Assembly: GCA_025980465.1 (NCBI GenBank)
Contig: JAICXJ010000008.1
Coordinates: 1 to 64,000 of the forward strand
Direction of reading: 5' to 3'
Source: Frankiales bacterium
Lineage (GTDB): Bacteria > Actinomycetota > Actinomycetes > JAFAQI01
Length of the DNA stretch: 64,000 nt
Position numbers and translations under genes: made by a program. Below the pieces are notes generated by a model. It had not been told where the DNA came from and ran no database searches. It worked only from the letters and a program-made list of their open reading frames with translations. This document shows positions 1 to 64,000 of this stretch, one piece after another (position 1 is the stretch's first letter; the number at the start of each line of letters is the position of its first letter).

Positions 1-49
1 GGCCGGCCAGCTAGCCCAGCCAGCCCAGCCAGCCCGCGGGAGTAGGCCT

Positions 50-1495
50 TCAGTGCACCGTCGTGCGTCGGGTCGGGGATGACCCGGCCGCGAGCACGGG
101 GAGCTTGGCGGTACGCACCCGCAGCGCATAGTGACCGCGTTTGAGCACCTTCTTCACGAAGCGATACGTCCCGTTGCTCGCGACCTTCGCCGTACCGAAG
201 CGCTTGCCGTGGTTGTACACCGTCACCTTGCCCGGGAGGTGAGGCGTCACCCGTCCGGTAAGGATCAGGCGCGCGCCGTGCGAGAGGCCCTTAAGGCGAT
301 GTGCGACCACCTTCAGCGTCAACCTCGGCGCGACGCTGAGCTTGGCGATGTTCGACAGCGACGGCAGGTCGATCCCGAGCGGCGTGACGCCGCCCTCGAA
401 GTACGCCGCGTAGACCGCATTCTGCATCGGCGTGAAGGTGTAGGAGAAGAAACCGTTCGAGGCGGAATGCACGAGCTTCAGAACCTGGACCTTGCCGCCC
501 ACCGTCTTCGACAGCAGGTACACGGCGCCGCTTCCGACGCCCGACCCGCCACTGAGCAGATGCCCGCTCAACGTGACCGACTTTCCTGCGGACAGGACGG
601 AGTGACTCAGCGAGAGGGCGAGCGAGGTCGCCTTGCTGCTCGTCACCGTCACGCAGCCGGCGCACGACCCGGTCTGTCCGGAGGTGTCGGTGACCACGAC
701 GTTGTATTGCCCGGGCGTGACGCTTGGCCCGGCGCTCAGCTGGCCGGTGATGGCAGTGGCCGACAGTTGCGGGCTCTGCAGCGACAATCCGGGGACAGCC
801 GAACCATCCGACGCCGTGAACGAGACGGCATCTCCCTGGGCGAATGGGGTGGTCGAGGTGGTGATCGAGGCGGCAACCGTTCCCCCCGGCGCCAGGGAGA
901 GCTGGGCGGTCGGAGTGGGCTTCCCGGCGGTGACGGTCACATTCACGGTGTCTACCGGCAGCGAGCTCAGACCGAGCCCACTGAGCAGGGTGGTCAGACC
1001 GGTGCTCGATGTGTTTGCCGGCGTGATGTGCATCGAGTAGGCGCCGGGACTCACCGGTACGCCGGTGGAATCCAGATTGAACGTGACGGGGATCGACGTG
1101 CCCGAGATCGTGCCGACCGTGCCGGGCACTGTCTCGGCAGCAGCGGCACCCGTCCCGACGAGCTGCACGACGACACCGCTGGTCAACGTGCTGTAGATCG
1201 TTCCGAGCGGATCCGTGATCGTGACCGCCTGGGCAGTGCCGGTGTTGCTGAACGAGGTCGGAATCGCTGTCGCGACACCGGTGGGCAATGACGGAGTGCC
1301 GCCGCCTCCACCACCGCCGCCGAGGGTGTCGCAGACCGAAGCCGGAAGGGGCGGGCACAGGGTGACCGGTAGCGGTATCGGCAGCAGCGACGCGGCGGCC
1401 GGCGTCGCCGCCAACCCGAGCGTCGTGCCGACGATCGCGGTCACAATCGTTACAAGAGAAGCATTTCTGCGGAGGGTTCTGGGTCCACTCGTCAT
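50..1495 (-). CDS. Secreted Ig-like repeat protein, hypothetical
   Basis: A 481-residue protein of unknown function. The N-terminus has a twin-basic stretch followed by a hydrophobic segment ending in Ala-rich sequence (about residues 9-35), which fits a Sec signal peptide. A run of eight glycines (about 59-66) is followed by several beta-rich stretches full of Thr, Val and Ser that look like bacterial Ig-like domains, and a basic Ig-like domain at about 390-481. Two Cys lie in the Gly-rich N-terminal region and another pair (CAGC) near residue 280. No sorting signal or C-terminal membrane helix is seen, so it is probably released. It is divergent from the GH26-like gene, with 44 bases between the starts. 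Function is not inferred beyond a surface or secreted role. Confidence 0.75.
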   Translation of the reverse strand: MTSGPRTLRRNASLVTIVTAIVGTTLGLAATPAAASLLPIPLPVTLCPPLPASVCDTLGGGGGGGGTPSLPTGVATAIPTSFSNTGTAQAVTITDPLGTIYSTLTSGVVVQLVGTGAAAAETVPGTVGTISGTSIPVTFNLDSTGVPVSPGAYSMHITPANTSSTGLTTLLSGLGLSSLPVDTVNVTVTAGKPTPTAQLSLAPGGTVAASITTSTTPFAQGDAVSFTASDGSAVPGLSLQSPQLSATAITGQLSAGPSVTPGQYNVVVTDTSGQTGSCAGCVTVTSSKATSLALSLSHSVLSAGKSVTLSGHLLSGGSGVGSGAVYLLSKTVGGKVQVLKLVHSASNGFFSYTFTPMQNAVYAAYFEGGVTPLGIDLPSLSNIAKLSVAPRLTLKVVAHRLKGLSHGARLILTGRVTPHLPGKVTVYNHGKRFGTAKVASNGTYRFVKKVLKRGHYALRVRTAKLPVLAAGSSPTRRTTVH

Positions 1496-1539
1496 CCTCT
1501 CGCCATCGGAACCTTCGGCCCGGATGCCGATGACTAGTT

Positions 1540-2610
1540 GTGACTATTTGCTGCGTCGGACCACCCGGCGCAGGGCATATCGTCCGTATTGACGCCTCTG
1601 CGAACCACCCCCGCCGTCGTCGCTGGCCCTGGCTGCTGGTCGGCCTTGTCGGTCTTGTCGTGATTTTCTCCGTCGTGACCGTCCTGCGGTTGAGCCGGCC
1701 GGTCCACCATTACTCGCGGCAGGTCCGGCATCAGGGCTGGCTGTCGGGCGTCTTTGCCGGCGACACCCCTGCGTCGGATGAGTCATTTGCGAAGTGGCGT
1801 GGTGCGGCGATCCAGACCGCAACCACGTTCATGAGCGGCGGGACGTGGATCCAGATCGAGCATCCACTGTCCATCTACCTCGCGTGGCGTCACGACCGTC
1901 CGGTGCGCCTGGTGCTCAGCGTGCCGATGTGGCCGACCGCCGGTGGCAGCCTCGGCCAGGTCGCAGCCGGCACCTACAACCCGTACTACCGCCAGCTCGC
2001 CAGCTCGCTGGTCAATGACGGCCGCGCTGACACCATCATCCGGTTGGGATGGGAGTTCAACACCCCGTTCTTTCGCTGGCAGGTCAAGACTCCCGCCGAG
2101 GCCCGGCAGTACGCCAAGGGATGGCAACAGGCGGTTCGCTCCATGCGCTCGGTGACAGGTCAACACTTTCACTTCGTGTGGAACCCCGACCTGTCCGATC
2201 AGGGCATCAATCCCGCACTTGCCTATCCCGGGAGCCCCTACGTCGACGAGATCGGGCTCGATGTGTACGACCGCAGCGTCAGCCCCGGTCAGAGTGCGAC
2301 AAAGCGATGGGAGGGACTGGTGCACCAACGATTCGGGTTGCAGTGGCAAGCCCGGTTCGCGGCGGCGCATGGCAAATCCATTGCGTTCCCCGAGTGGGGC
2401 CTCGTGCACGACCCCGGCTCAGCCACGGCCGGCGAGGATGATCCGGACTTCATTCATCGGATGCATGACTGGTTCGCCTCGCACCACACCGCATTCGAGG
2501 ACTACTTCAACGGCCCACCTGATGCCGGCGCGTCCTTTTCCATTACTGGTAGCGATTTCCCCAAAGCTGCCAGGGCTTATCGGCAGCTGTTCGGAGGGAA
2601 GGCGTCGTGA
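1540..2610 (+). CDS. Membrane-anchored glycoside hydrolase, GH26-like
   Basis: A 356-residue protein with a basic stretch (NHPRRRRW) then one N-terminal hydrophobic helix at about residues 30-48, so probably a signal anchor with an extracytoplasmic catalytic domain. The domain resembles the GH26 / beta-mannanase-like TIM barrel. RLGWEFN places a candidate acid/base Glu at 172, and FPEWG places a candidate nucleophile at Glu285, near the expected barrel strands 4 and 7. GH26 members cleave beta-mannans and related glycans. The substrate here cannot be read from sequence. The GTG start at 1540 is the only good in-frame start before the membrane helix. The stop overlaps the next gene's GTG by 4 bases, so the two are probably cotranscribed. 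Confidence 0.75.
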   Translation: MTICCVGPPGAGHIVRIDASANHPRRRRWPWLLVGLVGLVVIFSVVTVLRLSRPVHHYSRQVRHQGWLSGVFAGDTPASDESFAKWRGAAIQTATTFMSGGTWIQIEHPLSIYLAWRHDRPVRLVLSVPMWPTAGGSLGQVAAGTYNPYYRQLASSLVNDGRADTIIRLGWEFNTPFFRWQVKTPAEARQYAKGWQQAVRSMRSVTGQHFHFVWNPDLSDQGINPALAYPGSPYVDEIGLDVYDRSVSPGQSATKRWEGLVHQRFGLQWQARFAAAHGKSIAFPEWGLVHDPGSATAGEDDPDFIHRMHDWFASHHTAFEDYFNGPPDAGASFSITGSDFPKAARAYRQLFGGKAS

Positions 2611-3092
2611 CCGACGAGCTGGACCGCGTGGTCGACCTCCTCGACTATCCGATGTTCGTCGTCACGACCCGCGCCGACGATGAGCTCGCCGGCTGCCTCG
2701 TCGGTTTTGCCACGCAGGTGAGCATTGATCCTCGTCGCTTCCTGATCGGGCTGTCGGAGGCCAACCGCACCTTCCGGGTCGCGAATGACGCGGACCGCCT
2801 CGCGGTGCACGTCCTTCACCGCTGCGATCGGGACCTCGCGAAGTTGTTCGGTGGCACCACCAGCGATGAGGTCGACAAGTTCTCCCGATGCCGATGGCGA
2901 CCGGGACCCGACGGGGTGCCGGTGCTCGACGAGGCCGCGGCTTGGTTCAGTGGGCGCATCCTCGGGCGATACCCGGTCGGCGACCACGTCGGCTTCCTCA
3001 TTGAGCCCGACGCGGCGCACGTCAGCGATGAGCCGGCGTCGCTGCTGACATTTGCCCAGGTCCGCGACCTCGACCCGGGGCATCCCGCGTAA
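2607..3092 (+). CDS. Flavin reductase-like domain protein
   Basis: A 161-residue protein resembling the flavin reductase-like split-barrel family, which binds FMN and often supplies reduced flavin to a partner oxygenase. The first half carries the expected pattern: a short N-terminal helix, the strand MFVVTTR, a GFATQVSIDP region where the FMN phosphate contacts usually lie, and a following LSEANRTF segment. Length matches the family (about 150-170). GTG at 2607 overlaps the stop of the GH26-like gene by 4 bases. No oxygenase partner is adjacent, so the specific reaction is open. Confidence 0.75.
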   Translation: MTDELDRVVDLLDYPMFVVTTRADDELAGCLVGFATQVSIDPRRFLIGLSEANRTFRVANDADRLAVHVLHRCDRDLAKLFGGTTSDEVDKFSRCRWRPGPDGVPVLDEAAAWFSGRILGRYPVGDHVGFLIEPDAAHVSDEPASLLTFAQVRDLDPGHPA

Positions 3093-3308
3093 CGAGATCA
3101 TGAGGGAAGTCACGACCGTTGCCCGATATCGGGACGCTAGTCCGGTTTGCGAGGTCGCGCACCCTATGACGGATTCACCCGAATGGCAAGGATTATCAGG
3201 TTTGTGCATCTTCTGACGCGGGAAATTTCAGCGCAGGTCAGTACGGGGGACTCCAGCACCCGCCGAAGCCCCGGCACACGACTGACCAGGTGAGCGCGGA
3301 GGCCCACG

Positions 3309-4451
3309 ATGCATATTGACTCGACGAGACGCCGTCTGTTCTCGGCTGCCGGAGTGAGCGGGGCCGCGATCGCCCTGGCCGCCGCCGCCGCGCTTCCGGC
3401 CTTCGCGGGTCCGGGCAACGGCAACGGTAGTGGCAACGGCAACGGGACGCCGGCGGCGACGCCGACGGCCGCCGCCGCGAATAATTCATCCGGTCAACAC
3501 CCGCCCGGCCAGGTGAAGAAGACCTCGACGCCGACCGGCAGCACCAACAGCTCGGGAAGCGGCGCGCCGGGCCAGGCGAAGAAGACCACCACTGCGACGG
3601 CAGGCGCTGCCGGCAACGGCAACGGTCCCAAGAATGGCAACGGTCCCAAGAACGGCAACGGTCCGAAGAACGGCAACGGTCCGAAGAACGGCAACGGTCC
3701 GAAGAACGGCAACGGGCACAACCCACCCGGCAACAACGGCACGGTCAAGATCCACGCGGTTGCCGGCGACCCGAGCCATCACAACGTCCCCCACGTCAGC
3801 TGCACCTTCTACGTGGACTTCTGGGGCTTCGATCAGGGCCAGGTTCTCGATGTCTCATTCGCCGGGCAGGCACCCACCGGTGCCGGCATCCCGGTCACGT
3901 TCCCGGCGCTGAACGGCTACTCGATCACCTCGCCGGACCCGGCCGGTGGCGGTAACGACTTTGACGGCGAGCTCGGCTTCCAGGCGACCCAGGCTGCGCT
4001 GTCGGTGCTCGGTTCGCCGCAGGCGCAGCAGGGCTACCACATCAAGCTCACCGTGACGACGCACCAGCCGGGCGGCCACAAGTACAAGGTGTTCTGGATT
4101 GAGCCGTGCGCAGCGGGTACGACGGTCACGCCGCCGAGCATCGGTCCGACGAGCGGCACGACCTCGGGCACGACCTCAGGCACGAGCTCGGGCACCAGCG
4201 CGGGCACCGGCTCGGGCACCGGCTCGGGCACCGGCTCGGGCACGCCCTCCTCGACGACCAGCGAGGTGCTGGCTGTTCACCAGACGCGGACCCTGCCGCG
4301 CGCCGTCCAGGCCACTCAGGCACTCCAGTCACTGCCCTTCACCGGAGCCGAGATCGGCGGCATGATCCTGGCCGGTGTCGCGGCGCTCGGGACCGGAATG
4401 GTGCTGACGGTGGCGGGCCGCCGGCGTCGGCAGATCCTCGCGCTGAAGTAG
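3309..4451 (+). CDS. LPXTG-type cell-wall-anchored protein with NGNGPK repeats
   Basis: A 380-residue surface protein. An N-terminal signal peptide (basic residues, an Ala-rich core, a probable cleavage site near PAFAG) is followed by Asn/Gly- and Lys/Thr-rich low-complexity sequence with five exact NGNGPK hexapeptides. A folded domain at about residues 150-270 has two Cys (SCTFYVDFWGF and IEPCAAG). A Ser-Gly-Thr repeat linker follows, then the sorting signal LPFTG at 342-346, a hydrophobic helix and a RRRR tail. This is the full architecture of a sortase substrate attached to peptidoglycan. GGAGG lies 7 bases before the ATG. No sortase gene is in the window. The folded domain is not recognised. 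Confidence 0.85.
   Translation: MHIDSTRRRLFSAAGVSGAAIALAAAAALPAFAGPGNGNGSGNGNGTPAATPTAAAANNSSGQHPPGQVKKTSTPTGSTNSSGSGAPGQAKKTTTATAGAAGNGNGPKNGNGPKNGNGPKNGNGPKNGNGPKNGNGHNPPGNNGTVKIHAVAGDPSHHNVPHVSCTFYVDFWGFDQGQVLDVSFAGQAPTGAGIPVTFPALNGYSITSPDPAGGGNDFDGELGFQATQAALSVLGSPQAQQGYHIKLTVTTHQPGGHKYKVFWIEPCAAGTTVTPPSIGPTSGTTSGTTSGTSSGTSAGTGSGTGSGTGSGTPSSTTSEVLAVHQTRTLPRAVQATQALQSLPFTGAEIGGMILAGVAALGTGMVLTVAGRRRRQILALK
3615..3704 (+). repeat. 18-bp tandem coding repeat, five copies
   Basis: Five 18-bp units with the pattern AAC GGC AAC GGT CCN AAG encode NGNGPK five times inside the LPFTG protein. The copies are almost identical at the third codon position (only AAT/AAC and CCC/CCG differ), which suggests recent expansion by slippage or unequal recombination. 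Copy number could vary between strains. Confidence 0.9.
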
Positions 4452-4467
4452 CGTCGATCGGCCGAGA

Positions 4468-4516
4468 GGCCATGGCGTGGATCGCCCAGATGCGACGATT
4501 CCGCCATGGCCTTTCT
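4468..4516 (+). terminator. Possible terminator hairpin after the LPFTG gene
   Basis: A perfect 10-bp inverted repeat, GGCCATGGCG at 4468-4477 and its complement at 4502-4511, begins 16 bases after the stop codon. It is followed by TTTCT. The inner arms can pair further (GGATCG with CGATTC, imperfectly). The position and short T-rich tail fit an intrinsic terminator, although the loop is long. Confidence 0.5.
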
Positions 4517-4663
4517 GCTGCGACGACTGATCCGGATTTTGCGCATGCGCCGCTCGCGGAGGCAGCCGTGACCCGCCACTGCCCAGACTGATCGATCCGA
4601 CACGACCGAAGACTTTGCCACCAGATCCGTGGGTTGCCGGTGGGTTTGGCGCATCATCAATCC

Positions 4664-4840
4664 ATGACCCAGATGTGGACTTTTGTCGCGGCGGACGACG
4701 AGGCCACCGCCCGGGAGCGGGCCCTGCTCCACCTGCGCCAGGGCGACGCCGCGACGCGCGGCGCGACCGGTGAAGCGATCGAGTTCGAGCCGGGTCGCTG
4801 GCGCGTCAAGGTTGCCGTGCAGCGCGCGCCGATCGACTAG
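4664..4840 (+). CDS. Small hypothetical protein, 58 residues
   Basis: A short ORF of 58 residues starting at ATG 4664 (an upstream in-frame TTG at 4634 is less likely). The product is soluble and charged, with an alternating pattern (MTQMWTFVAADDEATARERA, then a Gly-rich turn and a final beta-like segment RWRVKVAVQRAP). Codon use resembles that of the neighbours, with G/C at most third positions. No clear Shine-Dalgarno is seen, so it may be leaderless. Its stop codon touches the left arm of the palindromic element that follows. I do not recognise a family. Confidence 0.5.
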   Translation: MTQMWTFVAADDEATARERALLHLRQGDAATRGATGEAIEFEPGRWRVKVAVQRAPID

Positions 4841-5001
4841 GAGCCTGCTGAACAATGCGCTGTCCTGCTGCGCGTCGCCCGGGCGAACGACTGGCAGCGT
4901 TGTCGTCGTCGGCGGTAGCGCCGCTACCGCGCTCCTCCTCCGCCTTGCCACCCGCCGCCCGGATCGACGCTCGCGACGGACGGCATTATTCAGCAGGCTC
5001 C
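4840..5001. repeat. 162-bp palindromic (fold-back) element with 19-bp inverted ends
   Basis: The ends 4840-4858 and 4983-5001 are inverted repeats matching at 18 of 19 positions (left arm begins GGAGCCTGCTGAAC). Similarity between the arms continues inwards, for example CCGGGCG, TGGCA and GCGGTAGCG on the left against their complements on the right. A perfect 9-bp inverted repeat with a 1-base loop (GCGGTAGCG/C/CGCTACCGC) lies near the centre at about 4920. The whole segment could fold into one long imperfect hairpin. It lies between a small ORF's stop codon and the AraC gene. It has no coding capacity and no clear target duplication. It could be a MITE-like element or a structured leader or terminator. 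Confidence 0.65.
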
Positions 5002-5052
5002 TGGCGTCCGGTCAGGTCCAGATCCCGCGATCGGTGACGGAGACCGGAGGAC

Positions 5053-5490
5053 ATGAGTACGCCGGAACAGTTCGACGTGGCGACGCTGACCTCGCTGCGT
5101 CGGGCCCGCGACCTCATGGACCGCGATTACGCGAAACCGCTCGACGTGCCGATGCTCGCCCGGGCCGCGTACATGTCGCCGGCACATTTCTCTCGCCAGT
5201 TCCGCGCGGCGTACGGCGAGACGCCGTACGCCTACCTCATGACCCGCCGGGTCGAGCGGGCGATGACGCTGCTGCGCCGCGGAGACCTGTCGGTTACCGA
5301 CGTCTGCTTCGCGGTCGGCTGTACCTCGCTGGGGTCGTTCTCGGCGCGCTTCAGTGAGATCGTCGGCGTCTCGCCTTCGGTCTATCGGAGTCGTGATCAC
5401 AGCGCGGTGGCGGAACTCCCCGGCTGCGTTGCGATGGCGATGGGCAGACCGAGCAGAAATCGAGAAGCCAGCCCGCCATCGCAGTCGTAG
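5053..5490 (+). CDS. AraC-family transcriptional regulator
   Basis: A 145-residue protein consisting almost entirely of the AraC/XylS DNA-binding domain (about residues 8-115). The first helix-turn-helix is around LDVPMLARAAYMSPAHFSRQ, and the second around LSVTDVCFAVGCTSLGSFSA, followed by the family signature FSEIVGVSPSVYR. There is no N-terminal ligand-binding domain, so it either senses nothing directly or works with a partner. It is followed after 10 bases by a VOC-family protein, a common pairing in actinobacteria in which the regulator and the glyoxalase-fold protein are cotranscribed. A GGAGG lies only two bases before the ATG, so the spacing is unusually short. Confidence 0.9.
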   Translation: MSTPEQFDVATLTSLRRARDLMDRDYAKPLDVPMLARAAYMSPAHFSRQFRAAYGETPYAYLMTRRVERAMTLLRRGDLSVTDVCFAVGCTSLGSFSARFSEIVGVSPSVYRSRDHSAVAELPGCVAMAMGRPSRNREASPPSQS

Positions 5491-5500
5491 CGTCCTCGAC

Positions 5501-5902
5501 ATGGAACTTGCACTTGCTGCGGCATTCGTGACCGTGTCCGACCCCGATGAGGCGATCACTTTCTATCGCGATGCACTTGGGCTCGAGGTGCAGAACGATG
5601 TCGGGGCCGGGGGAATGCGCTGGATCACCATGGTGTCGCCATCGCAGCCCGGTGTCTCGCTCGTGCTCAACCCGACTCACGGCGGTCGGGAGGCGGACGG
5701 TGACACCATCGCGGCGCTTCTTGCCAAGGGCTCACTCGACGGGGTGATCTTCCGCACCGCGGACGTGGACGCGATGTTCGAGAAGGTCCGCGCCGCTGGC
5801 GCCGAGGTCCTGCAGGAGCCGATGGACATGTTCTACGGCGTGCGAGACTGTGCGTTCCGCGATCCATCGGGAAACCTGGTCCGGATTCAACAGACGGGAT
5901 AG
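5501..5902 (+). CDS. VOC-family (glyoxalase/bleomycin resistance fold) protein
   Basis: A 133-residue protein with the two beta-alpha-beta-beta-beta modules of the vicinal oxygen chelate fold: FVTVSDPDEAITFYRDALGL at the start and a second module beginning around IFRTADVDAMFEKVRAAGAE, ending with DCAFRDPSGNLVRIQQ. The chosen ATG at 5501 begins at the first fold strand; an in-frame upstream extension would overlap the AraC gene. VOC proteins include glyoxalases, dioxygenases and antibiotic-binding proteins, and this one is not assigned a substrate. It probably shares a transcript with the upstream AraC regulator, which may control it. Confidence 0.85.
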   Translation: MELALAAAFVTVSDPDEAITFYRDALGLEVQNDVGAGGMRWITMVSPSQPGVSLVLNPTHGGREADGDTIAALLAKGSLDGVIFRTADVDAMFEKVRAAGAEVLQEPMDMFYGVRDCAFRDPSGNLVRIQQTG

Positions 5903-5906
5903 CAAG

Positions 5907-6347
5907 ATGCGTGCGTTCGAGGCCTCGGTCCGGGTCGGCGCCATTGCCCTTGTGGCGGTCCTGACTGGGTGGGTTCCGGCCGGCGCCGTGACGGCACCGG
6001 CTCCGGCGACCCCCGCCGCGCCGGTGCCGACCTACACCCTCCGCGATTCGGGTCGCACCATCCATCTCCATGTCGGGGATCGGGTGCGGGTGCGCCTGGC
6101 CACCGTCACCGATGGCGACTTCTTCTGGCATTACGTCCACCGCCCCGATGCGAAGGTGGTCAAGGTCCTGCGGAAGCGGATCGTCGCACCCAAGCTCACG
6201 CCCGGCGCGGTAGGTGGCACCGCCCACACCGTGTACACGTTGAAAGCGGTCGCACCGGGCCGGACCTCACTGCGGCTTGCGTACTACCAGGGGACTCAGC
6301 GCCACGACGTCGCGAAGCGATTCAGACTGTTCTTCCGGGTGCACTGA
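5907..6347 (+). CDS. Exported chagasin-like protease inhibitor (I42 family) candidate
   Basis: A 146-residue protein with an N-terminal signal peptide (hydrophobic to about residue 28) and a Pro/Ala-rich spacer. The remaining 100 residues resemble the chagasin (I42) cysteine-protease-inhibitor fold. LHVGDRVRVRL begins the domain, FFWHYV takes the position of the usual GYxW, and a Gly-rich loop followed by TVYTLKAVAPGRTSLRLAYYQ matches the typical last strands. The canonical NPTTG loop is altered (VTDGDFF), so inhibitory activity is uncertain. The ATG at 5907 follows the VOC stop by 4 bases. The 3' end overlaps the convergent RNB gene by 26 bases. Confidence 0.6.
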   Translation: MRAFEASVRVGAIALVAVLTGWVPAGAVTAPAPATPAAPVPTYTLRDSGRTIHLHVGDRVRVRLATVTDGDFFWHYVHRPDAKVVKVLRKRIVAPKLTPGAVGGTAHTVYTLKAVAPGRTSLRLAYYQGTQRHDVAKRFRLFFRVH

Positions 6348-7740
6348 CCTCGAAGCTCAACCTGCGGGCGGTAACGTCGGCGGTCACGAGCCGAACGGTG
6401 ACCGGGTGCCCGACCGGTAGCTCGCTTCCCTCGACCCGCGCCTGCACCGCGGGCTCACGAATCTGGATCTGACCGTGATCGTCGTCGGCCTCGATCACGA
6501 CGCCCTCGAAGAGCTCGCCGATGCGATCCTCCAGCATCAGCGCCTCGGCGAGATCCACCACCGCGTGGTCGACGCGATGGGCGTGCTCGTCAGCTGCTGC
6601 CATGGTTTTCGGCAGGTCCGGTAACGCCCGCCGGGCCCAGCCCGGGATCGGTGTCCCCGCAACGATCGCCAGACAGATCTCGGAGACATAGCGGTCGGCG
6701 AGCCGACGAAGCGGCGCGGTTGCGTGAGCGTAGGGCGCCGCCACCGCGGCATGGCTCGGGTGATCGGGAACGGTTCCGTCGAACGCCACGTAGTGCGCGC
6801 CCCGGAACGCAGCTCCGGCGACCCGCAGCATCGCGGCCTGGACCGGAACGTCGGGGTCGAGTTCCCGGATGACGTCGGCGTAGCTGGCGTGCTCCGGCCA
6901 CCGGACGCCCAGGGCCGCCGCACTGTGCCGGAGTGCGACGCGGGTGTGATGCGGCGGCCGGGGCATCGTCCGCAGCAGGCCGACCTTCGCCTCGATCATC
7001 AGCGTCGCCGCGGCCATACCGACGAGCAGCGAGAGTTGCGCGTTCCGCGCCTCGGCGGGCAACGGGACGCGGTAGTCGAGCCGCCAACCCGACTCGCCGC
7101 GGACAACCTCCTGCTCCGGCATGTTGAGTGACACGCCGCCGCGATTGCGCTCCGCCTCGAGTCGCAGCTCGCCTAGCTTCTCAAGCTGCGTGGCGACATC
7201 GGGACGAGCGGCCCCGAGGCCGGCATAGTCCAGCTGCGCGCGGCTTCGGACCACTGCGCGACGTACCGCGACGGCGGTCGGCTCGGCGCGCCGGTCGAGG
7301 TCGAGCTGCCACAACACCGCCGGCCGATCGCCGTCGGGAAGCAGACTCGCCGCGCCCTCCGACAGAATTGCCGGATACAGCGGAGACCGACCGTCGGGCA
7401 GGTACAGCGTCTCGCCGCGTGCCGCCGCGTCGAGGGCGATGACGCCGTCCGGTACGACGAAGGCAGCGACATCGGCGATCGCGTAATAGAACCGGAAGCC
7501 GGTGCCGTCGGCCTGGATTGCGAACGCCTGATCGAGATCGCGCGAGCCCGCCGGATCGAGGGTGACGAGCTCGAGATCGGTGGCGTCCAGGCGGCCGTCG
7601 CGGCTCCAGCTCGTGGCTGCCCGCTGCGCCTCGGCGATTGTCTCCGGTGCGAATTCGGTCGGGATCCTCAACTCCGCGCGCAGTGCGCTGAGCGGCCCGG
7701 AGAGGTCGAGGCCTTGAATTGCCGTCGGTCGGCGAGCCAC
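6322..7740 (-). CDS. RNB-domain exoribonuclease (RNase II family)
   Basis: A 472-residue protein of the RNase II/RNase R superfamily, which degrades single-stranded RNA 3' to 5'. The catalytic RNB domain starts at about residue 48, and the metal-binding motif DPAGSRDLDQAF (about 62-73) has the spaced Asp residues of the family. Later segments (GETLYLPDGRSPLYP, VAAPYAHATAPLRRLADRY) also match RNB. The C-terminus holds a short beta-rich tail that may be the remnant S1-like domain. N-terminal cold-shock domains are lacking, as in the shorter actinobacterial members. Start is GTG at 7740. It may act in RNA turnover or tRNA maturation. Confidence 0.9.
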   Translation of the reverse strand: MARRPTAIQGLDLSGPLSALRAELRIPTEFAPETIAEAQRAATSWSRDGRLDATDLELVTLDPAGSRDLDQAFAIQADGTGFRFYYAIADVAAFVVPDGVIALDAAARGETLYLPDGRSPLYPAILSEGAASLLPDGDRPAVLWQLDLDRRAEPTAVAVRRAVVRSRAQLDYAGLGAARPDVATQLEKLGELRLEAERNRGGVSLNMPEQEVVRGESGWRLDYRVPLPAEARNAQLSLLVGMAAATLMIEAKVGLLRTMPRPPHHTRVALRHSAAALGVRWPEHASYADVIRELDPDVPVQAAMLRVAGAAFRGAHYVAFDGTVPDHPSHAAVAAPYAHATAPLRRLADRYVSEICLAIVAGTPIPGWARRALPDLPKTMAAADEHAHRVDHAVVDLAEALMLEDRIGELFEGVVIEADDDHGQIQIREPAVQARVEGSELPVGHPVTVRLVTADVTARRLSFEVSAPGRTV

Positions 7741-7803
7741 GTCGGAACCTTAGGCCGTCGGCGAGACTGAACCGCGTCGGGTTCGGTGCCGTATGGTCCC
7801 GAT

Positions 7804-8289
7804 GTGAGCCTTTATGAGATCCCGTTGACGACGCTGGATGGGCAGCCGGCGTCGCTCGCCGACCACAAGGGCGAGGTGTTGCTGGCCGTGAATGTGGCGT
7901 CGAAGTGCGGCTTCACGCCGCAGTACGAGGCGCTGCAGCAGTTGCACGAGAGCTACGCCGAGCGCGGGTTCTCGGTCCTTGGCTTCCCGTGCAATCAGTT
8001 CCTGTTCCAGGAGAACGGGTCCGCCGATCAGATCGCGACGTTCTGCAGCACGACGTACGGCGTCACCTTCCCGATGTTCTCCAAGCTGAAGGTGAAGGGT
8101 CGCGGTCAGCACCCGTTGTACGCCGAGCTCACCAAGGCGGCGGACGCCAGCGGCAAGTCCGGAAACGTGAAGTGGAACTTCGAGAAGTTCCTCATCAGTC
8201 GTGACGGCGAGGTCGTCGGGCGGTTCCGGACGAAGATCAAGCCGGACGCCCCCGAGGTCGTCTCGGCGATCGAGACCGCACTGGGGTAG
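7804..8289 (+). CDS. Glutathione peroxidase-family thiol peroxidase
   Basis: A 161-residue protein of the Gpx family. The peroxidatic residue is Cys35 in NVASKCGFTPQY, in place of selenocysteine. GFPCNQF supplies the Gln and a second Cys, and WNFEKFL the Trp-Asn pair of the catalytic tetrad. Cys-type bacterial Gpx enzymes generally use thioredoxin rather than glutathione to reduce peroxides. I chose GTG at 7804 because family members begin close to the strand SLYEIPLTTLDG. GTG at 7786 would add six residues. It stands between the RNB gene (divergent) and a UbiA gene 29 bases downstream. Confidence 0.93.
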   Translation: MSLYEIPLTTLDGQPASLADHKGEVLLAVNVASKCGFTPQYEALQQLHESYAERGFSVLGFPCNQFLFQENGSADQIATFCSTTYGVTFPMFSKLKVKGRGQHPLYAELTKAADASGKSGNVKWNFEKFLISRDGEVVGRFRTKIKPDAPEVVSAIETALG

Positions 8290-8318
8290 CCGGCAGGCGG
8301 AGTGCGACCCTTACAACT

Positions 8319-9428
8319 GTGACGGTCACCCAAGAACCGCAGAATCCCGCGGTGGAGCGCGACCGGCGTCGCGAGCTCGCTGCCCCTCCGACGAGCGGGC
8401 ACGGCCCGCGGTCCTGGCTGTACGCGCTGACGACGACCAACCCACCGCCAAACGCCGCACGGATCACCGACGGCGAGACCCGATGGGACATCGACCCACT
8501 GACTCGATGGATCGTCGTCACCCGTGCCGCGGTGCTTCCGATGACGTTGTTTGCCGGGTTGGTCGGCGGTCTGCTCGCGATTCGGCACGACGGTTTCGAC
8601 ACCGTCGACCTGATCCTCGCCGTGGTGGGCATCCTGCTCGCGCATCTCAACAACAACCTGAGCAACGACCTGTTCGACACCACGGTCGGACTCGACGACG
8701 CGTCGTACCCGCGCGCGCTCTACGCGCCGCATCCGCTGCTGACCAACCTGGTCACCAAGAGGCAGCTCTATGGCGCGATCGCCGCGACCACAATTGGCGA
8801 TCTGGTGATTGCGGCGATCCTGCTCGACCGCCGCGGCTGGGGAGTGGTCGCCTTCGCGGCTGCCGGCATCGTCCTGTCGGTCGCTTACACGGCGCCCCCA
8901 CTGCGACTGAAGAAGCACGGCCTCGGCGAACCCGACGTGCTCGTCGTCTGGGGCCCGCTCATGGTCGGCGGGACCTACCTGGCGGCAACCGGTCACCTGC
9001 CCTGGCAGATCATCGTGGCGAGCATCCCGTACGGCCTGCTGTGTACCACCGTGCTGATGGGCAAGCACGTCGACAAGATCCCCTACGACGAGCCGACCGG
9101 CACTCGCACCCTGCCCGTCATGCTGGGCGAGCGCAACGCGAGATACGCAACGCTCGGCTTGCTCGCCGCCTTCTACGTCACGACCGGGATCGGGATCGCG
9201 GTGACGGCGTTGCCCTGGCCGACGGCCATCGTCGTTCTCGCATTGCCCCGCCTGGTGCAGGTCTGGAAGGCGATGCTCACCCCGCCGCCGCCGGAGCCAC
9301 CGAAGCACTATCCGATCTGGCCGCTCTGGTACGCGGCGATTGCCTTCGTCCACGTTCGTCGCGCGGGTGCGCTCCTCACGATCGGGCTGATCATCGCGGT
9401 CGGGTTCAACATCGGTCAGTGGTCCTAG
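8319..9428 (+). CDS. UbiA-family prenyltransferase, MenA-like
   Basis: A 369-residue polytopic membrane protein of the UbiA family, which attaches polyprenyl chains to aromatic acceptors. The first Asp-rich motif is in NNNLSNDLFDTTVGLDD (about residues 112-128), and the second is in DKIPYDEPTGTRTLPV (about 251-266). About eight or nine hydrophobic helices are visible. The second motif resembles MenA (1,4-dihydroxy-2-naphthoate prenyltransferase), but the hydrophilic N-terminal extension of about 65 residues and the lack of other menaquinone genes nearby leave the acceptor uncertain. Start is GTG at 8319. Confidence 0.85.
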   Translation: MTVTQEPQNPAVERDRRRELAAPPTSGHGPRSWLYALTTTNPPPNAARITDGETRWDIDPLTRWIVVTRAAVLPMTLFAGLVGGLLAIRHDGFDTVDLILAVVGILLAHLNNNLSNDLFDTTVGLDDASYPRALYAPHPLLTNLVTKRQLYGAIAATTIGDLVIAAILLDRRGWGVVAFAAAGIVLSVAYTAPPLRLKKHGLGEPDVLVVWGPLMVGGTYLAATGHLPWQIIVASIPYGLLCTTVLMGKHVDKIPYDEPTGTRTLPVMLGERNARYATLGLLAAFYVTTGIGIAVTALPWPTAIVVLALPRLVQVWKAMLTPPPPEPPKHYPIWPLWYAAIAFVHVRRAGALLTIGLIIAVGFNIGQWS

Positions 9429-9437
9429 CACCCGAGG

Positions 9438-12146
9438 CTAGGGAGCGCTGACCGGCTCTCCGAGTGATTGGGTCAGGGCCGTGTTGAGGCTGGGGGCGAA
9501 TCCGATGTGGTTGTCGGCGTACACGGTCACGACGTAGCGCAGGATCGGGTTCGGCGTTGTTGCGCTCTTCGACTCGGTGTAGATCGGTTCGACGTAGAGC
9601 ATCTCGCCGGCCAGCGGCATCGCTTCGAGGTTCCCGACGATGACGGTTGAGTTACCGACCCGCTGGAGGCTGAGTGCCTTCGCCACTGCGCTGGTCGACT
9701 CGATGTCGTTCTGGATCTGGCTCGGCGACTCGAAGTTGCGGGTTGCCGGTGATTCGAGCAGGGTCATGTGCCCGTAGCCCGGACCCGGTTGCGAGTCGAC
9801 CGACAGGAACGCCGTGAGGTTCAGCCGGTTGAGTGTCGTCATCGTCGTGGAAAGTGAGAACACCGGTGCCGAATTTCCGGTCGGGGACAACGAGAAGTAG
9901 TACGACGGCTGCGTCGGAGGACTCTTCGTGACCTTGTTGCCGAGTGAGTTCGTCGTCGTCGTCGAACTGAGCACCGGATCCAGCGGAACCTTCCAGAAGT
10001 CCGCGCCGCTGTAAAAATCGCTGGCATCGGTGATGTGGTAGCTCGTGAGCAGCGAGCGCTGGACGTTGAACAGGTCTGGTGGGTAGCGCAGGTGGGGGAG
10101 CAACGCCGCTGGGATGTCCTGTTGCGGCTTCACCAAGCCTGGGAACGCCTTCTCCCACGTCCTCAGTATCGGGTCGGGATCGCTTGCCTGGTTCCAGGCG
10201 TAGAGCGTCACCTTTCCGGTGTAGGCATCGACGACGGCCTTCACCGAGTTGCGCATGTAGTTGATCGAGGTGCTGGGCTGGACGACTGACGAGCCGTTCT
10301 GGGTGTAGCTGGTCGTGGTGGCGTTACGCAGGTTGATCTGCTGCGAGTACGGATAGCTGTTCGAGGTCGTGTAACCGTCGACCACCCACACGACGCGGCC
10401 GTTGGTGACCACCGGATAGGTGTCGCCGTCGAGCGTCAGCCATGGCGCGACCGCGGCTACGCGGCTGCGCGGGTTGGTGTTGTAGATCAATTGGGAATGG
10501 GAGTTGATCTCGCTCGAGAACAGGATGCTGCTCGAATGAAGCTTCCAGGCGTAGAGCAGCCGGTGGAACAGTGAGCCGACCGGCACGGCGCCCCCGCCGA
10601 GATGAGTCGTATTGGCCTGCGACGTCCCCGACGAGGCGGGATGGTCGAACTCGCGGGGCTTCGATCCCGGGGCGCCACCGACGATGGAGTAGGAGTTCGA
10701 TCGCTGGCCGTAGTAGATCTGCGGCACGGTGAGGCCGAGCTCCCCGCGCGGCGGGATGTCCCCCTCGACAAAAGCCGGTACCCCGTCGGCGCTCAGTTGG
10801 TCGGTGGGGGCGGCAACCACGCCGTAGCCGTGTGTGTAGACGAGGTGAGAGTTGGTCCACGACAGCGAGTTCGGCAAGCCGCTTGTGTTCAGCTCGCGGG
10901 CCGCGATCGCTACGTCTCGCAGCTGACCGTTGATCGGGTAGCGATCGATGTCGAGGGTCGACTTGAACGAGTAGAACGAGCGAACTTGTTGCTGCACAGC
11001 AAAGGTCGGAGACAGCTGGTTCGGGTCGAGCAGGTTGATCTGCGCGTTGCGCCCCACCTGGGCGGACAGCGACGCTCCGCTCAAGGTCGGGGTGCCGGGA
11101 AGCGTCTGTGTGGTGATGTTGCCCAGTCCGAACGCATCCCGGGTCGCCGTGATGTTGCGGGCGATGTACTTCAGCTCGAGCTGGGACGCGGCCGGCTTGT
11201 CACGGAACCGCTGGACGACGCTCGGCCAGATGACGCCGAAGATCAATGCGCTGCCGGCGAGGACCGCTACCCCCAGCGCCATGAGCCGGCGGGTGCTCCA
11301 CACGGCACTCGCCAACAGGATCGCGGCGCAGACGGCAGCGATGAAGACCAGCACTGTCTTGCCCGGGATCGCGGCGTGAACGTCGGTGTAGGACGGGCCG
11401 GTCACGACCCCGCGATTGGAGGTGGCGAGGGCATAGCGGTCGAGCCAGTAGCCGAACGCCTTCAGTACGGCGTAGGCGGCGAGCAGGATCGACAGCTGGA
11501 CTCTTAGGGCCGGCGTCATGCGCGGTTGAGGTCCGCGGAATCGCAGTGAGCCGTAGACCCAGGCCGTGACGAGCAAGGCGATGATCGCGGTCGCGACGAT
11601 CCGGAACAGGAAGGTCAGGACCATCCGGTGGAGCGGATAGACGAACAAGAAGTAAGAAACGTCGCGATGGAACTGCGGGTCGACCTGACCCACCTTCGTC
11701 GAGTTCCGCCAGGCGAGCCAGGTCTGCCATCCACCGGAGGCGCGCGCGCCCATCGAGACGCCGAAGTAGACAACGATGATCGCCAGCAGCCACACCCGCA
11801 GCCGCTTCTCGAGTCGGCTGTAGTAGTAGCGCCAACGCTGTCGCAGTGGGTCGGGTCTGAACCGAGGCTTATAGCGATAGAAGACGACGAGCGTGTAACT
11901 GACAACGGCCGCCATCAGCACCCCGAAGACGGCGAACAGCAACACCTCGGTCCACAGGGTTCGGGTGTAGACCGACTCGTGGGTGATCGAGCGGAACCAC
12001 AGCAGGTTGGTCTCGATCGAGACGAATGCGCGCAGCGCGTACCAGAGTCCGTAGCCGACGACCACCAGGCCGATGACGACCAATGCGATGCGCCGCAGCC
12101 TGCTCACTGCGGTCAGCGGTGACGCCTCCGCAGTGGCTGATGACAC
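9438..12146 (-). CDS. UPF0182-family large membrane protein
   Basis: A 902-residue protein of the UPF0182 (COG1615) family, conserved in actinobacteria and cyanobacteria with no established function. About seven transmembrane helices occupy the first 310 residues, including the conserved segment NLLWFRSI and the motif FHRDVSYFLFVYPLH. A large predicted extracytoplasmic region of about 590 residues, rich in Ser/Thr and Tyr, follows (for example YTHGYGVVAAP and YVEPIYTES, both family hallmarks). GTG at 12146 is the start. It converges with the UbiA gene (9 bases apart) and is divergent from the adenylate cyclase gene, 107 bases away. Confidence 0.92.
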   Translation of the reverse strand: MSSATAEASPLTAVSRLRRIALVVIGLVVVGYGLWYALRAFVSIETNLLWFRSITHESVYTRTLWTEVLLFAVFGVLMAAVVSYTLVVFYRYKPRFRPDPLRQRWRYYYSRLEKRLRVWLLAIIVVYFGVSMGARASGGWQTWLAWRNSTKVGQVDPQFHRDVSYFLFVYPLHRMVLTFLFRIVATAIIALLVTAWVYGSLRFRGPQPRMTPALRVQLSILLAAYAVLKAFGYWLDRYALATSNRGVVTGPSYTDVHAAIPGKTVLVFIAAVCAAILLASAVWSTRRLMALGVAVLAGSALIFGVIWPSVVQRFRDKPAASQLELKYIARNITATRDAFGLGNITTQTLPGTPTLSGASLSAQVGRNAQINLLDPNQLSPTFAVQQQVRSFYSFKSTLDIDRYPINGQLRDVAIAARELNTSGLPNSLSWTNSHLVYTHGYGVVAAPTDQLSADGVPAFVEGDIPPRGELGLTVPQIYYGQRSNSYSIVGGAPGSKPREFDHPASSGTSQANTTHLGGGAVPVGSLFHRLLYAWKLHSSSILFSSEINSHSQLIYNTNPRSRVAAVAPWLTLDGDTYPVVTNGRVVWVVDGYTTSNSYPYSQQINLRNATTTSYTQNGSSVVQPSTSINYMRNSVKAVVDAYTGKVTLYAWNQASDPDPILRTWEKAFPGLVKPQQDIPAALLPHLRYPPDLFNVQRSLLTSYHITDASDFYSGADFWKVPLDPVLSSTTTTNSLGNKVTKSPPTQPSYYFSLSPTGNSAPVFSLSTTMTTLNRLNLTAFLSVDSQPGPGYGHMTLLESPATRNFESPSQIQNDIESTSAVAKALSLQRVGNSTVIVGNLEAMPLAGEMLYVEPIYTESKSATTPNPILRYVVTVYADNHIGFAPSLNTALTQSLGEPVSAP

Positions 12147-12253
12147 CGGGTAACGCTATCAATCCCTTGTAGGAGAAGGGTTCGAGACGCGCGCAGGGGT
12201 GAGGATCATCACGCCGCGAACCGCCGCCCGCAGCAGACCGCAATACTTGATTC

Positions 12254-13060
12254 GTGACCGAGACGGGTGAGCCGCCGCTTCCGCCGCCCACCGGTGACGT
12301 CGTACGACGTGGTGCTCGCTCATTGGACAACAACGGCGCGCTACTCGGATTCGTCCGACGCCTCCGTCGGCGGCTGCCGGGAGACGAGGACTTCGGCGAC
12401 CCGCTGTCGACGGCACGCTTCGGACACCTCGCGGTCGCGAACCAGCAGTGGACAGAGCTCACCGAGAACCGGTCCGGAGTGGTTCGCGAGCTCGGCCGTG
12501 GCGCGCTTCAGGTCTGGCAGTCGGTCCTCGAGATGCGAGGCCAGGACCACGGTGACGTTCAGCTCACGGTCGTCTTCACGGATCTCGTCAACTTCTCGAG
12601 TTGGGCGTTGCGGGCGGGCGACGACGAGACGCTGCGACTGCTGCGGGATGTCGCGATCGCAATCGAGCCCCCGGTGAAGCGACGTGGTGGAGAGGTCGTC
12701 AAGCGGCTAGGCGACGGCATGATGGCCACCTTCACCTCACCGCAGGCGGCGTTCGACGCTCTGATCGAGGCGAACGAGAACCTGGCAGGCGTGAAAGCAA
12801 AGGGGTACCAACCGAAGATCCGCGCCGGCATGCACACCGGTACTCCGCGCAAGCTCGGCGGTGACTATCTCGGCATCGACGTCAACATCGCGGCCCGAGT
12901 AGCCCAGAAGGCAACCGCGGGCGAGATCCTCGCGTCGCAGCCAACGGTGCAGCTGCTCGACCCTGAGACGGTGCACAGCCGCCGGAAGCGGACCTTCGCA
13001 CTGATGCGCGTCAAGGGTGTCCCCGACGAGCTCGAGGTGTTCGCCGTCACCCCGAAGTGA
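12254..13060 (+). CDS. Class III adenylate cyclase
   Basis: A 268-residue protein with a class III nucleotide cyclase domain at about residues 103-265. All six canonical catalytic positions are present at exactly the spacing of mycobacterial adenylate cyclases: metal ligands Asp110 and Asp154, adenine-selecting Lys150 and Asp204, and transition-state residues Asn211 and Arg215. It should therefore make cAMP from ATP as a homodimer. The N-terminal 100 residues are soluble, with a basic stretch (VRRLRRRLPG) and no membrane helix, and could be a small sensory or dimerisation region similar to those of other actinobacterial cyclases. GTG start at 12254. Confidence 0.93.
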   Translation: MTETGEPPLPPPTGDVVRRGARSLDNNGALLGFVRRLRRRLPGDEDFGDPLSTARFGHLAVANQQWTELTENRSGVVRELGRGALQVWQSVLEMRGQDHGDVQLTVVFTDLVNFSSWALRAGDDETLRLLRDVAIAIEPPVKRRGGEVVKRLGDGMMATFTSPQAAFDALIEANENLAGVKAKGYQPKIRAGMHTGTPRKLGGDYLGIDVNIAARVAQKATAGEILASQPTVQLLDPETVHSRRKRTFALMRVKGVPDELEVFAVTPK

Positions 13061-13090
13061 TGGTCCCGCGACGCCGCCGTACCCCGTCGC

Positions 13091-13936
13091 TCACCCGAAT
13101 ACGACGGTGCGGGGCCCGTCGAGCAGCACCCGATGTTCGAGGTGCCAGCGCACCGCCCTGGCGAGGGCGACGCATTCCAGGTCGCGACCGATCGCCGCTA
13201 GGGTGGCCGGCTCGTGCTGGTGCGCGACCCGTGCGATCTCCTGCTCGATGATCGGACCCTCGTCGAGATCCGCAGTCACGTAGTGCGCGGTCGCGCCGAT
13301 CAGCTTCACACCCCGCGCGAATGCCTGCTCGTACGGCCTCCCACCACGAAAGCTCGGCAGGAACGAGTGGTGGATGTTGATGATCCGGCCGGGCAGCGTT
13401 TCGCAGAAGTCCTCGGAGAGGATCTGCATGTATCGCGCCAGCACCACCAGTTCGGCACCGACCGCGGAGACCAGGTCCCGTACCCGCTTTTCCTGGGCCG
13501 CTTTGTCGGTGGGATCGACCGGAAAGTGGTGGAACGGGACGTCGTACGACGCGGTCAGCCGCTCGAGGTCCCGATGGTTCGATGCGACCGCGGCGATTCG
13601 GCCCGGCAGGTAGCCACTGCGCCACCGGTAGAGCAGGTCGTTGAGGCAATGTCCCTCGCGCGAGACCATGACGACGACGTTGGGCTGATGCGCCACGTCG
13701 TGCAGCTCCCAGGTCATTGCGAAGCCCGAGGCGACGTCGGTGAACGAGGACGAAAGCTGCTCGGCAGTCAGCAAAGAGTCGACATGCACCCGCATGAAGA
13801 AGGTTGCACTGCCGGGGCTGCCGTACTGCTGCGAGTCGAGGATGTTGCAGTCGCGTTCGGCGAGAAAGCCCGACACCGCATGCACGATGCCCGGCCGGTC
13901 CGGGCACGACAAGGTGAGAACAAGCTCGCTGGCCAC
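13091..13936 (-). CDS. purU: Formyltetrahydrofolate deformylase
   Basis: A 281-residue PurU, which hydrolyses 10-formyltetrahydrofolate to tetrahydrofolate and formate and so balances one-carbon pools. An N-terminal ACT domain (about residues 3-80, LSCPDRPGIVHAVSGFL) is followed by the formyltransferase-like catalytic domain. The domain includes SREGHCLNDLLYRW, LARYMQILS, and IINIHHSFLPSFRGG with the catalytic His, plus ATAHYVTADLDEGPIIEQ with the catalytic Asp. Length matches the family (about 280). Start is GTG at 13936. An REP-like palindrome lies directly upstream, between this gene and yceI. Related one-carbon genes (purN, purH, folD) are elsewhere in the window. Confidence 0.96.
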   Translation of the reverse strand: MASELVLTLSCPDRPGIVHAVSGFLAERDCNILDSQQYGSPGSATFFMRVHVDSLLTAEQLSSSFTDVASGFAMTWELHDVAHQPNVVVMVSREGHCLNDLLYRWRSGYLPGRIAAVASNHRDLERLTASYDVPFHHFPVDPTDKAAQEKRVRDLVSAVGAELVVLARYMQILSEDFCETLPGRIINIHHSFLPSFRGGRPYEQAFARGVKLIGATAHYVTADLDEGPIIEQEIARVAHQHEPATLAAIGRDLECVALARAVRWHLEHRVLLDGPRTVVFG

Positions 13937-13948
13937 CTATCAAAGATC

Positions 13949-13992
13949 GCATGTGCCATCGGTGGGCCTATAGCACCACCGATGGCACATGC
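13949..13992. repeat. REP-like palindrome, locus 1 (perfect 17-bp arms)
   Basis: Arms 13949-13965 and 13976-13992 are perfect 17-bp inverted repeats (left arm GCATGTGCCATCGGTGG) around the loop GCCTATAGCA. It lies between the stop of the YceI gene and the start of purU, both on the minus strand. It belongs to the dispersed family also found at 24.9, 27.1, 28.2 and 33.4 kb. Here the two units face each other, whereas at other loci they are tandem. Confidence 0.9.
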
Positions 13993-13999
13993 GTTCGCG

Positions 14000-14560
14000 C
14001 TACTTGCGCCGGACAGCGGCGATGTCGAACTCCAGGGTGACCTTGTCGCTGACCAGGATGCCGCCGGTCTCGAGCGCGACGTTCCAGGTGAGACCCCAGT
14101 CCTTGCGGTTGATCTTGGTGCGACCTTCGAAGCCGACCCGCTCGCCGCCCCACGGGTCGATTGCCGTACCGGTCTTCTCGAACTCGACTGATACCGGCTT
14201 GGTGACGCCCTTGATGCTCAGGTTGCCGTGCAGCACGAAGTCGTCGTCGCCCTTGCGCTCGGCCGCGGTGCTCACGAACGTGATCTCGGGATAGGTCTCG
14301 ACCTCGAAGAAGTCGGAGTTGCGCAGGTGCGCGTCACGGTCCGGGTTGCCGGTCTGCACGCTCGCGGTCTTGATGGTGACGCGGGCGGAGGAGTTCTCGA
14401 CGTTGTCCTCGTCGAGGTGGACGTCGGCGGTGAAATCGCTGAACTGGCCGCGCACGGTGGCGACCATCGCGTGCTTCGCGGCAAAGCCCAGGCGGCTGTG
14501 CGATGCGTCAATGTCGTAGTCACCGGTGAGCGAGATGCGGTCCACGGTCGGAGTGGTCAT
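14000..14560 (-). CDS. YceI-family lipocalin-like protein
   Basis: A 186-residue YceI-family protein. The family has a lipocalin-like barrel that binds polyprenoids or isoprenoid quinones. Visible family features are DYDIDASHSRLGFAAKH at the start, HLRNSDFFEVETYPEITF in the middle, and LHGNLSIKGVTKPV and WGLTWN near the end. There is no signal peptide, so this copy is cytoplasmic, as is common in actinobacteria. A GGAG lies about 8 bases before the ATG. The gene is divergent from a MarR regulator, and the shared intergenic region holds two TTGC-N4-GCAA palindromes, so it is probably controlled by that regulator. Confidence 0.93.
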   Translation of the reverse strand: MTTPTVDRISLTGDYDIDASHSRLGFAAKHAMVATVRGQFSDFTADVHLDEDNVENSSARVTIKTASVQTGNPDRDAHLRNSDFFEVETYPEITFVSTAAERKGDDDFVLHGNLSIKGVTKPVSVEFEKTGTAIDPWGGERVGFEGRTKINRKDWGLTWNVALETGGILVSDKVTLEFDIAAVRRK

Positions 14561-14575
14561 TGCGGGCTCCTCAAG

Positions 14576-14593
14576 TAGTTGCTAGTGCAAGTA
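14576..14593. promoter_or_regulatory. Candidate MarR operator A
   Basis: An imperfect palindrome, TAGTTGCTAGTGCAAGTA, with the core TTGC-N4-GCAA. It lies 16 bases upstream of the yceI start codon and could block yceI transcription when bound. Confidence 0.55.
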
Positions 14594-14610
14594 ACGAGGG
14601 GACCGTAACA

Positions 14611-14635
14611 GGTATTCCTTGCACATGCAAATACC
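14611..14635. promoter_or_regulatory. Candidate MarR operator B
   Basis: Contains the palindrome TTGCACATGCAA (14619-14630) nested between GGTAT at 14611 and ATACC at 14631. It shares the TTGC-N4-GCAA core with operator A 40 bases away. It ends 25 bases before the MarR start I favour (14661), which suits autorepression. Confidence 0.6.
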
Positions 14636-14660
14636 TACCCAGGAGCCGTATCCTCTACCC

Positions 14661-15257
14661 ATGGCGACAACCGGGCGGCAGCTACGGCCGCTCGATGAGC
14701 GGGAGATGAGCGCCTGGCATGCCCTCATCCGCGCCCACAACCGGGTGGTCCGCAAGCTCGAGGCCGAACTCGAGGCGGAGCACGGACTGACCCTGCCCGG
14801 GTACGAAGTCCTGGCTCACCTCTCCGAGGCGCCGGGGGAACAGTTGCGGATGAGCGAACTCGCTCAGCACGCCGTCCTGACGCCGAGCGGGCTGACCCGG
14901 CTGGTCGACAAGCTGACCCGGGAGGGGCTGGTCCGCCGCGACAAGTGCAGCGCCGACGCCCGGGTCGTCTACGCCGTCCTCACCCCGCAGGGGCGCCGGC
15001 GCCTCGAGGCGGCGTACCCCACCCACCTGCGCGGAGTCCGCGAGCACCTCATCGACGCGCTGACGCCGACCCAGCAGGAGGCGCTGTCCGACGCGCTGGG
15101 CGAGTTGTCCGGGATCTGCCGCGCGGCGCTGGCCGAGGCCGCCGCAGGGTGTGAAGTGACGCCGCGTGAAGTGACGCAGCGTGAAGTGACACAGCGTGAA
15201 GTGACGCAGCGTGAGGAAGCCGAGGCGGCGCTTGCCGCGGCTCCTCGCACCACGTGA
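14661..15257 (+). CDS. MarR-family transcriptional regulator
   Basis: A 198-residue MarR/SlyA-type winged-helix regulator. DNA-binding helices lie around LRMSELAQHAVLTPSGLTRL, and the wing around GLVRRDKCSADARVVYAVLT, with dimerisation helices at both ends (AWHALIRAHNRVVRKLEAEL and the C-terminal helix). I prefer ATG 14661 over TTG 14619 or ATG 14625, because those starts fall inside operator B. The C-terminus carries an unusual tail with four REVTQ-like repeats that family members do not need for folding. It is divergent from yceI. Its stop overlaps the next gene by 4 bases. Ligand unknown. Confidence 0.92.
   Translation: MATTGRQLRPLDEREMSAWHALIRAHNRVVRKLEAELEAEHGLTLPGYEVLAHLSEAPGEQLRMSELAQHAVLTPSGLTRLVDKLTREGLVRRDKCSADARVVYAVLTPQGRRRLEAAYPTHLRGVREHLIDALTPTQQEALSDALGELSGICRAALAEAAAGCEVTPREVTQREVTQREVTQREEAEAALAAAPRTT
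15151..15210 (+). repeat. 15-bp tandem coding repeat, four copies
   Basis: Four near-identical 15-bp units of the form GTGAAGTGACGCAGC encode CEVTP/REVTQ/REVTQ/REVTQ at the end of the MarR protein. The near identity at DNA level suggests recent slippage expansion. Each unit contains two GTG triplets, but none is a likely start for the following gene except the GTG at 15254, outside the array. Confidence 0.9.
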
Positions 15258-15751
15258 CGGTCTCGATCCGGAGCGCCCGCACTGCTGATGTGCCGGCGAT
15301 CCGCCGGTTCCTCGACTTCTACGCGCCGAAGCGCGTGCTGCTCGACAAGCCGACAGTCACCCTCTACGAGGACGTCCAGGAGTTCATGGTTGCCGAGATC
15401 GACGGCGTGGTCGTCGGCTGCGGTGCGCTGCACGTCCTGTGGGCCGACCTTGCTGAGGTGCGGACCCTCGCCGTCGATCCCGAGTGCCAGCACAACGGCG
15501 TCGGTCATCAGCTGCTCGAGGCGCTGATCGCCCGCGCCCGCGCGGTGGGGGTCGAGCGAGTCTTCTGCCTGACGTTCGAGGTTGAGTTCTTCGCCGCCCA
15601 CGGGTTCAAGCAGTTCTCCGAGACCAGACTCGAGCCGGGGGTCTACGAGGAGCTGCTTCGCTCGTACGACGAAGGTGTGGCGGAGTTCCTCGGCCTCGAG
15701 CGGGTCAAGCCGAACATCCTCGGCAACACCCGCATGCTCTTGGACCTGTAG
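15254..15751 (+). CDS. argA: Amino-acid N-acetyltransferase (ArgA-type GNAT)
   Basis: A 165-residue GNAT enzyme closely resembling the short actinobacterial N-acetylglutamate synthases such as M. tuberculosis Rv2747, which make N-acetyl-L-glutamate, the first step of arginine synthesis. Shared features are VTLYEDVQEF, GCGALHVLWADLAEVRTLAV, the acetyl-CoA loop at QHNGVGHQLL, FCLTFEVEFFAAHGF and the C-terminal VKPNILGNTRML. The stand-alone GNAT domain lacks the amino-acid kinase domain of E. coli ArgA. GTG at 15254 overlaps the MarR stop by 4 bases, so they are cotranscribed. Other arginine genes are not nearby. The specific substrate is inferred from similarity. Confidence 0.88.
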   Translation: MTVSIRSARTADVPAIRRFLDFYAPKRVLLDKPTVTLYEDVQEFMVAEIDGVVVGCGALHVLWADLAEVRTLAVDPECQHNGVGHQLLEALIARARAVGVERVFCLTFEVEFFAAHGFKQFSETRLEPGVYEELLRSYDEGVAEFLGLERVKPNILGNTRMLLDL

Positions 15752-15757
15752 CCGCTG

Positions 15758-16474
15758 TCAAGCCGTGCTCAGCACGAGGAAGGCCTCCGCGAAGCTGCCC
15801 TCGGGCAGCCCGCCGGCGGTGGCGTTGCCGGCATTCCACGGCCGCAACAGCTCGCGCAGACGGTCGGGATCGGTGATCTGGCTGCGGTGCTGAAGGAGCG
15901 CCGCGACCTTCTTCTCGAAGGTGGCGGTGATGTCCGAGTAGTGGTTGGCCTGGGGACCTTCGGTGACCCACACCTCCGGCACGGCCCAGGGCTCGAGGTC
16001 GCCGATCTCCTCGATGAAGGTGAACTCGTTTCGTGCGTCCGGATAGACCGCGCACATGGTCGCTTCGGCCGCGGCGATGTGATCCGGGTGGTTTCCGTAG
16101 ATCATGGCCTGCTGGTTGCGCTGCGGATTCTGGCAGACCACCCGTTGCGGCCGGACTTCCCGAATCACTCGGGCGATGTCGGCGCGCAGTGTGAGGCTGA
16201 CTTCGAGGCGCCCGTCCGGGTAGCCGAGAAACCGAACGTCGGTAACCCCGATCTCGGCGGCAGCGGCTCGCTGCTCGGCCCGCCGAATCCCGGCGATCTG
16301 GTCCCGCGGTACGGCGGGGTCGAACCCGCCTGCGTCGCCGTCGGTGACGACGCAGTAGACGACCTCGATGCCCTTCGCGGTCCAGCCAGCCACCGTCCCG
16401 GCAGAGCCGTAGTCCACGTCGTCGGGGTGGGCAGCGATGCAGAGAATTCGCTCGACCTCGTTGTCATCGATCAC
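15758..16474 (-). CDS. LmbE/PIG-L family N-acetylglucosaminyl deacetylase-like hydrolase
   Basis: A 238-residue zinc hydrolase of the PIG-L/LmbE family, whose members deacetylate GlcNAc-containing substrates such as mycothiol precursors. The zinc-binding motif AAHPDDVDYGSAGT is near the N-terminus, and GNHPDHIAA supplies the third ligand. VTDGDAGG and FLGYPDGRL are also family features. I chose GTG at 16474, since family members start a few residues before the first strand; a longer reading frame would run into the uvrD promoter. It could act in mycothiol synthesis (MshB) or mycothiol-conjugate cleavage (Mca), but the sequence does not decide. It is divergent from uvrD. Confidence 0.88.
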   Translation of the reverse strand: MIDDNEVERILCIAAHPDDVDYGSAGTVAGWTAKGIEVVYCVVTDGDAGGFDPAVPRDQIAGIRRAEQRAAAAEIGVTDVRFLGYPDGRLEVSLTLRADIARVIREVRPQRVVCQNPQRNQQAMIYGNHPDHIAAAEATMCAVYPDARNEFTFIEEIGDLEPWAVPEVWVTEGPQANHYSDITATFEKKVAALLQHRSQITDPDRLRELLRPWNAGNATAGGLPEGSFAEAFLVLSTA

Positions 16475-16551
16475 CCCGGCGAGATTAATCCCGATAGCCG
16501 CTGTGCCGGGGCCGGAAGCGACACCACCGCGACGTACCCTCGACGGCAGCG

Positions 16552-18816
16552 ATGACCGCCGTTTTCGACCTGCCATCCGAGCCCCCGGACCGCCCATCCG
16601 AGCCGGAACAGCGGCGTGCCCGGATCGAGCCGGAGAGCCTTCTCGAGGGCCTGAATCCGGAGCAGCGCAAGGCCGTTGTCCATGAGGGCGGACCGCTGCT
16701 GATCGTTGCCGGCGCCGGCTCGGGCAAGACCCGCGTGCTGACCCACCGCATCGCCTGGCTGCTGGCCGAGCGCAACGTCCAGCCGGGGCAGATCCTCGCC
16801 ATCACATTCACCAACAAGGCGGCGGGAGAGATGAAAGACCGAGTCGCCAGGCTGGTCGGCGGCCGCGCTCGGGTGATGTGGGTGTCGACGTTTCACTCCG
16901 CCTGCGTGCGGATCTTGCGCGCCGAGGGCAGCCGGCTCGGATTCAAAAGCACCTTCTCGATCTACGACGCCGACGACTCCCGTCGGTTGATGACGAGCGT
17001 GTGTCGCGACCTTGACCTTGATCCGAAGCGATTCCCGGCTCGCTCGATCAGCACTCAGGTCAGCAACATGAAGAACGAGCTGATCGACTACGAGGACGCC
17101 AAGGCCCGGGCGACCAACCACATCGAGAAGCAGGTCGCGGAGTGCTACGCGCGCTACCAGGACCGACTGCTGCGAGCCAACGCTCTCGACTTCGACGACC
17201 TGATCATGATGACCGTCGCGCTGTTGCAGCTCTTCCCTGACGTTGCGGAGCATTACCGCCGCCGGTTCCGCCATGTCCTCGTCGACGAGTACCAGGACAC
17301 CAATCACGCGCAGTACGTTCTGGTGCGCGAGCTCGTCGGATCGGGTGACGATGCGGCCGAGCTGTGCGTCGTCGGGGACGCGGATCAGTCGGTCTACGCC
17401 TTCCGCGGAGCGACGATTCGCAACATCCTCCAGTTCGAGGAGGACTATCCGAACGCCGCAACCCTCCTGCTCGAACAGAACTACCGCTCGACGCAGAACA
17501 TCCTCACCGCCGCAAATGCGGTCATCGCCCGCAACCCCGGGCGGAAACCGAAGCGGCTGTGGTCAGACGCCGGCGAGGGCGACAAGCTCGTTGGATACGT
17601 CGCTGACAACGAGCACGACGAGGCGGCGTGGGTTGCCGGCGAGATCGACAAGCTGAGCGACGAGCACGGGATCCGGCCCTGCGATGTCGCCGTGTTCTAC
17701 CGGACGAACGCCCAGAGCCGGGTTTTCGAGGAGGTCTTCATCCGGGTCGGCTTGCCGTACAAGGTCGTTGGCGGGGTTCGGTTCTACGAACGGCGCGAGG
17801 TTCGCGACGCCTTGGCCTACCTGCGGGCGATCAACAATCCCGACGACACGGTCTCGTTGCGGCGGATCCTCAACGTGCCCAAGCGCGGCATCGGAGAGCG
17901 CGCCGAAGCCGCGATCGAGACCGTTGCGGAGCGGGAGCGAATCACCTTCTTCGAGGCCCTGCACCGCGCCGAGGAGGCCGCGCTCGTGTCGCGCTCACTC
18001 AACGCCGTGCAAGGGTTCGTGACGCTGTTCGACGCCATCGCGGACCTTCCTGACGCCTCACCCGGCGACATCCTCGAGGCCGTCCTCGACCAGACCGGTT
18101 ACATCGAGGAGCTGCGGGCCAGCGCCGATCCGCAGGACGAAGGGCGGGTCGAGACCCTCGAGGAGCTGGTGTCGGTCGCGCGTGAGTTCGAGCAAAGCCG
18201 GCCCGAGGGGACCCTCGCCGACTTCCTCGAGCAGGTGGCGCTGGTGGCGGACGCGGATCAGGTCCCGTCCGACGATGGGTCGGACGGCGTGGTCACCTTG
18301 ATGACCCTGCATACCGCAAAAGGCCTGGAGTTCCCGGTCGTGTTCCTCACCGGCCTCGAGGACGGTGTCTTTCCGCACATGCGGTCTATGGGCGATGCCA
18401 AGGAGCTCGAGGAGGAGCGACGCCTCGCCTACGTCGGCATCACCCGGGCCGAGAAGCGGCTGTACCTGTCGCGGGCGAATGTCCGGACTGCATGGGGGTC
18501 GCCGGAGTTCAACCCGCCGTCCCGGTTCCTCGACGACGTCAGCCCGGATCTCATCGAATGGCAGGGCGTCGCTGCGGTCAGCCCGTCGCAGGCCGCGATC
18601 ACCAGAGCGAACCGCGCCGGTCGCAGCGCCGGTGTCGGCCTGCGCGCTGTGCCGTCGCTCGCGCCTGGTGACCGGGTGACCCATGACGCGTTCGGCATGG
18701 GCACTGTCGTTGCCGTCCGCGGGAGTGAGGCCTCAGCCGAGGCCGAGGTCGATTTCGGCGAGCAGGTCGGCCGCAAGCGGCTGCTTCTGCGCTACGCGCC
18801 ACTCGTGAAGCTCTAG
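16552..18816 (+). CDS. pcrA: ATP-dependent DNA helicase UvrD/PcrA
   Basis: A 754-residue superfamily 1A helicase that unwinds DNA 3' to 5' in nucleotide excision repair and other processes. Walker A is AGAGSGKTRVLTHR (about residues 53-66). Further motifs are ITFTNKAAGEM (Ia), VDEYQDTNHAQY (II), VVGDADQSVYAFRGA (III), LEQNYRSTQNIL (IV), VTLMTLHTAKGLEFPVVF (V) and RRLAYVGITRAEKRLYL (VI). The C-terminus GDRVTHDAFGMGTVVAV is the Tudor-like module that contacts RNA polymerase in PcrA. Length fits. In mycobacteria uvrD1 is also near sucCD, as here. Confidence 0.97.
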   Translation: MTAVFDLPSEPPDRPSEPEQRRARIEPESLLEGLNPEQRKAVVHEGGPLLIVAGAGSGKTRVLTHRIAWLLAERNVQPGQILAITFTNKAAGEMKDRVARLVGGRARVMWVSTFHSACVRILRAEGSRLGFKSTFSIYDADDSRRLMTSVCRDLDLDPKRFPARSISTQVSNMKNELIDYEDAKARATNHIEKQVAECYARYQDRLLRANALDFDDLIMMTVALLQLFPDVAEHYRRRFRHVLVDEYQDTNHAQYVLVRELVGSGDDAAELCVVGDADQSVYAFRGATIRNILQFEEDYPNAATLLLEQNYRSTQNILTAANAVIARNPGRKPKRLWSDAGEGDKLVGYVADNEHDEAAWVAGEIDKLSDEHGIRPCDVAVFYRTNAQSRVFEEVFIRVGLPYKVVGGVRFYERREVRDALAYLRAINNPDDTVSLRRILNVPKRGIGERAEAAIETVAERERITFFEALHRAEEAALVSRSLNAVQGFVTLFDAIADLPDASPGDILEAVLDQTGYIEELRASADPQDEGRVETLEELVSVAREFEQSRPEGTLADFLEQVALVADADQVPSDDGSDGVVTLMTLHTAKGLEFPVVFLTGLEDGVFPHMRSMGDAKELEEERRLAYVGITRAEKRLYLSRANVRTAWGSPEFNPPSRFLDDVSPDLIEWQGVAAVSPSQAAITRANRAGRSAGVGLRAVPSLAPGDRVTHDAFGMGTVVAVRGSEASAEAEVDFGEQVGRKRLLLRYAPLVKL

Positions 18817-18943
18817 TCGCTCTGAGCCGTTGCTGAACGCCTTCTCAGGTTGCCGCCATCCCGCCGGTTAGGCTGGAAATTCAGCGCACAAGTAACGGTG
18901 CCGCACGCCCGCCGTGCCGCACGAACAAGAGGAAAGGCTTGTC

Positions 18944-19813
18944 GTGGGACGCGAGACTAACAGGCAGCGCCGGGAGCGGCAGGCTGCGACGGCTCGGGAG
19001 AAGGCGGCGGCAGCCCGCTCGGTCGCTCGCCGTCAGGAGCAGCGCCGGCGTGCGATGGCGGTATTGAGCACGGTCCTGGTGATTGCGGCCGTCGGCGCGA
19101 TCGTCGCTGTCATCGCGATCACCTCCAGCGGCAAGAGCGGCAGCACCGCTCGGCTCAGCGCGACGCCGAGCGTGGTGAACGAGGTCACCTCGGTCAGCCC
19201 GGCGTCGCTGGCATCGGTCGGCCAGGGTTCGGCCCAGTTGCTGGCGAAGCCGATCACGGATCCGCCGCTGACCCAGAACGGAAAGCCCGAGCTCCTCTAC
19301 ATCGGCGGCGAGTTCTGTCCGTTCTGCGCGGCCGAGAGGTGGTCGCTGGTTCAGGCGCTGTCGCGGTTCGGCACGTTCTCCAACCTCAAGGAGATCCGCT
19401 CCGCTCTCACCGACGGCAACATCGCGACGTTCTCGTTCTACAAGGCGTCGTACCAGAGCAAGTACCTGTCCTTCGTCGCGGTTGAGAACGAGGATCGTGA
19501 CCGCAAGCAGCTCGAGCCGCTCACCACCGCCGAGGCGAAGATCTTCACGAAGTACACGACGGGCTTCCCGTTCCTCGACTTCGGCGGTAAGTACGTGCAG
19601 CTGAACTCCGGCTACAGTCCCAACGACATCTCCGGCCTCAACCAGAAGCAGATCGCCGCCGACCTGGCCGACCCGACGAGCAAGGTTGGCAAGGACATTC
19701 TCGGCGAGGCGAACGTGGTGACGGCGATGCTGTGCAAGCTGACGAACAACCGGCCGGCGTCGGTGTGCCACGCGGTCGACATCACTTCGATCCAGTCCCA
19801 CCTCAGTGCCTGA
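18944..19813 (+). CDS. DUF929-family membrane thioredoxin-like protein A (CPFC)
   Basis: A 289-residue protein with a basic N-terminus, one membrane helix at about residues 39-60 and an extracytoplasmic domain of the DUF929 family. The motif [13 protein letters not shown] has Cys125 and Cys128 in a CxxC arrangement typical of thioredoxin-like folds, and two more Cys lie near the C-terminus. I use GTG 18944, preceded by GAGGAAAGG, because this start aligns with the paralogue at 20285. The gene overlaps the VKOR gene by 8 bases. The context suggests a DsbA-like thiol oxidase recycled by VKOR, although DUF929 has no established activity. Confidence 0.85.
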   Translation: MGRETNRQRRERQAATAREKAAAARSVARRQEQRRRAMAVLSTVLVIAAVGAIVAVIAITSSGKSGSTARLSATPSVVNEVTSVSPASLASVGQGSAQLLAKPITDPPLTQNGKPELLYIGGEFCPFCAAERWSLVQALSRFGTFSNLKEIRSALTDGNIATFSFYKASYQSKYLSFVAVENEDRDRKQLEPLTTAEAKIFTKYTTGFPFLDFGGKYVQLNSGYSPNDISGLNQKQIAADLADPTSKVGKDILGEANVVTAMLCKLTNNRPASVCHAVDITSIQSHLSA

Positions 19814-20273
19814 CCAGCCGCCGCCGCAGCGCTGCGTCCGCTGGGCCTGGCCGATCACCCTTCCGCTCGCTCTGCTCGGGCTGGCCGACTCGATCTATCT
19901 GACCGTCGCCCACTTCGACACCAAGGTGGTGTTGGCGTGCTCCGCGACCAGCCACATCAACTGCGAGAAGGTCACTCAGAGCGCGCAGTCGGAGATCTTC
20001 GGCCACATCCCGGTCTCACTCATCGGCGCCATCTACTTCCTCATTGGGGTCGCGATCTGCACGCCATGGGCGTGGAAGCGGGGCAACCTGCTGCTCGACC
20101 GGATCCGGCTCGCCGGCGTCACAGTGGGGATGGGAATGGTGGTCTACCTCGTCTCGGTCGAGGCGCATCTCCACGCGATCTGCCTGTACTGCACCGGCAT
20201 TCACGTCATCACGTTCCTCCTGTTCATCACCATCCTCGCGGCGTACCTGTTGCGACCGCTCGACGCTGACTGA
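19806..20273 (+). CDS. Vitamin K epoxide reductase family protein (DsbB-like)
   Basis: A 155-residue integral membrane protein of the VKOR family, with about four helices. It has the four redox-active cysteines expected: Cys45 and Cys53 in the periplasmic loop (CSATSHINC) and the quinone-proximal CLYC pair, Cys126 and Cys129. Bacterial VKORs oxidise a thioredoxin-like partner and pass electrons to quinone, replacing DsbB in actinobacteria. It has no fused thioredoxin domain, so the DUF929 proteins encoded on either side are the obvious partners. GTG 19806 overlaps the upstream stop by 8 bases. Confidence 0.92.
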
Positions 20274-20284
20274 GGCGGCCCGAC

Positions 20285-21151
20285 ATGGCACGTGAGACCA
20301 ACAAGTCGCGGCGGCAGGCCCAGGCACAGTCCGCGCGAGAGAAGGCCGCGGCGGCGCGCGTAGCGCAGCAGCGGGCGGACCAGCGCCGCAGGGCCGTCGT
20401 CATCATCAGCTCGGTGGTCGCGCTCGCCCTGATCGGCGTGATCATCGCGGTCGCCGCGGTGAATTCGAAGAACTCCAAGACGCCGGAGCGCAAGACGACG
20501 GCATCCCCCGCTCTGGTCAACCAGATCACCTCGGTGCCGAGCGCGACCCTCGCCTCGGTCGGCAAAGGTGGGGCCCTCGGCCACCTCCGGCGGGTGTCGG
20601 ACACCCCGCTGACCGTCAACGGCAAGCCGGGCGTCCTCTATATCGGGGGTGAGTTCTGCCCGTTCTGCGCCGGCGAGCGCTGGGCGCTGATCCAGGCGTT
20701 GTCGCGGTTCGGGTCGTTCTCCGGCCTGCAACAGATCCGCTCGAGCGAGGACAACTTCCCGACCTTCGACTTCGTCAACTCGACCTACACGAGCAAGTAC
20801 CTGTCCTTCACACCCCGTGAGATCGAGGACGAGAACCACAACCGGCTGCAGACCATGACTTCCGAGCAACAGTCGCTGTTCGCGAAGTACTCCGGCGGCG
20901 GAAACTTCCCGTTCGTCTACATCGGTGGGAAGTACTACTTCTACGGCGCCGACCTCGACGTGACCGTGCTCAACGGTCTGACCTGGCAGCAGGTTGCCTC
21001 CGATCTGAAGGATCCGAGCAGCAAAGTGGCGCAAGCGATCGACGGCGAGGCCAACTACCTCACCGCTGCGTTGTGCACGGTCACCGGCAACAAGCCGGCC
21101 GCCGCCTGTACCTCGACCATCACCGGACTGCAGAGCCAACTTCCGACCTGA
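20285..21151 (+). CDS. DUF929-family membrane thioredoxin-like protein B (CPFC)
   Basis: A 288-residue paralogue of the protein encoded at 18944. It has the same basic N-terminus ([20 protein letters not shown]), one membrane helix at about 37-58, and [13 protein letters not shown] with Cys125 and Cys128 at the same positions. The C-terminal part has two conserved Cys ([16 protein letters not shown]). It follows VKOR by 11 bases and is probably in the same operon. The two copies have diverged considerably in the middle region, so they may have different client proteins. The 3' end overlaps the convergent PAP2 gene by 32 bases. Confidence 0.85.
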
Positions 21152-21872
21152 CCGGCTGGTCCAGGCGAGCGCGCGGCGGTGGGCGGACGAGCAGCCGCCG
21201 TAGCTGGAGACCGATCAGGTAGCCGACCACCGTCAGCGCGGCTCCGGTGATGAGATCGAACGTGTAGTGGTTTCCGGTTGCCAGCACGGTGACGGCGGTC
21301 AGGATCGGATGCAGCGCCTCGAGGCATCGCAACCACCAGCGAGTCGTGATCGCCCACAACGCGACAGCTGTCCACAGTGCCCAGGCCAAATGAAGCGACG
21401 GGACCGCGGCGTAGAGGTTCGCACTTTTCGCCTCGACGGTGTAGGCGAACGGCAACGCCGAGTGCACCGTGTCGTGGATGCCGGTGTGCAGCAGGCGGGG
21501 GGGCGCAACCGGGTAGACCCAGTAGATCGCAAGGCCGATCAGGCTGAGCAGGATCAGTACATTGCGGTGAAAGGTGTAGCCCCGCCCGGCGACCCACAGC
21601 GCGAGAAGTGTGAACGCGACCATGCCGAGATGCATCACGACGTAGTAGCCGGCGAGGACATCAGACAGGGCGTCGTAATGCGACACCCAGTGGTTGAGCG
21701 ATTTGCTCCAATCGAGATGAAGCCGGTGGTCCAGGCCGAGGACGGCGTAGCCGTGTCGGACAGCAGTGGCGACGACATTGCCGTGCAGCGAGCGCACGGC
21801 GTCGTAGGCCCAGGCGAACCCAACGATCAGCAGGGCCTGAATCCACCAGCGTGGCCGATCCATCGACTCCAC
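21120..21872 (-). CDS. PAP2-family membrane phosphatase
   Basis: A 250-residue polytopic protein with about six helices. It carries the bacterial PAP2/inositolphosphotransferase-like pattern: YPVAPPRLL, then [10 protein letters not shown] with the PSxH motif and [14 protein letters not shown] with the second His and Asp. Such proteins dephosphorylate lipid phosphates or transfer phospho-headgroups. The longer N-terminal part and the APPRL motif resemble the Aur1/Ipt1-like subgroup of actinobacteria. Start GTG 21872 is given; ATG at 21863 is also possible. It converges on the DUF929 gene. Confidence 0.88.
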
Positions 21873-21906
21873 GAGGGCCGACGTTAACCCAAATCGGGCA
21901 AGTAGC

Positions 21907-22878
21907 TCAGCCGGCGGTACTCGCCTGTCGGGCGTGCCGAATCCGGGTCCGGATCCGGGTCGGCACCGACTCCCGCGGCGGCTCCAGCCGGGTCACCCCT
22001 GCGGTGAGGGTGGCACCGTCGGAGCCGAGGTGCGCCAGGGTCGTTGCGATCTCGTGAACGATCCGTCGATCGATGGGCAACGACAGGTGACCGACGCCCC
22101 GCACGAGGATGTTGCGCGCCGAAAGATCGGGGTGGTCGAGCCGCGCCGACTGCTTGGGTGAGATCAGGGCGTCGATGTCACTCCAGAACGAGACGAAGCG
22201 GGTCTGGCAGGAGGTGATCGGCTCGTCGAGCTCCGCGAGCACCTCGCTGCCCGGACGGAGCTGGCGCACGATGCCATGCGGCACGAGCCGTGCCGCATGG
22301 GTGCCCCGGTGTGGTGTGCCGAGCGTGACGAGGGTGTGCACTCGGCCGTCACCGTCGAGCCGCTGCACGTAGTAGCGGGCGATCAGGCCGCCCATCGAAT
22401 GGCCGATGACGTGGATGCGTTCATAACCGGTCTGCTCGCAGATCGCCTCAATCGTGGCGCCCAGTTGCCTGGCGGCGGAGCGGACGTCCGCCGTCCAGAT
22501 CTGGTAGTTCATCGTCCAGATCCGGCCGAAGCCGCGGCGCCGCAACTGACGGCGAAGCAGGGCGAAGATCGACCGGTTGTCGACCAGCCCGTGCAACAGC
22601 AGGATGGGGGTTCCGGCCGCCTCGACGTCACCGATCAGCAGGCCGCGATGCAGCGGCGGGAGGTCGTCGAGGGTGAACCGCTCGACGTCAGGCTGTGCCT
22701 TCTCCTGCGCAACCCCGAAGGGGTAGCTCACCACGTGGGCGGCGAGCCAGGCGGCCTCGACAACGGACCCGGTGACGGCGCTGACGCTGAGCATCGCGCG
22801 GGCGCTGCGGCTGACATTGCTGCCCGCTTGCCGACTGCGGGTGGCGATGGCGGCAGCCTTCTCGCTGGCCTTGCTCAC
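21907..22878 (-). CDS. Alpha/beta hydrolase, lipase-like
   Basis: A 323-residue alpha/beta hydrolase. ILLLHGLVDNRSIF forms the oxyanion region, and GHSMGGLIARYYVQRL (about 162-177) contains the nucleophile Ser in a GxSxG elbow, like triacylglycerol lipases and PGAP1-like esterases. TPHRGTHAA after the elbow is also typical. The N-terminal 50 residues contain a hydrophobic Ala/Val stretch but no clear signal peptide. GTG 22878 is chosen because GAGGACGGGAG lies just upstream; a longer frame extending to 23184 overlaps the preceding carboxyltransferase gene. Substrate unknown; probably a lipid ester. Confidence 0.87.
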   Translation of the reverse strand: MSKASEKAAAIATRSRQAGSNVSRSARAMLSVSAVTGSVVEAAWLAAHVVSYPFGVAQEKAQPDVERFTLDDLPPLHRGLLIGDVEAAGTPILLLHGLVDNRSIFALLRRQLRRRGFGRIWTMNYQIWTADVRSAARQLGATIEAICEQTGYERIHVIGHSMGGLIARYYVQRLDGDGRVHTLVTLGTPHRGTHAARLVPHGIVRQLRPGSEVLAELDEPITSCQTRFVSFWSDIDALISPKQSARLDHPDLSARNILVRGVGHLSLPIDRRIVHEIATTLAHLGSDGATLTAGVTRLEPPRESVPTRIRTRIRHARQASTAG

Positions 22879-22943
22879 ACTCCCGTCCTCCGTCGATCCA
22901 GGGGGAAGGACTTGCCGACGTGTACTGCCGCCGTGACACGGAA

Positions 22944-22968
22944 CGACGCGGCAACATCTGCCGCGTCG
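22944..22968. terminator. Perfect 10-bp hairpin between carboxyltransferase-like and lipase genes
   Basis: CGACGCGGCA at 22944-22953 pairs perfectly with TGCCGCGTCG at 22959-22968 across a 5-base loop (ACATC). It is in the 200-base gap between two minus-strand genes, about 110 bases past the upstream stop. There is no U tract, so it could be a terminator or a structured leader for the lipase transcript. Confidence 0.45.
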
Positions 22969-23078
22969 GCAACGCGCCCGCGACGCTACTTGATCGTGCG
23001 CGCTCTCCGCGGCCAGACCGTGGATTTCGTGGTTCTTTTCACACCTCGTGTCGCCGAAGACCGGCTTCGATTCCGCCG

Positions 23079-24452
23079 CTAGTCGGGCGATTCGGGCAGC
23101 GGCGCTGCCCATCTCGCCCGTCGCCTGGCCAGCCGCTCGGCGGCCGGCAACGCTCGGAGCCGGTCGATCACGCCCGCGATCCACGCTCCTTCCTGCCCGG
23201 CGGGCACGAACTCGTCCGCGAGGCCGTCGGCTAGCAGATCTGCGGGGGTGATTCGCATCATCCGGCTGGCCTCGGCAGGTTCGATCCGTAGCGCGGCGGC
23301 GGCGCCGACCGGCCCGAGCGCGGCGAACCAGCCGTAGCGCCCCACTCCGACGACGTCGGTGACCGCACCAGCCAGCGCACCTCCCGAGCCGCCCTCGCCG
23401 TGGACGAGTGACACGGCCGGCGCGGGGGTGTCGAGCACCGCGAGCAGGCTCGACCCGATTGCCGGAGTCAGTCCGTCGGCCTCGGCGTGCGGGTCGGCTC
23501 CCGGCGTATCGACCAGGACGACGAGGGCCAGATCGAGTGCGCCGGCTAGCTCCGCCGCGCGTTGCAGCAGCCGGAAGCCGCGCGCGCCGGGCATCGCGCC
23601 CCGGTGGGCGGCCAGCGCGACGGCAATCGCGCGCCGCCCGGACAGCCGTCCGACGACCGCGGCGACGGCCGGATCGGCGCCGTTGAGCGGCACCCGGTCG
23701 GTCAGCATCGCGTCGATCAGCTGCGCCCCGGTGGGTCGGTCGGCCGAGGCCGACGCGTCGTACTGTTCGTCGCCCGGAAGATCCGGCGCCGCCTCGGCCC
23801 TGACCTCATCAACCGGCGTGGGCTGCGAGGGTGCGAAGGCCGCGAGAGCCTTCCCGATCAGCTCCACGACGGTGTCGGGGGTGGCGACGGCGTCGATCAG
23901 CCCGGCCCGGTACGCCGCGTCCGCGGTGCTCGCGCCCTCGGCAACCGGCCGGCCGGTCATCGCCGTGACGACCCGAGGGCCGGAGAATCCGATCAGCGCG
24001 CCCGACATCCCGATCCGGAGGTCGGCAGCCGAGCCGATCGCGACCCAGACCCCGCCGGTGGTCGGGTGATCGGCAACGGCGAGGTGAGGCAGGCCCGCGG
24101 CGCGCAGCTCGGCGAGCGCGAGCGCAGCCCGGGGAATACCGACCAGCGCCCGCATCCCTTCCGGAAGACGGGTTCCGCCGCTACGCAGGATGGTGACGAG
24201 GGGGCGTTGCTGCTCGATCGCGACCCGCGTCGCGGCGACGAATGCAGTGGCGTCTGCCGCTCCGAAGCTGCCGCCGTGACGGGAGAACTCCCAGCGGGCC
24301 ACCACGACGTCGACCCCGTTGACAGCGGCGAGTGCGCACTGCAACGCGGCCGAGCCAGGCAGCACTTCGGCGTCGGCGAGAATCGCGTCGGACCAGCCGC
24401 TGTCGGTCGGATCAGTCCCGCCCATGACGAGCAAGCATGCCGTGCGGGGCAT
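23079..24452 (-). CDS. Carboxyltransferase-domain protein (acyl-CoA carboxylase AccD-like)
   Basis: A 457-residue protein with two crotonase-fold halves, resembling the fused carboxyltransferase subunit of acyl-CoA carboxylases. The N-terminal half has [17 protein letters not shown] and [17 protein letters not shown], and the C-terminal half [32 protein letters not shown] and [13 protein letters not shown], the last two lining the acyl-CoA and carboxybiotin sites in relatives. There is no zinc ribbon. It differs strongly from the accD at 60905 and may be a specialised or regulatory copy. ATG 24452 is the first start; ATG 24425 is possible. It is divergent from the B12-binding gene. Confidence 0.75.
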
Positions 24453-24519
24453 TGACTACCCTCGAAGGGCCCGGATTCGGGCGGGTGAGACCGTGGGATG
24501 TCAAAAGGGAGGGACCGCC

Positions 24520-24915
24520 ATGCCGATCCGGGTGGTCATTGCGAAGCCGGGCCTCGACGGCCACGACCGCGGCGCGAAGGTCGTGGCCCGTGCCCTTCGC
24601 GACGCCGGCATGGAGGTCATCTACACCGGGTTGCACCAGACCCCGGAGCAGATCGTCGCGGCCGCGATCCAGGAGGACGCGCAAGCGATCGGGCTATCGG
24701 TGCTGTCCGGTGCCCACATGACGCTGTTCAAGAAGGTCGTCGAGCTGCTCGCCGAGAGTGACGCGCGCGACATCGTCGTGTTCGGAGGCGGCATCATCCC
24801 CGACGCGGACATTGCACCGTTGAAGGACCTCGGTGTCGCCGAGGTCTTCACCCCCGGTACGCCGACCGGCACCATCGTCGACTGGGTTCGTAGCCACGTC
24901 GGGGCGAACGCCTGA
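24520..24915 (+). CDS. Cobalamin B12-binding domain protein (methylmalonyl-CoA mutase small domain)
   Basis: A 131-residue stand-alone B12-binding domain like the C-terminal domain of methylmalonyl-CoA or isobutyryl-CoA mutases. The cobalamin signature is intact: DGHDRG (about residues 12-17) with the lower-ligand His, then SVLSGAH and [10 protein letters not shown] for the nucleotide tail. It should pair with a separate large mutase subunit, which is not in the window. A strong AGGGAGGG lies 6 bases before ATG 24520. It is divergent from a carboxyltransferase-like gene, which hints at a shared link to methylmalonyl-CoA metabolism feeding succinyl-CoA; sucCD follow downstream. Confidence 0.92.
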
Positions 24916-24917
24916 CC

Positions 24918-24971
24918 CCCACGCATGTGCCATTGGTGGCGTAATAGCCCCACCCATGTGCCATTGGTAGG
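24918..24971. repeat. REP-like repeat, locus 2 (two tandem 31-bp units)
   Basis: Two direct copies of CATGTGCCATTGGTRG start at 24924 and 24955, exactly 31 bases apart. Each is preceded by CCCAC-type sequence. The pair starts 3 bases after the B12-binding gene stop and ends about 65 bases before sucC. Orientation is opposite to locus 5. Confidence 0.88.
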
Positions 24972-25035
24972 CACGATTCCGGCGCCCGATACCGTGAGTT
25001 TGCTTAATCAGTGCGGTGTTGAGTGAGGAGCAAGG

Positions 25036-26220
25036 GTGGACCTGTTCGAGTGGCAGGCGAAGGAGTTGTTCGCCAAGTACGGCGTACCGACCACTCGCCA
25101 GGTCGTGGTGACCTCGATCGATGAGGTGGCGGCCGCCGCCGACTCGCTCGGTGGTGGACCGGTGATGGTGAAGGCCCAGGTCAAGGCCGGCGGCCGGGGC
25201 AAGGCCGGCGGGGTGAAGTTCGCGCCGACCACGGCTGATGCGGTCGAGAAGGCCGGCCCGATCATGGGAATGGACATCAAGGGCCACACCGTGCGCACCC
25301 TGCTGATCTCCGAGGCTGCCGACATCGGCGAGGAGTACTACTTCTCCTTCCTGCTCGACCGCGCGAACCGCAACTACCTCGCGATGTGCTCCTCCGAGGG
25401 TGGCATGGAGATCGAGGAGCTCGCGGTCGAGCGACCGGAAGCACTGGCTCGGGTGACAGTCGACCCGGTGGCGGGGGTGGACGCCGCGAAGGCGCTCGAG
25501 ATCGCCACCGCCGGCAACATCCCGGAACCCGTGCGCGAGAAAGCTGCCGCGGTCATCGAGCAGCTGTGGCAGGTCTTCGTCGGCGAGGAAGCGACGCTCG
25601 TCGAGGTCAACCCGCTGGTCCGGACGCCGGACGACGATGTCCTCGCCCTCGACGGGAAGGTGACCCTCGACGACAACGCAGACTTCCGGCACGAGAGCGT
25701 CCACAACGGTTATCGCGACATCTCGGCGACAGATCCGCTCGAGGTCCGGGCCAAGGAGCTCCACCTCAACTACGTCAAGCTCGACGGCGAGGTGGGGATC
25801 ATTGGCAACGGCGCCGGACTCGTGATGTCGACGCTCGATGTCGTGGCCTACGCGGGCGAGGAGTTCGGCGCGGTTAAACCCGCGAACTTCCTCGACATCG
25901 GGGGTGGCGCGTCCGCCGAGGTGATGGCGAACGGGCTCGACGTGATCCTCTCCGACCCGTCGGTGCGGTCGGTCTTCGTGAACGTCTTCGGCGGAATCAC
26001 CTCGTGCGACGCGGTCGCCAACGGAATCGTCTCGGCGCTTTCGCTGCTGACGTCTCGCGGGGAGGAGGTGACGAAGCCCCTCGTCGTACGGCTCGACGGC
26101 AACAACGCCGAGGAGGGACGGCGCATCCTAACCGAAGCCAACCACCCACTCGTGGAGCAACTCGACACGATGGACGGCGCCGCGCGCCGAGCCGCCGAGC
26201 TCGCCGGGAAGGCGGCCTGA
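25036..26220 (+). CDS. sucC: Succinyl-CoA synthetase beta subunit
   Basis: A 394-residue ATP-grasp subunit of succinyl-CoA synthetase, the TCA-cycle enzyme that makes ATP or GTP from succinyl-CoA. The start [18 protein letters not shown] is the family N-terminus. [19 protein letters not shown] is the nucleotide-binding region, and LEVNPLV-like sequence ([14 protein letters not shown]) binds metal. [10 protein letters not shown] and [19 protein letters not shown] match the C-terminal ligase domain. A GAGGAG lies 5 bases before GTG 25036. It is one base from sucD. In mycobacteria sucCD are near uvrD and the perM-purN-purH genes, as here. Confidence 0.97.
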
Positions 26221-26221
26221 C

Positions 26222-27088
26222 ATGGCGATCTGGCTCACCAAGGAATCGAAGGTCATCGTCCAGGGCATCACCGGCTCTGAGGGCACCAAGCACACCCGCC
26301 GGATGGTGGCTTCCGGTACCAACGTCGTTGGCGGCGTGAATGCCCGCAAAGCGGGGACTGACGTCGATGGCATTCCGGTGTTCGCGACGGTGGCCGAGGC
26401 GATGGCCGAGACCGGCGCCGACGTGTCGGTCGGGTTCGTCCCGCCGGCCTTCAGCCGCGACGCCGCGCTCGAAGCGATCGACGCCGCGATGCCACTGCTG
26501 GTGGTGATTACTGAGGGAGTGCCGGTGCAGGACACGGCGTACTTCTTCAACTACGCCAGGGAGCACGGTGGCACTCGAATCATCGGCCCGAACTGCCCCG
26601 GTCTGATTTCTCCGGGCCAGTCGAATGCCGGCATCATCCCGGCCGACATCACCGGTCCCGGCCGGATCGGGCTGGTGTCGAAGTCCGGCACGTTGACCTA
26701 CCAGATGATGTACGAGCTGCGCGACATCGGCTTCTCGACCTGCGTCGGCATCGGTGGTGACCCCGTCATCGGTACGACGCACATCGACTGCCTCGCGGCG
26801 TTCCAGGACGACCCCGACACGGATGCGATCGTGATGATCGGCGAGATCGGCGGCGACGCCGAGGAGCGCGCGGCCGACTTCATCAAGGCGAACGTGACGA
26901 AGCCGGTGGTCGGCTACGTCGCCGGATTCACCGCGCCCGAGGGAAAGACGATGGGCCATGCCGGCGCCATCGTCTCCGGATCATCAGGAACGGCGGCAGC
27001 GAAGGCCGCCGCGCTCGAGGCGGTCGGCGTGCGGGTGGGAAAGACACCGAGCGAGACCGCCCGGCTGATGGCGGATCTCGTCGGATAG
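26222..27088 (+). CDS. sucD: Succinyl-CoA synthetase alpha subunit
   Basis: A 288-residue CoA-binding subunit of succinyl-CoA synthetase. The N-terminal Rossmann fold has [50 protein letters not shown] and [16 protein letters not shown] are characteristic. The phosphorylated active-site His is in GHAGAIVSG (about residue 242). Full length for the family. It begins one base after the sucC stop and is cotranscribed with it. A repeat element follows the stop codon. Confidence 0.97.
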
Positions 27089-27090
27089 AC

Positions 27091-27150
27091 CCCCACGGAT
27101 GTCACATCGGTGGGCCTATAGGCCCACCGATGGCCCATTGGATGGGCCCC
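27091..27150. repeat. REP-like repeat, locus 3 (palindromic, between convergent genes)
   Basis: CATCGGTGGGCC at 27105-27116 and its perfect complement at 27121-27132 flank a TATA loop. A second 7-bp hairpin, GGCCCAT-TGG-ATGGGCC, follows at 27132-27148. It sits immediately after the sucD stop and contains the final codons and TAG stop (27116-27118, minus strand) of the convergent AbiEi-like gene. It may act as a bidirectional terminator here. Confidence 0.88.
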
Positions 27151-28078
27151 GCCGCAGCATGCTTACTCCGGGTGGCAGCCCGCGGCCGGCGAGCCGCTGA
27201 TAGCACTGCTCGGACTGCGCCCGAACGCGTTGACGCTCCCGCCACAGCTGGCGTGGCGAATCGTGGAGCACGGTCAGCCCGGCCGTCGTCATGGCATCGT
27301 GCCGTGCCTGCATGTCCTCGAATGGATCCTCGTCGGCGTGCGGCGCTCGGCCATTTGTCTCATGGACCAGTCCGGCGCCCTCGAACAAAGCGTCTGGACT
27401 GACCCGGCGACCACCCGGCAGCCGTAGCAGCGGGTTGACGAGCGGTCGCGGCAGAACACGGGACTCGGCACAAATCTCCAGATAATCGATTTCGGGCGCC
27501 GAGCGGGCGCCGACCGTGATCCAGCCGACCACGTCCCTCACGACCGACGCGCCTCGTCCCGTGACGTGTGGCGCTTCCGCTCCAAGTTGTTCGGTCCTGA
27601 CGAGGTTGCGCTGGACCGCATCGGCAAGGACGGCGTTGGCGGTCCGGCGGTCCCCGATTCGAGCCGCGAACTCCACCAGTGCTCTCGAGAGCGGAACGTA
27701 GGGGAATCCACGGAAGACTACGGGTTGCGGGAGCCGGTGGGTTCGGCGTACGACGACGCCGTCGCGGTTGACACGGCGTACCTCGGCCGGCAGCAACAAA
27801 TAGATGGTCGGATCCGCCGGCAGGTAACGAACGCCGTACTCCCGCAGCGCGGTGAGATCTGCGAGCTGAGCGTCCGCGCCGCCGTAAAGCAGTGCGGCCC
27901 GAAGTCGTTGGCGCTCGGTTGGTATCCCGGTAGTGGTCAGATACACGCCGGGGAGCAGGATCTGCCAGCTCGTGGCGAGTCGATGTCGTAGCGCATCGTG
28001 CGTGATGTGCTCGAGGGCCTGGCGACGGGTAAGCACCATGTCCTGGCCGGGGACGAGTTCGCTGGATCGTGCTGACAT
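27116..28078 (-). CDS. AbiEi-like / DUF559-type protein, hypothetical
   Basis: A 320-residue protein like those annotated as type IV toxin-antitoxin AbiEi-family or DUF559 proteins in actinobacteria. The N-terminal winged-helix-like part (MVLTRRQALEHITHDALRHR, then LLPGVYLTTTG) is typical. The C-terminal region is compatible with a PD-(D/E)xK nuclease fold: Glu in EIDYLEI and LVHETNGRAPHADED with Glu, Asn and His. No AbiEii-like toxin is adjacent, so an antitoxin role is doubtful. ATG 28078 is preferred; the frame continues upstream through locus 4 repeats without plausible coding. Its last ten codons and stop come from the locus 3 repeat. Confidence 0.7.
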   Translation of the reverse strand: MSARSSELVPGQDMVLTRRQALEHITHDALRHRLATSWQILLPGVYLTTTGIPTERQRLRAALLYGGADAQLADLTALREYGVRYLPADPTIYLLLPAEVRRVNRDGVVVRRTHRLPQPVVFRGFPYVPLSRALVEFAARIGDRRTANAVLADAVQRNLVRTEQLGAEAPHVTGRGASVVRDVVGWITVGARSAPEIDYLEICAESRVLPRPLVNPLLRLPGGRRVSPDALFEGAGLVHETNGRAPHADEDPFEDMQARHDAMTTAGLTVLHDSPRQLWRERQRVRAQSEQCYQRLAGRGLPPGVSMLRRGPSNGPSVGL

Positions 28079-28166
28079 CGGTTCAGGCTCAGGGCTGGCG
28101 AGACGCGACGGCGATCGGCTCAGGATCATGGGGACACCGCTCGCCGAATCGCTGCGCTGTGGATCG

Positions 28167-28247
28167 CGCATGTCACATAGCTGGCGCTGGGGGCCCACCA
28201 ATGGCACATGCGTGGCTCCATAGGCCCACCAATGGCACATGCGTGGC
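28167..28247. repeat. REP-like repeat, locus 4 (between divergent genes)
   Basis: Two direct copies beginning GGCCCACCAATGGCACATG start at 28192 and 28223, again 31 bases apart. A degenerate copy (GCATGTCACATAG) lies at about 28168-28180. This locus lies between the 5' ends of two divergent genes, so a terminator role does not explain its position. Confidence 0.9.
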
Positions 28248-28296
28248 GTCGGCGTGTAACACCAGCCACTGCGGTGCGTGCTGTCACGATCGGTGA

Positions 28297-29526
28297 GTGA
28301 GCGATGTACTCGATCGTGCGCGCAGTTCTGCGCGCGGCCGCCCGACCTCGACCAAGGGTGCGGCGACGGAGGTCGAGGTCGTCGCCCCGCTGTGGGCTCG
28401 GGGGGCTTTCGCTGCCGCGTGGTCGACGGCGGTCGGTCTCGCCGTTCTCCTGGTCGTCTCGCTGATCGTCTGGGCGGCTGACTCGCAGTCAACCGCCAGC
28501 GCTGGTGGCGCGATGCGATTCGCGGCTGTGTTGTGGGTCGCCGCACACCGGACCCCGCTGCAGGTCCCGGACGGCACCATCGCCATCGCACCGCTCGGTC
28601 TGACCGTCCTGCTGGCGCTGCTGCTCGCCCGCGCCACGGCGATCGTCGCGCGCACCACGGGCTGCGAAGATCTTGGTTCGGTTGCCGCGGTCGTGGCCAG
28701 CGTCACCGCCCCGTACGCCGTTATCGCCGCGATTCTCGCGACCGTCGCGCAATCCGGAGGGCTCCGCCCGATCACGGGAGCGGCCTTCGTCACCGGGGCG
28801 ATGTTCGCCGCCGTCGCGGCGACCGCGGGAGCGCTGCGAGGTTCCGGTCTGACTCATGCCGCCTGGGACCGGCTGCCGCTGGAGCTGAAATCCGGGCTCC
28901 GAGTCGCCGGCCGGGCGGGCGGCGTACTCCTCGCCGGCGCCACGGTGGTGACCATCGTCACGCTGCTGGCGCATACCGGTGCGATGAGCAAGACGCTCAA
29001 CGGCTACGGCAGCGGTCCGGGGAAGTTTGCCGTCGTCGTCATCAGCCTGCTGCTGGTTCCGAACGCCGTGCTGTTCGGCGCCTCCTACCTCACCGGCGCC
29101 GGCTTCGCGGCGGGCTCCGGTGCCTCGGTGACGGTGGCCGGATCGCATGCCGGCGCGGTGCCCGCGCTGCCCGTCTTCGCGGCAGTGCCCCACGCGAGGG
29201 CGCCGTGGCCAGTGCTCGCCGTCGCGATCATGATCATGCTGGCCAGCGGTGTGATCGCGGGCTGGCCATCAGCCGTCAACCGGCCGACCGTCCGCGAGCA
29301 GCTGCGGACGATCGCGATTGCCGCGGCCATCCTGCTGGTCGGGGCCGCGATCGTCGGTGCACTCGCCGGCGGACCGGCGGGCCCGGGCCGGCTAGCGGCG
29401 GTCGGGCCGTCTCCGTGGCAGTTCGCGGTGGCGGCCACCGTCGAGATCTCAGTAGTCGGGCTGATCGTGATCGCCGGTCACGCGTGGATCGACCAAGCCC
29501 GCGCGATGCTGCGCGGCCGCAGCTAA
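28297..29526 (+). CDS. perM: PerM-like integral membrane protein (DUF6350)
   Basis: A 409-residue polytopic membrane protein with about nine or ten Ala/Val-rich helices and a hydrophilic N-terminus. It matches the actinobacterial DUF6350 family, which includes M. tuberculosis PerM (Rv0955), a protein linked to cell division and magnesium-dependent persistence. The assignment rests partly on position: as in mycobacteria, the gene stands just before purN and purH. No catalytic motif is recognisable. GTG or ATG usage near 28297 is consistent with the family's soluble N-terminus. An inserted RDD gene on the opposite strand separates it from purN. Confidence 0.75.
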   Translation: MSDVLDRARSSARGRPTSTKGAATEVEVVAPLWARGAFAAAWSTAVGLAVLLVVSLIVWAADSQSTASAGGAMRFAAVLWVAAHRTPLQVPDGTIAIAPLGLTVLLALLLARATAIVARTTGCEDLGSVAAVVASVTAPYAVIAAILATVAQSGGLRPITGAAFVTGAMFAAVAATAGALRGSGLTHAAWDRLPLELKSGLRVAGRAGGVLLAGATVVTIVTLLAHTGAMSKTLNGYGSGPGKFAVVVISLLLVPNAVLFGASYLTGAGFAAGSGASVTVAGSHAGAVPALPVFAAVPHARAPWPVLAVAIMIMLASGVIAGWPSAVNRPTVREQLRTIAIAAAILLVGAAIVGALAGGPAGPGRLAAVGPSPWQFAVAATVEISVVGLIVIAGHAWIDQARAMLRGRS

Positions 29527-29532
29527 CGGCGC

Positions 29533-30180
29533 CTAGCGTCGGATGACGAAGGTGTTGGCGAACTTGTCGTGCCAACCCTGCCGCCGGCCGGTGTTGTCGA
29601 AGAACGGTGAGACGTAGATCAGCAGCGCGATGAGCGAGAAGATGAAGTTGGCCAGCGCCGGCAGGATCCACCGGCGGAACGACGCCGGATAGCCGGGGAT
29701 CGCACCCTCCTGGCCGCGCACCACCTTGATCCCGGCTGCGGACTTGCCCAGGGTGGCGCCACGCTGCGCAATCATCACCACCTCGTACAGGATCCCGATC
29801 ACCGCACCGATCCCCAGTACGGCGAAGAACGTGCCGCCGTACAGCGACAGGCCGGCGGAGTGGGTCGTCGTACCGTCGGGGTTGGTCGTGGACGTCGGGT
29901 TGAACACCTTGATGCCGAACGCGTAGGCCAGGGCGATCGTCACGGCATAGATCAGGACGCCGTCGACTATGCGCGCCACCAGCCGCAGGCCCATCGGGGC
30001 GATAGCTCCGGGCGCCGGCGCGCTCGGCGCCCCGTAGTACGGCGCACCATAGGGCTGGTTGACCCCGGAGTAAGCCGGCGGGGCGCCGTACGGAGGAGGC
30101 GGCGCGCCGTACGCCGGCGGAGCGGCGGGAGGCGGGCTGCCATACGCCGGCGGGATCGTCGGATCGCTCGGTTCGGTCAT
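29533..30180 (-). CDS. RDD-family membrane protein with Pro/Tyr/Gly-rich N-terminus
   Basis: A 215-residue protein. Residues 1-62 form a disordered tail of PPAYGAPP-like repeats, common in actinobacterial membrane proteins. The RDD domain follows: GLRLVARIVDGVLIYAV provides the Arg and Asp pair, and QRGATLGKSAAGIKVV is the second conserved loop. Three or four membrane helices are seen. RDD proteins are poorly characterised; some act in transport. It is convergent with perM (6 bases) and divergent from purN. Confidence 0.88.
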   Translation of the reverse strand: MTEPSDPTIPPAYGSPPPAAPPAYGAPPPPYGAPPAYSGVNQPYGAPYYGAPSAPAPGAIAPMGLRLVARIVDGVLIYAVTIALAYAFGIKVFNPTSTTNPDGTTTHSAGLSLYGGTFFAVLGIGAVIGILYEVVMIAQRGATLGKSAAGIKVVRGQEGAIPGYPASFRRWILPALANFIFSLIALLIYVSPFFDNTGRRQGWHDKFANTFVIRR

Positions 30181-30324
30181 CGACGCACCTCCTCGGAACG
30201 CGTCAGCTCAGCATCGCAGAGAACCCCGGAATTCCGAGTGTTTGCGGGCGGTATCGTGGTGCCCTTCCCCGCGCAACGATTCACCGACCGACACTGTCCG
30301 CCGCGATCCGAGGAGCCAGCTTTC

Positions 30325-30924
30325 TTGAGTGCGCGGCTCGTCGTCCTCGTCTCCGGATCCGGAACCAACCTCGGGGCCCTGCTCGAGGCATGCGCCGATG
30401 AGTCCTACGGCGCGACGGTCGCCGCGGTCGGCGCCGACCGGGACGGCATCGAGGCGTTGCAGCGGGCCGAGCAGGCCGGCGTCCCCACCTTCGCCTGTCG
30501 GCTGTCGGATTACCCGACTCGTGACGACTGGGATGCCGCCCTGACCGACGCGGTCGCGGAGTACGAGCCGGACCTGGTGGTCTCCGCCGGCTTCATGAAG
30601 ATCCTGGGCAAGCGGTTCCTCGAGGTGTTTCCGACCGTCAACACCCATCCCTCGCTGTTGCCGGCGTTCCCCGGCGCTCATGCGGTCAAGGACGCGCTCG
30701 ACTATGGCGTCCGGATCACGGGTGCCACGGTCCATCTCGTCGACGCCGGCGTCGACACCGGGCCGGTGATCGCCCAGACCGCGATCGAGGTCTTCGACGG
30801 CGACGACGAGGACTCGTTGCACGAGCGGATCAAGGTCGCCGAACGGGTCATGCTCGTCGACGTCGTCGGGCGAATGGCGCGGGACGGCTGGCAGGTCATC
30901 GACAGAAGGGTTCGACTCGGGTGA
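30325..30924 (+). CDS. purN: Phosphoribosylglycinamide formyltransferase
   Basis: A 199-residue GAR transformylase that transfers a formyl group from 10-formyltetrahydrofolate to GAR, step three of purine synthesis. [15 protein letters not shown] binds the GAR phosphate. [10 protein letters not shown] and [12 protein letters not shown], with the catalytic Asn-x-His, follow, and [19 protein letters not shown] carries the catalytic Asp. TTG 30325 is chosen because GAGGAG (30310-30315) lies 9 bases before it; no ATG is available nearby. It overlaps purH by 4 bases. Confidence 0.96.
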
Positions 30925-32483
30925 GTGACGGCAAGCGACCGATCAAGCGGGCGTTGGTCAGCGTCTACGACAAGACCGGTCTCGACGATCTCGGTGCCGC
31001 ACTCTCGGCAGCTGGGGTCGAGGTGGTGTCGACCGGCTCGACCGCGGCCCGACTGCGTGACGCCGGAGTGGCAGTCACGCCGGTCGAGGAGCTGACCGGC
31101 TTTCCCGAGTGCCTCGAGGGCCGGGTGAAGACACTGCACCCGAAGGTCCACGCCGGCATCCTCGCCGATCTGCGTAAGGATGATCACTCCAAGCAGCTCG
31201 AGGACCTCGGTGTCCAGCCGTTCGAGCTCGTCGTGGTCAACCTCTACCCGTTCCGCGACACGGTGGCCTCCGGCGCCGCGCCCGACGAGTGCGTCGAGCA
31301 GATCGACATCGGCGGACCGTCGATGGTGCGCGCCGCCGCGAAGAACCACCCTTCGGTTGCGGTAGTCGTCGAACCCTCGTCGTACCCGGCGGTCATCGAA
31401 GCGATCCAGGCCGGCGGCTTCACGCTCGACGAGCGCCGCGATCTCGCTGCGAAGGCGTTCCAGCACACCGCGTCGTACGACGTCGCCGTGGCCTCGTGGA
31501 TGAGCAGTGTGGTTGCGCCGCCGTCCGACGGCTCGAGCTTTCCGGAATGGGTCGGTGCCAGCTGGGATCGGGCCGCGGCGCTTCGCTACGGCGAGAACCC
31601 GCACCAGCAGGCGGCGCTGTACCGCAGCCCGGGCGGTGGCGGGCTCGCCGGCGCCGAACAGCTGCACGGGCCGGAGCTGTCCTACAACAACTACGTCGAC
31701 ACCGATGCGGCACGGCGCGCGGCGTACGACTTCACCGACCCCTGCGTCGCGATCATCAAGCATGCCAACCCATGCGGCATCGCGGTCGGCGCCGACATCG
31801 CCGAGGCGCACCGGCTCGCGCATGCCTGCGATCCGCTCTCGGCCTACGGCGGCGTCATCGCGGCGAACCGCAGCGTCACCAAGGAGCTCGCCGACCAGCT
31901 CTCCGGTGTTCTCACCGAAGTGATCTGCGCTCCGGGGTACGCCGACGACGCCCTCGAGGTGTTCAAGGCCAAGGCGAAGCTGCGAGTGCTGCGCTGTCCG
32001 GCCGATGAGCGGCCCGCGCCGGTGGAGATCAGAGCGGTCAGCGGTGGACTGTTGATGCAGAACGTCGACCGCATCGACGCCACCGGTGACGACCCGGCAT
32101 CCTGGACGCTGCAAGCCGGCGAACCGGCTGACCCGCAGACTCTTGCCGACCTCGGCTTCGCGTGGCGCGCCTGCCGTTCGGTGAAGTCCAACGCGATTCT
32201 GCTCGCCGTCGGCCGGGCAACCGTCGGGGTCGGGATGGGCCAGGTCAACCGCGTCGACTCGGCACGGCTCGCGATCTCGCGAGCCGGTGACCGGGCGAAG
32301 GGTTCGGTGGCGGCGAGCGATGCGTTCTTCCCCTTCCCCGACGGCCTCGAAGTGCTGGTCGAGGGTGGTGTCAAGGCCGTCGTCGAACCGGGCGGATCGG
32401 TTCGCGACGAGGAGGTCATCGCCGCGGCGAAGGCCGCCGGAGTGACGCTGTACTTCACCGGCACCCGCCACTTCTTCCACTGA
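30921..32483 (+). CDS. purH: Bifunctional AICAR transformylase / IMP cyclohydrolase
   Basis: A 520-residue PurH that performs the last two steps of IMP synthesis. The N-terminal cyclohydrolase domain (about 1-200) has [44 protein letters not shown] and NLYPFRDTV. The C-terminal transformylase domain has [40 protein letters not shown] (catalytic Lys-His) and [14 protein letters not shown]. Full length. GTG 30921 overlaps the purN stop, so translation is probably coupled. folD follows 19 bases later, linking purine synthesis to the supply of formyl-folate. Confidence 0.97.
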
Positions 32484-32502
32484 CGGTACGAGGAGGCGAC
32501 CA

Positions 32503-33357
32503 ATGACGGCACGCATGCTTCCCGGCGCACCGGTCGCCGAGGCGGTGATCGCGGAACTCAAGCCCCGCATCGCCAAGCTGATTGAGTCCGGACACACGCC
32601 GGGCCTCGGCACGATCCTCGTCGGCGACGACTCCGCGAGTGCCGGCTACATCCGGGTCAAGCAGGAGAAGGCGGCCGAGCTTGGCCTCGTGTCGCCCCAC
32701 ATCCACCTTCCGCAGGACGCCACTCAGAACGACCTGATCAACGCGATCGAGAAGTTCAACGACGACGACGCGGTCGACGCCATGCTGGTGCAACACCCGA
32801 CCCCGCCGCAGATCGACTTCGATGCTGCGCTGATGACGATGGATCCGAACAAGGACGTCGACGGCCTGCACCCGACCAACATGGGCCGGCTCGCGCTCGG
32901 AATGCCCGGCCCGGTGCCGTGCACGCCGGCGGGCATCGAGGCGCTGCTCGCCCATTACGAGATCCCGGTGTCAGGCCGGTCGGTGTGCGTGCTCGGGCGA
33001 GGTACGACGTTGGGTCGACCGTTGTCGTTGCTGCTCACCCAGAAGCGGCCGACGGCCAATGCCGCCGTAACGGTGGTGCACACCGGCGTACCGAACTGGC
33101 CGGACTACACGCGATCGGCGGAGATCGTGATCGCCGCGGCCGGCGTACCGGGCATCCTGCAACCCGAGCACCTCACGCCAGGCTGCACCGTGATCGGCGG
33201 CGGGGTCCGGTACGAGGGCCGCAAGCTGTTGCCTGATGTCGACGAGTCGTGCGAGGACGTCGCCGGTGCGATCACGCCGCGAGTGGGCGGAGTCGGACCC
33301 ACCACGGTGGCGATGCTGTTCCGCAACTGCATCGAAGCCGCAGAGGCTCGCACCTAG
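32503..33357 (+). CDS. folD: Methylenetetrahydrofolate dehydrogenase / cyclohydrolase
   Basis: A 284-residue FolD, which interconverts methylene-, methenyl- and 10-formyltetrahydrofolate and supplies the formyl donor for PurN and PurH. Motifs are GYIRVKQEKAAELG (with the catalytic Lys), VDAMLVQHPTPPQID, NKDVDGLHPTNMGRL, CTPAGIEALL and the NADP-binding GRGTTLGRPLSLLL. The usual PLP in the substrate loop is QHP here, as in several actinobacterial FolDs. AGGAGG lies 6 bases before ATG 32503. The stop codon TAG (33355-33357) is the first triplet of an REP-like unit. Confidence 0.97.
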   Translation: MTARMLPGAPVAEAVIAELKPRIAKLIESGHTPGLGTILVGDDSASAGYIRVKQEKAAELGLVSPHIHLPQDATQNDLINAIEKFNDDDAVDAMLVQHPTPPQIDFDAALMTMDPNKDVDGLHPTNMGRLALGMPGPVPCTPAGIEALLAHYEIPVSGRSVCVLGRGTTLGRPLSLLLTQKRPTANAAVTVVHTGVPNWPDYTRSAEIVIAAAGVPGILQPEHLTPGCTVIGGGVRYEGRKLLPDVDESCEDVAGAITPRVGGVGPTTVAMLFRNCIEAAEART

Positions 33358-33420
33358 CACCACGCATGGCACATCCGTGGGCCGATAGCACCACGCATGG
33401 CACATCCGTGGGGCGAATAG
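33355..33420. repeat. REP-like repeat, locus 5 (two tandem 31-bp units)
   Basis: Two near-identical 31-bp units beginning TAGCACCACGCATGGCACAT start at 33355 and 33386. A third partial unit start (ATAGCATCGTCGGCG) follows. The first TAG is the folD stop codon. Each unit is itself an imperfect hairpin: CCACG and ATG on the left pair with CAT and CGTGG on the right around GCA. It separates folD from the ACT-domain gene. Confidence 0.92.
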
Positions 33421-33431
33421 CATCGTCGGCG

Positions 33432-33842
33432 ATGAAGGATCTTTCGCCGCAGCTGGATCCGACCCATCTCGCGGTGGCCCAGCTGCCTGCGGGCTGGCAG
33501 CCGCCGCCGTTTCCGGGCGATCGCTTCACCGCCGTCATCTCGAGCTCCTCCGAGGTCACGGTCATCTGCCCCGAGGACCTGCTGGAGACCGACTGGGCGA
33601 AGGACGCAATCGCCACTGATATCGGGTGGCGCCGGATCACCTTCCCCGGGCCGCTGCCATGGGAGATGGTCGGGTTTCTCGCCGACGTCGCCGGCCGGCT
33701 GGCGGGCGCCCAGATCCCGTTCACGTCGGTCTCCGGATTCACCACCGACCACGTCCTCGTGCGAGCCGCTCAGGCCGACCTCGCGGTCGGCGTCCTGTCC
33801 GGCAAGAAGCCGCCGCCGCAGCGACCCGGCACCAACCCGTGA
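33432..33842 (+). CDS. ACT-domain protein (CASTOR-like, COG3603)
   Basis: A 136-residue protein of two ACT-like modules resembling small COG3603 proteins. Typical features are LAVAQLPAGWQPP, SSEVTVICPEDLL, WRRITFPGPLPWEMVGFLADVAG and SVSGFTTDHVLVRAAQ, ending with a disordered Pro-rich tail. Members are thought to bind amino acids but lack an assigned reaction. ATG 33432 is 11 bases after the repeat. The stop overlaps the ATG of the DUF3017 gene (TGATG), so translation is coupled. Confidence 0.82.
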   Translation: MKDLSPQLDPTHLAVAQLPAGWQPPPFPGDRFTAVISSSSEVTVICPEDLLETDWAKDAIATDIGWRRITFPGPLPWEMVGFLADVAGRLAGAQIPFTSVSGFTTDHVLVRAAQADLAVGVLSGKKPPPQRPGTNP

Positions 33843-34168
33843 TGGCGTCGCCGACGCCGGTCTCCCCGCCCGAGCCGGGCGCGGTGACACCGCCTCGGGT
33901 CCGCCGCCGCACGGATGCGCTTGCCCCGGTGGTGGTCGTTGTTGCGGTCGGCGTCGCCATCGCGGCGGTGCATCACCCCCGCATCGGGATGTACGTGGCC
34001 GCCGGCGGTCTTGCTGCCGGTGCGCTGCTGCGCCTGGTGCTCCGCGAGCGTGACGCCGGTTCGCTCGTGGTGCGGATCCGCCGGATCGACGTGGTGGTGC
34101 TCGGGGGGCTGGCGGTGGCACTCGGTGTGCTTGCCGCGGTGACGCCCTTCCCGGGTGGATCCGGGTAG
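33842..34168 (+). CDS. DUF3017 membrane protein
   Basis: A 108-residue protein with a Pro-rich cytoplasmic N-terminus (about 30 residues) and three hydrophobic segments: LAPVVVVVAVGVAIAAV, MYVAAGGLAAGALLRLV and VVVLGGLAVALGVLAAV. It matches the actinobacterial DUF3017 family, which is often next to folD and mdh in Streptomyces and relatives. Function unknown. Its start overlaps the stop of the ACT-domain gene. Confidence 0.85.
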   Translation: MASPTPVSPPEPGAVTPPRVRRRTDALAPVVVVVAVGVAIAAVHHPRIGMYVAAGGLAAGALLRLVLRERDAGSLVVRIRRIDVVVLGGLAVALGVLAAVTPFPGGSG

Positions 34169-34269
34169 TTGTCGCTGCACTAACCTGGCTCTTTGGGCCG
34201 TACCCGGCCCGACGAGGCCCATCTGGCCGCCTACGGCTACTCGGGCCGACAACGAGCGCAGGAGAGCGA

Positions 34270-35376
34270 ATGACCACCCACGAGGTGACGTTGATTCCCG
34301 GCGACGGGACCGGACCGGAGCTCACCGAGGCGACCCGCCGGGTGCTCGAAGCGGCTGCCGCGACCAATGGTTCGTCATTCAACTGGGACCGCCAGGATGC
34401 CGGCGTCGACATCATGGAGACCGCCGGCACGCCGCTTCCCGAGGCCACGCTCGAGTCGGTTCGCCGTACCGGGCTCGCGATCAAGGGCCCCATCACCACG
34501 CCGATCGGCACCGGCTTCAGGTCGGTCAACGTCGCGCTGCGATACGAGCTCGATCTCTACGCCTGCATCCGCCCGTGCAAGACCTACGCCGGGATGCGGA
34601 CCCGGTTCGACAAGGTCGACGTCGTCATCGTCCGGGAGAACACCGAAGACCTGTACGCCGGGATCGAGTACGAGCACGACACTCCTGACGCGAACAAGGT
34701 CATCGAGTTCCTCAACCCGCTGCAGGACAAGAAGATCCGGGAGCACTCCGGCCTGTCGATCAAGCCGATCAGCGAGTTCGGCTCCGAGCGCATCATTCGG
34801 CACGCGTTCGACTACGCCCGCGCCAACGGCCGCACGCGGGTCCACTGCGTGACCAAGTCGAACATCATGAAGTTCACCGACGGGCTGTTCTTGTCGGTGT
34901 TTCGCGAAGTCGCGAAGGACTTCGCCGACATCGAGCCGTGGGAGAACCTCGTCGACGCGACCTGCATGGGGCTGATCCAGCGTCCCGAGGAGTGGGACGT
35001 GCTGGTGCTGCCCAATCTCTACGGCGACATCCTCTCCGACCTCACGGCGGGCATGGTCGGCGGTCTCGGCGTCGCGCCGGGGGCGAACATCGGCACCAAG
35101 GCCGCGGTCTTCGAGGCGACTCACGGCTCGGCGCCGAAGTACAAGGGCCAGAACAAGGTCAATCCGACCGCGATGATCCTCTCCGGCATGATGATGCTCC
35201 GCCACATCGAGGAGACGCAGGCGGCCGACAACCTCGAACGCGCCGTCTCCGAGGTCATCGAGGAAGGCAAGAGCGTCACCTACGACCTCAAGCCGCACCG
35301 CGACGACCCGACCGCTGTCGGTACCTCCCAGTACGCCGACGCGATCATCGAGAAACTGGAAGGAATGAAGTCGTAG
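34270..35376 (+). CDS. icd: Isocitrate dehydrogenase
   Basis: A 368-residue decarboxylating dehydrogenase of the isocitrate/isopropylmalate family. Substrate residues match E. coli Icd in spacing: Ser85, Asn87, Arg91 and Arg101 (in FRSVNVALRYELDLYACIRP). The catalytic region TKSNIMKFTDG and metal-binding NLYGDILSDL follow. In the cofactor loop, APKYKGQNKV gives Lys290, Tyr291 and Val297, which equal the NADP-selecting residues of E. coli, but the later Arg395 position is Pro342. NADP is therefore likely but not certain. AGGAGAG precedes ATG 34270. mdh follows after 2 bases. Confidence 0.92.
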   Translation: MTTHEVTLIPGDGTGPELTEATRRVLEAAAATNGSSFNWDRQDAGVDIMETAGTPLPEATLESVRRTGLAIKGPITTPIGTGFRSVNVALRYELDLYACIRPCKTYAGMRTRFDKVDVVIVRENTEDLYAGIEYEHDTPDANKVIEFLNPLQDKKIREHSGLSIKPISEFGSERIIRHAFDYARANGRTRVHCVTKSNIMKFTDGLFLSVFREVAKDFADIEPWENLVDATCMGLIQRPEEWDVLVLPNLYGDILSDLTAGMVGGLGVAPGANIGTKAAVFEATHGSAPKYKGQNKVNPTAMILSGMMMLRHIEETQAADNLERAVSEVIEEGKSVTYDLKPHRDDPTAVGTSQYADAIIEKLEGMKS

Positions 35377-35378
35377 TT

Positions 35379-36338
35379 ATGGCAGGCACAGGCAAGAAGG
35401 TCACTGTTGTTGGCGCCGGCTTCTACGGGTCGACCACCGCCCAGCGACTGGCCGAGTACGACGTCTTCGACACCGTTGTCCTCACCGACATCATCGAAGG
35501 CAAGCCGGAGGGTTTGGCACTCGACCTCAACCAGTCGCGACCGATTGAAGGATTCGAGACCAAGGTCGTCGGGGTCACCACCGGTACCGACGGGTCTGGG
35601 TACGAAGCAACCGCCGGATCCGACATCGTCGTGATCACTGCGGGGTTGCCCCGCAAGCCGGGCATGAGCCGGATGGACCTGATCGAGACCAACGCCAAGA
35701 TCGTGCGCTCGGTTGCCGAGCAGGTCGCCAAGCACTCGCCGGACGCTGTTGTCATCGTCGTGTCGAACCCGCTCGACGAGATGACCGCGCTGACGGCGAT
35801 GGCCACCGGCTTCGACAAGAAGAAGGTCATCGGCCAGGCGGGCATGCTCGACACTGCGCGGTTCACCAACAACGTCGCTGAGGCGGCGAACGTGCCGGTC
35901 TCATCAGTGACCACGCTGACCCTCGGATCGCACGGCGACACGATGGTGCCGGTGCCGAGCGCGTGCTCGGTCGAGGGCAAGCCGCTGTCGGACGTCCTCG
36001 ACCAGGCCAAGATCGACGAGCTCGTCGACCGCACCCGTAACGGCGGCGCCGAGGTCGTCGCGCTGCTCAAAACCGGGTCCGCCTACTACGCACCCTCGGC
36101 CGCGGCCGCCCGGATGGCGAAGGCCGTCGCGCAGGACAGCGGTGCGGTCATGCCGGTCTGCACCTGGGTTGACGGTGAGTACGGAATCGCGGGCGTCTAC
36201 CTCGGGGTGGAGGCGGAGATCGGCGCGGGTGGCGTCCGCAGGGTCGTCGAGCGCGATCTCAGTGACTCCGAGCTGACCGGTCTCAAAGCGGCCGCAGCGG
36301 CGGTCCGCGCCAAGCAGGCCGACGTCGCTGACCTTTAG
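35379..36338 (+). CDS. mdh: Malate dehydrogenase (LDH-like type)
   Basis: A 319-residue NAD-dependent dehydrogenase of the lactate/malate family, converting malate to oxaloacetate. VTVVGAGFYGSTTAQRLAE is the Rossmann nucleotide-binding motif, with Asp after the second strand (LTDIIEGKPEG). ITAGLPRKPGMSRMDL contains the mobile loop with the two Arg residues that favour malate over lactate. VVSNPLDEMTA and GSHGDTMVPVP with the catalytic His follow. ATG 35379 lies 2 bases after the icd stop, with GGAAGGA upstream, so icd and mdh form a TCA-cycle operon. Confidence 0.96.
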   Translation: MAGTGKKVTVVGAGFYGSTTAQRLAEYDVFDTVVLTDIIEGKPEGLALDLNQSRPIEGFETKVVGVTTGTDGSGYEATAGSDIVVITAGLPRKPGMSRMDLIETNAKIVRSVAEQVAKHSPDAVVIVVSNPLDEMTALTAMATGFDKKKVIGQAGMLDTARFTNNVAEAANVPVSSVTTLTLGSHGDTMVPVPSACSVEGKPLSDVLDQAKIDELVDRTRNGGAEVVALLKTGSAYYAPSAAAARMAKAVAQDSGAVMPVCTWVDGEYGIAGVYLGVEAEIGAGGVRRVVERDLSDSELTGLKAAAAAVRAKQADVADL

Positions 36339-36416
36339 CCTCTCGTCCGGGCAGAATTGCGCTGTGTCTAACGGCGGGTGGGGGACAGTTGTGCCGACCG
36401 GCCGGCAGAGCCTGAC

Positions 36417-39387
<2,971 letters not shown>

Positions 39388-39416
39388 GCGCGCGCGACGG
39401 ATATAGGTCGAGCGAG

Positions 39417-40280
39417 ATGGTGGATCTTTCCGCGATCAGGGAGCGGCTCGACACTGAGCAGCGCGATCGGCCCTGGCTGGCGTTCCCTGTTGCAGTGCTC
39501 AAGAAGTTCAGTGAAGACTCGTCGAGCAACCTTGCCGTCGTCATCACCTACTACGCGTTCTTCTCGATCTTCCCGCTCCTGCTCGCGTTCGCCTCGGTCC
39601 TCGGCTTCGTACTGGCCGGCCACGCGGCCTGGCAGACGAGCATTGAAAAGTCGACGCTGAAGAACCTGCCGTTGATCAAGGGCTCGCCGCTTCCTCACAA
39701 CGGCAGCATCTTCGTCGTCATTGTCGGCACGATCCTGGCGCTGTACAGCGGGCTCGGCGTGGTCAAGGCCGCCCAGCGTGCCTGGGACACCGTGTACTGC
39801 GTGTCCCGCGATGACGAGCCGAACTTCCTGATCAAGAATTTGCGCGCTCTGCGGCTGGTCATCTTCGGCGGACTCGGTCTGATCATCACGACCGGCGTAG
39901 CCGGCGTCGTCTCGAGCGGGAAGGCCTTGCAGATCAACGTGGGTTGGGGGCTCACAATCGCCGGCATTGCGGTGTCGGCACTTCTCAACACCGTCTTGTT
40001 CGTGTTCATTTTTCGCTGGCTCACGGTGCGACGATTGGCGCTGCGTGACGTCCTGCCCGGCGCGGCGTTCGCCGCATTCGTGCTTGCGGTGCTTCAGGCC
40101 GTCTCGACCGCGTTGATCACGCACAAGCTCCAGCACACGAAGGCGACCTACGGTGACTTCGGCACGGTCATCGTGCTGCTGTCGTGGTTCTACCTACAGG
40201 CACAGGTGTTGCTGCTGGCCGCCCAGGTGAACGTGGTCAAGCAGGATCGACTGTGGCCAAGATCGTTGGCCGAGGAATAG
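39417..40280 (+). CDS. YihY/BrkB-family membrane protein
   Basis: A 287-residue protein with about six membrane helices in the YihY/virulence factor BrkB pattern. VVITYYAFFSIFPLLLAFASVLGF, AAQRAWDTVYCV and GTVIVLLSWFYLQAQVLLLAAQVN are family hallmarks. It was once misannotated as ribonuclease BN. Its real role is unknown; transport is suspected. ATG 39417 is chosen over the upstream GTG 39381 since GAGCGAG precedes it closely. Convergent with the cold-shock gene. Confidence 0.9.
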   Translation: MVDLSAIRERLDTEQRDRPWLAFPVAVLKKFSEDSSSNLAVVITYYAFFSIFPLLLAFASVLGFVLAGHAAWQTSIEKSTLKNLPLIKGSPLPHNGSIFVVIVGTILALYSGLGVVKAAQRAWDTVYCVSRDDEPNFLIKNLRALRLVIFGGLGLIITTGVAGVVSSGKALQINVGWGLTIAGIAVSALLNTVLFVFIFRWLTVRRLALRDVLPGAAFAAFVLAVLQAVSTALITHKLQHTKATYGDFGTVIVLLSWFYLQAQVLLLAAQVNVVKQDRLWPRSLAEE

Positions 40281-40295
40281 CCGATTCTCGGTGGG

Positions 40296-40496
40296 CTAGA
40301 CGGCGTGGACCTTGTCCGCCTGCGGGCCCTTCTGTCCCTGGGTCACTTCGAATTCGACCCGCTGGCCCTCCTCGAGGGTCTTGTAGCCGTCCATCTCGAT
40401 GGCGCTGTAGTGAACGAAGACGTCACTACCGCCGTCCACGGCAATGAAGCCGTAGCCCTTCTCACCGTTGAACCACTTGACCGTGCCTTGTGCCAC
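40296..40496 (-). CDS. Cold-shock protein (CspA family)
   Basis: A 66-residue single cold-shock domain that binds single-stranded RNA and DNA and acts as an RNA chaperone. RNP1 is KGYGFI (about residues 14-19) and RNP2 is VFVHYSAI (about 26-33). GTG 40496 gives the standard N-terminus MAQGTVKWF; an upstream in-frame extension would add low-quality sequence. It has a leader of roughly 160 bases before the next gene's end, which fits the regulated leaders of csp genes. Confidence 0.95.
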
Positions 40497-40662
40497 AACT
40501 AACCCCAGGTTGCTCGATCCTCGCCCTGCCACCCTGGCCGGCTCGCCTGCGCCGGGGCGGAGCAGGTTGGCGAGGACAATACACGGCAACCCGGGCGAGC
40601 GATAGGTACTGAACCGAAGATCGTTTGAAGAAAGTTCTGCGCCACGCTGAGGCCGCGCCCGC
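40497..40662 (-). promoter_or_regulatory. Long 5' region of the cold-shock gene
   Basis: The 166 bases between the carboxypeptidase stop and the csp start hold the csp promoter and probable leader. GGGG in the last 15 bases before GTG is the only Shine-Dalgarno-like sequence. An A/T-rich patch around 40610-40640 (TTTGAAGAAAG on the plus strand) is the likeliest promoter area. I cannot define exact -35 and -10 boxes. Confidence 0.35.
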
Positions 40663-41829
40663 TCAGATCGGTGGCAGCCGCAGTCGGGGCTTGTAGCGGC
40701 GGGGACGGATTCGGTGGACGGCCGTGGACGTGGCCGCGATCACAGTAATCGCGATGATGATCAGATCGATGCGTGAGAGCCGGTGGCCGCTGCTGTGGAC
40801 CGACGCGGTGGTGGTGTGCGCGACGGGCGTCGGAACGCCGGTTGCGGACTGTGGTGGCAACGGGTTGACCAGAGTGCCGACCGGCGTGACCTTGCCGTTC
40901 GCCTGGAAGCCCCAGGTCAGCAACTTCGCCGCCATCGGCCACCAGATCGGGTAGGCGTGCATCAGCGTCACGAGGATGGTTTGACCGTGCCGGGTCGCGA
41001 CGCCGACGTACGTCGCTCCGGCGGCGACCGTGTAGCCGTTCTTCCCGCCGGCATCGCCGCGGTAGGTCGTGAGGAGGTTGTTGTGCGTGTAGATCATGAA
41101 GTGCTTGTGATGAGGCGCCGGCACCTGGTTGCGCACCGTTGTCACATAGCGCCGGAACGCCGGACTCTGCCAGGCCGCCCTCGCAATCAGCGCCAGGTCA
41201 TAGGCGGAGGTGTGTTCGGTCGGCCCGTCCAGTCCGCTGGGCGTGTCAGCGGTCGTGTCGTTGGCCTGCAACTCGTGTGCCGTCGCGTTCATCTGAAGGA
41301 CCGTTCGCCTGATGCCGCCGTTTGCTTCGGCGAGCGCATCCGCAGCGTCGTTCGCGCTGTCGACGAGCATGCAGGTGAACAGTTCCTTGATCGAGTACTT
41401 CATGCCCGGTACCAACCCGGCCCGGGTTCCGTCGACGGAGGCGTCGGTTGGGGTGGCGGCAAACCTTGCGTTCGGATCGAGCCGCGGCAACAGTGTGAGC
41501 GCGGTCAGCACCTTCAACGTGCTGGCCGGGAGAAATCGAGCATGTGGCGCCTTCGCCGCGAGGACCTGTCCCGTGGTCAGGTTCGCCACCAGCCACGAGG
41601 CGGCAGGTAGCTGCGACGCGGGCGGAAGGGCGGGCGCTCCGAATAGTGGCTGCACCACGACGCCGCTGCCACCCAGCAACGGTCCGCCGACTGCGGCGCT
41701 CGAATCACGGGATGGCGAACTCGCGGCAGCGCCAGAGGCGGCGCTGACGGCGATGAGACAGCCTGCGGTCAGGGCCGCGGCGAGGCGACGAGCCATCCGA
41801 AACACCGTACCGGTGCGCTTCGCGATCAT
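40663..41829 (-). CDS. D-alanyl-D-alanine carboxypeptidase (S11, DacB-like)
   Basis: A 388-residue exported low-molecular-weight PBP that trims the terminal D-Ala from peptidoglycan stem peptides. A signal peptide (about 12-37) is followed by the S11 domain with SxxK at Ser103-Lys106 ([12 protein letters not shown]) and SxN at Ser158-Asn160 ([11 protein letters not shown]). The third motif is Lys263-Asn-Gly (GGKNGYT), a variation on KTG. The C-terminus has a Pro/Thr-rich linker, one membrane helix ([15 protein letters not shown]) and a basic tail, so it is membrane-tethered. ATG 41829 or 41796 may be the start. Divergent from the YbdK-type gene. Confidence 0.92.
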
Positions 41830-41934
41830 GGCGGCCCCGGTGCCATATTTCGGTGCCGCGTCGGGAACAACTCTCTGGTCTGAGTAGCCGGACCCGTCCT
41901 CACGCTTGGTGGTTCGCCCAGTTGAGGGCCAGAG

Positions 41935-43101
41935 ATGGAATGTGGTGTCGTAACGCCCGTGGAGATCGAGTTCACCTCCTCACCCCGCTCGAGTCTCGGA
42001 GTCGAGTGGGAGCTCGAGCTGATCGACCTCGAGAGCCGGGAACTCGCCAGCGCCTCGACCGAGATCCTCGACGAGCTAGGCGGGGGCCGCGAACACCCGA
42101 AGGCGAAGCACGAGCTGCTCGAGTCCTGCATCGAAGTCATCACCGGTGTGTGCTCGACCGTCGACGAGGCGCTGGGCGACCTCGGCAGCACGGTGACCGA
42201 GGTTGCCGACGCTGCGGGGCAGCGTGGCCTCGGGCTGATGTGCTCCGGTACCCACCCAATCACGGACTGGACCACGCAGCAGATCAGCCCCAACCCGCGC
42301 TATCTGAAGCTCGTCGAGGACATGCAGTGGCTCGCACGCCGAATGCAGATCTTCGGCGTTCATGTCCACGTCGGCGTCCGGTCTCCGCAGAAGGTCATTC
42401 CGATCGTCAACGCCTTGACCGGCTACATCCCGCACTTCCTCGCGCTGTCGGCGTCGTCGCCGTACTGGGTCGGGACCGACACCGGACTGGCCTCGGTGCG
42501 GAGCAAGGTGTTCGAGGGCCTGCCAACGGCCGGGTTGCCGTATCAGCTGTCGGGCTGGGATGACTTCGAGCACTTCATGGCGACGCTGATCTCAGCTCAG
42601 ACGATCAGCTCCGTGCGCGAGGTCTGGTGGGACGTTCGACCGCATCCGCGGTTCGGCACCGTCGAGCTTCGGATCTGCGACGGGCTGCCGACGCTGTACG
42701 AGATCTCGTGGGCGGCCGCTCTGTCGCAGTGTCTGGTTGAAATGCTGAACGGACAGCTCGACCGGGGTTACACCCTTCCGGTGCCGAAAGGCTGGACGAT
42801 CCGGGAGAACAAGTGGCGCGCCGCCCGATACGGCGTTGATGCCTCACTGATCGTCGACGACGAGGGCTCAACGCGGCCGCTGCGCGATCTCATCGTCGAG
42901 TTGATCGATGAGCTGGTCCCGATCGCCGAACGGCTGGGTTGTACGAAGGAGCTGCTGCGCGCGAAGCGCATCCTCGAGGTCGGGCCCAGCTACGAGCGGC
43001 AGCGCGCCGCCGCCGCCGAGGCCGACGGCGATCTCACCGCGGTCGTCGACGGCCTGCTCGCCGAGATGCGGAACGATGCCCCCATGGGTTTGAGTCTGTG
43101 A
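41935..43101 (+). CDS. YbdK-type carboxylate-amine ligase (GCS2 family)
   Basis: A 388-residue protein of the GCS2/YbdK family, related to glutamate-cysteine ligase. Features include LGVEWELELIDLESREL (metal and ATP site), ELLESCIEVITGVC, GVHVHVGV with the metal-binding His, and FGTVELRICDGLPTL. Family members have weak gamma-glutamylcysteine ligase activity, and actinobacterial relatives include EgtA of ergothioneine synthesis, but no ergothioneine genes are adjacent. GTG of the following M20 gene overlaps its stop by 4 bases. Confidence 0.9.
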   Translation: MECGVVTPVEIEFTSSPRSSLGVEWELELIDLESRELASASTEILDELGGGREHPKAKHELLESCIEVITGVCSTVDEALGDLGSTVTEVADAAGQRGLGLMCSGTHPITDWTTQQISPNPRYLKLVEDMQWLARRMQIFGVHVHVGVRSPQKVIPIVNALTGYIPHFLALSASSPYWVGTDTGLASVRSKVFEGLPTAGLPYQLSGWDDFEHFMATLISAQTISSVREVWWDVRPHPRFGTVELRICDGLPTLYEISWAAALSQCLVEMLNGQLDRGYTLPVPKGWTIRENKWRAARYGVDASLIVDDEGSTRPLRDLIVELIDELVPIAERLGCTKELLRAKRILEVGPSYERQRAAAAEADGDLTAVVDGLLAEMRNDAPMGLSL

Positions 43102-44258
43102 GCGCTGTCGAGTTCCTGGCCGATCACGCGGAGCGCCTCGTCGAGGTACGCCGCGACCTGCACGCGCACCCGGAGCTCGGCCGAGCGGAACATCGCACCA
43201 CCGAACTCATCGCCGACGCACTCAGTCACGTCGGCCTGTCGCCCCAGGTCCTCCCCGGCGGCACCGGTCTGGTCTGTGACGTTGGGCCGGCGAGCCCGAA
43301 ACTCGCGCTGCGTGCCGACATCGATGCGCTGCCCATCCCCGACACCAAGGACGCCAGCTACCGGTCCACGGTCGACGGTGTGGCTCATGCCTGTGGCCAC
43401 GACGTTCACACCACCGTCGTCCTAGGGACTGGGCTTGCGCTGGCGCGGCTGGCCGCTCACGGTGAGCTCGATCACGGGGTGCGGCTGGTGTTTCAACCCG
43501 CCGAGGAACTCATCCCCGGCGGCGCGCTCGACGTGATCAAAGCCGGCGCGTTGACCGGGATCCACCGAATGTTCGCGCTGCACTGCGATCCGTCGGTCGA
43601 CGTCGGAACAGTCGGGCTGCGGACCGGACCGATAACCGCAGCGAGTGACCGGGTCGAGATCGAGGTCACCGGGCCAGGTGGCCACACTGCACGCCCCCAT
43701 CTCTCAGTCGATCTGGTCGGCGCGATGGGTGCGCTGGCGACCCAGCTCCCCGCCCTGCTCAGCCGGCGGACCGATCCGCGCGCCGGGACGACGCTGGTAT
43801 GGGGTCAGATCGCGTCCGGGACGGCGGCCAACGTGATCCCGCGTCACGGCGTACTTCGCGGGACGTTGCGGACGCTTTCCCGCGCCGACTGGGACACCCT
43901 GCCGCTGCTGGTTGAGGAGCTCACGAGCGCCATCGCGGCCTCGTACGGCGTGGGTGTGACGGTGTCCCATGTCCGGGGCACCCCGCCGGTCGTCAACGAC
44001 GGCGAGAGCATCGCGATGGTGGAGACCGCCGTCACCGACCACGTGTCGGAGGCTGTCGTCCGCGAGACCGCCCAGAGCCTCGGTGGTGAGGACTTCGGCT
44101 GGTACCTCGAGCAGGTGCCCGGCGCGCTCGCCCGGCTCGGCGTCCGCACGCCGGGGGCGAAGGTGACGATGGACCTGCACCAGTCGGGCTTCGACGTTGA
44201 TGAACGTTGCATCGGCGTGGGCGTGCGCCTGCTGACCGGAATCGCCGTCGCCGGCTAG
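43098..44258 (+). CDS. M20-family amidohydrolase
   Basis: A 386-residue M20D metallo-amidohydrolase like the mycobacterial AmiA1/AmiB1 and IAA-amino acid hydrolases. Metal-binding segments are HAHPELGRAEHRT, ACGHDVHTT, FQPAEELIPGG and the final GGEDFGWYL. The dimerisation lid includes GPGGHTARPHLSVD. Such enzymes remove acyl or amino-acid groups from amide substrates. GTG 43098 overlaps the YbdK-like gene, so the two are cotranscribed and may act on related gamma-glutamyl or acyl-amino compounds. This is inferred. Confidence 0.92.
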   Translation: MSAVEFLADHAERLVEVRRDLHAHPELGRAEHRTTELIADALSHVGLSPQVLPGGTGLVCDVGPASPKLALRADIDALPIPDTKDASYRSTVDGVAHACGHDVHTTVVLGTGLALARLAAHGELDHGVRLVFQPAEELIPGGALDVIKAGALTGIHRMFALHCDPSVDVGTVGLRTGPITAASDRVEIEVTGPGGHTARPHLSVDLVGAMGALATQLPALLSRRTDPRAGTTLVWGQIASGTAANVIPRHGVLRGTLRTLSRADWDTLPLLVEELTSAIAASYGVGVTVSHVRGTPPVVNDGESIAMVETAVTDHVSEAVVRETAQSLGGEDFGWYLEQVPGALARLGVRTPGAKVTMDLHQSGFDVDERCIGVGVRLLTGIAVAG

Positions 44259-44275
44259 TACCTGCTCCTTGCCGC

Positions 44276-44683
44276 TCACCAGTACTTGTGGCCGCGCAGG
44301 ATCACCCAGCCGCTCTCGTGCCCGCCGGTGGACTGGTGCACGTAGTCGATATTGGGATGCCCCGGATCTGGGTTGAACTCGCCATGCACCTGCACCACGT
44401 CGCCGACAGCCACCGGCACCCGAGGGGCTAGCGAGAGGTTGTAGTCGATCTCGACCGGATGACCCAACACAGTGACGACGAAGTACTCGTGTGGGCCGGT
44501 CGGTCCGCTGTAGTCGTTCTCCAGCCTTGAAACGACACCGCGAATGGTGACCTCGGCGGCATGGCCGGTCTGAAGATCGTGAAGGAACCGAGGATTGTTC
44601 ACCTGTGCGGAGGCGCACCCCGCCAGAGCAACGGTCAGGGCGCCGATAGCGATCAACCTTGGTCGGAAATGCAGCGACGCCAC
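44276..44683 (-). CDS. DUF3465 lipoprotein
   Basis: A 135-residue lipoprotein with a lipobox LAGC (Cys23) after a hydrophobic segment. The mature part matches DUF3465: GVVSRLENDYSGPTGPHEYF, VTVLGHPVEIDYNLSLAPRV, GDVVQVHGEF and the terminal HESGWVILRGHKYW. It probably forms an OB-like barrel of unknown function at the outer face of the membrane. GTG 44683 begins immediately after the TAG of the gamma-glutamylcyclotransferase gene, so the two form a unit. Confidence 0.82.
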   Translation of the reverse strand: MASLHFRPRLIAIGALTVALAGCASAQVNNPRFLHDLQTGHAAEVTIRGVVSRLENDYSGPTGPHEYFVVTVLGHPVEIDYNLSLAPRVPVAVGDVVQVHGEFNPDPGHPNIDYVHQSTGGHESGWVILRGHKYW

Positions 44684-45136
44684 CTACTCGCCGAACGCTC
44701 GGCACGGCCGGACTCGCAGCTCGGCAACGTAGTCATCGGGCGCACCGGCCCGCTCGGCGGCGTCTGCCATCACCCCGAGGTAGCGCGCCGATGGAAGACC
44801 GCCTTCGTAGCCGTCCAGCACGTACAGCCAGGACAACACGACGCCGTCGAGGGTCTGCACCCGCACCGTGATCTTGTTGTAGAGGCCGGTCGTCGCGAAC
44901 TCGATCTCGTCGAGCGTGGACTCGTCGTACGACGAGACCTCGTAGAGCATCACGAACACCCGGGAGCCGGGGTCCTCGACGACGGTCGCCAACGAGCCCT
45001 CCCACCCGAGCTCCTCGCCGCCGAAGGTCAGGCGCCAGCCTTCGAGCCATCCCGGGCCACGGCATGGCGAGTACGGGCATCGCCCGAGCATCTGCTCCGG
45101 GTCGAGGTTCGACCCGTACGCCGCATACACCGCCAC
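44684..45136 (-). CDS. Gamma-glutamylcyclotransferase-like protein
   Basis: A 150-residue AIG2/GGCT-fold protein. The nucleotide- or substrate-binding start VYAAYGSNLDPEQM is followed by GWRLTFGGEELGWEGS and VVEDPGSRVFVMLYEVSSYDE with a central acidic residue typical of the catalytic Glu. Family members cyclise gamma-glutamyl peptides to 5-oxoproline. The nearby YbdK-like ligase and M20 hydrolase suggest related gamma-glutamyl metabolism, but this is inferred. GTG 45136 begins at the family N-terminus, with an alternative GTG at 45130. Divergent from the lpdA gene. Confidence 0.87.
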   Translation of the reverse strand: MAVYAAYGSNLDPEQMLGRCPYSPCRGPGWLEGWRLTFGGEELGWEGSLATVVEDPGSRVFVMLYEVSSYDESTLDEIEFATTGLYNKITVRVQTLDGVVLSWLYVLDGYEGGLPSARYLGVMADAAERAGAPDDYVAELRVRPCRAFGE

Positions 45137-45184
45137 GGCCCTGAAGCGTATGAGGTGAGCCTCTGACGGGGAGACAATGACACC

Positions 45185-46582
45185 GTGACGCGTATCGCGA
45201 TTCTCGGTGGCGGACCGGGCGGATACGAGGCTGCGCTGGTAGCCGCCCAACTCGGTGCCGACGTCACGGTCGTCGAGCGAGACGGTATCGGCGGCGCCTG
45301 CGTACTCGCCGACTGCGTTCCATCGAAGACCTTGATCGCGACCAGCGAGTCGATGACCGCGCTCGAGGGCAGCGAGGCACGCGGAATCCAACCGCGTGAG
45401 GGCGGCGCGACGATCGACCAGCTGATCGTCGATGCCCCGATGGTGTACCGCCGGGTCAAGGCGCTGGCGGCCGCGCAGTCGGCCGACATCGCGAGTCGGG
45501 TCACCAAGGAAGGGGTTCGGGTGATCCAGGGTCAAGGTCGCTTCCTCGGCCCTGGTCGCATCGGAGTCACCGAGCCGGGCGAGCTCGAGGTCGAGATGAC
45601 GGTCGACGTCGTCCTCATCGCGACCGGGGCCTCGCCTCGCGTCCTGCCTGGTGCGCCGCCCGACGGTGAGCGGATCCTCAACTGGCAACAGGTCTACGAC
45701 CTGCCGTCACTTCCCGAGCATCTGGTTGTCGTCGGATCAGGTGTCACCGGTGCCGAGTTCGCCGGCGCCTACCTCGCACTCGGCGTCGAGGTCACAGTGG
45801 TCTCATCTCGCGATCGCGTCCTGCCGAGCGAGGACGCGGATGCGGCCCTGCTGATCGAAGACGTCTGGCGGCGGCGGGGCATGCATGTCATCAAGCAGGC
45901 GCGAGCGGCGGGCGTCCGGCGGGCAGGCGACGGGATCGAGGTGGCCCTGATCGACGGCCGGACAGTCACCGGCTCTCACTGTCTGGTAACCGTCGGATCG
46001 GTGCCCAACACCGCGGACCTTGGACTCGAGCGGGTCGGCGTACTGACCGATGACCGTGGCTATGTGCTCGTCGATCGGGTGTCGCGAACCAACGTTCAGG
46101 GGGTGTATGCGGCTGGCGACTGCACCGGCCTGTTGCTGCTGGCCTCGGTGGCTGCGATGCAGGGACGCACCGCGATGTGGCACGCGCTGGGTGACGCGGT
46201 GGTGCCGCTGCGGCTAGCCACCGTTGCTGCCAATGTCTTCACGGATCCTGAGATTGCGACCGTCGGTCTGCCCGCGGTGGAGATCGCGGCTGAGCGCGGC
46301 GGGGTGCAGGAGGTCAAGCTTGCGCTCGCGACCAATGCTCGCGCGAAGATGCAGGGGCTCGAGGACGGGTTCGTGAAGCTCTATTGCCGGCCGGGCACGG
46401 GCGCCGTACTCGGCGGTGTCGTCGTCGCTGCCCGCGCGAGTGAGCTAATCCTGCCGGTCTCGATGGCGGTCCAGCACGGGTTAACCGTCGACCAGCTTGC
46501 GCAGACCTTCACCATCTATCCCTCGCTCAGCGGCAGCGTCACTGAGGCGGCTCGGCAACTTCACCTCACGGTTCGGGATTGA
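45185..46582 (+). CDS. lpdA: LpdA-type NAD(P)H-quinone reductase (pyridine nucleotide-disulfide family)
   Basis: A 465-residue FAD flavoprotein resembling M. tuberculosis LpdA (Rv3303c). The FAD motif is ILGGGPGGYEAALVAAQLG, and the NAD(P) motif is VVVGSGVTGAEFAGAY. The redox Cys pair is Cys39-x4-Cys44 (GACVLADCVPSK). The C-terminal region YPSLSGSVTEAARQL lacks the His and Glu of the HxxxxE active site of true lipoamide dehydrogenases, so quinone reduction is more likely. GTG 45185 is the start. It is convergent with the next gene by 22 bases. Confidence 0.9.
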   Translation: MTRIAILGGGPGGYEAALVAAQLGADVTVVERDGIGGACVLADCVPSKTLIATSESMTALEGSEARGIQPREGGATIDQLIVDAPMVYRRVKALAAAQSADIASRVTKEGVRVIQGQGRFLGPGRIGVTEPGELEVEMTVDVVLIATGASPRVLPGAPPDGERILNWQQVYDLPSLPEHLVVVGSGVTGAEFAGAYLALGVEVTVVSSRDRVLPSEDADAALLIEDVWRRRGMHVIKQARAAGVRRAGDGIEVALIDGRTVTGSHCLVTVGSVPNTADLGLERVGVLTDDRGYVLVDRVSRTNVQGVYAAGDCTGLLLLASVAAMQGRTAMWHALGDAVVPLRLATVAANVFTDPEIATVGLPAVEIAAERGGVQEVKLALATNARAKMQGLEDGFVKLYCRPGTGAVLGGVVVAARASELILPVSMAVQHGLTVDQLAQTFTIYPSLSGSVTEAARQLHLTVRD

Positions 46583-48153
46583 CCTGACGCATGCAGCCGG
46601 AGTTTGTGGTCCCGGCTCGACCGAGCGCGCTGCGCTGGTCGCTGGTCGACACCCGGTCGTGGTCGCACGATCGCCACCCAGTAGCCGTGAAGCCGGACCG
46701 GCGCCGCCACGAGCCGGTGCGGATCACCCGTGGCGAGGGCCCGGGTGATCGGCTCATCGCTGGCGAAGGCGACGGACGCATCGGTGGTGGCGAGAATCGT
46801 CCGGACCTCCTGCCTTTGGGCGGGAATGTCGTGGCAGGCGGCGGCGAACGAGATCACCGTTTGGTTGGCGCCGGCGAGGTAGCACGGCGCTTCGATGCCT
46901 TGGCGGTGCAGGTAGCTCGCGACGCCGGCGTACTGCGACCACAACTGATTCGCCGGGACAGACGCGTCATGCAGCGCGCGCAACTGTGGTACCTCGGCGA
47001 ATCCGAGCACCACGACCATCGCCGTCACGGCGGCCGGTCGTGCAGCGGGCGCAAGGCGTCTGGCCGGGTATACGACGGCCTCAGCGACAGGCAACGCGAG
47101 GAGCAGGTAGGTGGGCTCGAGGAAGCGCGGCGCCGGATACCCGACGAAGACGAAGTACTGCATCGCAAGCGACAGGCCGGCGGCCGTGGCGAGGCCATAG
47201 GAACGCAGCCGCCCCGCTTTCGCCGCGGCGACGAGCCCAACGATCACCAGGGGCACGAGCGCGAACCACCACAGTTCGGTGCTGACCGGGGATGACGGCA
47301 CACAGCCGTCGCGGCACAGAATCGGCCCGCCGAGACTGCGGAACTCCGCACCCAGGCTCCAATGGATCCCGCCGGTGTTCTCCTGGCTCGCAGCCGTGAA
47401 CCGGTGCAACGGGCCGCCGAACCTGACGTAGGCCTCGATGATCCATTCCGCGATGCCCGCGAGGTAGCCGGCGGTGATCAGCGCGGCCACGGTCGTTCGA
47501 CGTCGTCGCGAGAGTCCGGTCGCGAATCCTACGGCGACGAGCATCGGCACCAGAAGGAACATCGCATCAGTGGGTCGCATCAGGGCGGTGAAGGCGATGG
47601 CGAGAGCGCAGTACAGCAGATCCCGCCGTCGCCCTGACTCACGCAGACCTGTGATCAGCCAGCCGGTGGCGGCGAGCGCCCCATAGCCCACGTACTGGTT
47701 GGGCATGGCTTCGAAGCTGTAATAGATCGCCACCCACAGGGTCGAGAACAGCGCGGCCGCCATCGGCACGACCGGCCCGCGCCGCAGGCGCAGCCAGGGC
47801 AGGAAGGCGAGGAACATTCCCGCTGCCGAGAGGATTGCGAGCCAGACCCGCATGACGGCGATCGAGCCGGATACGAGTGATGCCGGAGCGGTGAGGAGGG
47901 TGAGCCCGCGCGCGCGCGGCGCGTCGAAATAGGTGGCTGGGGCGTGCGGGTCGATCTGGCTGATGTACACGGTCTCGTCCCAGCCGAAGCCGGCGTGCAG
48001 ACCACGGAACAGGATCGGGGACAGCGCGTGAAGGATGCAGACAGCGAGCAGGGCCAGATGAGCGCCGGACAACGAGACCGACGACCTGGGCTTCGGCTGA
48101 GCCGACGTCGCGGCGATTGATGCAGTGCTGATGTCAAGAAGGTTGCCCGGCAA
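46561..48153 (-). CDS. Polytopic membrane protein, GT-C-like glycosyltransferase candidate
   Basis: A 530-residue protein with about ten hydrophobic helices. A short acidic pair just after the first helix (GFGWDETVYISQI) recalls the D-E motif in the first external loop of GT-C mannosyltransferases and ArnT-like enzymes. Long helix runs with interspersed Arg and a soluble C-terminus with Cys and His follow. No family is firmly recognised. The TTG start at 48153 lies inside a perfect 15-base palindrome (GGTTGCCCGGCAACC at 48141-48155), with no spacing from the upstream GAGG, so the start is uncertain. It could use a polyprenyl-phosphate sugar as donor. Confidence 0.65.
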   Translation of the reverse strand: MPGNLLDISTASIAATSAQPKPRSSVSLSGAHLALLAVCILHALSPILFRGLHAGFGWDETVYISQIDPHAPATYFDAPRARGLTLLTAPASLVSGSIAVMRVWLAILSAAGMFLAFLPWLRLRRGPVVPMAAALFSTLWVAIYYSFEAMPNQYVGYGALAATGWLITGLRESGRRRDLLYCALAIAFTALMRPTDAMFLLVPMLVAVGFATGLSRRRRTTVAALITAGYLAGIAEWIIEAYVRFGGPLHRFTAASQENTGGIHWSLGAEFRSLGGPILCRDGCVPSSPVSTELWWFALVPLVIVGLVAAAKAGRLRSYGLATAAGLSLAMQYFVFVGYPAPRFLEPTYLLLALPVAEAVVYPARRLAPAARPAAVTAMVVVLGFAEVPQLRALHDASVPANQLWSQYAGVASYLHRQGIEAPCYLAGANQTVISFAAACHDIPAQRQEVRTILATTDASVAFASDEPITRALATGDPHRLVAAPVRLHGYWVAIVRPRPGVDQRPAQRARSSRDHKLRLHASGQSRTVR

Positions 48154-48199
48154 CCTCTGAGCGAATTCTCAACCGGCCCAGGAACCTCGGTTGCGGTGG

Positions 48200-49945
48200 C
48201 TACCCCGCTGAGGTGATGCGGCAGATCACTGAGCCGGCACTGACGACCGCGCCGACATCGGCGGCAAGGTCGGCGACGGTGCCGGACTGATGAGCGTTGA
48301 TCGGCTGCTCCATCTTCATCGCCTCGAGGACGACGATCAGATCGCCTTCCGCGACGCTGTCACCGTCGGCAACTGCGATCTTCACGATCGTGCCTTGCAT
48401 CGGCGCGGTCAGTGAGTCACCGCCGGCCGCGGCTGCCGATGCCGATGCCCGGTGGGCTGATGGCGGCTTCCGCGACTTCGTCGCGGAAGCGCTGGGGATT
48501 CCACCCGGCAGCGAGACCTCGAGACGGCGGCCGCCGACTTCCACCGTGATCCGGTCGCGCTCGACTGCCTCGGGCCCGGCCGCGGACCCGTCGTACGGCG
48601 GGACCGACCCGGTCCACTCGGTTTCGATCCACCGGGTGTGAATCGCGAACGGCTCGCTGGTGAACGCCGGATCCTCGAGCACCGCACGATGGAACGGGAT
48701 GATCGTCGGCATCCCGCCGACATCGAACTCGGCGAGTGCCCGGCGGCTTCGCTCGATTGCCTCGGTCCGGGTCGAACCGCTGACGATCAGCTTTGCGATC
48801 AACGAGTCGAAGGCGCCCGGAACCGTGTCGCCCAGAACATAGCCGGCGTCGACCCGAACCCCTGGCCCGGTCGGGATCGTCCAGCTCGTGATGCGGCCCG
48901 GCGCCGGCAGGAAGTTTCGGCCGGCGTCCTCGGCATTGATGCGGAACTCGATTGAGTGCCCACGAGCGACCGGATCGGCATCGGTGAGCTGCTGGCCGTC
49001 GGCGATCGCGAACTGCGCCCGCACCAGGTCGACGCCGCTGGTCTCTTCGGTCACCGGATGCTCGACCTGCAGGCGGGTGTTGACCTCGAGGAACGACACG
49101 GTGCCGTCCTGCGCGACGAGGAACTCACAGGTGCCCGCCCCGACGTAGCCCGCCGCCTTCGCGATCGCCTTGCTCGCGGTGTACAGCCGTTCCCGCTGGT
49201 CGTCGGTGAGGAATGGTGCCGGAGCCTCCTCGACCACTTTCTGGTGTCGGCGCTGAAGCGAGCAGTCGCGGGTGCCGACGACCACCACCGTGCCGTGACC
49301 GTCGGCGAGAATCTGGGTCTCGACGTGGCGCGGCTTGTCGAGGTAGCGCTCGACGAAGCACTCGCCTCGCCCGAACGCGGCGACCGCCTCGCGCACGGCA
49401 CTGTCGTACAGCTCGTCGATCTCCTCGCGATCGCGAGCAACCTTCAGACCCCGACCACCTCCACCGAAGGCTGCCTTGATCGCGATCGGCATCCCGTGCT
49501 CGTCGACGAACTCGAGTACCTCGGCAACTCCGCTGACCGGGTTCGGGGTGCCCGCGGCGAGCGGGGCGCCGACATCGGTCGCGATGTGACGCGCCTTCAC
49601 CTTGTCGCCGAGTGCATCGATCGCATCCGGCGGCGGCCCGATCCAGATCAACCCGGCGTCGATGACCGCGGCGGCAAAGCCGGCATTCTCAGCCAGGAAT
49701 CCGTAGCCGGGATGGACCGCGTCCGCGCCGGAGCGTTTGGCGATGTCGAGGATCTTGGCCACGTCGAGATAGGTCTCGCCGGCTGTACTGCCGACGAGGG
49801 CATATGCCTCGTCGGCGAGCTGGGCGTGAACGCTGTCCAAGTCGGGATCGGCATACATCGCGACACTGCCGATTCCGGCGTCGCGGCAGGCGCGAATCAC
49901 CCGGACCGCGATCTCGCCTCGGTTGGCGATCAGGACCTTCCGCAT
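48200..49945 (-). CDS. Biotin carboxylase/BCCP fusion subunit of acyl-CoA carboxylase
   Basis: A 581-residue AccA3-like alpha subunit. The N-terminal biotin carboxylase domain has [32 protein letters not shown] (ATP loop), and [23 protein letters not shown] linker of about 60 residues rich in Ala and Ser precedes the biotinyl domain, where [15 protein letters not shown] holds the biotinylated Lys. It carboxylates biotin with ATP and bicarbonate and should pair with the carboxyltransferase at 60905. ATG 49945 is the family start. It is divergent from the lactate monooxygenase gene, 34 bases away. Confidence 0.96.
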
Positions 49946-49979
49946 TCTCCAGACTCTATTTACATGGCATGCTCCCGGC

Positions 49980-51152
49980 GTGACCGACCAGCCGTTCTCG
50001 GCGTATCAGAACGAGATCTATCTCAACGGGATGCTCGGCACTGCGCCGGAGTTTCCGATCGACGTAGCCGACCTCGAGGCAGCTGCCCGGGAACGGTTCG
50101 CCCCCGAGGCGTTCGGATATGTCGCCGGCAGCGCGGGGACCGAAAGCACCGCCCGCGCCAACCGGGCGGCGTTCGAACGATGGCGGATTGTGCCCCGGTT
50201 CCTGGCGCAGGACGTATCGGTGCGCGACTTGTCCACGACGGTGCTCGGTACGCCGATGCCGGCTCCGGTCGCGCTCGCGCCGGTAGGCGTGCAGGGCATC
50301 GTCCATGCCGATGCTGAGATCGCGGTAGCCCGCGCAGCGGCGAGCGTCGGGCTGCCGATAGCGCTGTCGACGGTGTCGTCGTACCGGCTGGAGGACGTCG
50401 CGGCGGCATGTGGCGAGTCGCCGCACTGGTTCCAGCTGTACTGGCCGAAGGACCGCGAGGTCGGCGCCTCGCTACTTGCCCGGGCGGCGGCGGTCGGCTA
50501 CTCGGCGCTGGTGGTGACGCTCGACACCTTCATCTTGGCCTGGCGACCGCGTGATCTGCGAACCGGCTATCTGCCCTTCCTGTCACGGCTCGGCCTCGCC
50601 AACTACGAGTCCGACCCGGCGTTCCTCGCGGGTCTGGCTGTCAGCCCGGAGGAAGATCCGACCGCCTCGGTCCTGCACTGGCAGTCGATGTTCGGTGATC
50701 CACGCAACACCTGGGCCGATCTGGCCTGGGTGCGGGAGCACTGGCAGGGCCCGATCGTGCTCAAGGGCGTGCTCCACGCTGATGACGCTCGCCGCGCGGT
50801 CGACGCCGGCATGGACGGGATCCTGGTTTCGAATCACGGTGGTCGGCAGATCGACGGCTCGATTGCGTCTCTCGACGCGCTTCCTGCTGTTGTCGGGGCG
50901 GTGGGCGACCGCGCCGAGGTGCTGCTCGATTCGGGCGTGCGGACCGGATCCGACGTCATGAAGGCGCTCGCACTGGGCGCCCGAGCAGTGCTGATCGGCC
51001 GGCCGTACATCTACGGACTCGGCATCGGCGGTGAGGCCGGCGTCCGCCACGTGTTGCGCAGTTTGCTCGCGGAGCTTGACCTGTCGATGGCACTTGCCGG
51101 CTGCGCCTCGCTTCAAGATGTCGGGCCGCAGCTACTTGCCCATATACCGTGA
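49980..51152 (+). CDS. Lactate 2-monooxygenase (FMN alpha-hydroxy-acid oxidase family)
   Basis: A 390-residue flavoenzyme. The opening [12 protein letters not shown] is the hallmark of lactate 2-monooxygenases, which convert L-lactate to acetate and CO2. The FMN barrel contains the usual segments: [30 protein letters not shown], and [21 protein letters not shown] with the catalytic His and Arg. [18 protein letters not shown] binds phosphate near the C-terminus. GTG 49980 starts the protein close to the hallmark. It could instead be a related oxidase, but the N-terminal motif supports monooxygenase. Confidence 0.88.
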
Positions 51153-51156
51153 TCGC

Positions 51157-52017
51157 GTGGCGGAATCCTCACTAGGCCTTGCTGGGCTTCGATTTCGGCG
51201 CCTTCATGAAGGGACCAGGCTCAGTTCGGCGGCTGGCCAGCCGCTGCCGATCCGGCTCTATGACATCTGGGATCGCCGCGACGTGCTGCGGATGCTCGTT
51301 GACCGCGGGCTTCGTCACAAGTACGCCAACTCGGTGCTCGGCTATGCCTGGTCGCTGCTCGAGCCGGCGCTGTTCATCTCGACGTACTTCCTGTTGCTCA
51401 AGATCTTCCACAAGACGTATCCGATGTATCCACTCTTCATCGCCTCGACGATCCTGCCGTGGCAGTGGTTCGCGACGGTCGTCAACTCCTCGACCGGAAC
51501 GCTGCGTGCCAACTCGCGTCTGATCACCTCGATCGCACTCCCGCGGGAGATCTACCCGCTGGCCGACGTGACCGTGAAGACCGTCGAGTTCGCGCTGAGC
51601 CTGCCGCTGATCGTGGTGATCGCATGGATCTACGGAGTGCGGCCGTCCGGTTACGTGTTCGCCTGGCCGCTGGCGCTCGCGTTCGAGCTGATGATCTGCG
51701 TCGGGCTCGCTCTGCTGATCTCCTCGTTGAACACCGTGCTCCGCGATGTCGAGCGCGGCATCGGACTCGTCATACGAGCCCTGTTCTACCTCTCGCCTGT
51801 GCTGTACCCGCTCCAGCGGCTGGCCGGATCGCTTCGTGGCGTCGCGGCTTACAACCCGATGGTGGGAATCCTCGAGCTCAACCGGGCGATCTGGTTCCCG
51901 GCCTACTGGACGGGATGGCGTCCGGTCTATTTCTCGGCGATCGGCGCGGTCGTCATATTGCTCTTGGGGTTCAGCGTCTTCGCTCGGGTCGAGCGCGCCG
52001 TCCTCAAGGAGCTCTAG
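51157..52017 (+). CDS. ABC-2 permease, polysaccharide/teichoic acid exporter
   Basis: A 286-residue Wzm/TagG-type permease with about six helices. VLRMLVDRGLRHKYANSVLGYAWSLLEPAL is the conserved entry (family "R-Y..S.LG..W.L..P" pattern), and ALFYLSPVLYP with YNPMVGILELNRAI the C-terminal signature. It should pair with the ATPase encoded 29 bases downstream to flip a lipid-linked polymer to the outside. GTG 51157 is used; the frame extends upstream into the lactate monooxygenase gene. First gene of the envelope-polymer cluster. Confidence 0.9.
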   Translation: MAESSLGLAGLRFRRLHEGTRLSSAAGQPLPIRLYDIWDRRDVLRMLVDRGLRHKYANSVLGYAWSLLEPALFISTYFLLLKIFHKTYPMYPLFIASTILPWQWFATVVNSSTGTLRANSRLITSIALPREIYPLADVTVKTVEFALSLPLIVVIAWIYGVRPSGYVFAWPLALAFELMICVGLALLISSLNTVLRDVERGIGLVIRALFYLSPVLYPLQRLAGSLRGVAAYNPMVGILELNRAIWFPAYWTGWRPVYFSAIGAVVILLLGFSVFARVERAVLKEL

Positions 52018-52046
52018 TGTCACGAGCCCTGGGGGCGGGACGCTAG

Positions 52047-52808
52047 ATGCCTCCCAAAAAGCGTCGGCCGAGGGACGCAATCGTCGTCAAGGACGTCGGC
52101 ATCAAGTTCGCGATCAACCGGCGCCGTCGCATCGGTGTGAAGAACCTGTTGATCGAAGGGCGGACGGCGACGACCGGCGTCGGCGAGTACTGGCCGTTCC
52201 GGCACCTGTCGTTCCGAGTTGCCAAGGGCGAGTCGGTGGGCGTCATCGGGCGCAACGGCTGCGGCAAGAGCACCTTGCTACGGCTGGTCGCCGGGGTGAT
52301 GCTTCCTGATGAGGGCACCATCCAGGTCAATGGCGGCGTCGGCGCGATGATCGAGTTGTCTGCCGGCTTCGTCGGCGACCTCACGGCGCGCGAGAACGTC
52401 TACCTGATCTCCTCGCTTCACGGATTCACTCGCGAGCAGACCGATGAGCGGTTCGACGAGATCATGCGGTGGGCCGGCGTGATGAGGTTCGTCGACACTC
52501 CGGTGATGCACTTCTCGAGCGGGATGCGCGCCCGCTTGGCGTTCTCGATCGTGACCCGGATGGAGGAGCCGATCCTGCTGGTGGACGAGGTCCTGGCGGT
52601 GGGCGACCGAGCCTTCCGGCGCAAGTGTGCCGCGGTGATCGAGAACATGCTCAGCGATGGCCGCACCATGTTGCTGGTCTCGCACAACGAGAGCGACCTC
52701 CGGCGGTGGTGCACCCGCGGGATCTACCTGCGGCGGGAGCAGGATCCACTCGAGGGTCCGATCGAGGAGATTCTCGAGATGTATCTCGACGACCCCGACC
52801 AGACGTGA
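52047..52808 (+). CDS. ABC transporter ATPase, Wzt/TagH-like
   Basis: A 253-residue ATP-binding subunit. Walker A is GRNGCGKST, signature HFSSGMRARLAFSIV, and Walker B ILLVDEVLAVGD. The N-terminus has basic residues (KKRRPRD, NRRRR) before the first strand, as in TagH/RfbE ATPases. It lacks the C-terminal sugar-binding domain of some Wzt proteins, so export should not require a specific terminal modification. The D-loop VLAVGDRAFRRKC is typical of the O-antigen/teichoic acid subfamily. The next gene starts at 52808, sharing one base. Confidence 0.93.
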   Translation: MPPKKRRPRDAIVVKDVGIKFAINRRRRIGVKNLLIEGRTATTGVGEYWPFRHLSFRVAKGESVGVIGRNGCGKSTLLRLVAGVMLPDEGTIQVNGGVGAMIELSAGFVGDLTARENVYLISSLHGFTREQTDERFDEIMRWAGVMRFVDTPVMHFSSGMRARLAFSIVTRMEEPILLVDEVLAVGDRAFRRKCAAVIENMLSDGRTMLLVSHNESDLRRWCTRGIYLRREQDPLEGPIEEILEMYLDDPDQT

Positions 52809-53581
52809 TGCGACCGACGCTGGACGAGCTGCGCGCCGTTGCGCAACCACCTTCGGTCGTGGGACGGGTGAGCGGCGAGCACTGGGCCGGGCGCGTGTAC
52901 ATGCGGCATCTGTCGATCCGGTTGACCCGGGTACTGATCCCGACGCGGGTGTCGGCTGACGGGGTGACGGCCTCGATGCTGATCACCGGGCCCGGGGCGG
53001 CCCTCGCATTGACCGTGCCGCACCTCTGGGGCGCCGTGGTCGCCTTCTTCGTGATCCAGATCCAGGGGCTGCTCGACTGCACTGATGGCGAGCTGGCCCG
53101 CTGGCGACGTACCACCGGTCCGGTAGGCATCTACCTCGATCGACTCGGCCACTACGTGACCGACGGCTGCCTCGCCGTTGCGGTCGGAGTCCGTGCCGAC
53201 GGCGGGCTCGGCTCGATCGACGGTTGGACGATCGTCGGGATCGCGACCGGCTTCCTGGTATTGCTGACAAAGGCCGAAACCGACCTGGTGCATGTCGCTC
53301 GGGCACAGTCAGGTCGGCCCCGAGTCGAGGACACCGCAGCGGTGGCGCAGCCGAGGGCGGGGGTGGTGCGGCAGTTGCGGTCGGTCATCGGCGCGGTGCC
53401 GTTCAACCGGGCGCTGCTGGCAATAGAGATGACCGGGCTCGCTGTCATCGTCGCGATGATCGATGCCGCCAACGGCTCGCTCAGTGCCGTGCGGGTGCTC
53501 GACGTCGCACTTCTGGTGATTGCGATGACCGTCGTTGCCGGTCATCTGCTCTCGACCGTCACCTCGGACCGACTGCGGTGA
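52808..53581 (+). CDS. CDP-alcohol phosphatidyltransferase-like protein with altered catalytic Asp
   Basis: A 257-residue membrane protein of the CDP-alcohol phosphotransferase family, with about five or six helices. The signature is Asp90-x2-Asp93-Gly94-x2-Ala97-Arg98-x8-Gly107-x3-Asp111-x3-His115. The final catalytic Asp of the usual D-x3-D is replaced by His115. The rest of the motif is intact, so the protein may bind CDP-alcohol or CDP-polyol with changed chemistry. Its place between the exporter and a glycosyltransferase suggests a role in building or priming a phosphate-linked envelope polymer. Its stop overlaps the next GTG by 4 bases. Confidence 0.85.
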   Translation: MRPTLDELRAVAQPPSVVGRVSGEHWAGRVYMRHLSIRLTRVLIPTRVSADGVTASMLITGPGAALALTVPHLWGAVVAFFVIQIQGLLDCTDGELARWRRTTGPVGIYLDRLGHYVTDGCLAVAVGVRADGGLGSIDGWTIVGIATGFLVLLTKAETDLVHVARAQSGRPRVEDTAAVAQPRAGVVRQLRSVIGAVPFNRALLAIEMTGLAVIVAMIDAANGSLSAVRVLDVALLVIAMTVVAGHLLSTVTSDRLR

Positions 53582-54438
53582 CCGCGGTCGGCTGCGTCGT
53601 TCTCAGTCAGGGCAATCGGCCCGCGGAGCTCGCCGCCGCGCTCGCCTCGGTGCTTGCGCAGCGCGGTGTCGCGGTGAACCTCGTGGTGGTCGGCAACGGC
53701 TGGGAGCCGGCGAACCTTCCAGCCGCGGTGTCGAGTGTCACCCTGGCCGACAATCGTGGCGTGCCGGAAGCCCGCAACATCGGAGCGAGTTCGGTAACCG
53801 GTGATCTCCTGCTGTTTCTCGATGACGACATCGAGCTGGTCGGGACGGATCTACTCGCCCGCGCCGTCGCCCAGTTCGACGCCGATCCGACTCTCGCCGT
53901 CGTCCAGCCCAGGTCGCTCGATCCCGGTGGAGCTCCGACCGCCCGGCGTCACGTGCCGCGCCTGCGTGCCCGCGACCCCTCCCGCAGTGGCGATGTTGCC
54001 TGGTTCTGGGAAGGCGCATCGCTGATCCGTCGCAGCGCCTTCGATGAGATCGGCGGCTGGCCAGGCCACTTCTTCTACGGCCACGAAGGTATCGAGGTCG
54101 CTTGGCGGCTGATCGATGGTGGCTACCGGATCCGCTACGACGCGGGCCTGGAAGTACACAATCCGCAGGCCGCGCCGTTTCGGGGTCCGCAGCATCGCTA
54201 CCTCAACGCGCGTAACCGGGTATGGGTGGCCCGCCGTAACCTGCCGCTGCCGCTGCTCGCGGGTTACCTGCTGGTGTGGGGGATCGCGACGATCGGCCGC
54301 GCCCGACGGGCTGCCGAGATCCCATCCGTCGTTCGCGGATTCTGGGACGGCGTCCGTACTCCGTGCGGTCCACGGCGGCCCTTGCGATGGAGCACTGCTT
54401 GGCGGCTGACAAGGCTCGGGCGACCGCCGATCGTGTGA
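53578..54438 (+). CDS. Glycosyltransferase family 2
   Basis: A 286-residue GT-A fold protein. LSQGNRPAELAAALASVLAQ opens the domain, and LLLFLDDDIELVG contains the DxD motif. FEGASLIRRSAFDEIGGWP and FFYGHEGIEVAWRLIDGGYRI form the acceptor region (family ED/EGxE motif). A hydrophobic segment near residues 225-245 may be a membrane contact. It is joined to the CDP-alcohol gene by a 4-base overlap. Its stop codon abuts the stop of the convergent polyprenol-phosphate mannosyltransferase-like gene. Donor and acceptor are unknown. Confidence 0.88.
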   Translation: MTAVGCVVLSQGNRPAELAAALASVLAQRGVAVNLVVVGNGWEPANLPAAVSSVTLADNRGVPEARNIGASSVTGDLLLFLDDDIELVGTDLLARAVAQFDADPTLAVVQPRSLDPGGAPTARRHVPRLRARDPSRSGDVAWFWEGASLIRRSAFDEIGGWPGHFFYGHEGIEVAWRLIDGGYRIRYDAGLEVHNPQAAPFRGPQHRYLNARNRVWVARRNLPLPLLAGYLLVWGIATIGRARRAAEIPSVVRGFWDGVRTPCGPRRPLRWSTAWRLTRLGRPPIV

Positions 54439-55149
54439 TTACTTCCGCAGCCCCTTGCGCATCGCGGGCACGCCGAGCAGCGCCTCGACCGCGATCCGGC
54501 TCGACATTTTCGAGCTGCCGGCAACCCGCTCGGAAAAGGTGATCGGGATTTCGACGATGCGCGCTCCGCCGGTGGCTGCCCGCATCGTCATCTCGATCTG
54601 GAAGGCGTAGCCATCGCTGGCCGTCGAGGCCGCATCGAGGCGCCGCAGCAGCTCGGCGCGCCACGCCTTGAATCCGCCGGTCAGGTCGTGCAACGGGCTG
54701 CGCAGCAACAGCCGGGCATAGATGTTTCCGCAGCGCGACAGCACTTCGCGTCGCCTGCTCCAGCCGTGCACCGAGCCGCCCGGGATGTACCGCGATCCCA
54801 GCGCGAGATCTGCATCATTCAGGGCGGCGACGAGGCGATCGACATCGGCCGGATCGTGTGACCCGTCGGCGTCCATCTGGACGACGATCTCGGTGCTCGG
54901 ATCGGCCACCGCCTCCTCGAATCCGGCTGCATATGCGCGACCCAGCCCGGACTTGGCGGACCGCGACAGCAGCGTGACTCGGCCCGGGAGCTCTCGGACG
55001 AGTTCGGACACGATGTCCGCTGTGCCGTCGGGTGAACCGTCGTCCACGACGAGCAGGCGCACCCCGACCGGCCGATCGAGGATCGCCCGCGCCACCCGTT
55101 CGATGTTTTCCCGTTCGTTATAGGTAGGGAGCACGACGACAACGGACAC
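54439..55149 (-). CDS. Polyprenyl-phosphate mannosyltransferase (DPM1/Ppm-like GT2)
   Basis: A 236-residue GT2 enzyme resembling polyprenol monophosphomannose synthases. VVVLPTYNERENIERVARAI, LLVVDDGSPDGTADI, VQMDADGSHDPADV (DxD) and LGSRYIPGGSVHGWSRRREVLSR are all typical, and the last includes the family's SxxR. It has no membrane anchor. It makes polyprenyl-phosphate mannose from GDP-mannose or UDP-sugar equivalents, a donor for GT-C enzymes such as the candidate at 46561. It is the only minus-strand gene in the exporter cluster. Confidence 0.9.
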   Translation of the reverse strand: MSVVVVLPTYNERENIERVARAILDRPVGVRLLVVDDGSPDGTADIVSELVRELPGRVTLLSRSAKSGLGRAYAAGFEEAVADPSTEIVVQMDADGSHDPADVDRLVAALNDADLALGSRYIPGGSVHGWSRRREVLSRCGNIYARLLLRSPLHDLTGGFKAWRAELLRRLDAASTASDGYAFQIEMTMRAATGGARIVEIPITFSERVAGSSKMSSRIAVEALLGVPAMRKGLRK

Positions 55150-55254
55150 GAATCGGGCTCCCTATGTTCTTCGGGCGGTCTCTCGACGGTTTATCACGGC
55201 ACGCTCTGACCATTCCGGAGCCGGACAGGACGCTGACGCTACCCTTGGCTGGTC

Positions 55255-56754
55255 ATGTCAGCAGGCGGTTCGAGGCTCCGAAACATCGGCGTGATCCTCG
55301 CCGGCGGGGTCGGCACGCGGGTGGGGCTGACCATTCCGAAGCAGCTGCTGAAGATCGCCGGCAAGCCGGTCATCGAGCACACCCTCGCCTCGTTCCAGAA
55401 CACCAACGAGATCGACGAGATCATCGTGCTGATGGCGCCCGGATACCTCGACGACGTCAGGGCACTTGTCTCATCGCGCGGGTTCTCCAAGGTGACGACC
55501 GTCATCGAAGGCGGCCGTACCCGCAATGACTCCACCCGCATCGCGCTGGATGCGATCGGCGAGGAGGAGTGCAACGTGCTCTTCCACGACGCTGTGCGCC
55601 CGCTGGTAACGCAGCGGATCATCCGCGAGTGTGTCAACGCGCTGCGACAGTACGAGGCGGTCGACGTCGGCATCCCGTCCGCCGACACCATCGTCGTGGT
55701 CGACGGATCAATCATCACCGACATCCCTGACCGCGCCCGGCTGCGTCGCGGACAGACGCCTCAGGGCTTCCGGCTCTCCACGATCCGTAGGGCCTACGAG
55801 CTCGCCTGGCAGGACCCCAATTTCGCCGCCACCGATGACTGCAGCGTGGTCTTGAAGTATCTCCCGGACGTACCGATCCATCTGGTCGATGGTTCCGAGC
55901 ACAACATGAAAGTCACCGATCCGGTCGACCTGTTCATCGCCGACAAGCTGTTCCAGCTCAGTTCCTCATCCGTCGAGCGGCTCGCCGGGGCGGCGGCGTA
56001 CGAGGAACGACTGCGCGGCCGGGTCGCGGTCGTCTTCGGCGGCAGCTATGGCATCGGTAGTGAGATCGTCGCGGTGCTCGAGTCCTACGGTGCCACCGTC
56101 TTTGCCTTCAGCCGGACCACGACCAACACCTTCGTCGAAGATCCCCGCGACGTCGACGACGCCCTCGGAAAGGTCTACAGCGATGCCGGTCGCATCGACT
56201 TCATCGTCGTGACCGCGGGAGTGTTGACCACCGGAGCCCTCGCCGACTGCGACGACGACACCGTCGACGAGATGATCGCGGTCAACTACGTCGCACCAGT
56301 GCAGATCGCGCGACTCGGAGTGCAGTACCTGGCGGAGACCAAGGGACAGCTGCTGCTGTTCACCTCGAGCAGCTACACCCGCGGGCGGGCCGGTTACAGC
56401 CTCTACTCGTCTACCAAGGCGGCCGTGGTCAACCTCACTCAGGCGCTGGCGGACGAGTGGCTGGACCTCGGCGTGCGAGTGAATTGCATCAACCCTGAAC
56501 GTACGGCGACACCGATGCGCACCCGCGCGTTCGGGGAGGAGCCTCGCCAGGATCTGCTTGACGCGGCCGACGTCGCGCAGACATCCGTCGACGCGCTGGT
56601 TGCCGATGTGACCGGTCAGGTCATTGATGTCCGTCGCCCGGTCACCGCGGTCGTTGGTCCAGCCTCGGGCGCCGGCGAGGGGGTCGCCGTGCAGGCCGAG
56701 CTCCGTGAGGAGGAGGCGGCCGCCGAGGCGGCGCGCGAGCACCAGTCACCGTGA
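55255..56754 (+). CDS. Bifunctional IspD-like cytidylyltransferase / SDR reductase (CDP-ribitol synthesis candidate)
   Basis: A 499-residue fusion. The N-terminal domain (about 10-235) is IspD/TarI-like: ILAGGVGTRVGLTIPKQLL binds CTP, and FHDAVRPLVTQ and TDDCSVVL follow. The C-terminal domain (about 255-470) is a short-chain dehydrogenase: FGGSYGIGSE, NYVAP, Ser371-373 and Tyr384-x3-Lys388. This order matches Haemophilus Bcs1/Acs1, which reduces ribulose-5-phosphate and forms CDP-ribitol. A CDP-ribitol product would feed the polymerase encoded next (4-base overlap). This function is inferred from fold and context. A charged Glu/Ala tail ends the protein. Confidence 0.85.
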   Translation: MSAGGSRLRNIGVILAGGVGTRVGLTIPKQLLKIAGKPVIEHTLASFQNTNEIDEIIVLMAPGYLDDVRALVSSRGFSKVTTVIEGGRTRNDSTRIALDAIGEEECNVLFHDAVRPLVTQRIIRECVNALRQYEAVDVGIPSADTIVVVDGSIITDIPDRARLRRGQTPQGFRLSTIRRAYELAWQDPNFAATDDCSVVLKYLPDVPIHLVDGSEHNMKVTDPVDLFIADKLFQLSSSSVERLAGAAAYEERLRGRVAVVFGGSYGIGSEIVAVLESYGATVFAFSRTTTNTFVEDPRDVDDALGKVYSDAGRIDFIVVTAGVLTTGALADCDDDTVDEMIAVNYVAPVQIARLGVQYLAETKGQLLLFTSSSYTRGRAGYSLYSSTKAAVVNLTQALADEWLDLGVRVNCINPERTATPMRTRAFGEEPRQDLLDAADVAQTSVDALVADVTGQVIDVRRPVTAVVGPASGAGEGVAVQAELREEEAAAEAAREHQSP

Positions 56755-58556
56755 CCGAACCGACCCCCGACATCGGCGAGGCCGATCACCGCGGCACCGA
56801 TCCCCGGATGCCTGCCGGCGGCACTCGGACGATGGCCGTCTTCGCGTTGGCGTCCTATGTCGCGATGGCGCTCGGCGGAGTCCTGGACTGGGCAATCACC
56901 GTTCTCGTGGCTGTGGTGGTCAGCCAGATCGCCGACCTGCTCGTCATCCGCAACGACGACATTCGGGGAGCCTTCGCCCGTGGTCAGTTCGGCATTGCCA
57001 CCCGCACCCTGGTCCGCGAGCTGGCGGTCGTGGTGCTGGTGCTCACCGAAGCCTGGTCGGATCAGACCGACCGCCGAACGATCGCGCTCGGAATCCTCGG
57101 CGTGGCCGGGTTGCGCTACGCCTACCACCTCCTCCTGGTTCTGATCCGGCGCCGTTCTCCCGGTCCGGTCGAAACTCGCAACCTCGACCTGACCGGGATC
57201 CGGTTGCCACCGCCGCAGGCGGAGTTCACCCGGCGGCGGCTGTCGGAACGCTTCCACGGCGTCTCTGCGCTCGCTCTGCTCGGTGCCGGTGTTGCCGCGG
57301 CAGCGCACGTTCCGGCGGTCGGCTACGTGGCAGTCGCGCTGGTCCTGATCTTCGAGCTGGTGGCGGTCGGATGGGCAGTCGGCTGGCTCCTGCGCTCCCG
57401 CGGGGCGGCGGTGCGCGGGACGTTGCTGCGCCAAGTCCTGAAGAAGGTCAACGCGATCGGACCGGAGGTGATGCTCTATCACTCCGGCACTGAGGACACG
57501 GTGTACCAGGTCAACATGTGGCTGTCAGCGATCGACCGGTTGCACCGCCCGGCGTTGATCGTCATCCGCGAACGGGACTGCTATCTGAGTCTCGGGAAGA
57601 CTTCGACGCCGGTGGTGTGCATCCCGGACGCGGTCGACTTCATGACCTTCACCTTGCCGTCGGTTCGTGTGGCGCTGTACACCGCGAACGTCGGTAAGAC
57701 GATCCACATGCTCCGCGAGCCGGGAGTCCGCCACATCTTCATCGGGCACGGCGACAGTGACAAGTCCGCATCGTCCAACCCGTTCAGCAAGGTGTACTCC
57801 GAGATCTGGGTCGCCGGCGCGGCGGGGCGGGACCGATACGCACGTGCCGGGGTCGGCATCCGGGACGAGGACATCGTCGAGGTCGGCCGACCCCAGCTCG
57901 AGGGCATCGAGTTGGGCCGTGGTCCGATTGGCGAGCGGGAGCTGACGGTCCTCTACGCGCCGACCTGGGAAGGCTGGACCAACGACCCGACGCACACCTC
58001 ACTGATGCGCACCGGGCCGGCGCTTGTCGACCGAATGATCAGCGTGGGCAACGTCCGGGTCATCTACAAGCCGCATCCCCTTACCGGAACCGTCAGCATC
58101 GAGGCGGCCAAGGCCGATGCCGCAATTCGCGCCAGCATCTCCCGCGCCGCCGGCCGTCACGAGACCGTGGCGGTCGGCGCGCGTACGTTGTACGACTGCT
58201 TCAACGACTCCGACGTGCTTGTCGCCGACATCTCCAGCGTGCTGAGCGACTACATCGCTAGTGAGAAGCCGTACATCGTGCCGAATCTCACCGGCCTCGA
58301 TGAGGCGACGTTCCGGGACAGGTTCCGCAGTGCGGGCGAGGCCTACCTGCTCGATCCGGCGGGGGAGCGCATCGGTGCGATCCTCGATCTGATTCGCGAC
58401 AGCGATCCGCTCGCTGCCGCCCGCCAGGACCTCAAGCACTACTTGATCGGGCCGAGCGAGCCGGACGCCATGACTCGCTTCCTGCGCGCTGTCGACGCCG
58501 CCTACGAAGCCGCCGTCGCGATGGTTCCGACCAGAGTCGCCGCCGGCGCTGACTAG
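56751..58556 (+). CDS. CDP-glycerol/ribitol phosphotransferase family protein with N-terminal membrane domain
   Basis: A 601-residue protein. Residues 27-215 hold several hydrophobic helices in two groups. Residues about 230-590 form a TagF/TarL-like glycerophosphotransferase domain with HIFIGHGDSDKSASSNPF (catalytic His), VLYAPTWEGW, VIYKPHPLTG and DVLVADISSVLSDYI. These enzymes polymerise or prime polyol-phosphate chains of wall teichoic acids. Ordinary TagF is peripheral, so the membrane domain is a variation. GTG 56751 overlaps the CDP-polyol gene. Its stop is within a palindrome shared with the next convergent gene. Confidence 0.88.
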   Translation: MTEPTPDIGEADHRGTDPRMPAGGTRTMAVFALASYVAMALGGVLDWAITVLVAVVVSQIADLLVIRNDDIRGAFARGQFGIATRTLVRELAVVVLVLTEAWSDQTDRRTIALGILGVAGLRYAYHLLLVLIRRRSPGPVETRNLDLTGIRLPPPQAEFTRRRLSERFHGVSALALLGAGVAAAAHVPAVGYVAVALVLIFELVAVGWAVGWLLRSRGAAVRGTLLRQVLKKVNAIGPEVMLYHSGTEDTVYQVNMWLSAIDRLHRPALIVIRERDCYLSLGKTSTPVVCIPDAVDFMTFTLPSVRVALYTANVGKTIHMLREPGVRHIFIGHGDSDKSASSNPFSKVYSEIWVAGAAGRDRYARAGVGIRDEDIVEVGRPQLEGIELGRGPIGERELTVLYAPTWEGWTNDPTHTSLMRTGPALVDRMISVGNVRVIYKPHPLTGTVSIEAAKADAAIRASISRAAGRHETVAVGARTLYDCFNDSDVLVADISSVLSDYIASEKPYIVPNLTGLDEATFRDRFRSAGEAYLLDPAGERIGAILDLIRDSDPLAAARQDLKHYLIGPSEPDAMTRFLRAVDAAYEAAVAMVPTRVAAGAD

Positions 58557-58570
58557 TGTCGTGACACTAG
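58553..58570. other. 18-base palindrome holding both convergent stop codons
   Basis: CTAGTGTC-GT-GACACTAG is a perfect 8-bp inverted repeat. The TAG at 58554-58556 ends the phosphotransferase gene, and the mirrored TAG at 58567-58569 ends the amidohydrolase on the minus strand. The loop is only 2 bases, so it is a weak terminator by itself but symmetrical for both genes. Confidence 0.7.
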
Positions 58571-59730
58571 AGGCGGTAGAGCTTTCGGGCGTTCTCTCCG
58601 AAGATCTTGCGTCGCGCCGAATCCGAGAGCGTTGCCATCTTCGCTTCGACGCTCTGGAGCGGGTTCGGATACAGGCAAGTCGGGTGCGGGAAGTCGGTCT
58701 CGAACAGGATGTTGTCCTCGCCGACCGCCTCGATGAGGTCAGGAAGCTTGTTGCGGTTGTTCTCGAACCAGAAGGTCGCGTAGAGGTTGGAGCGGAAGTA
58801 CTCCGACGGCGGCTTCTTCATCTGCGCCAGCTCGGCGGGCGCGTTCTCCGCCAGCTCGTAGTCGAGCGCCTCGAGGATGAACGGGATCCAGCCGATACCG
58901 CTCTCGACGGACACCATCTTCAGGTCGGGATGACGGTCGAACATTCGCGAGAAGATGAGGTTGGTCACCACCCGCGCGTTCCCGATGAACAGCAGCGTTC
59001 CGCCGATGGCGAGCTTGGTGTTATCGGGGTGCGACGCCCACGGATACCGGCCGTAGAACGTCATGCCGGTCACGCTTGCGCCGATGTGGAAGTGAACCGG
59101 CAGTTGCTCCTCGACGCAGACCTCCCAGAACGGGTCCCAGTCCTTGCTCGCCAGGTCCGGCGCGCCCAGGTCGTCGGGATCGGAGGTCATGTTGACCCCG
59201 CGTGCCCCGAGTGTGGAGACCCGCTTCGCCTCGCTCACGCAGGCGTCGATGTCCCACGCCGGCATCACCGGCATCGGGAGCAGGCGGTTGTCGGACCCGG
59301 CCTGCATCTCGGCCATCGCATCGTTGTAAATCTCGATCGAGAGCCGCTTCAGCGTCTTGTCGGTCGACGTACCGAGGTCCTGACCGCCGAGGCCGATGGT
59401 GTTGGGGAAGATGACCTGCGCGTCGATCCCGCACTCGTCGAGTACGCCGAGCCGAACTTTCGGATCGTAGGCGCCGACGTGGATCATCTCGTGCTCCCAC
59501 TCGAAGAGTGCCTTCTGCGCACTCTCCTTGCGGCCCTCGCGGTCGATCACGCCACCGGCGCTGTAGCGCCCCATCACGTGACCGTCGAAGACCCAGGCCC
59601 GCGCTCCGTCGACCATCTCGACCTGTGGCACTCGGTCGCGGTACGCCGCCGGCGCTCGGCTGGTGAACAGGTCAGCCGGCTCGGAGTAGTGGGAGTCGCA
59701 ATCGACGACGAGCGAACCATCTTTCAGCAT
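58567..59730 (-). CDS. Amidohydrolase-family (amidohydrolase_2) metal-dependent hydrolase
   Basis: A 387-residue TIM-barrel protein of the amidohydrolase_2 family (decarboxylases and hydrolases such as ACMSD). VDCDSHYSEP provides the first His, PVHFHIGAS the next ligand and FETDFPHPTC the conserved Asp and His near the C-terminus. These actinobacterial enzymes are often linked to aromatic or xenobiotic degradation, but no pathway genes are nearby. ATG 59730 is taken as the start, 23 bases from the divergent alpha/beta hydrolase start. Confidence 0.9.
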   Translation of the reverse strand: MLKDGSLVVDCDSHYSEPADLFTSRAPAAYRDRVPQVEMVDGARAWVFDGHVMGRYSAGGVIDREGRKESAQKALFEWEHEMIHVGAYDPKVRLGVLDECGIDAQVIFPNTIGLGGQDLGTSTDKTLKRLSIEIYNDAMAEMQAGSDNRLLPMPVMPAWDIDACVSEAKRVSTLGARGVNMTSDPDDLGAPDLASKDWDPFWEVCVEEQLPVHFHIGASVTGMTFYGRYPWASHPDNTKLAIGGTLLFIGNARVVTNLIFSRMFDRHPDLKMVSVESGIGWIPFILEALDYELAENAPAELAQMKKPPSEYFRSNLYATFWFENNRNKLPDLIEAVGEDNILFETDFPHPTCLYPNPLQSVEAKMATLSDSARRKIFGENARKLYRL

Positions 59731-59753
59731 GAAACGGATATTAGGATCCCGGC

Positions 59754-60611
59754 ATGGTTGTGGCCAGGGTCGGTGACCTGGACATCGCCTACGAGGTCGT
59801 CGGTGACTCCGGACGGCCATGGACGCTCACGCCCGGCGGTCGTTTCAGCAAGGACACCGCAGGACTTCGAGAGCTAGCCGAAGCGATCGCGACCGAGGGC
59901 TATCAGGTCGTCATCTGGGACCGTCCGAACACCGGCGCATCGAGCGTGTGCTTCGACGGTGACAACGAGTCGGCAATGCAGGCCGACGCGCTCGCCGGTT
60001 TGCTGCGTGAGCTTGATTTGACCGGCGCGATCATCGCGGGCGGATCCGGCGGCTCCCGGGTCTCGCTGCTGACCGCGATCCGACATCGCGATATCGCCGC
60101 CGGTCTCGCGACGTGGTGGATCAGCGGCGGGATCTTCGGGCTGATGAGCCTCGCCGTGCACTATTGCGGGCCTTCGGTGACCGCGGCGTGGCATGGCGGG
60201 ATGCAGGCGGTGGCGGAACTCGCGGAGTGGCAGGAAGTCCTCAATGCGAACCCGGACAACCGCGCCCGGCTCCTCGCGCAGGACCCGAAGCGGTTCGTCA
60301 AGACACTCGAGAGCTGGATGGCGGTCTACTGCCCCGACGACAACGCGCTCGTCCCTGGCGTTCCTAATGATGAGGTGCGAGCACTGAACATTCCGGCGCT
60401 GGTCTTCCGTAGCGGCGAAACCGATCTGCACCACACCAGGGGGACCTCGGAGGCGCTCGCGTCGCTGCTGCCGCACTCGCAACTGGTCGAGCCGCCGTGG
60501 CCCGACGCTGAGTGGAACGACCGGCACATCCCGCCCGGCAACCCGCTGTTCATTAGGTGGCCGCTGCTCGCCCCACAACTGATCGAGTGGGCCAAAGCGA
60601 CGATCAGCTGA
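59754..60611 (+). CDS. Alpha/beta hydrolase
   Basis: A 285-residue alpha/beta hydrolase. YQVVIWDRPNTGASS and the nucleophile elbow IIAGGSGGSRVSLL (Ser in GxSxG) are clear. The candidate acid is the Asp in FRSGETDLHHT, and the His lies near residue 262 (DRHIPPGNP). Such enzymes act on esters, amides or C-C bonds. The closeness to the divergent amidohydrolase suggests a shared catabolic use. Substrate unknown. Confidence 0.88.
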   Translation: MVVARVGDLDIAYEVVGDSGRPWTLTPGGRFSKDTAGLRELAEAIATEGYQVVIWDRPNTGASSVCFDGDNESAMQADALAGLLRELDLTGAIIAGGSGGSRVSLLTAIRHRDIAAGLATWWISGGIFGLMSLAVHYCGPSVTAAWHGGMQAVAELAEWQEVLNANPDNRARLLAQDPKRFVKTLESWMAVYCPDDNALVPGVPNDEVRALNIPALVFRSGETDLHHTRGTSEALASLLPHSQLVEPPWPDAEWNDRHIPPGNPLFIRWPLLAPQLIEWAKATIS

Positions 60612-60633
60612 GCGGCCCGGCCCGCATACACCC

Positions 60634-60696
60634 AAACGATCATGAGAAAGGTAGCGAGAATCGAGCCGGTGTGTGCTGCCTTTCTCATGATCGTTT
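60634..60696. terminator. Long 22-bp inverted repeat between convergent genes
   Basis: Arms 60634-60655 and 60675-60696 match at 21 of 22 positions (left arm begins AAACGATCATGAGAAAG), around a 19-base loop. The right arm on the plus strand reads out to TCGTTT and the left on the minus strand to TCGTTT. It lies between the 3' end of the alpha/beta hydrolase (+) and the 3' end of accE (-), so it probably works as a bidirectional terminator. Its length and lower G+C than the surroundings could also mark a mobile palindromic element. Confidence 0.7.
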
Positions 60697-60707
60697 CGGA
60701 TGATGCG

Positions 60708-60908
60708 TCAGGCCTTGGTGCGGGTGCCTTTCACCAGACCGCTGGCCACCCACGCCGGGAGGGGCTGGCGCAGTGGTGTGGGCTCGCCGGGTGCGGCAGC
60801 GCTGCGGGCGGAGAGTACGGCGACGATCGCCGCCAGCTCCTCGTCGCTGGGCTCGCCGCCCCGGATCACGGTGAGCGCCGGGCGTGGCGTTGGCTCGGTG
60901 TCACTCAC
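60708..60908 (-). CDS. accE: Acyl-CoA carboxylase epsilon subunit
   Basis: A 66-residue protein resembling the small epsilon subunits of actinobacterial acyl-CoA carboxylases (AccE5), which stabilise the alpha-beta complex. [21 protein letters not shown] is the conserved core, followed by a Pro-rich region and WVASGLVKG near the end. ATG 60908 overlaps the accD stop by 4 bases. It is immediately downstream of accD, the family's usual position. Confidence 0.9.
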
Positions 60909-62491
60909 AGCGGGATGTTGCCGTGCTTCTTCGGAGGCAGTGACTCCCGCTTGGTGCGAAGCAAGCGAAGTGCGCGGATCACTTCGAGCCGGGTCGCTGA
61001 CGGCTTGATGACGGCATCGACGTAGCCGCGCTCAGCCGCGATGTACGGGTTGGCGAAGTGGTCCTCATAGTCCGTGATCAGCTCCTTGCGAGTGGCCTGC
61101 GGATCGGCAGCATCCGCGATGGTTCGGCGATGCAGGATGTTCACCGCACCCTGGGCGCCCATCACCGCGATCTCTGCCGTCGGCCACGCCAGGTTGATGT
61201 CGGCTCGCAGGTGTTTCGACCCCATGACGTCGTAGGCGCCGCCGTAGGCCTTGCGGGTGATGACAGTGACCTTCGGTACGGTCGCCTCCGCGTAGGCGTA
61301 GAGCAGCTTCGCCCCGCGCCGGATGATTCCGCCCCACTCCTGAGCTGTGCCGGGCAGGAAGCCGGGTACGTCGACGAAGGTCAGCACCGGGATGTTGAAG
61401 GCGTCGCAGGTGCGCACGAAGCGGGCTGCCTTCTCCGATGCGTCGATGTCGAGAGTGCCGGCGAACTGCATCGGCTGGTTACCGACGACCCCGATCGACT
61501 GGCCGTCGACCCGGGCGAAGCCGCAGACGATGTTCGGCGCGAACAGCGCGTGTACCTGAAGGAAGTCGGCGTCATCAACCACGTGCTCGATGATGCTGAC
61601 GATGTCGTACGGCACGTTCGCGCTGTCCGGGATGAAAGTGTCAAGAAACGCCTCGGGCTCAACCGATTCGACATCCGCCTCGTCGTAGGCCGGCGCCTGC
61701 TCCATGTTGTTGCTCGGCAGGAATGCAAGCAGTGCCCGAGTCAGCTCGAGTGCTTCATCCTCGTCCGCCGACATGAAGTGCGCTACACCGGACTTGGTGT
61801 TGTGGGTGCGAGCGCCCCCGAGTTCCTCGAACGTCACGTCTTCCCCTGTGACGGTCTTGATGACGTCGGGGCCGGTGATGAACATGTGCGAGGTTTGGTC
61901 GACCATGACGGTGAAGTCGGTGAGCGCGGGGGAGTACACATGCCCGCCGGCGCAGGTGCCCAGCACGAGCGAGATCTGCGGGATGACGCCCGACGCCATC
62001 ACGTTCCGATAGAAGATCTCGGCATAGAGACCGAGCGCGACGACGCCTTCCTGGATCCGGGCACCGCCACCCTCATTGATGCCGACCACCGGGCAGCCGG
62101 TCTTCATGGCGAGATCCATGACCTTGCAGATCTTTTCGCCGTACACCTCACCGAGTGCGCCACCGAAGATGGTGACGTCCTGACTGAATACGCAGATCTG
62201 CCGGCCGTGAACGGTCCCGTGTCCGGTGACGACACCGTCGCCGTACGGCCGCTTGTCGGGCATGCCGAAGTCGTGGGCCCGGTGCCGGGCCAGCGCGTCC
62301 AGCTCCACGAACGAGCCGGGGTCGAGCAGCTGCTCGATTCGCTCGCGCGCGGTCTTCTTGCCTTTGGCGTGTTGTTTGTCCACTGCGGCCTGCGACCCGG
62401 CGTGTACGGCGAGGTCGTTGAGGTGGTCAAGCTCGGCAAGCCGACCCGCGGTGGTGTGGGGATCGACGCCGCCGTCCGGCTGTGCGCTCAT
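60905..62491 (-). CDS. accD5: Acyl-CoA carboxylase carboxyltransferase (AccD5/PccB-like)
   Basis: A 528-residue beta subunit that transfers CO2 from biotin to acetyl- or propionyl-CoA. [17 protein letters not shown] starts the core, [16 protein letters not shown] and [16 protein letters not shown] form the acyl-CoA oxyanion sites, and [32 protein letters not shown] plus [14 protein letters not shown] the biotin half. GVVGNQPM-like sequence is conserved. Mycobacterial AccD5 is close and prefers propionyl-CoA. ATG 62491 is the start, with accE after and birA divergent 62 bases away. Confidence 0.96.
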
Positions 62492-62553
62492 GGTGCCGAA
62501 TCCTACTGAGCGGCTCGAGACCGCGGATCGACCGAAGTCGTAGCGTTGCGGCG

Positions 62554-63366
62554 ATGTCCGAGGCGTATCGATCGTTCGGGCGGCCGCCACTGTCCGCTCA
62601 CCGGCTGCAGCACGCACTTGGCAGCGGTCCGGTCTGGCGCGAGGTGCGGGTCGTGACGCAGACCAGCTCTACCAACGCCGACGTCGCGGCGGCGGCGAAG
62701 GCTGGGTCCGCCGAGGGTCTGGTGATCATCGCTGAGCACCAGAGCAGTGGCCGCGGCCGGCTCGACCGGCAGTGGGAGTCGCCGCCGCAAGCCGGCATCC
62801 TGCTGTCTGCGCTGGTACGACCGCCGGTCGACGTCGGGTCGTGGCCGTTGCTCCCGCTGCTCACCGGTCTGGCGATCGTGGAGGCGGTGGCCGCAGTCGG
62901 CAAGGTCGACGCGAGACTCAAGTGGCCCAACGACGTACTCGTCGATGGCCGCAAGCTTGCCGGGGTCCTATGTGAGCGGGTCGACACCGCCGTGGTCGTC
63001 GGCTTCGGTCTCAACGTTTCGACGACCGCCGAAGAACTTCCGGTCGACACCGCAACCAGCCTCTTGATCGCCGGTGGTGCAACCGACCGCGAGCCGCTGG
63101 TGAAGGAGGTGCTGCGGTCGTTCGCTCGCCGCTACTCGGTCTGGTGCGACACGGCCGGGCGCCCCGAGTCCGTGCTGCCGGCGTATCGCGACAGATGCGA
63201 GACGATTGGCCGTGAGATCTCTTTGCAGCTACCTGGGGGCGAGACGGTGCGGGGCACGGCGACAGCGCTCGATGATGACGGCCGGCTGATTGTGACGGAC
63301 CACGCGACTGGCGAATCGAAGCCGTGGTTGGCGGGCGACGTGACACACGTGCGATCGGTGGGCTGA
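62554..63366 (+). CDS. birA: Biotin-[acetyl-CoA-carboxylase] ligase
   Basis: A 270-residue monofunctional biotin protein ligase that attaches biotin to the BCCP domain encoded at 48200. [38 protein letters not shown] (biotin-AMP loop) and [20 protein letters not shown] are diagnostic. A C-terminal beta domain ends it. The DNA-binding N-terminus of E. coli BirA is absent, so it is not a repressor. ATG 62554 is used. The divergent accD5-accE pair fits its job. Confidence 0.96.
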
Positions 63367-63369
63367 GGC

Positions 63370-63870
63370 ATGGCGTTTCCAGAAGACATCCTCGACAGCG
63401 GTGAGCAGGTCATCCACAACCTCCGCCCGCACTGGCGCAAGGTCGCGATCCCGGTAGTGCTCGCCCCGATCCTCGTCGGGCTGGGTTCGTACGGCTATTT
63501 CGCGGTCCGCCATCACGCCGGCGGGTTCGTGCTGAAGTATGTGGTCCTTGCCCTCGCCGCGATTCTGCTGATCTGGTGGTCGATCCGGCCGTTCCTGTTC
63601 TGGCTCACGACCCGGTACGTCGTCACCGACCGACGGGTGTTGATGCGCAACGGTGTCTTGTCCCGCACCGGCCGAGATGTTCCTCTGACACGCGTCAACG
63701 ACGTGTCGTTCAAGCGAAGCATCGTCGAGCGGATGTTCGGTTCCGGCACGTTGGTCATCGAGTCAGCAGGGGAACGCGGCCAGGTCAGCCTCAACGACGT
63801 CCCACATGTCGAGCTGGTCCAGCGTGACATCTATCGCCTGGTCGAGGACGAGGCGCAGCGGCTGCGGTAA
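63370..63870 (+). CDS. PH-domain (bPH2/DUF304) membrane protein
   Basis: A 166-residue protein with two adjacent helices (about 26-46 and 55-76) and a bacterial PH-like domain at the C-terminus: YVVTDRRVLMRNGVLSRTGRDVPLTRVNDV and ESAGERGQVSLNDVPH. It begins 4 bases after birA, as in M. tuberculosis (Rv3279c-Rv3278c), and is probably cotranscribed. Function unknown. Confidence 0.9.
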   Translation: MAFPEDILDSGEQVIHNLRPHWRKVAIPVVLAPILVGLGSYGYFAVRHHAGGFVLKYVVLALAAILLIWWSIRPFLFWLTTRYVVTDRRVLMRNGVLSRTGRDVPLTRVNDVSFKRSIVERMFGSGTLVIESAGERGQVSLNDVPHVELVQRDIYRLVEDEAQRLR

Positions 63871-63923
63871 TGGTGCAGCGGGTCACACCGTCATCGCCAT
63901 TGGTTCTCGGGTTTGATTAGCCC

Positions 63924-64000
63924 GTGCCGACGTCAGGAGTGCGACGCGTTGCGATGGCCCGGGCGCTCGCTGCCGTCGCGGGTTTCACCCTCACGCTCGG
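63924..64000 (+). CDS. Partial exported protein, N-terminus only
   Basis: The open frame from GTG 63924 runs off the end of the window: a basic start (SGVRRVAMARAL) and a hydrophobic stretch (LAAVAGFTLTL) that look like a signal peptide or first membrane helix. ATG at 63954 is an alternative start. With 25 residues visible, no family can be assigned. It follows the PH-domain gene by 53 bases. Confidence 0.4.
   Translation, partial: MPTSGVRRVAMARALAAVAGFTLTL

Follow-up and report, generated by a model that had tools for sequence, protein, structure and literature searches.

DUF929 proteins as probable VKOR partners in an extracytoplasmic disulfide-forming system of actinobacteria and archaea

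Several of the actinobacteria studied cannot, or can hardly, do without the DsbA/MdbA-VKOR system. In Mycobacterium, the DsbA protein Rv2969c adjoins the VKOR Rv2968c (PMC3792642). DUF929, a domain of unknown function, was assigned to the thioredoxin-like proteins by HHpred in 2010 (PMC3091736). Within the open-access literature, we found neither a link between DUF929 and VKOR nor a function of DUF929 beyond the thioredoxin-like fold. Here, we present the analysis of a locus in a window of 64,000 nt, i.e. the whole stretch of DNA that was analyzed, from a Frankiales bacterium, in which two DUF929 genes flank a VKOR gene. From sequence comparisons and structure models we consider it probable, at roughly 0.8, that DUF929 and VKOR together form disulfides, with the CxxC-type DUF929 taking the part of DsbA as a thiol oxidase recharged by VKOR.

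The gene order DUF929-A, VKOR, DUF929-B spans positions 18944-21151 of the forward strand. DUF929-A (18944-19813, +) has a GTG start and encodes 289 aa (PF06053, E=1.5e-25; 90.5 bits against a gathering cut-off of 24.6), and a ribosome-binding-like sequence, GAGGAAAGG (18929-18940, +), can be read a few bases 5' of this GTG. The VKOR gene (19806-20273, +), with GTG at 19806, encodes 155 aa (PF07884, E=7.5e-26; 91.3 bits, cut-off 27.5), and DUF929-B (20285-21151, +), the tandem paralogue of DUF929-A, encodes 288 aa (PF06053, E=1.2e-22; 81.0 bits). A preliminary description of this DNA had named the three genes a tight operon, which agrees with an overlap of 8 bases between DUF929-A and VKOR and a gap of 11 bases between VKOR and DUF929-B. 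Sigma-70-like promoters were not found around the operon. The Pfam-assigned neighbors, a PcrA/UvrD helicase gene upstream (16552-18816, +; 127-base gap to DUF929-A) and a convergent gene for a PAP2-superfamily membrane phosphatase downstream (21120-21872, -), the end of which overlaps the 3' end of DUF929-B, are not considered part of the disulfide system.

DUF929-A has a basic N-terminal tail with a net charge of +9, followed by a single transmembrane helix at about residues 41-59; DUF929-B has a tail of net +8 and the same type of anchor. Tail and helix together place the DUF929 domain outside the cytoplasm (N-in). Each copy contains exactly four cysteines with identical numbering (125, 128, 264 and 275). 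The CPFC motif (C125/C128) that had been noted in both copies flanking VKOR is indeed present, as are all four redox cysteines ascribed to VKOR (C45, C53, C126 and C129). The earlier account did not contain the second, almost invariant pair C264/C275, which both DUF929 copies carry. Among VKOR-type DUF929 proteins, the CxxC is invariant in 55/55 non-redundant sequences, as is the putative cis-Pro, equivalent to P209 of DUF929-B (55/55), while C264 is kept in 53/53 and C275 in 51/52. The profiles PF13462 (Thioredoxin_4) and PF01323 (DSBA) match neither DUF929-A nor DUF929-B, and no DUF929 relatives were found in viral contigs. The four cysteines of VKOR are invariant in 63/63 relatives; C45/C53 would be the loop pair and C126/C129 the CxxC with a predicted role as quinone-side pair. 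The protein also has two further, unconserved cysteines and four hydrophobic segments, seen as hydrophobicity peaks, as expected for four transmembrane helices. Its profile matches the Synechococcus VKOR structure 4nv6 with E=1.4e-16. A fused DUF929-VKOR reading frame did not occur among the loci examined.

AlphaFold2 models built with 54 sequences were confident both for full-length DUF929-B (pLDDT 94.0) and for residues 70-289 of DUF929-A (pLDDT 97.1, pTM 0.94), and the thioredoxin-like topology of the two models is in line with the nature first ascribed to these proteins. The elements follow the order beta-alpha (with the CxxC at the helix start)-...-alpha-[P209]-beta-beta-alpha, which is that of the thioredoxin core, and P209 lies at the start of strand 210-213 in the DUF929-B model. 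Beyond this core, the models show a strand-rich insertion (residues 143-181 or so), and the second cysteine pair is borne by helices toward the C-terminus. Foldseek searches with both models returned no solved structure at E<=1e-3, the weak matches being mostly thioredoxin, DsbA and GST folds, and a sequence search of the PDB gave nothing below E=0.046. When DUF929 was compared by profile with VKOR-linked DsbA proteins, only 16 columns aligned, around the CxxC. Judged from the models, DUF929 is a divergent thioredoxin-like protein outside the DsbA family, since it shows the thioredoxin order of elements and was recognized as such by HHpred, yet lacks a good match among solved structures.

The linkage to VKOR was surveyed in 247 genomes of the same phylum (Actinomycetota), 16 of which contain DUF929 and 64 VKOR. 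All 16 DUF929-containing genomes, from nine families, possess VKOR (Fisher 9e-11), and in each of them a DUF929 gene immediately precedes VKOR in the same orientation, which excludes chance as the source of the pair. The conserved gene order that had been anticipated holds in this form, for the DUF929-VKOR pair. Of the 48 genomes that have VKOR but are devoid of DUF929, 24 carry a DsbA-type Thioredoxin_4 gene in the same slot, and Thioredoxin_4 and DUF929 were never found in it together in the phylum sample. Furthermore, Thioredoxin_4 is present in only 3/16 genomes with DUF929 (one of them marginal) versus 42/48 VKOR genomes without it (Fisher p=8e-7); collapsed to families, the numbers are 3/9 versus 15/17 (p=0.008). 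Because the slot is shared but never jointly filled and Thioredoxin_4 is rare where DUF929 occurs, DUF929 would stand in for the DsbA/MdbA (Thioredoxin_4) partner at its place in the operon, as a non-orthologous replacement.

In six VKOR-containing genomes of the survey (G011, G082, G130, G147, G168 and G240), no DUF929 or Thioredoxin_4 match reached E<=0.001, and their VKOR partner may belong to yet another family. In addition, an actinomycete MAG (G305) encodes a DUF929 protein with CxxC (L004:5091-5873), and VKOR was not found in its 5.6 Mb; either the MAG is incomplete or another enzyme does the recharging.

The source genome is a draft of 3.45 Mb in 106 contigs with a completeness of 95%. 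Profile searches of its contigs detected only the DUF929 and VKOR copies of the operon and no match to Thioredoxin_4 (PF13462). A protein with a weak DSBA-family match and a CPWA motif (L024:1333-2091, contig C4) was considered as an alternative partner of VKOR and rejected; it has no evident signal sequence or hydrophobic N-terminus and was judged cytoplasmic, and by eye we take it to resemble Rv2466c-type proteins. Since there is no other DUF929 or VKOR, no Thioredoxin_4 and no evident export signal on the DSBA-family protein, the operon appears to be the only evident extracytoplasmic disulfide-generating machinery of the draft genome among the families searched. Cysteine parity was analyzed for proteins with any cysteine in 1.9 Mb of this genome, using simple ad hoc gene and transmembrane calls: with lipobox cysteines removed, 59/85 exported or N-anchored proteins have an even count as compared to 421/915 proteins without transmembrane segments (p=3.7e-5). 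The bias is 50/87 (p=0.043) with lipobox cysteines left in and 22/33 (p=0.067) in the second data set alone. It resembles the share of about 64% reported for M. tuberculosis (PMC12421883) and agrees with an organism that oxidizes its own exported proteins.

Outside the phylum, DUF929 was detected 5' of VKOR in Chloroflexota (Chloroflexi) and at several archaeal loci. In an archaeal sample of 300 genomes around one archaeal genome, VKOR is present in 10/17 genomes with DUF929 versus 60/283 without (p=0.0013). The archaeal DUF929 copies of the lower Pfam score band adjoin VKOR with gaps of 156 bases (G297) and 102 bases (G478), are divergent from it at a distance of about 2.8-3.7 kb in G341, G472, G572 and G595, or lie 50 kb away (G393). 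The CxxC was read directly in G297, G341 and G472, whereas its presence in G478, G572, G595 and G393 is deduced from the score band. Most DUF929 copies retrieved from the archaeal sample are without CxxC, and many high-scoring ones (L226-L255), up to six per genome, have CPxG in its place and no C-terminal cysteine pair; in the loci seen, these are not beside VKOR. We label them Sulfolobales-type, because a Sulfolobus control genome matches DUF929 and the Pfam family is known from this group. They share Pfam membership above the cut-off, the N-terminal anchor and the exported domain with the VKOR-linked subfamily, which, unlike them, retains both the CxxC and the second pair. From the sequences, DUF929 covers two sets, a VKOR-linked subfamily with a dithiol and an expansion with a monothiol.

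The central proposal of the preliminary description was that the operon specifies an extracytoplasmic disulfide system and that DUF929 is the partner of VKOR in it. The observed linkage in 16/16 genomes, the shared slot and exclusion of DsbA, the conservation of the redox residues and the thioredoxin-like topology of the models all speak in its favor, and from them we infer the direction of oxidation, the electron transfer, the use of quinone and the range of clients. The operon would thus encode an oxidative protein-folding system outside the cytoplasm. DUF929, held by one N-terminal helix with its domain outside, would oxidize the thiols of newly exported proteins by its CPFC disulfide, and the reduced CPFC would be recharged by the adjacent VKOR via the loop pair C45/C53, from where electrons would pass to C126/C129 and on to a membrane quinone. 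Several observations run counter to this reading, namely the lack of a solved structure at E<=1e-3, the mere 16 columns aligned with VKOR-linked DsbA proteins, the DUF929 protein of G305 with no VKOR detected, the VKOR occurrence of only 10/17 in the DUF929-containing archaeal genomes, where most copies retrieved are without CxxC, and the partial dependence of the parity signal on the removal of lipobox cysteines. A bolder version, which we regard as speculative and rather improbable, holds that CxxC-bearing DUF929 proteins are an undescribed class of VKOR partners in bacteria and archaea, in which C264/C275 act not as a plain structural disulfide but as a second redox pair relaying electrons between client, CxxC and VKOR. 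C264/C275 are retained together with the CxxC and lost where it becomes CPxG, and this joint loss suggests that the two pairs may depend on each other.

Two other functions have to be weighed against a general thiol oxidase. DUF929 and VKOR could form a dedicated maturation system for one client pathway, e.g. a step of copper or cytochrome assembly, as many extracytoplasmic thioredoxin-like proteins of the TlpA, ResA and Sco types are client-specific. However, no gene other than VKOR is conserved beside DUF929 across distant lineages, so the search for a dedicated client gene next door ended with VKOR as the sole recurrent neighbor. DUF929 moreover stands where the general oxidase DsbA is otherwise encoded, to the exclusion of the latter, and the exported proteome of the source genome is biased to even cysteine counts with no other DsbA or VKOR candidate found, all of which makes a single-client system improbable. 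Still less credit is due to a DUF929 that is not redox-active and serves VKOR as an accessory or assembly factor, or as a sensor merely retaining its cysteines. Dithiol chemistry is not indispensable to the family, as most Sulfolobales-type copies retrieved show by their CPxG and missing C-terminal pair, but the VKOR-linked set has kept the CxxC in every sequence along with the putative cis-Pro, and in the loci seen it is not the CPxG copies that stand next to VKOR.

The two DUF929 copies share 49% identity over the whole length and form sister clades within the family of the source organism (tree support 100/96 for A and 99/94 for B), as results from a single tandem duplication that gave rise to the second copy. 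Within this family, the triad occurs in G000, G247 and G250, whereas G249 and G254 have A and VKOR without B (triad in 3/5 genomes with A), and six of eleven other genomes of the family have no DUF929 match. The three-gene order that had been emphasized is thus real at this locus but reflects a lineage-specific duplication. In Acidimicrobiaceae (L009), the B copy of a triad is unrelated to that of the source genome, so the triad arose twice, independently.

The paralogues might have specialized, with A as the VKOR-recharged oxidase and B as an isomerase or reductase or serving a separate client set. Both copies have stayed intact since the family ancestor, a triad was formed a second time in Acidimicrobiaceae, and the diverged middle on which the idea of separate clients was built does exist, A/B identity falling to 25% at 180-199 and 20% at 220-239. 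These stretches vary throughout the whole group, however, and hardly any position has one fixed residue in the A clade and another in the B clade. G249 and G254 manage with A alone, CPFC and the second cysteine pair are intact in both copies of the window, and there is no adjacent gene for a partner supplying reductant. We consider specialization unlikely, and the earlier claim of two client-facing proteins with separate clients is not supported, given the few fixed differences, the relatives without B and VKOR as the only conserved neighbor. Most likely, the second copy adds capacity or modest specificity, dosage being the simplest reading of the duplication.

The proposed role gives DUF929 a function that can be tested and fills a gap in actinobacteria with VKOR but no recognizable DsbA. 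Because it occupies the gene slot of DsbA beside VKOR, DUF929 is probably the missing tool by which certain actinobacteria and archaea form disulfides in exported proteins. A differently built protein in the DsbA role would alter the annotation of disulfide machinery in genomes, and DUF929 would be an unusual enzyme for the production of disulfide-bonded proteins. In addition, the archaeal switch from CxxC to CPxG, accompanied by disappearance of the second pair, is a natural experiment from which the mechanism might be studied.

Compared with the described systems, Rv2969c-Rv2968c of Mycobacterium and MdbA-VKOR of Actinomyces likewise place a membrane-anchored extracytoplasmic CxxC protein beside VKOR in the same slot, and the electron route would be the same. 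In contrast to Rv2969c and MdbA, the partner of VKOR is here DUF929 and not a Thioredoxin_4/DSBA protein, the likeness being limited to the 16 columns at the CxxC, and it differs by its inserted strand-rich segment and its conserved C-terminal cysteine pair. In the VKOR-thioredoxin fusion of Synechococcus (PDB 3kp9, 4nv2/4nv5/4nv6), the VKOR domain is homologous to the VKOR described here, and a thioredoxin-like partner delivers electrons to it, as proposed for DUF929; the Synechococcus partner is fused to VKOR, whereas those of this operon are separate, anchored and of a different family.
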